From the NCBI GenBank assembly GCA_947461105.1, contig CANHIG010000009.1, positions 1 to 35,826 on the forward strand: a stretch of DNA of 35,826 bases, in the 5' to 3' direction. The translations under genes and the position numbers were made by a program. Below the pieces are notes generated by a model that saw only the letters and a program-made list of their open reading frames with translations, made no database searches and was not told the origin of the DNA. Positions 1-35,826 of this stretch are shown in pieces; position 1 is the stretch's first letter, and each line of letters begins with the position of its first letter. The DNA comes from Bacteroidota bacterium. GTDB lineage: Bacteria; Bacteroidota; Bacteroidia; Chitinophagales; LD1.

Positions 1-1076
1 AGACATTTAGCACCTGCGGTATTGTATCCATCTACCATATAGCATGTTCCCGTTCTTCTGTCTAAAGCAAAATCACCCCATTGGGCATCAGGGTCAGTGT
101 TGAGCGTTGTTGCATTAAATTTCCATTGAATTACACCCGCTGCATTAAATTTCACAAGTTGTGCCGGTCCCCATGCGCCATAAGAATAAACATTTCCCTG
201 ATCATCATAATCTACCTCGTATGCAGAATTATAACCACCGGTAAACAAAGGATTGGTAGTCCATGGGTCTATGATAACAGTTTTGGTATTATCCAACTTG
301 CTACCTGGCAAAAATGAAACTGTACCCTTTTTTGCCTTATAAGAAATGGTTACTTCGCTCCCATCCTCGTAATACGACACAGGAGCATGGTCTGTAAACT
401 CAATAATAGCAGCATTGATGATTGCATTACCCTGAGTATCTATCTTGATTTTTTTTATCCCACCATACTTCAACTTTACTTTTGACAAGTCTGCTCCGGG
501 ATGCACAATAATATTGTATTTGATTCCGGAAGTATCTTTCGGGAAAAAATACTCTACGTCTATACCATCATACAAATTTTTATAGGTAAGCTTTTTATAC
601 ACTGCCGATCTGATTGTCCCCTTCTCTCCTCTTGCATAAGTGTAGTAATATTCCTCAGGTGAATCTGCGATAATAGCAACATTGGGATTTGAACCTTGCC
701 ATATCAGATTCAAAAAAATCACAGGTCTTTCCTTTTCTTCTTCATGCTTCAATTTACCATTACGTTCCATTTCCCGCTCTGCCTTTTCTCTTTCTGCCTT
801 TCCCTTAGGGTCAGGTTGTTCCTGATAACGATATACCACACCCTTAGGCGTAAAAAAGGCTTGAACCTTACCTATGGTAGCCTGAAAATAAACCTTTGAT
901 TTAAGTGGAATCTGCCCTTCAAATTGCCCCTTGTTTTCAACAAAAATCTTGTAATCAAAAGGTTGCTTTGTCCAATTCAGTTTGTAAGGCTCTCCTGAAT
1001 TACTCTGTGCAGATAGCATACTGCAGCTTGAAAAAATAACGGCAAGAAATAAATACCTGGTAAAAAATGGTTTCAT
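1..1076 (-). CDS. Secreted protein, N-terminal part (SBBP/beta-propeller-associated N-terminal domain), runs off the left edge
   Basis: An open frame of 358 codons starts at the ATG at 1076 and has no stop before base 1. The product starts with a signal peptide (MKPFFTRYLFLAVIFSS...SAQ, cleavage near residue 24). Next comes a segment with FVENKGQFEGQI, GVVYRYQE, IDVEYFFPKD and IKYNIIVHPGADLSKVKLKY. This is the pattern of the N-terminal domain that precedes SBBP or beta-propeller repeats and a T9SS tail in many Bacteroidota exported proteins. From about residue 290 the sequence looks like the first propeller blades (GNVYSYGAWGPAQLVKFNAAG, with Asp/Gly turns). A charged Lys/Glu stretch lies around residues 90-115. 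Export by Sec and then T9SS is inferred, because the C-terminus is outside the window. The family call rests on pattern recognition. The catalytic or adhesive role is unknown. Confidence 0.8.
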   Translation of the reverse strand, partial: MKPFFTRYLFLAVIFSSCSMLSAQSNSGEPYKLNWTKQPFDYKIFVENKGQFEGQIPLKSKVYFQATIGKVQAFFTPKGVVYRYQEQPDPKGKAEREKAEREMERNGKLKHEEEKERPVIFLNLIWQGSNPNVAIIADSPEEYYYTYARGEKGTIRSAVYKKLTYKNLYDGIDVEYFFPKDTSGIKYNIIVHPGADLSKVKLKYGGIKKIKIDTQGNAIINAAIIEFTDHAPVSYYEDGSEVTISYKAKKGTVSFLPGSKLDNTKTVIIDPWTTNPLFTGGYNSAYEVDYDDQGNVYSYGAWGPAQLVKFNAAGVIQWKFNATTLNTDPDAQWGDFALDRRTGTCYMVDGYNTAGAKC

Positions 1077-1233
1077 GGTATGGTTTCAATATTTACGCAA
1101 TAGAGTCTTGTAAAAGCATAACTACTCAAGCTACAACTAACCCGATTTGAAATCCAATGTACAAATAATATCACTTTGGCAAATAAGAATCCATAAAGTG
1201 GAAAAGAACCAATTGCAATACCTTTATATGGAA

Positions 1234-1262
1234 ATTAAAAAAGCAGCCAAATGGCTGCTTTT
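1234..1262 (-). terminator. Rho-independent terminator of tRNA-Ser
   Basis: On the minus strand, just after the CCA end of the tRNA, a hairpin AAAAGCAGCC-ATTT-GGCTGCTTTT is followed by a T run. The stem is 8-10 bp. Because the T/A flanks are symmetrical it could also act on plus-strand transcripts, but no plus-strand gene precedes it. Confidence 0.75.
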
Positions 1263-1264
1263 AA

Positions 1265-1357
<93 letters not shown>

Positions 1358-1362
1358 GAGGG

Positions 1363-1392
1363 CAAAAATAGAAAAGCAGATTGATTTTCAAA
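1363..1392 (-). promoter_or_regulatory. Promoter of tRNA-Ser
   Basis: Minus strand: -33 box TTTG (1392-1389), 18-nt spacer, -7 box TATTTTTG (1370-1363). This fits the Bacteroidota TTTG-N19-TAnnTTTG consensus. The -7 box ends 5 nt before the first base of the tRNA, so transcription would begin at or next to the mature 5' end. The same 32-bp block recurs at 1629-1660. Confidence 0.75.
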
Positions 1393-1408
1393 CCATCACA
1401 TGAAAAAA

Positions 1409-1479
1409 GATTTCGAATCCCCGTCAAATCTACATTTCATCACGGTCGTCACGCCTTAAAGCGTGATCCATTCAACACT
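1409..1479 (-). pseudogene. Decayed tRNA-Ser-like copy
   Basis: This stretch aligns with the intact tRNA-Ser gene. Two blocks are identical (TCATCACGGTCG and TCCATTCAAC on the plus strand), and the T-arm block GATTTCGAATCCCCG is nearly so. The blocks are in the right order and orientation. The acceptor stem is gone on both sides and the variable arm no longer pairs. The anticodon arm is now TCACG-CTTTAAGG-CGTGA, a paired stem with an 8-nt loop and no serine anticodon. It looks like the remnant of a second tRNA-Ser gene, in tandem with the intact one. Confidence 0.65.
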
Positions 1480-1495
1480 TTTGATATTATACCAG

Positions 1496-1611
1496 TTTGA
1501 CATTAAAAACAGTCTTTGTCATACTGACGATAGGAAGTATCTCTTGTATACAGATTCTTCACTCCGAAGACTTCGTTTTGAATGACAAAACAAGCCAATA
1601 TTAATGTCTAA
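1496..1611. repeat. Palindromic miniature element, copy A
   Basis: A 116-bp segment is bounded by outer inverted ends (TTTGACATTAA at 1496-1506; TTAATGTCTAA at 1601-1611) and inner ones (TTTGTCAT at 1515; ATGACAAA near 1582). Its interior (AGATTCTTCACTCCGAAGACTTCG) closely matches copy B at 30232-30335 in reverse orientation. It has no coding capacity. It resembles the GTCAT...ATGAC intergenic palindromes I know from Bacteroidota genomes (REP/MITE-like), and would be moved in trans if mobile. Confidence 0.7.
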
Positions 1612-1628
1612 TTAGAATTACTTCTAAA

Positions 1629-1660
1629 GCACAAATAGAGAAGCAGATTGATTTTCAAAC
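1629..1660 (-). repeat. Second copy of the tRNA-Ser promoter block
   Basis: This is a 32-bp direct repeat of 1362-1393 with two mismatches. On the minus strand it keeps TTTG, the 18-nt spacer and a -7 box changed to TATTTGTG (consensus TATTTTTG). It lies upstream of the tRNA-Ser remnant at 1409-1479, with the miniature element 1496-1611 between them. It may still give weak transcription toward the tRNA. Confidence 0.8.
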
Positions 1661-1678
1661 TCAAATCAGGATATACAT

Positions 1679-2650
1679 CTAATCTGCTGCAGCGTCTTGG
1701 TCTTTAGAAGACTTGTGATAATAGATTGCTGCATTAATTTCATAACCTATGAGCAGCACGTATGCATTAATATTAAGCCAAATCAATATCACCATTATTG
1801 TTCCGATAGAACCAAATAGTGTATTAAGTTTCATGAAATTTTGGAGATAGTATGAAAATCCTATCGAAGCAAAAATGGATAATATAGTAGCAACTGTTGC
1901 CCCGGTTGATATAAAGCGGTATTTCTTCTTGGTTGCGGGACCGTAGTAGTATATCAATGAAATAGAGAAAAAGAAAAGCAATACTATGGTGGAATACCTG
2001 ACAATATTGAACAAGATATTTATGAATACATCCTTTATTTTCAATAGATGTAATATGAACTGCAAAATATCTTGACCTGCTACAATCAAAACAATTGAAA
2101 AAGTAAACAACATAACAATGAGCATGGTGATTTTCAATGCTACAACTCTGGTTTGCAGCGCATTTCTTTTCCGGTAATGTGTGTATGATTTATCGAATGA
2201 GCTCATCATGGCCACTACTCCGTTTGAAGTGAGAAATAAGGTCATGATAAATGTACTCGTCAAAAGACTTGGTCTTCTGTTTCGGGTTAAATCGCGGAGC
2301 AACGGCTCAATAAAAGATTTAAGAAATTTAAAAATCTCCGGGCTGGGCGATACATCCTTTATCAGCTTCAAAACATAAATATCTAGATCCGGGAAATTAA
2401 TAATTGCCAGCGCATAAGGAATAAGTGTAAAAATAAACACTAACGCTGGAAACAGAGAGAGAAAAAAACTATACGCAATGGATTTGGAACGGGTTGCCAA
2501 AGAATTAGTTTTCATTTCATTTAAAAAAAACTGAGCAACTCTGAACACCGGCACACCATCCAAACCCGGCAACGTAAACTCGCGAAGCCATTTATCCCAT
2601 TTCTCTAAATGCGGATTTTCAACCAATATTTTTTGCCAAAGCTTTTTCAA
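1679..2650 (-). CDS. YihY/BrkB family inner-membrane protein
   Basis: The 323-residue product is an integral membrane protein of the YihY/BrkB (UPF0761) family, once mislabelled ribonuclease BN. After a cytoplasmic N-terminal segment of about 60 residues comes the family hallmark block (TRSKSIAYSFFLSLFPALVFIFTLIPYAL, written here only as a landmark region around residues 54-82). About five more hydrophobic segments follow, including FVILLFFFSISLIYYYGPATKKK near 225-250 and the closing GTIMVILIWLNINAYVLLIGYEINA around 285-310. Length is normal for the family. Its start overlaps the stop of the upstream thioesterase gene by 4 bp (ATGA), so the two are translationally coupled. Biochemical function is not established for the family, though transport or envelope roles have been suggested. 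Confidence 0.9.
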   Translation of the reverse strand: MKKLWQKILVENPHLEKWDKWLREFTLPGLDGVPVFRVAQFFLNEMKTNSLATRSKSIAYSFFLSLFPALVFIFTLIPYALAIINFPDLDIYVLKLIKDVSPSPEIFKFLKSFIEPLLRDLTRNRRPSLLTSTFIMTLFLTSNGVVAMMSSFDKSYTHYRKRNALQTRVVALKITMLIVMLFTFSIVLIVAGQDILQFILHLLKIKDVFINILFNIVRYSTIVLLFFFSISLIYYYGPATKKKYRFISTGATVATILSIFASIGFSYYLQNFMKLNTLFGSIGTIMVILIWLNINAYVLLIGYEINAAIYYHKSSKDQDAAAD

Positions 2651-3057
2651 GATAATTTTTCTTTAATACCGGCTATCAAATACTGTGGTGCTCTTGCCAT
2701 TTTAATAGTATCAGCATGAACAAATGCCAGGCGTGTCTCCGCTTCACATAATTTATCGTTTTGTTCATTTTCGACTATATACTTAAAAACAATAAATCGG
2801 TCAGGGAGTTCATTGATTTGAACCTTAATAAATATCAACTCATCATATAGCGCAGCCTTTGAATACTTTACTGTAAAATTGGTAACAGGCATCATAATGC
2901 CTTCCTTTTCCATTTTTGCATAAGAAATACCTAATGACCTGAGCGCTTCTGTTCTTGCTATTTCAAAATACCGGGCATAGTTACCATAATAAACATAACC
3001 CATCTGATCTGTATCAGCGTAGGCTACCCGAATGGTATGAATATACTCCATCATCAT
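2647..3057 (-). CDS. Acyl-CoA thioesterase, YbgC/4-hydroxybenzoyl-CoA thioesterase (hotdog) family
   Basis: The 136-residue product has the single hotdog fold of YbgC-like thioesterases. The active-site motif Y-A-D-T-D-Q-M-G-Y-V-Y-Y-G-N-Y is at residues 13-27, with the catalytic Asp in ADTD, and it is followed by RYFEIARTEALRSLG. Such enzymes hydrolyse acyl-CoA or acyl-ACP thioesters in the cytoplasm; the substrate here cannot be told. Three consecutive ATG codons (3057, 3054, 3051) make the exact start uncertain. The start overlaps the mltG stop by 4 bp and the stop overlaps the YihY gene start by 4 bp, giving a tight three-gene operon. In proteobacteria ybgC goes with tol-pal, but no tol gene is present here. 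Confidence 0.9.
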   Translation of the reverse strand: MMMEYIHTIRVAYADTDQMGYVYYGNYARYFEIARTEALRSLGISYAKMEKEGIMMPVTNFTVKYSKAALYDELIFIKVQINELPDRFIVFKYIVENEQNDKLCEAETRLAFVHADTIKMARAPQYLIAGIKEKLS

Positions 3058-4076
3058 TTTATATTTCTTAAATCTAATTGTTTCCGATATAAAGCAGCTA
3101 CCCTATTCTGTTCATTCAACGTCTTTGAAAAAACCGACCTGCCACTCATATCAGGACTGGCACAAAAATATAAATAGCCGTTTGTATCTGCATTCAGCAC
3201 TGCTTCAATTGATTTTTTACGAGGCAAACAAATTGGGCCGGGAATAAGACCTTTGTATTTGTATGTATTGTATGATGAATCAAAACTTTTGTGATAATTG
3301 GTAACTCTCCTTGCATCAAGATCGCCTGCTGCAAATTTAAGTGTCGGGTCTGCCTGAAGCGGCATACCTATTCGCAAACGATTAAGATACACTCCTGCTA
3401 TTTTATCCAGTTCATTTTCACGCATACATTCCTTTTCTACTATAGAAGCCAGAATTGTGGCTTTTGTGGGAGTCAGCCCCCATGATGCCGCTTTGGATTT
3501 CCTGTCTTCGTTCCAGAAATCATGATATGCCATATCAAATTCTTCAAACATGGCATCAACAGATACATTCCAAAAGAATTCATAGTCGTTATAAATAAAG
3601 TGCGTGAGAATATTCTCCGTATTGCATCCATATCCCACACAAAACGTTTCACTGTTTAAACTATCTAAAATACTCACCGAATCCAGCTCTAATGTCCTGC
3701 CAAGCAAGCCGGAGAAATCTGATTTCGTTTGAACGTTATACAGATTTAACTTCACTTTATTTTGCAGCCCTGCCATGAGCATATTCACAATCTCGCGGTT
3801 AGACATTGTGCGTGAAAAAATATAACGCCCCGGTTTTACATTTTTGTCATAACCTTTCAATTTAGCAATCAGCTCAAAAGTCTCATAGTTGAGCAACATC
3901 TTCTTCTTGTGAAGTGTGGCTAATACTGTTTTGAAATCAGAGCCTGTTGGGATATTGGCATAATAAGAAGTTCTGTCAGCATTGATATTATTGGATTGAA
4001 ACAGCTGATAAAAGACAAACAAAGCAACTGACAACAAAAGAACAAAAACTAAAATCAATATTTTTCGCATAGGCAA
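3054..4076 (-). CDS. mltG: Endolytic murein transglycosylase MltG
   Basis: The 340-residue product is a membrane-anchored YceG-like lytic transglycosylase that cuts nascent glycan strands and so limits their length. It has one N-terminal membrane helix (about residues 5-25), then a LysM-like region, then the catalytic domain. The ASIVEKE motif places the catalytic Glu at residue 214. The other conserved blocks are GVYLNRLRIGMPLQADPT (about 228-245), YNTYKYKGLIPGPI (about 269-282) and the substrate-end block starting at about 287. Length is usual. The start could be Met1 or Met3. It is first in an overlapping operon with the thioesterase and YihY genes. It is preceded by the perfect terminator palindrome that follows aceA, so it probably has its own promoter between 4077 and 4101, although I see no clear box. 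Confidence 0.95.
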   Translation of the reverse strand: MPMRKILILVFVLLLSVALFVFYQLFQSNNINADRTSYYANIPTGSDFKTVLATLHKKKMLLNYETFELIAKLKGYDKNVKPGRYIFSRTMSNREIVNMLMAGLQNKVKLNLYNVQTKSDFSGLLGRTLELDSVSILDSLNSETFCVGYGCNTENILTHFIYNDYEFFWNVSVDAMFEEFDMAYHDFWNEDRKSKAASWGLTPTKATILASIVEKECMRENELDKIAGVYLNRLRIGMPLQADPTLKFAAGDLDARRVTNYHKSFDSSYNTYKYKGLIPGPICLPRKKSIEAVLNADTNGYLYFCASPDMSGRSVFSKTLNEQNRVAALYRKQLDLRNIK

Positions 4077-4101
4077 TGAAATCTTCTATTGGCTAAAAAT
4101 A

Positions 4102-4130
4102 TAAATCCCAACCAATTTGGTTGGGATTTA
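4102..4130 (-). terminator. Terminator of aceBA
   Basis: A perfect palindrome has 14-bp arms around one central base (TAAATCCCAACCAA-T-TTGGTTGGGATTTA), followed on the minus strand by TATTTTT. It sits 25 bp past the aceA stop codon and separates the glyoxylate operon from mltG. Confidence 0.85.
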
Positions 4131-4154
4131 TGTGTATTTAAACGAAAATTATAA

Positions 4155-5435
4155 TCAATGGAACTGTTCTGCTTCTGTAGAACCAGCAAGTGCTGTAGTA
4201 GAAGACTGCCCTTGTTGTACCACATTTTGTACTGCATCAAAATATCCTGTTCCCACGAACGACTGATGTTTGATAGCTTTGAAACCAGCCGGTTCAAGAG
4301 CAAATTCTCTTTGTTGCAATTCAGAAAATCCTGCCATTCCTCTTTCTACATAAGCTTTAGAAAGTTCAAACATTGAAGTGTTCAATGCATGGAAACCGGC
4401 TAATGTGATGAATTGGAATTTGTAACCCATAGCAGCCAATTCTTCACGGAACGTAAGCATTTGCTTCTCGTCCATAAACTTAGCCCAGTTGAAAGATGGA
4501 GAGCAGTTGTATGCCAACATTTTTCCCGGGAATTTAGCATGTATTGCTTGTGCAAATTCTCTTGCAAGACCTAAATCAGGATTTCCGGTTTCCATCCAAA
4601 TCAAATCTGCATAAGATGCATAGCTCAGACCTCTGTCTATACCTTGCTCCAAACCATTCTTCACATAATAGTATCCTTCTGCAGTTCTTTGACCCGTGAT
4701 GAATTTAGTATCACGAGGGTCAATATCAGCTGTGATTAAGTTTGCTGCTTCAGCATCTGTACGGGCAATTACCAATGTAGAAACACCCATAGAGTCAGCC
4801 GCTAAACGTGCAGCTACTAATTTATTGATCGCTTCCTGAGTAGGTACCAAAACCTTACCTCCTAAGTGACCACACTTCTTAGCAGAAGCCAATTGGTCTT
4901 CCCAATGCACACCTGCAGCACCAGCTTCAATCATACCTTTCATCAATTCAAAAGCATTCAGATTTCCGCCAAATCCTGCTTCTGCATCTGCTACGATAGG
5001 CACTAACCACTCTCTGGTTACATTGCCTTCCATAAATTCAATCTGGTCTCTTCTCAAAAGCGCATTGTTGATTCTTTTTACAACTGATGGAACAGAGTTT
5101 GCAGGATACAAAGATTGATCAGGATACATTTCACCTGCAAGATTTGCATCTGCAGCTACCTGCCAGCCTGATAAATAAATTGCCTTCATACCAGCTGTAA
5201 CTTCCTGCACTGCTTGGTTTCCGGTCATTGCTCCAAGACCAGCTACCCAATCTTCAGAAGTCAATCTTTTCCAAAGTTTTTCTGCACCTAATTTAGCGAT
5301 GGTGTATTCAATTTGATATGAACCGCTAATGTTTACTACTTCTTCAGCAGTGTATGGGCGAGTAATACCGCTCCATCTTAGGTTTTCAGCCCAATCTTTT
5401 TTTAGTGCGTCAATGCGCTCTTGTCTTGTTGCCAT
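4155..5435 (-). CDS. aceA: Isocitrate lyase
   Basis: The 426-residue enzyme cleaves isocitrate to succinate and glyoxylate, the first step of the glyoxylate shunt that allows growth on acetate or fatty acids. The catalytic loop K-K-C-G-H-L-G-G-K is present with the active-site Cys at residue 188. Mg/substrate-binding blocks such as [10 protein letters not shown] (148-157) and [10 protein letters not shown] are intact, and the C-terminus is normal. Length matches the short (about 430 residue) bacterial form. It is 44 bp downstream of aceB, same strand, with an A-rich leader (AAAAAAAATAAAA just before the ATG) and no Shine-Dalgarno. It is closed by the strong terminator at 4102-4130. Confidence 0.98.
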
Positions 5436-5479
5436 TTTTATTTTTTTTAATTAGTGAATTAGTAATATTTAAAGTTTTA

Positions 5480-7072
5480 TTAGTCTATCTTATTATAGGC
5501 TGGAAGCGTCAAAAACTCCACATAATCGCCTTGTTGCACCAGCTTATCAAACATCTCAATGGCTTCATTAAATCTGCCATTTGCGAAAGCTGTTTCGCCA
5601 ACATAAGCTTTGATATTCTCAATCTCTGAAGGGAAAAGTCCTTTAACCAAATCATAGGTTATCGTTCTTCCATCGTCTAGTTTGCTTCCTTTATTAATCC
5701 ATTGCCAAACCTGAGTTCTTGAAATTTCAGCAGTAGCAGCATCTTCCATAAGATTATGCAATGCAGCCGCACCAACTCCTCTCAGCCATGATTCGATGTA
5801 AAGAATTCCAATATTGATGTTCATTCTCAAGCCAGCTTCGGTGATTGTTCCTTCACATGGAGTAAGAAAGTCCTTAGCGGTGAAAACATCTTCTGCTCTG
5901 CTTACATGATAGTTGTTTGGAGTAGGCATATATTCATTGAAAATATCCATTGCCAAACCTACCAAACCAGGATGCGCCACCCAGGTTCCGTCATGACCAT
6001 TTTGCACTTCTCGCAGTTTATCTTGCTTTACCTTTTCAATAGCCGCATTGTTTGCAGCTTCGTTATTTTTTATTGGAATGAAAGCCGCCATTCCGCCCAT
6101 TGCGTGTACTTTGCGCTTATGACAAGCCTGAATCACCGCTTTTGAGTACGAAGCCATAAATGGCACAGCCATGGTTACCTGAGCTCTGTCAGGCAACACA
6201 TAGCCTTCCAAATTTTTCAACTTCTTGATATAAGAGAAAATATAATCCCAACGGCCGCAGTTGAGTCCTGCCATGTGATTGCGGAGTTCGTAAATAATTT
6301 CGTTCAACTCGAATGTTGCTAAAATAGTTTCAATCAGTACTGTTGCTTTGATAGTTTGCTGTGGAATTCCTAGTTCGTTTTGCGCATAAACAAACACATC
6401 GTTCCAAAGTCTTGCTTCTAAATGCGATTCCAATTTTGGAAGATAGAAATAAGGTCCAGTGCCGTTTTGAATTAGTTGCTTAGCATTATGAAAAAAGTAA
6501 AGACCAAAATCAAACAATGAGCCACTCATGATTTCTCCATCCACCAAAACATGTTTCTCTTCCAAATGCCATCCACGAGGACGAACCAAAAGCGTAGCTA
6601 CTTTGTCATTTAGTTTGTATGACTTACCGTTTTCAGGATTAGAATATGAAATAGTTTTATTGATAGCATCGCGCAGATTGATTTGCCCTTCCACACAGTT
6701 TGCCCAGGTTGGTGCATTTGAATCTTCAAAGTCTGCCATGAATACTTTAGCACCGGAATTCAATGCATTAATTATCATTTTGCGATCAACCGGTCCGGTA
6801 ATTTCCACTCTCCTATCTTGCAAATCTGCCGGAATCGGAGCGGCAGTCCAGTCGCCTTCTCTAATTTCCTTAGTTTCCGGAAGGAAATCAGGTAATTTGC
6901 CGCCATCAATTTCTTTTTGACGCAACTCACGAGCATGTAGCAACTCTATCCTCCTTGAATTAAATTTCTTGTGTAAGGGAATGATGAAGTTCAGCGCATC
7001 TTCGGTAAGTATTGCATTGTAACCCTCAGCTATGTTTCCTTTAATTTCCAGTGAAGATTTTGTAACTGACAT
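5480..7072 (-). CDS. aceB: Malate synthase A
   Basis: The 530-residue enzyme condenses glyoxylate with acetyl-CoA to give malate, the second step of the glyoxylate shunt. Recognisable family blocks are GPVDRKMIINALNSGAKVFM (about 93-112), DFEDSNAPTW (114-123), the RPRGWH loop with the catalytic Arg at about 166, the malate synthase signature around AGLNCGRWDYIFSY (about 267), and the late ESWLRGVGAAALHNLMEDAATAE region. Length is typical of the A isoform. It is the first gene of aceB-aceA. Its promoter and candidate operators occupy the gap shared with the divergent regulator gene. Confidence 0.98.
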   Translation of the reverse strand: MSVTKSSLEIKGNIAEGYNAILTEDALNFIIPLHKKFNSRRIELLHARELRQKEIDGGKLPDFLPETKEIREGDWTAAPIPADLQDRRVEITGPVDRKMIINALNSGAKVFMADFEDSNAPTWANCVEGQINLRDAINKTISYSNPENGKSYKLNDKVATLLVRPRGWHLEEKHVLVDGEIMSGSLFDFGLYFFHNAKQLIQNGTGPYFYLPKLESHLEARLWNDVFVYAQNELGIPQQTIKATVLIETILATFELNEIIYELRNHMAGLNCGRWDYIFSYIKKLKNLEGYVLPDRAQVTMAVPFMASYSKAVIQACHKRKVHAMGGMAAFIPIKNNEAANNAAIEKVKQDKLREVQNGHDGTWVAHPGLVGLAMDIFNEYMPTPNNYHVSRAEDVFTAKDFLTPCEGTITEAGLRMNINIGILYIESWLRGVGAAALHNLMEDAATAEISRTQVWQWINKGSKLDDGRTITYDLVKGLFPSEIENIKAYVGETAFANGRFNEAIEMFDKLVQQGDYVEFLTLPAYNKID

Positions 7073-7092
7073 AATTTGGTGTGATTTTAATG

Positions 7093-7123
7093 CAAAGCTA
7101 GTTTAGATTTTCGATTAGACAAG
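7093..7123 (-). promoter_or_regulatory. Promoter of aceBA
   Basis: Minus strand: -33 box CTTG (7123-7120), spacer of exactly 19 nt, -7 box TAGCTTTG (7100-7093). The ATG of aceB begins 20 nt after the -7 box, so the leader is short. A 14-bp perfect palindrome abuts the -33 box on its upstream side. Confidence 0.65.
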
Positions 7124-7124
7124 A

Positions 7125-7138
7125 AGCGAATTTTCGCT
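7125..7138. promoter_or_regulatory. Candidate operator: perfect palindrome next to the aceB -33 box
   Basis: AGCGAATTTTCGCT is a perfect 14-bp palindrome ending 1 bp from the aceB -33 box. Its half-sites GCGAA/TTCGC recur, with two extra central bases, in the dyad at 7164-7179. The position suits an activator or a blocking repressor. Binding by the adjacent HTH protein is an inference. Confidence 0.45.
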
Positions 7139-7142
7139 GAAT

Positions 7143-7179
7143 GCAAATTTACTTTCCACAATTTGCGGATATATTCGCA
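7143..7179. promoter_or_regulatory. Candidate operators and -7 box of the regulator gene
   Basis: Two overlapping dyads are seen: GCAAATT-N10-AATTTGC (7143-7149 and 7160-7166) and TGCGGATATATTCGCA (7164-7179, one mismatch). The second covers TATATTCG (7170-7177), a plausible -7 box for the plus-strand regulator gene that starts 20 nt further on. No good -33 box is seen. The octamer AATGCAAA occurs twice, at 7089-7096 and 7140-7147. Autoregulation is inferred from the overlap. Confidence 0.4.
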
Positions 7180-7196
7180 CAATAAAATAGCAAGCC

Positions 7197-8684
7197 ATGA
7201 ACCAGAACTACATCAAAGTCATTTTCGGTATCAAAATTAAAAAACTGAGAGAGGAAAGCGGTCTATCGCTAAAAGAACTTTCGGCCAAATCTAGGATCTC
7301 GCTTTCGTATCTCAATGAAATTGAAAATGGGAAAAAATACCCTAATCCTGATAAAATTACTCAATTAGCTAATGCCTTTGAAGTCACCTACGACCAGCTG
7401 GTGACATTGAAAGTAAACAAAGAGCTGACTCCAATTGCTAACTTTCTGAATCTGGATTTTATTAATGACGAACTACTCGAAACCTTTGGTATTGACAAAA
7501 CTGCATTGCTTAGTATTTTACTGAATGCCCCACTTAAGGTTTCTGCATTTATTAATGCCGTATTAGAAATTGGAAGGAACTACCAATTTGAAGCAAAACA
7601 CTTCTATTTTCTTTGTCTCAGAGCTTATCAAGAGCTGAACGAAAATTATTTTGATGAAATAGAAGAAGCCGTTGATAAATTGAGGGATGAGCACTTTGGA
7701 GAACATGCCGCAAACCTATCATCGGCAATGTACCAACACCTTCTGGAAAAGGAATTTGGATATAAGCTCAATGCAACTGACTTTAAAAACTATGCAACCC
7801 TTAAAAACTTACGCTCTGTATTTATCCCTGAACATAAACTACTGCTTTATAATTCTAAACTCACCGAACAGCAAAAACTTTTTCTTTTTGCCAAAGAAAT
7901 TGGATTTGAAGAATTGCAATTAAAGAAAAGGCCTTATACTACATCGTGGCTCAAAGTAGAATCATTTGACCATGTAATCAATAACTTTAAAGCCTCCTAT
8001 TTCGCACAGGCACTGCATATTGAAAGAGAGGCGCTCACAGATGATTTGGAAAACTTTTTTAAACAACACAAATTCAGGTCATCAGTAATTCTGAACTTAC
8101 TTGAAAAATATAACTCCTCACCGGAAATGCTATTTACACGCATTACAAACTTATTGCCAAAAGTTTTCGGAATTAGTGAGGTGTTTTTTATTCGATACAG
8201 CAGTAAAGAGGCAGAACGTAATCTGAAAGAAATTTCCAAGGAAATGCATTTAATGAAAACTACTTCAAACCTTGATTATGCCAGAGTAGAGCAAAGTTTC
8301 AGAAGAGAAATAACACGTGTGGTAGTTCGCTATCTGAATGAAGAACTTGAATCAAAAGAAACTGTGAAAACTGCTGCATTCATAAGTCAGAGCCCAAGTG
8401 GAAATGAATACCTGACTATTTCAATTCTGATGCCCATGCCAGAACTCAACAATAAAAACAACTCTGTAACTATTGGCTTTGTACTAACCGATGCAGTTAA
8501 GAAGAAAATCAATTTCATTTCTGATACAAAATTCAAATCTACTGAGCTACAGCAATATTTCGATACGAGAAGAAAAGCATCCAAAACAGAAGTGACAAAA
8601 CCTGAAACGGAATCTATTCACGAAGAATATGAGAAATTAAGAAAAGACACGATAGAACATTTTATCACAAAATCACCTAACTAA
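7197..8684 (+). CDS. XRE-type HTH regulator, RamB/ScfR-like; probable regulator of aceBA
   Basis: The 495-residue product has an N-terminal XRE/Cro helix-turn-helix (about residues 10-65: [15 protein letters not shown]...[21 protein letters not shown]). A long all-helical middle follows, including a degenerate IrrE/ImmA-like segment (about 210-290) in which the usual metal-binding HExxH reads FAKEIGF, so no peptidase activity is expected. The C-terminal domain is about 150 residues. This size and layout match the RamB/ScfR group of short-chain acyl-CoA-sensing regulators known from actinobacteria, where RamB controls aceA and aceB. The Cys-rich C-terminal motif of some actinobacterial members is not evident. 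It is divergent from aceB, and the 124-bp gap holds dyads over both promoters. Its 3' end overlaps the convergent purT by 8 bp. The HTH is certain; the target is inferred from position and family. Confidence 0.85.
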
Positions 8685-9843
8685 CTTTTACTTTTGATGC
8701 AAGCTTAAAAGCTTTTGCTCTCAATGATTTCATGTCACTTCCTATTGAGTCATAAACCAGAGAAACACCCATTCTTCTGTGCTTTCGTGTTGTTGGCTTT
8801 CCAAATAATTTTATATCACTTTTGGGTTCGCTGATTGCTTGTTCTACTCCGGTAAAAACAGGATAATTTTCAGCAGTTCTCTTGGCTAATATTACTGCGC
8901 TCACTCCATATTGGAGCAGTTCAATTTTGGGAATTGGTAATCCTAAAATGGCTCGTGCATGAAGCTCAAACTCATTTAAATTTTGTGTTCCGGCAAGCGT
9001 AACCATACCTGTATCATGGGGTCTTGGTGATAATTCAGAAAAATAAACGCCATCAGCAGCTATGAAAAATTCTACACCCCAAATTCCGGCTCCTCCAAGA
9101 GCTTTTGTTACACTTTCAGCCATAGATTGTGCATCTTTCAAATCTTTCTCTGAGATATCACATGGTTGCCAGCTCTCCTGATAGTCACCTCGCTCCTGCC
9201 TGTGACCAATGGGTGCGCAAAAAAGTGTTGCTCCATTTTTCTGAGTCACTGTAAGCAAAGTAATTTCTGATTGAAAATGAATAAACTCTTCGACAATTAC
9301 TTCTTTCACATCACCTCTGCTTCCCTCCATAGCATAGTTCCAGGCATATTCAATATCATATACTGTTTTCACTACAGACTGCCCCTTACCACTAGATGAC
9401 ATAAGTGGCTTTACAATACAAGGTATTCCAATATTCATCACAGCCGTTTTGAATTGTTCAAACTCAGTTGCATAAAAATACTTAGCAGTTTTTAATCCCA
9501 ACTCCTTTGCTGCCAAATCACGAATTAGTTTTCTGTTCATAGTATAATTCGCAGCCTTTGCACTTGGTACAACCTGAATTCCTTGCTTTTCATAATCAAA
9601 AAAACGTTCTGTACGAATTGCCTCAATCTCCGGCACTATCAAATCGGGTTTATGCTTCGCAACAATCGCATCAAGTGAAGTGGCATCAAGCATATTAATC
9701 ACTTCAAACTCATGAGCCACCTGCATGGCAGGTGCTCCTTCATAACTATCGGCTGCAACTACATATTGCCCCAATCGTTGCAATGCAATCACAAATTCCT
9801 TTCCTAATTCCCCTGATCCTAACAGCAATATTTTTTTTCTCAT
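8677..9843 (-). CDS. purT: Formate-dependent phosphoribosylglycinamide formyltransferase (GAR transformylase 2)
   Basis: The 388-residue ATP-grasp enzyme makes formyl-GAR from GAR, formate and ATP, the folate-independent route for step 3 of purine synthesis. Visible blocks are the N-terminal [17 protein letters not shown] (8-24), [17 protein letters not shown] (38-54), [10 protein letters not shown] (71-80), the ATP-binding loop SSSGKGQSV (149-157), [15 protein letters not shown] and the metal-binding [12 protein letters not shown] region. Length is normal; it lacks only the short N-terminal extension of the E. coli enzyme. The initiation codon lies only 4 nt after a consensus -7 box, suggesting a leaderless mRNA. 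Its stop overlaps the convergent regulator gene. No other pur gene is nearby. Confidence 0.97.
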
Positions 9844-9847
9844 TTTT

Positions 9848-9878
9848 CAAAAATAGAGTAATATTATGATGTAACAAG
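9848..9878 (-). promoter_or_regulatory. Promoter of purT
   Basis: Minus strand: -33 box CTTG (9878-9875), spacer of exactly 19 nt, -7 box TATTTTTG (9855-9848), then AAAA and the ATG at 9843. With transcription normally starting several nucleotides after the -7 box, the mRNA would start at or beside the ATG. Confidence 0.65.
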
Positions 9879-9906
9879 CTTATGTAAAAAAGAGTATAAG
9901 GTATTA

Positions 9907-12061
9907 ATGCAAAAAGAGATTGACCCGGAATTAAACGACAACAAGATTTTCGATTCTATATCGAAAGAATATAACAATTTAAGAAAGTTAAATGTTAACG
10001 AAATTTTCCTTACAGAATATTTCAATGTTATAATATCTCACCCCGTAGTTATTTTTGAAGAGAGCGGTAAAATCATTTTCACCAACAGTAGTGTAAGAAG
10101 ATTTACGAATTACAATGAGGCTGAACTTAATACAAAAAATGCTCATGAGTTAATACAAATAGAAGGCGCTGTACCTCCAAACAAACTCAATGGATTTTCA
10201 AGCGATTTTTTCAATGCTACCATTCATGGAAATCAAAACGAAGACACCAAAGTAATCATTAGCAAAAAAAAAGAGCATTGATACAGCTAACAAAAATATT
10301 GCTTTATAATTAAAGTAGATCGAATTATTTTCAGCAATATAATTCCAGAAGTCGAGAAAAAAAGCAGCCAATTTCTAGAAGAAGAAATAGAAAAGAGAAC
10401 AGATTCACTGAACAAGCTCAATAAGCAACTTACGCTAGAAATAGATCAGAAAAAACAAGCAGAAGAATCAGCAAAAAAAAGCGAACAAAGATTCAGGGAT
10501 TTTACAATTCCCCTGAAGCCATATTTGTAAAAGATTTTGATAGAAATATTATTGACCTCAATGATGCGGCATGTGAACTATATGGGTATTGCAGAGAAGA
10601 ACTTTTAAATAAAAATGTATCTACATATACAAAGCTATACTATGAATCAGAATTTGAAGAACGACAAAGAAAGATTATCAGCGGGCAGCTTAAATCCTTT
10701 GACTCCGAGGTTATTCATTCTTCAGGAAAAATAATCCCTATTGATGTAAAAGTAGCGCTAACAGAATATAATGGGAGTCTTTTTGTTTTGCTTCATCTTA
10801 GGGATATTTCAGAGCGCATAAAATACCAGCAAAACATAGTAGTGATAAACAAAGAGCTTGACTTAAAGGTAAAGGAACGGACAAAAGAATTAGAATTACT
10901 CAACAATAATCTCCAAAAAGAAATATCATGCAGAATAGCTGCTCAGGAGTCAACAAAAAAGCAGACAACCTTTCTTCAGCTTGTAATTGACCTTAATCCA
11001 AACATGGTTTTTGTGAAAGATAAGATTGGTATAATTTTACTCGTCAATGAGGCATTTGCTATGTTTTACAACACTACTAAAGATGACATAATTGGAAATA
11101 ATCGATCTGTATTTTCAATTGGGGATGGCAATGTGTAGCAATTTATAGATCAGGATACACTCGTTTTAAACAATCCTGATAAGTTCTACAATTTCTTTTC
11201 TGAAATAAAAAACAATAACGGTGAAATCAACTACTTCAATATTACCAAGCAAGCTGAAAAAATCTATTGAGAGAGGGTTATGATGTACTCGGAATTGTTA
11301 CAGATGTGACAAACTTCAAAAAAAATCAAATTGAAATTGAAGAGAAAAACAAAGAGTTAGGGCAATCAAATGAGGAACTTGAGCGCTTCGCGTCTATCGC
11401 TTCACATGATTTGCAAAGTCCATTAAAAACGGTAATCAGTTTTCTTCAACTCCTGGAACAAAGGTATGGCGATAAAATTTGCACTGATGGTAAAGAAGTT
11501 TATAGATTATTGTATCAATGCGTAATCGATAATGAGGGAACTTATCATTGACCTTCTGAATTAATCTAGGCTAAATGCAGAACCAAGACCTTTCAGACAA
11601 TTTAATCTTAATGAAATACTGTTTGTAGCTACCCAAAAAAAGGAGTCCAAGATTCTAAGCAAACATGCTAAAATCATCTATCATGATTTACCCAATATAC
11701 TTGGTGAATCCTATATGATGACAAAGGTTTCCAGAATTTAATTGATAACTCATTGAAGTTTGTGAAAGACCAAATTCCTGAAATCAATATTTCAGTAAAA
11801 GAAGAAAAAGAGTCTTGTAGTTAGTATAAAAGACAATGGCATTGGCATAAAAGAAGAATTCAAAAATAAAATTTTAAAGTTTTCCAAAGATTGCATGCAG
11901 ACTCTGAATACAAAGGAACAGGGATAGCTTTAGCTATTTGTATGAAAGTAATAGAATATCACCAAGGTGACCTTTGGCTTGAATCGGAAATAGGAAAGGG
12001 GACAACATTCTTTTTCACTATATCAAAAAATCTTAAAAACAAGGCTAAGAAAAGCGACTAG
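9907..12061 (+). pseudogene. Multi-PAS sensor histidine kinase, heavily frameshifted
   Basis: Joining reading frames gives one recognisable protein: a PAS domain (9980-10280), a coiled segment (10310-10495), a second PAS (10500-10810), a coil (KERTKELELLNNNLQKEI), a third PAS (10970-11330), a HisKA domain with the phospho-acceptor H box [12 protein letters not shown] (about 11395-11430), and a HATPase domain with N box NLIDNSLKFV, G1 box DNGIGI and a late G box GTGIALAI. Frames change at about 10264-10272 (a run of nine A), 10305, 10500, 11260, 11525, 11728, 11815 and 11874. In-frame stops are TAG 11136-11138 and TAA 11562-11564. It would have been a cytoplasmic sensor kinase, as no membrane segment is seen. 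Neighbouring genes are intact, which argues against poor sequence quality. Its final TAG shares the CTAG tetramer with the stop of convergent thrS. Confidence 0.9.
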
Positions 12062-13989
12062 AAAGCAGCCTGTATCTCGCTTTTTAACTGTGCTATAAAA
12101 TCATCAGCACTCAAACTTCCCTGATCGCCATGCCCTTGCTTTCTCACCGAAACAGTTCCTGCTTCAGCTTCCTTCTCGCCAATGATAAGCATATAAGGCG
12201 TTCTTCTAAGTTCAGTATCACGAATTTTCTTGCCGATTTTTTCCGCTCTGTCATCAAGGAAAACTCCAATGCTATTTGCTTCGAGTTTCGCTTTCACTTC
12301 ATTGGAGAAATCAATAAACTTATCGCTGATAGGAAGAATAGCAATAGGTTCCGGGCTTAGCCAAAGCGGGAATTTACCTGCGCAATGTTCAATTAATACT
12401 GCAATAAATCGCTCTAAGGAACCGAATGGTGCACGGTGAATCATTACAGGTCTGTGTTTCTGATTGTCTGCTCCTGTGTACTCCAATTCAAATCTTTCTG
12501 GCAAATTATAATCTACCTGAATAGTACCTAGTTGCCATTTTCTGCCGATGGCATCGCGAACCATGAAATCAAGCTTAGGGCCGTAAAATGCTGCTTCACC
12601 AAGTTCCACAACCGTTTTCAATCCTTTCTCAGCAGCTGATTCTATAATTGCAGCTTCTGCTTTTTCCCAGTTTTCATCACTACCGATATACTTGGTTTTG
12701 TTTTCAGGGTCGCGCAAAGAAATCTGAGCGGTGAAATCCTGAAAATCTAACGCACGGAATACATACAACACCAAATCAATTACCTTGGAAAATTCTTCCT
12801 TCAACTGATCGGGGCGACAAAACAAATGCGCATCATCTTGTGTAAAGCCTCTAACCCTTGTCAATCCATGTAATTCGCCATGTTGCTCATAACGATAAAC
12901 AGTTCCAAACTCCGCTAAACGCAACGGTAAATCTTTATATGAACGCGGTTTTGTTTTGTAAATTTCGCAGTGATGCGGACAATTCATCGGTTTTAGAAAA
13001 AACTGCTCTCCTTCTTGTGGCGTCTCTATTGGTTGGAAAGAGTCTTTGCCATATTTTTCGTAGTGACCGGAAGTAATGTATAGTTTTTTGTTCCCGATGT
13101 GAGGAGTCACAACTGGCAAATAGCCTGCTTTAGTTTGCGCATTTTTCAAAAAGTCAACTAGCTTTTCGCGAAGCATCGCTCCTTTAGGCAACCACAATGG
13201 CAAACCCATACCTACGTTCTCAGAGAATGCAAACAATTCCAGCTCCTTCCCTATTTTCCTGTGGTCGCGCTTTTTGGCTTCTTCAAGCAGTCTGAGATGC
13301 TCATCGAGCATAGCTTGCTTCGGGAAAGTAACTCCATAAATTCGCGTTAGCTGCTGACGGTTTTCATCACCTCTCCAGTATGCTCCGGCAATGCTTAAAA
13401 GCTTAACAGCCTTGATGTGTCCAGTACTTGGAATATGTGGCCCGCGACACAAATCAGTAAATTCACCTTGCTGATAAAAAGTAATTTCACCATCATTCAA
13501 ATCCTGCAACAACTCAATTTTATACTGGTCATTTTTCTCTGTGAAATATTTGATAGCATCAGCTTTGCTTACTTCAGAACGCAGGTATTTGTTATCTTTG
13601 GCAGCAAGTTCCATCATTTTCTTTTCGAGTTGCAGTAATTCTTCTTCTGAAATTTTTCTGTCACCCAAATCCACATCATAATAATAGCCGTTTTCAATCG
13701 GAGGGCCTATGCCGAATTTTATTCCAGGATAAAGCGCTTCAAGTGCCTCAGCCATTAGGTGAGCAGAGGAATGCCAGAATGCTTTTTTACCGTTATCGTC
13801 ATCAAACTTCAATAGTTTGAGATTAGAGTCAGCGATTATAGGTCTGGTCAAATCCGATACCTGTCCGTTTATTTCAGCAGCTAAAACAGCCTTTGCCAAT
13901 CCGCTGGATATGCTTTGCGCCACATCCAAAGCGGTAACTCCGCTTTCATGTTCCCTAATCGCCCCATCCGGCAAAGTAATTTTTATCAT
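12058..13989 (-). CDS. thrS: Threonyl-tRNA synthetase
   Basis: The 643-residue class II synthetase charges tRNA-Thr. Domains in order are TGS (1-62), the editing domain with [11 protein letters not shown] (about 74-84) and [19 protein letters not shown] (about 181), the catalytic core with zinc-site [10 protein letters not shown] (about 335), motif 2 [12 protein letters not shown] and motif 3 [17 protein letters not shown], then the anticodon-binding domain from about residue 540. Length equals the usual full-length enzyme, so editing should work. It is divergent from infC-rpmI-rplT, a common linkage of translation genes. On the minus strand TATCTTCG near 14012 is a possible -7 box. Its 3' end touches the kinase pseudogene. 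Confidence 0.98.
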
Positions 13990-14147
13990 AGTATTTGATT
14001 TTCTGAGGGCACGAAGATAAAAAAAGAGCAGTATGAATAAAACCCTTTAGTGTTGAGCAAAGCAAAAACCAACATTTTAAGTGTAAATTTGATTTATGAA
14101 CGTGAATTGATTAAATTCGCCAAAATTTTTACAACTAAAACAAATTA

Positions 14148-14684
14148 ATGGCCAGAATTCCCTACAAAAAAAGAGAAGCAGAACATAGAATTAATGAATT
14201 GATTCGCGTACCGGAAGTGAGATTAGTGGGAGAGAATATTGAACCCGGTGTATTTACCCTTAGAGCCGCATTAGACAAAGCAAATGATTTAGGACTGGAT
14301 TTGGTGGAAATATCCCCAAACGCTGTGCCTCCGGTTTGCAGACTTGTTGACTACAACAAATTCCTTTATGAGAAAAAGAGAAAGGAAAAGGAAATTAAAT
14401 CCAATGCCAAGAAAGTAGAAATTAAAGAATTACGCTTCACGCCAAATACAGATGACCATGATATAGAGTTCAAAGCAAAACATGCTGAGAAGTTTTTGGA
14501 AGATGGCAATAAGGTTAAAGCTTCGCTTATGTTTAGAGGTCGTTCTATCGTTTTTAAGGAAAGAGGGGAATTGCTATTGCTTCAGTTTGCAAAGAGATTG
14601 GAGGAATTTGCGGTAGTGGAACAGTTGCCTTTACTTGAAGGGAAAAGAATGATGATGACTCTGGCACCCAAGAAAAAGAAGTAG
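14148..14684 (+). CDS. infC: Translation initiation factor IF-3
   Basis: The 178-residue factor prevents subunit joining and checks start-codon pairing on the 30S subunit. The N-terminal domain (about 12-80: [43 protein letters not shown]) is joined by a Lys/Glu-rich linker ([15 protein letters not shown]) to the C-terminal domain ([30 protein letters not shown] and later MFRGR). It starts with ATG, not the rare AUU used for self-control in enterobacteria. It is first in infC-rpmI-rplT. A lone TAAATTTG at 14084-14091 could be its -7 box, leaving a leader of about 50 nt, but no -33 box is seen. Confidence 0.97.
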
Positions 14685-14688
14685 TATT

Positions 14689-14719
14689 TTTGGAAAATAC
14701 AAACAAAAGCCTATCTTCG
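14689..14719 (+). promoter_or_regulatory. Internal promoter for rpmI-rplT
   Basis: -33 box TTTG (14689-14692), spacer of exactly 19 nt, -7 box TATCTTCG (14712-14719). The rpmI ATG is 20 nt further on. It begins 5 bp after the infC stop, so ribosomal protein genes could be expressed separately from infC. Confidence 0.6.
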
Positions 14720-14739
14720 CGGGCTAAAAATTAATTGAA

Positions 14740-14937
14740 ATGCCAAAAATGAAAACGAACTCCGGTGCCAAAAAACGCTTCCGCGTTACCGGATCGGGGA
14801 AAATCAAGAGGGCAAAAGCGTATCATCGCCACCTCTTAGGAAGAAAGGCCAAAGGCCGTAAGAAAGAATTGTCTAAAAATGCTGTTGTACATCCTAGTGA
14901 TGAGCACAGGATCAAGAGAATGTTAAATTTAGCCTAA
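14740..14937 (+). CDS. rpmI: 50S ribosomal protein L35
   Basis: The 65-residue, strongly basic protein has the L35 pattern PKMKTNSGAKKRFRVTGSGKIK at the N-terminus and AYHRHLLGRKAKGRKKEL in the middle, ending in RIKRMLN. It is a component of the large ribosomal subunit. Length is standard. It is placed between infC and rplT, 18 bp upstream of rplT. Confidence 0.98.
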   Translation: MPKMKTNSGAKKRFRVTGSGKIKRAKAYHRHLLGRKAKGRKKELSKNAVVHPSDEHRIKRMLNLA

Positions 14938-14955
14938 CCTTAAAATCTTCAAGAA

Positions 14956-15300
14956 ATGCCACGTTCAGTAAATAGTGTTGCTAGTCGTCAACGCAGAAAA
15001 AAAATACTCAAAAAAGCTAAAGGATATTTCCTTAGCCGTCACAACGTATATACAGTAGCTAAAAATGCAGTTGAAAAAGCAGGTCTGTATGCTTACAAAG
15101 GCAGAAAACTTAAAAAGCGTGCATACAGAAGTCTTTGGATTACTCGTATCAACGCAGCCGTAAGAGAACACGGATTAAGCTACTCGGTTTTCATCAATAA
15201 ATTGCAAAAAGCAGGAATCGATATTAACAGGAAAGTTTTAGCTGATTTAGCATTAAATAATCAGGATGCTTTCAACGCAATTGTTGCCAAAGTAAAATAA
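14956..15300 (+). CDS. rplT: 50S ribosomal protein L20
   Basis: The 114-residue basic protein binds 23S rRNA early in large-subunit assembly. The sequence has the family pattern: [23 protein letters not shown] at the N-terminus, then [29 protein letters not shown]. Length is standard. It is the last gene of infC-rpmI-rplT and is followed by a strong terminator. L20 represses its own operon in other bacteria, but I could not identify an mRNA site here. Confidence 0.98.
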
Positions 15301-15318
15301 ACTTCACAAAGTACTTTT

Positions 15319-15347
15319 AAAAACCACCTCCACGAGGTGGTTTTTTT
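15319..15347 (+). terminator. Terminator of infC-rpmI-rplT
   Basis: The hairpin is AAACCACCTC-CAC-GAGGTGGTTT, followed by a run of T. It lies about 20 bp after the rplT stop. The remaining bases to 15574 hold the untranslated lead-in to the next gene. I see no ORF and no convincing promoter box there. Confidence 0.9.
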
Positions 15348-15574
15348 ATTTCCATAAATGCTCTTTGTTGATAATTTCTGCATTCTATAAACAACCAATT
15401 ATAAGAACATTACGTCTAGTTAATTGGATATAAAAGTGCATTCACTGAACATTAATTAAGATTGAAATAAATATGTCTTGAAATCCCCTGAATAATGAAA
15501 AGATTCCTTAAATTAGTGGCTTGCAAATTTTACAGGCAAATAGTTGAAAAAATAAACATCAAACATTCAAAAAC

Positions 15575-18500
15575 ATGAGAAAACTCTTACTCATTTTACC
15601 GCTTCTGTTACTATTTGGAAATAGTTCATTTGCCTCGCATGCATCAGGTGCTGACTTGACTTATGACAATTTAGGAAATGGATTGTACCGATTTACATTG
15701 AAGTTCTACAGAGACTGCTCAGGTATTGCCGCACCAACATCACCTATAGTGAATATTAAGTCAACATCCTGTGGTGTAAATACTTCGTTAACACTTACAC
15801 AACAAAGTACAACAGAGGTTACTCCAATTTGTCCTTCATCTACCAGTACATGCAATGGAGGCAGTGTTCCGGGAATGCAACAATATATATACACTGGTAC
15901 AATAAATCTCGCGCAATGTACCGATTGGGTTTTTAGCTTTGCGGAATCTTCAAGAAATGCTGCTATCACTAATTCTACAAGCCCTGATACTTATGACCTA
16001 TATGTTGAAGCCACGCTCAACAATGTTCTTGCGCCCAATAACAGTTCCCCGGATTTCACCAATCCTCCGATTCCATACATCTGTGCCGGACAACCTTTTA
16101 ATTACAATGATGGAGTTGTAGATGCAAATGGCAATACACTTGTATATTCATTAGCAAACCCAAGATCAACCTCTACTACAAATGTTCCATACTCAGGCTC
16201 TTTTTCTCCTACGTATCCAATTTCCACAACACCGGCAAATTCTTTCAACTTTAGTACCACAAATGGTCAAATGTCATTTACACCAAGTGGCAATCAAATT
16301 GGAATCGTAACAGTAAAAGTTACTGAATTGAACGCTGCCGGACAAGTCATAGGAACTGTAATCAGGGATATGCAATTGATTGTGTTGAACTGTACTAATG
16401 TGCCTCCTACGCTTTCAAATCCAGCTAGTTTAACTGGAGGCACATATGATATTCCTACCAAAACATTTAATGTGTGTGCCGGGCAAACACTTTCTTTCCA
16501 GTTAACCGGTCAGGATGCCGATGCGGGACAAATTCTTTCCATTTCTTCTCCTAACTTAACATTATTGCCAGGAGGAAATGCAACACTTACCACATCAGGA
16601 ACCAATCCCACTAATGCCAATTTCAATTGGACTGTACCAACCGGAACTGTTGGTACGTATAACTTTTCAGTAACTTATAAGGATAACGCTTGTCCAACAA
16701 TAAGCACGCAAACTATTGGCTTCAATATAGTAGTAACTGGAGTTGATATTTCAACACCAAACCTTACCTATTGTCAAACATTAACTCCTACTACAGTAAC
16801 TATTAATGCTGTGCCGAACCCTTCAGGCGGAACATTTTCATGGAGTCCTGCAACAGGTCTTAGTGGCACTAATATAGCCAATCCTGTTGCTACTATTAAT
16901 GCTTCTATTACCTATGTGGTTACTTATACCCTCAACGGATGTGTATCGACCGACACATTTATCGCAGGGCCTTCAGTATCTGTGATAAATGTAAATCCTG
17001 GTTCTGCAAATATTTGCCCTGGTCAAACTGTTCCAATAACTTCATCATTTACCGTTGATGGAGTGGCTCAATCTACTTCATGCTCATATACACTAACTAT
17101 GAATGATTCATATGGTGATGGATGGTCTGGTGGATCAACGGTGGTTATAAATTCAGGAGGGACACAAATTGGTAGTTATACACTAGCAACAGGAACAACG
17201 AGTACAGTATCTTTTAGTATCCCATCAGGTGCGACTTTTCAAGTGGTTTATACATCAGGCTCATTTGAAACTGAAGTTTCCTATGTTATAAAAAATCAAG
17301 CAGGGGCAACAGTATTTTCTGCAGGACCTAGTCCAGCAACTGGAACTGTTTACACAGGAACTTCTACATGTACCGGAATTGCATCATATATCTGGTCTCC
17401 AGCTTCTGGGTTGAGCAGTTCAAATTCACCAAATCCGACAGCCAGTCCAGCCGCTACAACTACCTATACAATTACAGCAACAAATACTAGTGGTTGCTCA
17501 GCTACATCTACTGTTCAAATAAATGTAAGTAATGGTGGATTAAACGTTACGCCACCATCTTCATCAATTTGCCCAGGGAATAGTGTTCAATTGAATTCGA
17601 ACTTTGCAGGCACGGCCCCTACATGTGGAACAGGTGGGTCCTGTGCTTCTTCAACATTAAGTACTATAGGAGCAGCAAATACAAATACAGGAACAGCAAA
17701 TACTACCGGTGGTGTTGGTAGCCCATATCAAGGTTACTATTCTGATGGAAGAGTTCAATATTTATTACGTGCAACAGAGCTGACAGCAGCAGGAGTGATT
17801 GGAGGTCCACTTACAAGTTTAGCATTTGATGTTTCCAGAAAAGCAAGTACGATTGCATATACAGGATTTACAATAAAAATAGGTTGCACCAATTTAACTG
17901 CATTAACTACAACCTTTGTTGCTGCAGGATTATCAACAGTTTACACAGGGAATGTAACTCCGGTAGCCGGGTGGAATACTTATAATTTTTCAACGAATTA
18001 CACTTGGGATGGCACTGCAAACCTGATAGTCGAAGTATGCTATGACAATTCGACCTATACCAATTACGACCAAGTTCGTTACACTGCTACTGCTTACAAT
18101 TCAGTGGCATACAAAAGAGTTGATGGCTCAACCGGCTGTACCATGACAGGAGCTACTACCAGTACACAAAGACCCAATATGAGGTTTACAAATTGTGCCT
18201 CCACATCCTATATTTGGTCACCTGCAGCCGGACTTAGTTCGACTACCATTACTAATCCAGTTGCTACACCTGCCTCTAGTACAACTTACGGAGTTACGGT
18301 TTCTTCAAATGGATGTGTACTTACAGGAACTGCAGTAATAAACATTGGCTCATCCAGCGCAGGTCCTGATCAAACTATTTGTCAAAATACGAGTACCGCA
18401 TTTGCTACTTCAGGCACAGGAACATGGACTCCTTTAGCATCGAATCCTGCTTCGGTTTCAATAGCAAATACAACATCTCCCACATCTTCAGTAGGGCCTT

Positions 18501-21500
18501 TTACTACTACAGGAGTATATAACTTTTCTTGGGGTGCAGGCACTTGCTTGGACACTGTACAAATTACTGTAAGTCCTAAACCAAATGCTGGAGCAGATCA
18601 AAATGCTGTTTGTTATATTACTGATGTAGCTACCATGGCTGCAACCGGAACAGGAACATGGACTCCTTTAGCAGGTAACCCCGGAACATTCACTATTACT
18701 GCGGCTAGTTCTCCAACGACTACAATTACCAATTTCTCTGGCATTGGAACTTACAATTTTGTGTGGACATCTGGTAGCTGTTCTGATACAGTGAGCGTAA
18801 TTGTTACTGACTTATGTATTTGTCCAAATCCACCGGTAGTTACGCTTGATCAAAACTCAGGTACTATTTGTGCAGGAGTTACACAAGCCATATCAGGCAC
18901 ATTCTCAGGTGATGTGAATCTAGTGACACCAGTTACCTCAGGAACGGGAACATTTGATTTACCAAACACAAGTACATCTCCATTCACATTTGTATATACA
19001 CCAAGTGCAGCTGATAGTGCAGCAGGTACAGTTAATTTACTGGTGGTTACTGATAATCCATACGGAAGACCTTGTGTTCGCGATACAGATATTTACGTGC
19101 TTACGATAGTAACAGTTCCAATCTTAAACGTTACAAGTGCAGGATTATGCGGTGGAAGCAGCGCTACTATAACAGCAACTGCTCAGCCTACGGGTGGTAC
19201 TTACTTGTGGTCTGATTCAGGCGGAACAAGTGCTTCTGCTACTTTTTCACCAATTGCTACCACAACATATACTGTTACTTATACATTCTCCACATGTACA
19301 GCGGAAGCATCAGGAACTATTGTCGCCAGCACTGTTCCGGCTCCGGTTACAATCAGACAAACGCTTTGTAGCGGTTCTTCATACACCTCTCCCGGAGGTA
19401 AGATTATCACCACAACAAGCATTGTTAATGATACTTTGGTTTCAGTTGGATTATGTGATAGTGTAATCATCAATGACATTTTTGTTTTCTCTACTTCTGT
19501 GACCGCTTCTCCTGACGCCAATATTTGTCTTGGGGATTCAACACAGCTTTCTGTTGCAAATGCTGGAATAGTAGTTTCTTGGTCTCCAACATCTTCACTG
19601 GATGATCCAAACTCTCCAACGCCAATTGCTTTTCCAGCAACAACAACTAAATACACAGTTTCTTCACTCATTCAAGCTCCATCAACTATTGTAAATGGGG
19701 ACTTTAGCGGAGGGAACAGTGGCTTTACTTCTGCATATACTAATAACCAAACTGATGTTACCGTTGAAGGAACCTATGCTGTTATCACCAATCCTCAAAC
19801 AGCTCATGCATCCTTCGATATTTGTGGTGATCATACTACAGGTACAGGAGAAATGATGGTGGTAAATGGAGCTGCTACTGCAGGTGAAGTAGTTTGGCAA
19901 CAAACCATTAATGTAAATCCTAACACGGACTATGCATTTAGTGCTTGGCTTACAAACGTATATGCAAGTAATCCTGCAATACTTCAATTCGAAATCAACG
20001 GCACTCTTCTTGGCAGTCCATTTTCAACTGCTAGTGCAAATTGCCAATGGGATCAGTTTTATACTCCATGGAATTCAGGCACAAACACTGTTGCCACTAT
20101 CACTATAGTAAATCAAAATACCAACACAGGGGGTAATGATTTTGCCTTAGACGATATATTGTTCTCTCCTATCTGTTTAGTATCAGACACTATAACTGTT
20201 TTTGTTACTCAGCCTACCACTACCATTGTTAATGACACTATTTGTCAGGGAGACAGTTATACGCTTCCTGGTGGAACTGAAGTACAAACTGCTAACACAT
20301 ACAATGATACACTTACAGGTATAGCAGGTTGCGACAGCATAATTATTACAAACCTCACTGTAAATCCGGTACCAACTTTATCTTTCAATACTCCGATTAT
20401 TTGTAACGGGCAAACTGCAACTCTTGTTGCTACTCCTGATTTACCGGGAGGAAATTACAACTGGGCAATTAACGGATTGGATACATCTACCATAAATGTT
20501 ACTCCTAATACTGATACATACTATCAAGTGAGTTATATATTAAATGGATGTTCAGTAACTGACTCTGGATTTGTAACGGTTAAACCTCAACCCACAGTAA
20601 GTGTAGCAAGCATAAACCGTTGTCCTACTTTTGCAGGAACTCTAGTTGCTGTTTCATCAATAACAGGCGGAACATTCAGCTGGAATCCGGGTGGAGCAAC
20701 TACAGATTCAATAACAGTAACTCCTGCATTGACAAGTGACTACATCGTAACCTATGATTTAAATGGTTGTTTTGCAATTGATACTGCTACTTTTACTGTA
20801 AATCTAACTCCTGCAATTATTCTAGACTCTTTGAAAAATGTTAGTTGCTTTGGTGCTAATGACGGAGCCGTTTATATTGGATTGCCAGCACCTGGAACTT
20901 ATACTTACGCATGGAGCAATGGTCCAACAAGTCAAGATATTACAGGATTAGGACCAAACAGTTACACTGTTACTGTTACCGACCAAAATACTTGTACCTC
21001 AACAGCTTCATACACTGTTAACGAACCAACTGTGCTTTCATTAAATCCGAACAGTCAGGTTGATGTAACCTGTTTCAATGGGAATAATGGAACTGCTACT
21101 GTAAATCCAACAGGAGGCACCCCAAACTATACTTACTTATGGAGTAATAACCAGACTTCACAAACAGCTGTGAACCTTATTGCAAATACATATTCTGTAA
21201 CGGTGAAGGATGCAAACCTTTGTTCTATTACAACATCATTTACCATTATTCAACCTACACAAATAGTTCTTGGAACACCTGTTCTTGTCAATGTACTTTG
21301 CAACGGTGGCAATAATGGTTCTGCACAAGTTCCTGTTACAGGTGGCGGAAATACTCCATACACTTTTCTATGGAGTGATAATCAGACAACTAATCCTGCT
21401 GTAAATCTATTTGCTGGTCCATACAGTGTTACCGTTTTTGATGCAAGCCTATGTGCTGTAACTACAACTATTGTAATAACCGAACCAACTCCTGTTTTAC

Positions 21501-22729
21501 TATCAACATCAGAGACTGATGTAAAATGTAATGGAGGTAATGACGGAACTGCGACAGTAAGTGCGACAGGTGGAGCAGGAGGATTTAGTTATATTTGGGA
21601 TAATGGCGGAACTACTTCTACTATTACTGGATTGATAGCAAATACATATTCTGTAACTGTTACTGATGCAAACAATTGTACTTCTAATACTTCGGTAACC
21701 GTAAATGAGCCTACCGCTTTAAGTTTATCAGCAACTTCTACGAGGGAAACATGCTTTGGATTTGTTGATGGAACTGTATCAACTGTATTTAGTGGCGGTA
21801 CACCACCTTATTCAATAAGACTAATTCAAGGAACATCTACTATAGCTCAAAACACATCAGGACAGTTTAATAATGTTGCACCAAATCAATACATAGTTAG
21901 AATTGTAGATGCAAATGGATGTATAGAGAACTTCAACATTGTTGTTCCAGGTGCTGAAGAAAACATATTTGATATTCAAACTCAAGCTACTTCCTGTTTT
22001 GGACCTCAGTATAAAGACGGAAGCATAACAGTGACAGGTCTTACTGTTTCTAACGGAAGCTTCACATATGGAATAGATGGAGGCAACCAAGGAAGCAGCG
22101 GCTATTTCAATAATCTTGCACATGGAGATCACACTGTAATTGCTGTAGATAGCTTTGGCTGCAGATCTATACTTGATATTCAGGTAGCACAACCTGATCC
22201 TGCATACTTATACATCACACCGCAAAATGATTCTGTAGATATTTTAAGTACACTCCAAATAAATAGTGATTTCGGCCCTTATCCAAACTCATCTGTTGTT
22301 TCTTATCAATGGACGCCATCGTCTGGATTGAGTTGTATTGATTGTCCTAATCCTGTATTTAGTTCCTATGAAAGGAATAACAGCTACACACTTCTGGTGA
22401 CATACAATACTGGATGCTTCATCAAAGCAAATGTAAAAGTTGTAGTAACCGGAACATTCCCGCTATTTATTCCAAATGCATTTTCACCAAACGGGGATGG
22501 CAATAATGATGTATATCAAGTATTCTCTCAGGGTGTAAAAGATTTCAGTTTGAACATTTTCAACCGATGGGGAGAGAAAATATTTGAAAGCACCAACATT
22601 CTTGAAACATGGGATGGATCATACAAAGGTAATATGCAACCTCCGGGTACATACGTTTACTATGTTGATATAAAATATCTCAATGGCAAAAAAGTAAATG
22701 AAAACGGAAGTATTACTTTAATCAGATAA
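15575..22729 (+). CDS. Giant T9SS-exported surface protein with SprB repeats and gliding-motility-type C-terminal tail
   Basis: The 2384-residue product starts with a signal peptide (MRKLLLILPLLLLFGNSSFAS). A N-terminal beta domain follows (HASGADLTYDNLGNGLYRF, about 22-280). The body is Thr/Ser/Asn-rich and low in charge. It contains five copies of a Trp-x-Pro-x-x-Gly-Leu-Ser...Asn-Pro...Thr-Tyr module (near 422, 606, 880, 1335, 2245) and a MNDSYGDGWSGG module (about 510). Two near-identical GTGTWTPLA modules lie around 950-1080, and a lectin/CBM-like beta sandwich (IVNGDF...FALDDILF, about 1372-1530). Residues about 1749-2208 hold six SprB-type repeats (V-x-C-x-G-x-N-x-G...YxW...TVT-D-x-x-x-C), the last two divergent. 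Residues about 2296-2384 form the type-B tail (IPNAFSPNGDGNNDVY...FNRWGEKIFES...WDGSY). A role as a cell-surface adhesin is inferred from the architecture. It stands alone between two terminators. Confidence 0.93.
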   Translation: MRKLLLILPLLLLFGNSSFASHASGADLTYDNLGNGLYRFTLKFYRDCSGIAAPTSPIVNIKSTSCGVNTSLTLTQQSTTEVTPICPSSTSTCNGGSVPGMQQYIYTGTINLAQCTDWVFSFAESSRNAAITNSTSPDTYDLYVEATLNNVLAPNNSSPDFTNPPIPYICAGQPFNYNDGVVDANGNTLVYSLANPRSTSTTNVPYSGSFSPTYPISTTPANSFNFSTTNGQMSFTPSGNQIGIVTVKVTELNAAGQVIGTVIRDMQLIVLNCTNVPPTLSNPASLTGGTYDIPTKTFNVCAGQTLSFQLTGQDADAGQILSISSPNLTLLPGGNATLTTSGTNPTNANFNWTVPTGTVGTYNFSVTYKDNACPTISTQTIGFNIVVTGVDISTPNLTYCQTLTPTTVTINAVPNPSGGTFSWSPATGLSGTNIANPVATINASITYVVTYTLNGCVSTDTFIAGPSVSVINVNPGSANICPGQTVPITSSFTVDGVAQSTSCSYTLTMNDSYGDGWSGGSTVVINSGGTQIGSYTLATGTTSTVSFSIPSGATFQVVYTSGSFETEVSYVIKNQAGATVFSAGPSPATGTVYTGTSTCTGIASYIWSPASGLSSSNSPNPTASPAATTTYTITATNTSGCSATSTVQINVSNGGLNVTPPSSSICPGNSVQLNSNFAGTAPTCGTGGSCASSTLSTIGAANTNTGTANTTGGVGSPYQGYYSDGRVQYLLRATELTAAGVIGGPLTSLAFDVSRKASTIAYTGFTIKIGCTNLTALTTTFVAAGLSTVYTGNVTPVAGWNTYNFSTNYTWDGTANLIVEVCYDNSTYTNYDQVRYTATAYNSVAYKRVDGSTGCTMTGATTSTQRPNMRFTNCASTSYIWSPAAGLSSTTITNPVATPASSTTYGVTVSSNGCVLTGTAVINIGSSSAGPDQTICQNTSTAFATSGTGTWTPLASNPASVSIANTTSPTSSVGPFTTTGVYNFSWGAGTCLDTVQITVSPKPNAGADQNAVCYITDVATMAATGTGTWTPLAGNPGTFTITAASSPTTTITNFSGIGTYNFVWTSGSCSDTVSVIVTDLCICPNPPVVTLDQNSGTICAGVTQAISGTFSGDVNLVTPVTSGTGTFDLPNTSTSPFTFVYTPSAADSAAGTVNLLVVTDNPYGRPCVRDTDIYVLTIVTVPILNVTSAGLCGGSSATITATAQPTGGTYLWSDSGGTSASATFSPIATTTYTVTYTFSTCTAEASGTIVASTVPAPVTIRQTLCSGSSYTSPGGKIITTTSIVNDTLVSVGLCDSVIINDIFVFSTSVTASPDANICLGDSTQLSVANAGIVVSWSPTSSLDDPNSPTPIAFPATTTKYTVSSLIQAPSTIVNGDFSGGNSGFTSAYTNNQTDVTVEGTYAVITNPQTAHASFDICGDHTTGTGEMMVVNGAATAGEVVWQQTINVNPNTDYAFSAWLTNVYASNPAILQFEINGTLLGSPFSTASANCQWDQFYTPWNSGTNTVATITIVNQNTNTGGNDFALDDILFSPICLVSDTITVFVTQPTTTIVNDTICQGDSYTLPGGTEVQTANTYNDTLTGIAGCDSIIITNLTVNPVPTLSFNTPIICNGQTATLVATPDLPGGNYNWAINGLDTSTINVTPNTDTYYQVSYILNGCSVTDSGFVTVKPQPTVSVASINRCPTFAGTLVAVSSITGGTFSWNPGGATTDSITVTPALTSDYIVTYDLNGCFAIDTATFTVNLTPAIILDSLKNVSCFGANDGAVYIGLPAPGTYTYAWSNGPTSQDITGLGPNSYTVTVTDQNTCTSTASYTVNEPTVLSLNPNSQVDVTCFNGNNGTATVNPTGGTPNYTYLWSNNQTSQTAVNLIANTYSVTVKDANLCSITTSFTIIQPTQIVLGTPVLVNVLCNGGNNGSAQVPVTGGGNTPYTFLWSDNQTTNPAVNLFAGPYSVTVFDASLCAVTTTIVITEPTPVLLSTSETDVKCNGGNDGTATVSATGGAGGFSYIWDNGGTTSTITGLIANTYSVTVTDANNCTSNTSVTVNEPTALSLSATSTRETCFGFVDGTVSTVFSGGTPPYSIRLIQGTSTIAQNTSGQFNNVAPNQYIVRIVDANGCIENFNIVVPGAEENIFDIQTQATSCFGPQYKDGSITVTGLTVSNGSFTYGIDGGNQGSSGYFNNLAHGDHTVIAVDSFGCRSILDIQVAQPDPAYLYITPQNDSVDILSTLQINSDFGPYPNSSVVSYQWTPSSGLSCIDCPNPVFSSYERNNSYTLLVTYNTGCFIKANVKVVVTGTFPLFIPNAFSPNGDGNNDVYQVFSQGVKDFSLNIFNRWGEKIFESTNILETWDGSYKGNMQPPGTYVYYVDIKYLNGKKVNENGSITLIR

Positions 22730-22770
22730 AAAAAGAAAGGGTGTAGTTTTCAACTACACCCTTTCTTTTT
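22730..22770. terminator. Bidirectional terminator between convergent genes
   Basis: A perfect inverted repeat with 19-bp arms (AAAAAGAAAGGGTGTAGTT / AACTACACCCTTTCTTTTT) around TTC begins at the base after the stop codon of the giant surface protein gene and ends 17 bp before the prfC stop. A/T flanks allow it to work on both strands. Confidence 0.9.
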
Positions 22771-22787
22771 AAGTAAATAAAACTTAA

Positions 22788-24389
22788 TTAAACTATCTCG
22801 CGTTCTGTTTTAAACTCCGAATTAAAATGGAATTCGATGTCAGGATTGTTACCCATTTCCATTTTCAAAAACCAGTCTGAAGGCGCCAGATAAACGATGT
22901 TTCCGTCTTTATCCTGCATAATATTGGTTTGCTTAAACCGGATAAAATCATCAAGCTTTTGCTTATTTGATGAGCGAATCCAGCATGCCCGCGTAAGGCT
23001 GAGTGGTTGGAAACGACAAGAAGCACCATACTCATGCTGCAAACGATATTGAATTACTTCAAACTGCAACTCCCCTACTGTTCCTACATATTTTCTATTT
23101 CCGGGTTGCTGGGTAAATAACTGTGCCACCCCTTCATCTGTGAGTTGCGTAATACCTTTCTCCAACTGCTTAGATTTCATTGGATCCGTATTAATCAACT
23201 CCTTGAATATTTCTGGCGAGAAACTTGGTATTCCTCTGATTTGAAAGTCCTCTCCTTCTGTCAACACATCCCCTATTTTAAAAGTTCCTGTATCATAAAG
23301 CCCGACAACATCACCAGGGAAAGCTTCATCAACAATACTTTTGTCAGAAGCAAGGAAAGTAACAGGTGTATTAAATCGGAAATCCTTATTTAAGCGACTA
23401 TGATGATAATATTTACCACGTTCAAACTTGCCAGAAACAATCCTCATGAAAGCAATCCTATCGCGATGCTTGGGATCAATATTAGCATGTATCTTAAATA
23501 CAAAACCAATCATTTTTGGCTCAGATGGCTCAATGAAGCGTTTATCTGTTTCTCGTCCTCGTGGCATTGGAGCTATTTCAACGAATGTGTCCAAAAGCTC
23601 TTGCACTCCAAAGTTATTCACTGCCGAACCAAAAAACACCGGAGCTACATTCCCTTTCAAATATTCCTCGCGGCTAAATGGCTCAAATACAGCTTGGATT
23701 AGTTCTACATCTTCCCTTATCTTCTTAGCATCTTTATCGCCAATCAGTGTTTCCAGCTCAGGATTATTCAAATCAGAAAAAGTTATGGTCTCATCTGAAA
23801 CACGTTGTGTAGATGGTTTGAAAAGATTTAAAGTAGAACGATGAATATTATATACTCCCTTGAAAGAAGAGCCTCTGTTGATGGGCCATGTGAGCGGTAT
23901 AGTTTTAATCTTAAGTTCCTTTTCAATTTCTTCCAATAGCTCAAAAGGATCTTGCCCTTCACGATCCAGCTTATTGATAAAAACAATAACAGGAGTTTTA
24001 CGCATAGAGCATACTTCCATCAGACGTCTGGTCTGCTCCTCTACCCCTTTTACAGAATCCACTACCATAATTACTGAGTCCACAGCTGTAAGCGTCCTAT
24101 AGGTATCTTCCGCAAAATCTTTGTGACCAGGGGTATCGAGAATATTGATTAGTTTATCTTTGTAATGAAAACTCATAACAGAAGTAGCAACTGAAATTCC
24201 TCTCTGCTTCTCAATTTCCATAAAGTCAGAAGTAGTAGACTTCTTGATTTTATTGGACTTCACTGCACCTGCCACCTGAATAGCCCCACCAAAAAGCAAA
24301 AGCTTTTCAGTTAAAGTAGTTTTACCTGCATCCGGATGCGAAATGATACCAAAAGTTTTCCTGCTGTTTATTTCTTCTGTAAAGCTCAT
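22788..24389 (-). CDS. prfC: Peptide chain release factor 3
   Basis: The 533-residue translational GTPase ejects RF1 or RF2 from the ribosome after peptide release. G motifs are intact: HPDAGKTT (18-25), DTPGH (85-89) and NKLD (139-142). The family block [16 protein letters not shown] follows the SDFMEIE effector region. The middle and C-terminal domains match RF3 rather than EF-G or LepA ([17 protein letters not shown]; ending in the short SEFKTERE). Length is close to the E. coli protein. A possible -7 box TACATTTG (24414-24407) lies just upstream, next to the terminator of the preceding ABC gene. Confidence 0.97.
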
Positions 24390-24413
24390 GCTGTAAAAAT
24401 GAATCGCAAATGT

Positions 24414-24441
24414 AAAAAAACTGATAAGAAGCCATCAGTTT
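24414..24441 (-). terminator. Terminator of the ABC ATPase gene
   Basis: Minus strand: AAACTGAT-GGCTTCTT-ATCAGTTT followed by TTTT, 21 bp past the ABC gene stop codon. It overlaps the start of the prfC upstream region. Confidence 0.75.
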
Positions 24442-24461
24442 ACTTCAATAGTAAAAACTAA

Positions 24462-26255
24462 CTACACCAAAACCTGAGAAGCAAAACGATTCCTGATATC
24501 AGAAAGCTCCCCTTTTGGAATAGCAGCGATCAATCGTTTGGTATATTCCTGCTGAGGATTATTATATATAGAATCGGAATCACCCATTTCCTCAATTTTC
24601 CCTTTATTCATTACCACCATTCGGTCGCTCATAAATTTCACAACAGACAAGTCATGCGAAATAAAAATATAGGTAAACTTAAATTCTTCGCGGAGGTGAA
24701 TCAATAAGTTCAATACCTGAGCCTGAACAGAAACGTCCAAGGCAGAAACAGATTCATCGCAAATAATAAACTTAGGATTGAGCGATAAAGCTCGAGCAAT
24801 ACAAATCCTTTGTCGCTGACCACCTGAAAACTCATGAGGATAACGGTTGTAATGCTCCGCTTTCATGTTTACCTTTTCCAAAATCTCAATTACCTTTTCT
24901 TTACGCACTTTTTCATTTTCATAAACACCATGTACTGACATCGGCTCTTGAATAGCATTTCCAATAGTCATTCTCGGATTGAGCGAAGAATATGGATCCT
25001 GAAAAATAATCTGCATGTGTCTGCGCATATCAATGAGTTCGCTATTGCTCATATCAAGCAGATTCTTTCCTTCGAAATAAATTTCACCTGACTGAGCTGG
25101 TGCTAATCTCAAAATCGTTCTTCCTAGAGTGGTTTTACCGCAGCCAGACTCTCCTACCAATCCCATTGTTTCACCTTCATGAACATGGAATGAAACATCA
25201 TCTACAGCTTTTGTCCACTCTGTTGTAGCACCGAAGAAATTCTTCTTTGCAGGAAACCAGGTACAGAGATTTTTCACTTCCAGTATTGGCTTATGCTTTA
25301 CCAATTCCTCTCTTCGCAAACGAGTAACATCTTCAGATATCACTTGAGCATTTATGGCATCTTTTACAGAAGTATTTAATTCAATAATCTCTCCGTTCTC
25401 TTCGCGCATAAAGTCCACAACTGTAGGAAGCTTTCTCAATCTAACTCCGAGTGGCGGACGACAAGCCAAAAGGCTTCTTGTATATGGATGCTTAGGGTCG
25501 CTGAAAATGCTCAATACATCGCCTTGCTCAACGATTTTTCCCTTATACATTACAATCACTTTGTCAGCAATTTCTGCAATCACACCTAGGTCATGTGTAA
25601 TAAACACAATAGAAGAATCAATCTCATTTCTGAGTTGCTTCATCAAATCCAGAATCGTAGCTTGTACAGTGACATCCAAGGCAGTGGTAGGCTCATCGGC
25701 AATAAGAATATTAGGATTGCAAGACATGGCCATAGCAATCATTACACGCTGTTTCTGACCACCTGAAAGCTGATGCGGGTAAGCATTTAAAACACGCTGC
25801 GGATTAGGCAACTTCACCTTTTCAAACATCTTAAGAGTGATTTCTTCCGCTTGTTTTTTATTTACTTTTTGATGAAGCATAATAGCCTCAACTACCTGAT
25901 CTCCGCATGTAAATACCGGATTTAGTGAAGTCATCGGTTCCTGAAAAATCATAGAAATTTCATTGCCTCTGAACTTGCGCATTTCATCCTCAGAAATCTT
26001 TACAAGGTCAATTTGTTTGCCATCTTTAGTATGATAAATTATCTGGCCGGATTTGATGATTCCCGGAGGATTTGGAATCAATCTCATGATAGAAAGAGAA
26101 GTAACCGATTTCCCTGAACCTGACTCCCCAACTATACCAATTGTTTCCCCTCGGTATAAATCAAAACTGACATTGTTTACTGCCGTTACAGTTCCCTCTT
26201 CTGTCTTAAATTCAGTTACTAAATTCTTTACTTCAAGTAATAATTTCTTCTCCAT
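24462..26255 (-). CDS. Double-cassette ABC transporter ATPase, oligo/dipeptide (Dpp/Opp/YejF/GsiA) type
   Basis: The 597-residue cytoplasmic ATPase has two fused cassettes equivalent to DppD and DppF. Cassette 1 has Walker A GESGSGKS (43-50), signature LSGGQKQRV (about 163) and Walker B LIADEPTTALD. Cassette 2 has Walker A GESGCGKT (about 366), signature FSGGQRQRI and Walker B IICDESVSALD. Each is followed by the peptide-transporter C-terminal extension (HPYTRSLLACRPPLG; QEYTKRLIAAIPKG). In cassette 2 the usual CDEP reads CDES, a single-base change next to the catalytic Glu, which itself is kept. Permease and binding-protein genes are not in the window, so the substrate is unknown; import of peptides is the family expectation. 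It lies 75 bp after gcvP with no terminator between, so it may be read from the gcvP transcript. Confidence 0.93.
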   Translation of the reverse strand: MEKKLLLEVKNLVTEFKTEEGTVTAVNNVSFDLYRGETIGIVGESGSGKSVTSLSIMRLIPNPPGIIKSGQIIYHTKDGKQIDLVKISEDEMRKFRGNEISMIFQEPMTSLNPVFTCGDQVVEAIMLHQKVNKKQAEEITLKMFEKVKLPNPQRVLNAYPHQLSGGQKQRVMIAMAMSCNPNILIADEPTTALDVTVQATILDLMKQLRNEIDSSIVFITHDLGVIAEIADKVIVMYKGKIVEQGDVLSIFSDPKHPYTRSLLACRPPLGVRLRKLPTVVDFMREENGEIIELNTSVKDAINAQVISEDVTRLRREELVKHKPILEVKNLCTWFPAKKNFFGATTEWTKAVDDVSFHVHEGETMGLVGESGCGKTTLGRTILRLAPAQSGEIYFEGKNLLDMSNSELIDMRRHMQIIFQDPYSSLNPRMTIGNAIQEPMSVHGVYENEKVRKEKVIEILEKVNMKAEHYNRYPHEFSGGQRQRICIARALSLNPKFIICDESVSALDVSVQAQVLNLLIHLREEFKFTYIFISHDLSVVKFMSDRMVVMNKGKIEEMGDSDSIYNNPQQEYTKRLIAAIPKGELSDIRNRFASQVLV

Positions 26256-26330
26256 ATTGATTATTGATGACAGATAAAAATACTATTAAAAGCGTGAAAA
26301 CAAAGGAGCATAAGGTGACATTAAAATCTG

Positions 26331-29219
26331 CTAAACATACTCCTCCACACTCGGACAAGTACAAATTAGATTTCTATCGCCATGTGAATTGTTTACACGT
26401 GCTACACTTGGCCAGAATTTACCATGCTTCACATAAGGCAACGGATAAGCCGCAACAGCCTTGGTATAGCCATGATGCCACTCTTCTGCCATCAACATAC
26501 CTTCGGTGTGTGGTGCATTTTTCAATGGATTATCTGTAGCATCTATTTCTTTATTCTGTATTTGAAGGATTTCCTTTTTGATTTGAATCAGCGCATCACA
26601 GAATCTATCAAGCTCAGCTTTGTCTTCACTCTCGGTTGGCTCAATCATGAGTGTCCCTGCCACAGGAAAAGAAACTGTAGGTGCATGAAAACCATAATCC
26701 ATCAAACGTTTTGCCACATCTTCCACCTCTACTCCAACTGTATGTTTGAACTGGCGGAAATCTAAAATCAACTCATGCGCAACACTTCCATTATCTCCCG
26801 TATATAAAACACTGAACTCTTCTGCAAGTCTTGCTTTCATGTAATTGGCATTCAGAATAGCAAATTTAGTAGCATCTGTAAGCCCGCTTGCTCCAAGCAT
26901 CTTGATATAGCCATAGGAAATGAGCAATATACTCGCACTGCCCCATGGAGCAGATGAAATAGCCGTAATGGCTTTGTCTCCTCCTGTTTTCGTTACAGGA
27001 TTTGATGGAAGATAAGGCGCTAAATGTTTTGCTACACAAATCGGCCCCATTCCCGGACCACCACCACCATGAGGAATGGCAAAGGTTTTATGCAGGTTAA
27101 TGTGATTCACATCAGCCCCAATAAAGCCAGGACCAGTAAGCCCTACCTGAGCATTGAGGTTAGCACCATCCATGTATACTTGTCCGCCATGTGAGTGAAT
27201 CAATTCACATACTTGCTTGATATTCGTTTCAAAAACACCATGTGTAGAGGGATAAGTTACCATAAGGCAGGAGAGATTTTCGTGATGCTCTTCCGTCTTT
27301 TTTACTAAGTCATCAAAATCAATATTTCCTTTTGCATCAGTAGCTACAACAACAACTTTAAGTCCACACATAACAGCAGTTGCAGGATTGGTTCCGTGAG
27401 CTGATGCAGGAATCAAAGCCACATCGCGATGTCCCTGACCAATATCTTTTTGATAAGCACGAATCACCTGAATCCCTGCATACTCACCTTGTGCGCCTGA
27501 ATTTGGCTGTAATGAAGTAGCATAAAATCCTGTAATTTCTGAAAGCGCATGTTCCAGCTCATTGATAATTTGTACATAACCCGCCGCCTGATCGAGCGGA
27601 ACAAAGGGATGTATATTGGCAAATTCCGCCCAGCTAACCGGCTCCAATTCAGCAGCAGCATTAAGCTTCATAGTGCATGACCCCAAGGCAATCATTGATT
27701 TGGTAAGCGACAAATCTTTGTTCTCTAAAGACTTGATGTAACGCATCATTTGCGATTCTGAATGATGGGTGTTGAATACAGGATGAGAAAGATATGCAGA
27801 TTTCCTTTGCAGGTTTTCTGGAAAATTGTAAGATATATCAGCAGATTCATAAACTGCCGTAAAATTTATCTTTACCCCTTTTGCTTGAGCGAAAATATTG
27901 GCAAGAGCAGCAACATCATCAGGTGAAGTAGTTTCGTCTAGTGAAATACTGATAAAATTATCACAACTATAAAAGAAGTTTACCTGATTTGCCAAAGCAA
28001 TCTCCTGTACTTTTTTCAGTAAATCTTTATCGCCTTTTGTATCCACAGTAATGGTGTCAAAAAAGTATTTATTATGAAGTGTGTATCCAATTTTAGCAAT
28101 TTCATTTGCGAGCACCTGAGTATTGACATGAATACGAGTAGCAATATTTTTCAACCCCTGTGCACCATGATAAGCCGCATACATTCCTGCCATGATTGAA
28201 AGTAAAGCCTGAGCAGTACATATATTTGAAGTTGCTTTTTCTCTTCTGATGTGCTGTTCGCGAGTTTGCAGAGCCATACGCAATGCAGGTTTCCCCTCGG
28301 CATCAATAGACACTCCGATTATTCTTCCAGGAATAATTCGTTTAAAATCATCCTTGGTTGAAAAGAATGCCGCATGAGGACCTCCAAATCCCATCGGTAC
28401 ACCAAATCGCTGCGAATTTCCTACCACACAATCAGCTCCAAATTCACCAGGAGGAGTAAGTAACGTAAGTGACATTAAATCAGCCGCTACTGTTACATAA
28501 CATTCCTGAGCATGACATTTCTCGATGAATGCCGTGTAATCTAAAACTTGCCCGTCATAAGCCGGATATTGCAACAATGCTCCGAAGAAATCATTAGTAA
28601 TATCAACTGTATTATAATCGCCCACTACCACTTCAATTCCGAGAATGGAAGCACGAGTGTGAATCACATCAATGGTTTGTGGAAGACAAAGATTAGAAAC
28701 AAAGAACTTATTATACTCAAACCCCTTTTTGTTTTTTACGCCCAAAAACATACTCATAGCCTCTGCAGCTGCAGTGCCTTCATCCAACAAAGAAGCATTT
28801 GCAATTGGCAATCCTGTAAGATCAGTAATCATAGTCTGAAAATTCAGCAATGCTTCTAGTCTCCCTTGCGCAATCTCTGCCTGATAAGGCGTGTACTGAG
28901 TGTACCAACCCGGATTTTCAAAAATATTTCTGCGGATTACGGCAGGAGTAATAGTGCCATAATAACCAAGCCCTATATAGCTTTTAAAAACTTTATTTTT
29001 AGAGGCTGTTCCCTTCAGTTGTTTCAAATACTCATATTCCGACAATGCATCAGGTAGATTTAGTTTTGAAGGGCGAAGAATTGAATCCGGCACTGTTTTA
29101 TGAATAAGCTCATCTATAGTCTTGACACCTACCTTTTGCAACATCTGTTGCAGACTATCGTTATCAATTCCAATGTGGCGGCTTGTAAAATTATCTGTCG
29201 AGCGAAGTGAAATAGACAT
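26331..29219 (-). CDS. gcvP: Glycine dehydrogenase (decarboxylating), P protein of the glycine cleavage system
   Basis: The 962-residue PLP enzyme decarboxylates glycine and passes aminomethyl to the lipoyl H protein. It is the full-length, single-chain form: the N-terminal half ([32 protein letters not shown], about 85-115) and the C-terminal half carrying the PLP lysine in [19 protein letters not shown] (Lys near residue 710). The C-terminal block [30 protein letters not shown] is also present. gcvT and gcvH are not in the window, as is common in Bacteroidota. No glycine riboswitch was recognised in the 200 bp upstream. Confidence 0.98.
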
Positions 29220-29392
29220 GTTTTAAAATTGTGGCGTGAAGTTAGAAATAACTGAAAAACAGAAGGCTGTAATCATGTATATTTATATGTTTAAACCGTG
29301 TTTGTTGAAAAATTGTTGATATAAAGGCTGTTAAATCATGAAAAGACCAACTGCATTTTGACTGTTCCATATCAAATAGTCAATAATCAAAT

Positions 29393-29400
29393 TAAATTTG
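29393..29400 (+). promoter_or_regulatory. -7 box of the 29418 gene
   Basis: TAAATTTG matches the -7 consensus and lies 17 nt before the ATG at 29418. This favours that start over an in-frame codon at 29358, which would lie upstream of the box. No matching -33 box is seen at the expected spacing. Confidence 0.4.
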
Positions 29401-29417
29401 GAACGTTATCAGCCATA

Positions 29418-30071
29418 ATGAAAAAAATCCTTTTTGCATTTTCTATAATACTTTCTTTCAGTGCTGTTGCTCAGGAAGAAAAGAAAGTTGTTCAGTTCTC
29501 AGGTTTTGTAATGACATCTGACTCGCTACAAGGTGTTCCTTACACTCACATCACCATTAGAAACAGAGGACGAGTGGCCACAGCAGGCGCAGATGGTTTT
29601 TTCAGCTTTGCTGCGCAAGAAGGAGACACGCTTTACTTTACTTGTATTGGGTTCAAACCATCGGTTTACATTCTGCCACAAACACTCGAAAAGGATAAAT
29701 ATTCAGTGATTCAGCTTATGTCCAGAACTGAATACTATCTTAAAGGAACAATTATTTATCCCTGGGGCGATAAAGATGGTTTTAAAAGAGCCTTTCGAGA
29801 TTTAAAGCTGCCAAAAGACGATTTGCAACGAGCAGAAGAAAATATGGATCCACAGATGCTGGCTGCTTTGGCGCAACAGTTACAGCCAAGCGGTGGAGAG
29901 GCAAGCTCAAGAGCGTTGCGCACATCTGCTTATCAAAAATCATACTGGGGACAATCTCCTCCAAACAACTTACTGAATCCTTTTGCTTGGTATGATTTAT
30001 ACAAATCCATCAAAAGAGGGGATTTAAAGATCAAATCAAAATCAGATTTACCCCCTTTGAAAGATTATTAA
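29418..30071 (+). CDS. Secreted carboxypeptidase-regulatory-like domain protein
   Basis: The 217-residue product has a signal peptide (MKKILFAFSIILSFSAVAQ) followed by one carboxypeptidase D regulatory-like beta sandwich (FSGFVMTSDSLQGVPYTHITIRNRGRVATAGADGFFSFAAQEGDTLYFTCIGF is the region, about residues 30-85). Such domains also occur at the N-terminus of TonB-dependent receptors, but no receptor follows here. The second half has the conserved block TIIYPWGDKDGFKRAFRDLKLP (about 133-154) and a proline-rich end. It is a common stand-alone periplasmic or outer-membrane-associated protein in Bacteroidota whose function is unknown to me. The ATG at 29418 is chosen because it directly begins the signal peptide. 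Confidence 0.85.
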   Translation: MKKILFAFSIILSFSAVAQEEKKVVQFSGFVMTSDSLQGVPYTHITIRNRGRVATAGADGFFSFAAQEGDTLYFTCIGFKPSVYILPQTLEKDKYSVIQLMSRTEYYLKGTIIYPWGDKDGFKRAFRDLKLPKDDLQRAEENMDPQMLAALAQQLQPSGGEASSRALRTSAYQKSYWGQSPPNNLLNPFAWYDLYKSIKRGDLKIKSKSDLPPLKDY

Positions 30072-30175
30072 GAGATTGTTGCGTTGCGCTCCAATTATAA
30101 GCCTGTTATTTCTTTCTATCTGAATATTATCTTTGCTTTCATCAAGCCCTTATTACTTTCTAAACAAAGCATTAG

Positions 30176-30220
30176 GAAGAATCCATAAAAGATTTTTGTC
30201 TTTCGTCAGCATGACAAAAG
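30176..30220. repeat. Palindromic miniature element, partial copy C
   Basis: Read on the minus strand, TTTTGTCATGCTGACGAAAG...ATCTTTTATGGATTCTTC matches the left half of copy A (CTTTGTCATACTGACGATAGG...ATCTCTTGTATACAGATTCTTC). The right half (CGAAGACTTCG...ATGAC) is missing. It lies 11 bp from copy B in the same orientation. The bases from 30072 to 30175 hold nothing else I can recognise. Confidence 0.55.
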
Positions 30221-30231
30221 TCTCAATAGTA

Positions 30232-30335
30232 TTAGTCATTAATGTTGGCTTTTTTTGTCATTATGAACGAAGTCTTCGAAGTGAAGAATCTAAAGAATAT
30301 GCTTCTCCGCCTTTGGCGGATCAGCATGACAAAAA
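30232..30335. repeat. Palindromic miniature element, copy B
   Basis: The core has perfect 10-bp terminal inverted repeats TTTTTGTCAT (30252-30261) and ATGACAAAAA (30326-30335). Its interior carries GAACGAAGTCTTCGAAGTGAAGAATCT, the reverse complement of the copy A interior, plus a hairpin CCGCCTTTGGCGG absent from copy A. Similarity to copy A continues past the inner repeat to TTAGTCATTAA at 30232. The element is non-coding and lies between a plus-strand gene and the terminator of minus-strand genes. Confidence 0.7.
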
Positions 30336-30385
30336 TTTAAATAACAGTGATTATTAAATCAATTAGAGATTAGTAAATGATAACT

Positions 30386-30418
30386 AAAAATCCCTGCCAC
30401 AATTGTGACAGGGATTTA
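30386..30418 (-). terminator. Terminator downstream of the phosphoribosyltransferase and T9SS-tail remnant
   Basis: The arms AAATCCCTG-CCACAATTGTGAC-CAGGGATTT form a long, nearly perfect hairpin. On the minus strand it is followed by TTTTAG. It sits 25 bp after the last codon of the orphan sorting tail. Confidence 0.8.
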
Positions 30419-30441
30419 ATTTGATTTTGGTTAAACGAGTT

Positions 30442-30627
30442 CTATCTATAGATTACCAGACGTTGAACTAAAGTGGTATCATTCATAATGAATTTCACCA
30501 TGTATGTTCCCTGTGCAAAGTCTTTGACAGATTTAGTATGTGTTCCTTCCTCCAATTTGCTCACATCTACCAACTGACCATTTGATGCATAAATCTCTAC
30601 TATTGCATCAGTGTATTCAACAGAGGC
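30442..30627 (-). pseudogene. Orphan T9SS type-A C-terminal sorting tail
   Basis: 61 codons and a TAG stop directly follow the phosphoribosyltransferase TAA stop, in the same frame and with no start codon of their own at the junction. The peptide ASVEYTDAIVEIYASNGQLV...KSVKDFAQGTYMVKFIMND...QRLVIYR has the alternating beta pattern and closing strand of type-A T9SS sorting domains, but lacks the usual leading YPNP turn. It looks like the 3' end of a lost secreted-protein gene. It retains its own terminator. Fusion by read-through is possible but unlikely to be functional, since the upstream protein has no signal peptide. Confidence 0.65.
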
Positions 30628-31128
30628 TTAAGTGAGATAGGCGCTAAACTTCGCCTTTTCTAACTTTACCAGTATTTGCTCTTTCAAAGTAGTGGATAAA
30701 GACAACCCAACAAAATCAGAGGCAACGGGGAATTGCTTGTGAAGTCTATCTATCAATACTGCCACCTGAACCTTTTTGGGAGAGAACTTCAAAATCGGGG
30801 CTAATGCATAAAACATTGTTTTCCCTGTATTGGCTACATCATCCACAAAAAGGATATTTTTTTTATCAAGCGAAAGTCCTTTCAAATCAAGCCCAATTTT
30901 TGCATCCGAAGGATTAAGCTTATCTAAATCAATCGAAAAGAGATTAATACTAATTTTAGAAATGGCTTCTATCTCCCGCTTTAATACTTCTGCAAAAACA
31001 AAGCCTGTAGGCTGTATCCCAATCATCACCATTTCCTTTTCATCAAAATTATGCTCAACAATTTGATATGCTATTCGCTTTGTTTTCTGCATAATGGCAG
31101 CATGATCGAGTATTAAATTCTGTTTCAT
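30628..31128 (-). CDS. PyrR-like phosphoribosyltransferase
   Basis: The 166-residue cytoplasmic type I phosphoribosyltransferase has the PRPP loop NILFVDDVANTGKT (91-104), GIQPTGFVFAEVLKREIE (37-54) and the PyrR-like flexible region VAVLIDRLHKQFPVASDFVG (122-141). The family includes PyrR (uracil salvage and pyrimidine attenuation) and hypoxanthine/uracil salvage enzymes. Which activity applies here is unclear, and no pyr genes or attenuator are nearby. I chose the ATG at 31128. The frame stays open to 31179, but a consensus -7 box (31163-31156) lies between the two starts and relatives begin M-K-x-N-L-I-L. It is 60 bp downstream of the S8 protease gene on the same strand. Confidence 0.82.
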   Translation of the reverse strand: MKQNLILDHAAIMQKTKRIAYQIVEHNFDEKEMVMIGIQPTGFVFAEVLKREIEAISKISINLFSIDLDKLNPSDAKIGLDLKGLSLDKKNILFVDDVANTGKTMFYALAPILKFSPKKVQVAVLIDRLHKQFPVASDFVGLSLSTTLKEQILVKLEKAKFSAYLT

Positions 31129-31155
31129 TTCTGATGACCAATATTGATGTGTGTT

Positions 31156-31163
31156 CAAAAGTA
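31156..31163 (-). promoter_or_regulatory. -7 box of the phosphoribosyltransferase gene
   Basis: Minus strand TACTTTTG matches TAnnTTTG and ends 27 nt before the ATG at 31128. A TTTG upstream is only 13 nt away, too close to be a normal -33 box. Confidence 0.4.
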
Positions 31164-31188
31164 AATTATTCCTGACCAAATCTAAATC

Positions 31189-34100
31189 TCATTTCTCCAC
31201 GCATAATTTTTTAATGGCAATTTTCCTGCCGTTTTCTTCCAAAGAAACCATATAAACTCCTGAATTCAAAAGCCTGTTTTCATAACGAAATTCAGATATA
31301 CCCTTTTTAAGTTCTATAACATCAGATAATCGTCCCAAATTGTCTAATATCTTAATTGAAAGTTCTTCATTAGTTCTAAGATTAATCCTGAAAATGCTGT
31401 AATCTTTAAATGGATTAGGATATATATCAAAATAGCTTGTCGTTTCCTTTGCCTCATTAATGCCGGTAGGTGTTGAAAAATGAATTACAAATCTATCCCA
31501 AGTGTCTGAGGTGCTTGCTGTGAATGAATAAACAGGATTTACTTTCAAGTTAATCCATGGCGCTGCAGTTTTCCTGTCTTCAAGATAAATCTTAGTTAAA
31601 ACCGGAAATGTATTTAATTGATCGAATGTTAACTTATAGTTGCCGCTTGTACCCGGCTCAAAACCTAATGATACTGAATCATTAAGAGTTTTAGTAAGCA
31701 AAGTATTAATAGCCATGTGCTGATTACCACTCAGCGTGTAGAGTGAAGGCTGTCCTAGTTTACTGTGAAATTTATTGGCATCATACAGGGAATCAAAAAC
31801 ATCTGTAGCACCCTGACTGTAATAAATCTTTGTTTTATCTGCAAAACCGTTTCCACTTAAAGTAATATGCATCTCATAATCATTACCCAGCTTATAAAAT
31901 GGTGTCAGGATTGCGGGATTACTGACACACTCGCTCCGCGACACCGAAAAAGTACCAGAACCTGGACTGTGCTTTTTCACCCAAAATGCCTGAAAAGGAG
32001 GGAATACAGCATCTTCACTCATCATTACAGGCTGGAAAGTTCCGGCATAAGTTCCTGTTGTCTGCCAAATCTGAGCTTGTGCATCAAAACCTGATTTAGT
32101 TTGAAGTTGCAGGTATGAAAGATATGGATTACCCACAAGATTCCATCCGGAACTATACGGACGCCCTTGTAGTGAGTTATGAGTAGACCATGCTGAATTG
32201 CTCACACCTGTCAATGAATAATTATATCCCTGATTGGCGAATCCTGTAAGTGAAAAAGATTGATTGCCATTTAGGTATGCCGCATAGCCTTTAAATACAT
32301 TAAAACTATCAGTAGTTATTGATTCCCACCCTCCAAGTGCACAACCGGAAGCCTGCGATTCATCATAACTAAAAAGCGTTCCCTTTGGAGAACCTAAAAC
32401 ACTCTGGGTTTCATCACAATTGGCAGTATGCGAAACAAAGCCCGGAATACCCGTAGCGCTGATTTGAGCAACATCAGGATTTAAAACAGGGGAACTGATT
32501 AAATGTATATTGCCACCGGAAAGCGGCACCCAGCGTTCTGCTATCACATCACCGACAATTGAGCCTGCATTGCCGGCTGTAAAATCAATTGTTGCGCAAT
32601 GGACAGGAGAAGTACTCAAAAATTTCAATGTGCCGAAGTTTGAGTTCATAATACCCAGCTTGAGCATTAACCTTGAGTTGATTTCAAGATTTCCTGTAAT
32701 AGTAGTATTACTGTTATTGTATAATTGCAGAGAATCTATTCTAAGTTTTCCGGCTACTTTTTGATTTACTGTCCCGTCCAGAAGCAATAAGCCTCCGGAA
32801 ATAATTGATTTAGCCACATTACCTCCGGAAATATCTTTACATATATGCCAGCGGCAATTAGAGTCAATTGTGACTTGTACATTATCAGCTATTCTCACAT
32901 TTCCTGATGTCACATTGGGTATTGAAATCCTTGGTAAATAAGGGGTTCCTGAAGGAATAACCACATTACTGGAACAGCTGTTTGGACCACAACATCCGGT
33001 ATCAGGAGTCCAGTTTAGCGGGTTATTCCAATCTGAGGATATATTTCCGTTCCACACGTTTGAATATGCACAGCCACCAGTATCTACCGTAGCCAAAGGA
33101 TTATAATTCAATGACAGAGGATCTTTGCAACCGTATAAAGGAACTGTAAGTGCCTGAAAGGCATTTAACTTTCCATATCCCCATGATATATTTGGTACTG
33201 TAGTAGTAGTATAAATATCCGTCTTTGCAGTAGTCGCAACCACCTGTTTTATTTCATTGTAATCTGCAAATGGACGTTTTTCCAGATACAGTGCAACCGC
33301 TCCTGCCACAACAGGTGAAGCCATTGAAGTTCCTCCATTCCTCATGTGTTTTCCACCATATCCTACTTTAAGCCTATTGCCGGGCGATAAGAGTAAAGAT
33401 GCTATATCAAAAGAATCTCCGGTGGCAATAATAGTACTGCCTGTTGCAGAAATATCGGGTTTCTGTCTGCCATCGCGAGTAGGCCCCAAACTTGAGTTAG
33501 CTGCAATATTACCTACAAATTCACCTGAACCAATTGCACTCTGATATACGCTGTCCATATCAAGATATGCCGCCTGATTATAATAATTAGCTACAGTAAT
33601 TACCTTATCGGAACATTGCCAACTTGAGACTATTGTCTGCTGGTTATCAGGGAAACGATAATTGGGAGAACTAAATCCGCTTGGCAAAATAGTCAGTATA
33701 TCTGCACTCCCAATAAAAGCGCTATGTGCCCATAAATTAAAGTTTCCGCTACCTTTAGTCTGCAACCTCCAGAGATGTGTTGTATTTACCGGTTTAACCA
33801 AAAACTCAATATGATAGGATGCCCCGACCAATTCTGCATAAACACCGTAATTACAAAGCTTTGTTGCTCCGTTAAAAATTGAGTCATTAAACAAAACACC
33901 ACTTCCCTGAGGCGGATTGAAATCAAGAGGAACATTGTAATACTTTGATCTTCCAAGAAAAGTAGCTGCATTGTTATCACAACCTAAAGCAAAATTTGCA
34001 AGTTTAAATTGTGCAGTATCTGCCCAAAGATCAAAGTAAACATTACTGGTAAAGTTATTATACTTAAACCAAGTGAATAGAGAATCTGTAGCACTTAAGC

Positions 34101-35043
34101 TATATGACAAATGAAAATTTGCGTTGCCAGCGTTACCTCCTGCCGCAACTAATGATCTTCCTTTTTTTGCAGCAATCAGGCTTTCTATAGCCTGCGCATT
34201 CAAGTCTTTACCATCATGAGAACCATAATAAGTACCCAAACTTGTATTTACCACACAGGGCATTCCTAAATCGTCTGCTTTCAAAAAAATATACGATACA
34301 GCATCTGCAACAGACTGCAAAAAGTTAGAAGAATTATAATCTACATTCACCACAACGATGTTTGCATCAGGTGCAACACCTTTATACTTTTTCATGAGCG
34401 TACTATCACTGCTCCAGCTGAGTCCGTTACCCGCTGCAATGCCTGCAACCGTTGTGCCATGTCCCTGATCGCTTAATGGCGGAATATAATTGCAGTTGCC
34501 ACTGTTGATATCAGCTGAGTCCCAGGAAAGTCCTGATACCTGATCCCACATATACTTTATTCTTGTTGTGCCATCAGGATTTTTAAAATCGCCATGATTA
34601 AAAAACATACTTCCATCTATAATACCGACTACTACATTCTTCCCTGTAAATGCTTTGGGTAAAGGCGCATTGCCATTGTGGACCTCATTGATATTATTTC
34701 TGATTCGCGCAGTATCAGCAAAAGACATGCCTTTGGCAAAAGTGTTTTCTATGCGCTCTATAAAAGGCAAATCAGAAAAAGCCACAAGCTCCCGATAAGG
34801 AATTTCAACGGAACAAATTGAGCCTATGTTGTAATTGAACTTCCCTCCTGATTTTATTGCAGCTGTTTTTATTTGCGCTGCATTGCCTTTCACCAGCAAT
34901 GGCATAAGCTCCATACTGTTAGCATATTTGGATTGCTGTAGCTTGCTGTATAAATTTATATCAAGTTTGGTTTTGACTTGGGCGTGTGAGTAGATGCAAA
35001 AACAAACAAAAACAAAGGCCAAAAGAAATCTCATTTTTATCAT
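31189..35043 (-). CDS. Secreted S8 (subtilisin-like) serine protease with T9SS type-A tail
   Basis: The product is about 1284 residues long (numbers below count from the upstream TTG at 35055; the likely start is the ATG at 35043 or 35034). A signal peptide MRFLLAFVFVCFCIYSHAQ is followed by a prodomain-like region (to about 130). The subtilisin domain has Asp147 in VVGIIDGSMF, His199 in GHGTTVAGIAAG and Ser near 576 in GTSMASPVVAG, with a large insertion between His and Ser. Next is a Cys-paired module GCKDPLSLNYNPLATVDTGGC (about 640), then a NWNNPLNW-type beta module with a cluster of Cys, more beta domains, and the sorting tail IYPNPFKDYSIF...SGVYMVSLEENGRKIAIKKL. The catalytic triad appears complete. 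It should be exported by Sec and T9SS and act extracellularly. A -7 box at 35060-35053 rules out the TTG as start. Confidence 0.93.
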   Translation of the reverse strand: MIKMRFLLAFVFVCFCIYSHAQVKTKLDINLYSKLQQSKYANSMELMPLLVKGNAAQIKTAAIKSGGKFNYNIGSICSVEIPYRELVAFSDLPFIERIENTFAKGMSFADTARIRNNINEVHNGNAPLPKAFTGKNVVVGIIDGSMFFNHGDFKNPDGTTRIKYMWDQVSGLSWDSADINSGNCNYIPPLSDQGHGTTVAGIAAGNGLSWSSDSTLMKKYKGVAPDANIVVVNVDYNSSNFLQSVADAVSYIFLKADDLGMPCVVNTSLGTYYGSHDGKDLNAQAIESLIAAKKGRSLVAAGGNAGNANFHLSYSLSATDSLFTWFKYNNFTSNVYFDLWADTAQFKLANFALGCDNNAATFLGRSKYYNVPLDFNPPQGSGVLFNDSIFNGATKLCNYGVYAELVGASYHIEFLVKPVNTTHLWRLQTKGSGNFNLWAHSAFIGSADILTILPSGFSSPNYRFPDNQQTIVSSWQCSDKVITVANYYNQAAYLDMDSVYQSAIGSGEFVGNIAANSSLGPTRDGRQKPDISATGSTIIATGDSFDIASLLLSPGNRLKVGYGGKHMRNGGTSMASPVVAGAVALYLEKRPFADYNEIKQVVATTAKTDIYTTTTVPNISWGYGKLNAFQALTVPLYGCKDPLSLNYNPLATVDTGGCAYSNVWNGNISSDWNNPLNWTPDTGCCGPNSCSSNVVIPSGTPYLPRISIPNVTSGNVRIADNVQVTIDSNCRWHICKDISGGNVAKSIISGGLLLLDGTVNQKVAGKLRIDSLQLYNNSNTTITGNLEINSRLMLKLGIMNSNFGTLKFLSTSPVHCATIDFTAGNAGSIVGDVIAERWVPLSGGNIHLISSPVLNPDVAQISATGIPGFVSHTANCDETQSVLGSPKGTLFSYDESQASGCALGGWESITTDSFNVFKGYAAYLNGNQSFSLTGFANQGYNYSLTGVSNSAWSTHNSLQGRPYSSGWNLVGNPYLSYLQLQTKSGFDAQAQIWQTTGTYAGTFQPVMMSEDAVFPPFQAFWVKKHSPGSGTFSVSRSECVSNPAILTPFYKLGNDYEMHITLSGNGFADKTKIYYSQGATDVFDSLYDANKFHSKLGQPSLYTLSGNQHMAINTLLTKTLNDSVSLGFEPGTSGNYKLTFDQLNTFPVLTKIYLEDRKTAAPWINLKVNPVYSFTASTSDTWDRFVIHFSTPTGINEAKETTSYFDIYPNPFKDYSIFRINLRTNEELSIKILDNLGRLSDVIELKKGISEFRYENRLLNSGVYMVSLEENGRKIAIKKLCVEK

Positions 35044-35052
35044 TTTGTTTAT

Positions 35053-35060
35053 CAAATATA
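35053..35060 (-). promoter_or_regulatory. -7 box of the S8 protease gene
   Basis: Minus strand TATATTTG matches TAnnTTTG. It lies 9 nt before the ATG at 35043 and 18 nt before the ATG at 35034. No good -33 box is seen at 19 nt. Confidence 0.4.
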
Positions 35061-35189
35061 CTCAATAATATCTTGCACTATAACTCTTTGATTTATGTTT
35101 TATAAAATGAGTTGCACTGATAGTAAAAGACGAATTGCGAACTTTTGTATTCAAATGAAATAAATAAGTGATTAAAACTTAGAAAATCA

Positions 35190-35220
35190 TTTCTGATTAT
35201 GCTTCGATGGTATATATTCG
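35190..35220 (+). promoter_or_regulatory. Promoter of the Fe-S membrane protein gene
   Basis: TTTC (35190-35193), a 19-nt spacer and TATATTCG (35213-35220), each one base from consensus, lie 20 nt before the ATG at 35241. The TTCG form of the -7 box also occurs before rpmI. Confidence 0.4.
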
Positions 35221-35240
35221 CCTAACAGAAAAAAGATAAC

Positions 35241-35826
35241 ATGATAATAGAGCAAATAGCATTTGTACTTTTTGCAGGCGCAGTAATCTTTGTTGCCTCA
35301 AAAGCATTTTATAAAATATACCGCAACATCATGTTGGGTAAAAGTGAGACCATAAAAGGCAACCTGAATGCTATGATTTTGGTGGCTCTTGGTCAGCAGA
35401 AAATGTTTAAAAGACCGGTAGCTGCTTTACTGCATGTTGTAATTTATGTTTCGTTTGTTATCACACAAATAGAACTTATAGAAATAGGCATTGATGGCGT
35501 ATTTGGCACACATAGATTTATATATCACCTTTGGGAAAACAGTCCAATCCTTGAAAGCCTGTATGTTTTCACTATCAGCTTTATTGAAATACTTACGCTA
35601 CTCACATTGTTTGTTACCATTGCTTTCCTATGGAGAAGAAATTTATTGAAGCTCCCGCGTTTCACCAAGCCTGAGCTCAAAGGCTGGCCTACCAAAGATG
35701 CCAATATAATTTTGATTATGGAGCTCTTTCTCATTACCAATATCTTTTTAATGAACATAAGCGATATGGCTTATGCAGATGGGAAATATGGTTTTTTTCT
35801 TAGTGGTCTTATTTCTCCTCTTTTTG
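35241..35826 (+). CDS. Heterodisulfide-reductase-like (Fe-S)-binding protein, N-terminal membrane domain (partial)
   Basis: The ATG at 35241 opens a frame that runs to the right edge (195 codons, no stop). The peptide begins MIIEQIAFVLFAGAVIFVASK and has about four to five membrane helices. Between them are polar blocks typical of the nitrate-reductase-gamma-like domain that precedes two 4Fe-4S sites in Bacteroidota HdrC/HdrD-like proteins (GQQKMFKRPVAALLHVVIYV, IDGVFGTHRFIY, GWPTKDANIILIMELFL). The heme or quinone histidines would include His in LLHVV and THRF. The cluster-binding cysteines lie beyond the edge. A role in membrane electron transfer is inferred. Partner genes are usually directly downstream and are not visible. 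Confidence 0.8.
   Translation, partial: MIIEQIAFVLFAGAVIFVASKAFYKIYRNIMLGKSETIKGNLNAMILVALGQQKMFKRPVAALLHVVIYVSFVITQIELIEIGIDGVFGTHRFIYHLWENSPILESLYVFTISFIEILTLLTLFVTIAFLWRRNLLKLPRFTKPELKGWPTKDANIILIMELFLITNIFLMNISDMAYADGKYGFFLSGLISPLF

Follow-up and report, generated by a model that had tools for sequence, protein, structure and literature searches.

An orphan T9SS sorting tail flush behind the stop codon of a PyrR-like phosphoribosyltransferase gene in a Bacteroidota genome

In the 35,826-nt window analysed here, which is the whole of contig 9 of a Bacteroidota assembly, the stop codon of a phosphoribosyltransferase (PRT) gene is followed, with 0 nt in between and in the same frame, by the 3' end of a type-A T9SS sorting domain. 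This tail is best explained as a 5'-truncated pseudogene that arose by deletion or rearrangement and that is now probably part of the 3'-UTR and terminator of the enzyme gene. The probability of this reading is put at roughly 0.78. The enzyme is intact, the sorting domain is truncated, the neighbourhood is ancestral upstream and foreign downstream, and the genus contains a parallel case. The features at the junction are:

30631..31128, minus strand: PRT gene, PyrR/HGPRT-like, complete, 166 codons (PF00156 match, C-termini of relatives)
30628..30630, minus strand: enzyme stop TAA, with the junction here or within a few nt (C-termini of relatives, MAFFT alignment)
30445..30627, minus strand: orphan 3' end of a type-A T9SS sorting domain, 61 codons (TIGR04183 and PF18962 matches, own-genome model)
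30442..30444, minus strand: TAG ending the tail (reading frame)
30388..30417, minus strand: intrinsic terminator, 13-pair stem and T run (hairpin search, folding)

The minus strand of 30442-31128 reads as an ATG, 166 codons, TAA, 61 stop-free codons and TAG. The encoded PRT scores 67.2 bits with PF00156 (cut-off 26.3) and 106.2 bits with the PyrR equivalog NF003549 (cut-off 138), the general PF00156 cut-off being the only one passed; PyrR is its best match among solved structures. On these scores the label "PyrR-like" is right, and "PyrR" itself would go beyond them. The PRT query was matched in 59 of 60 searched genomes, paralogues included. Among the 37 relatives that have the PRT locus, 34 end the protein with [AV]Y[LI]x-stop, the same end as here, and the TAA is thus the native stop of the enzyme. 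Exceptions are L088 and L090, with differing ends, and L075 (G020:C164), where the PRT gene is interrupted by an in-frame TAA after codon 51. A contig-level scan of other genomes with the enzyme gave 5 loci, 2 of them in Chitinophagales MAGs and 0 at the genus level; these relatives make an origin in the Chitinophagales likely.

An earlier note, made from the sequence alone, had read the 61 in-frame codons behind the TAA as a type-A sorting tail without a start codon, followed by a TAG and a terminator. Profile searches bear this out. The tail scores 33.9 bits with TIGR04183 (curated cut-off 23; profile positions 22-71 of 72) and 28.3 bits with PF18962 (cut-off 27; positions 20-75 of 75). Like other members of this domain family, it passes both cut-offs, its match reaches the C-terminus of the frame, and the terminal G-x-Y pattern is kept (GTYMVKF). 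In contrast to them, it lacks the first ~20 profile positions, the PNP stretch among them, and is therefore not a complete domain; a start codon, a signal peptide and a body are missing as well. The first in-frame ATG/GTG/TTG is codon 19. The N-terminal Sec signal peptide expected of T9SS cargo was not seen: the tail has no early start codon, and the N-terminus of the enzyme shows no such signal by eye. MAFFT aligns the very first residue of the tail inside the sorting domain, which places the break within a few bases of the TAA.

A model was built from 31 complete tails of the same genome, cut at the start column of the orphan. It gave the orphan 26.2 bits, against 21.6-52.1 bits for the 31 tails cut at the same column and left out in turn, a comparison that is biased against the orphan, as 30 of the 31 were the best-scoring tails in the genome list. 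Shuffled versions of the tail reached 10.8 bits at best (289 reported of 300 shuffles). The score within the range of complete tails and the stop-free frame leave the fragment without visible decay. The other five frames of the 183-nt tail contain 2 to 8 stops each, and 61 stop-free codons have a chance of 0.8% by a mononucleotide estimate. Placement in frame with the enzyme is by itself a 1-in-3 event. The terminator behind the tail folds with z = -5.6.

The fragment is thus homologous to part of a coding family, with start and body missing. Like bacterial truncated pseudogenes, it is the 3' part of a gene whose family has intact members, and it lies at a synteny junction; unlike them, it shows no visible decay and follows an intact enzyme gene unusually flush and in the same frame. 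The suggestion that nothing but the 3' end of a secreted-protein gene was left when this junction formed is supported by the truncated profile match and the missing body.

Read-through or recoding of the TAA, by which part of the enzyme would be made with the tail and conditionally exported, is very improbable. The reading has in its favour that the tail is in frame, free of stops over 61 codons and intact in its C-terminal signature, and that, according to PMC4804311, GFP was exported in P. gingivalis with no more than the final 22 residues of one such tail. The enzyme, however, shows no signal peptide at its N-terminus when judged by eye, and all T9SS effectors are said in passages of PMC10202324 to carry a Sec signal, prior Sec export being needed. 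In addition, the tail is absent from all 37 relatives, and a parallel tail behind a cyanophycin synthetase gene (CphA) in G001, the single genome of the same genus compared, is out of frame. The remark in the earlier note that one codon change at the stop would fuse enzyme and tail is correct as to the frame, yet the fused protein would lack a Sec signal, again as judged by eye.

The neighbourhood of the junction comprises the following features:

31189..35043, minus strand: S8 peptidase carrying a type-A tail; neighbours the enzyme upstream, an ancestral arrangement (profile match, relatives)
30231..30334, strand not given: repeat in the intergenic space that separates c13 from the tail (six more partial copies in the assembly)
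29418..30071, plus strand: c13, conserved 217-aa protein, convergent (matches in relatives)
26331-29219, minus strand: GcvP, marking the other synteny block together with c13 (matches in G001)

The S8 peptidase gene lies directly upstream of PRT on the same strand in 20 of the 37 relatives (counted from printed maps, with L075 and its interrupted enzyme ORF included), and it adjoins PRT on the other strand in three more (L088, L089 and L092). The S8-PRT order is ancestral, and the protease is an old neighbour that was no partner in forming the tail. Recombination between its tail and another tail had been thought conceivable, both type-A tails lying within 1 kb. This origin is scarcely credible: BLASTP gives no alignment between the S8 tail and the orphan, the S8 tail is whole, and an exchange between tails flanking the enzyme would be expected to remove the enzyme. 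The other proposal, that the enzyme gene replaced the body of the secreted protein, finds no support in the gene order. Enzyme, stop and upstream neighbours are arranged as in the ancestor, and the tail is therefore the newcomer at the locus. The S8 protein (31189-35043) has a C-terminal extension of ~600 aa that is shared over its length with the S8 of G001, and several unrelated T9SS proteins of the family finish with the same module.

Downstream of the enzyme, a same-strand tail within 2.5 kb was found in 0 of the 37 relatives (shorter sequence in L073, L092 and L100). The tails present in L079 and L082 are on the opposite strand and belong to genes whose starts are well past the enzyme. 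The earlier note had named unrelated sequence in relatives as a refuting observation, and this is what the relatives show. A tail ancestral to the locus is refuted by this count, and the interpretation as a remnant is untouched. In 16 of the 37 relatives, the gene behind the enzyme is a converging, shikimate-kinase-like gene that we take from its sequence to be aroK. Between the PRT stop and this gene lie -14 to +8 nt in 14 of the 16, and 72 and 197 nt in the others (197 on a partial enzyme). In G001, a lyase-like gene is located 12 nt behind PRT. c13 and GcvP match contig 19 of G001 (about 81% each) and the G001 PRT is on contig 40. Because the c13-GcvP block and PRT sit on separate contigs there, the gene order indicates that the window holds a synteny junction, with the tail between the c13-GcvP block and the PRT-S8 block. 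An Rfam scan of the window yielded a tRNA at 1270-1357 and nothing else.

Such a junction could also stem from the assembly, if the contig wrongly joined the end of the enzyme gene to a fragment carrying the end of a T9SS gene. We regard this as unlikely, though it deserves some weight. The assembly is metagenome-like (197 contigs, 2.51 Mb, 87.65% complete, 3.12% contamination), the junction is seen in one copy only, G001 has the two blocks flanking the tail segment in separate places, and a dispersed repeat is present at 30231-30334. On the other hand, this repeat is away from the enzyme-tail junction, which is unique in the assembly, and G+C is similar on its two sides. Phylogenetic trees moreover place both flanks in the genus: the N-terminal part of S8 groups with G001 (96/90), as does c13 (100/100). 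The PRT and FeS trees are indecisive; the former places the window loosely, with PRT 65.7% identical to a g4 genome versus 61.8% to G001, and the latter has no starred group for the window. One partial copy of the repeat is located at C9:1552-1612.

The parent gene of the tail was not found, which counts against the remnant reading, as does the lack of visible decay. Matches within the same genome are 27-40% identical, 29 further genomes yielded no parent either, and the range over all of them, own genome included, is just 27-46%; G001 has no match at E <= 0.01. As to the reciprocal junction, a search of this assembly did not find aroK, the gene that usually follows the enzyme. The lyase-like gene that follows PRT in G001 is located here on another contig, after an LplA-like and before a methyltransferase-like gene. 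No truncated T9SS body lies beside it, and the missing body was not located. On visual inspection, no T9SS gene converges on c13 in the c13 neighbourhoods of 14 relatives. G002 has c13, an MnmE-like gene and the enzyme gene as convergent neighbours, which may be due to chance.

T9SS tails are abundant in this genome, with 83 matches at E <= 0.001. TIGR04183 gave 93 rows at E <= 0.1, 81 of which were counted over the cut-off, and the orphan has the shortest open frame (61 aa) among these 81. A second baseline was formed by 59 fetched loci (827,187 bases), chosen around PRT, c13, S8 and two other genes and thus not a random sample; they contain 42 tails of >= 18 bits. Among the 37 of these away from a locus edge, the one in the window alone has an open frame of < 200 aa. 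Tails in short frames were inspected on C139, C1, C34, C12, C72, C5, C92 and C55 of this genome and on C6, C35, C9, C56 (two), C41 and C2 of G001, where scoring covered 150 of 250 candidates. Not included were C29:337 and two frames at contig edges, G000:C2:147 (123 aa) and G001:C62:6-134 (45 aa). C139 and C72 were rejected as orphans, both running off contig ends, and so was C1 (L161, G000:C1, 2877-4045, minus strand), a frameshifted esterase-like gene with the tail in another frame; the frameshift is a pseudogene mutation or a sequence error. In L163 (G000:C12; 2872-3105, reverse complement), a lipoprotein-like start and a stop are followed by a same-frame T9SS tail of 18.9 bits, below the cut-off.

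The closest parallel is found in G001 (L165, G001:C6:279000-287000, 3866-4246). Here, a 300-nt T9SS 3' end begins 2 nt behind the TAG of the cyanophycin synthetase gene, identified by its match to a solved CphA, and a 16-pair hairpin with a T run follows the tail. As in the window, a cytoplasmic enzyme gene, its stop, a tail within 2 nt and a hairpin terminator succeed one another. L165 differs from the window in that its tail is out of frame, contains a complete sorting domain and has a near-identical source in the next gene, a complete T9SS gene 1,708 nt further on whose 3' end (5579-5878) matches it with 97% identity. The third case (L166, G001:C35:40000-45000, 2336-2809, minus strand) is a T9SS 3' fragment, its type-A tail intact, that continues the frame of a TonB-receptor-like gene behind the two stops of that gene. 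Stranded T9SS gene ends behind other genes hence number at least 3 in the two genomes, 2 of them in frame. This proportion is within chance, and, given the out-of-frame case in G001, the frame of such scars looks accidental. No description of orphan T9SS tails was found in the literature, judged by titles and opening parts of abstracts.

There are many T9SS cargo genes, and their bodies may often be dispensable. A former gene for a T9SS-secreted protein on the same strand would have lost its body, the 3' end and probably the terminator staying behind, through a deletion or rearrangement that brought the middle of the sorting domain up against the end of the PRT gene. Breaks that spare the upstream enzyme would survive, and the near-zero ancestral gap would force a surviving break close to the stop; this would account for the place of the junction, as the ancestral site has hardly any intergenic space at that point. 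Two cases with a break within about 3 nt of a stop are a counterpoint to this, being tighter than random unless spacing is short. The stop and terminator of the remnant itself may have eased its retention. We infer that events took this order, that the enzyme is translated normally and halts at its native TAA, and that the tail is transcribed without useful translation, probably serving the S8-PRT transcription unit at the RNA level as 3'-UTR and terminator.

The junction is most likely a real, neat and ordinary scar, not a new protein fusion. It is a concrete example of how a sorting tail can end up beside an unrelated enzyme, and the genus has at least two more such cases, one with the source still adjacent. 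For annotators it is a warning that an in-frame T9SS match behind a stop is not the same as a fusion. A single case changes little, and a new activity is not implied. A more general process, in which housekeeping genes of the genus recurrently gain the 3' end and terminator of T9SS cargo genes flush behind their stops, the tails acting as a dispersed source of 3'-UTRs, is a doubtful, long-odds proposition. The parallel cases in the genus turn it into a question that can be answered by counting, and, if it were true, in-frame tails would be export tags one mutation away.
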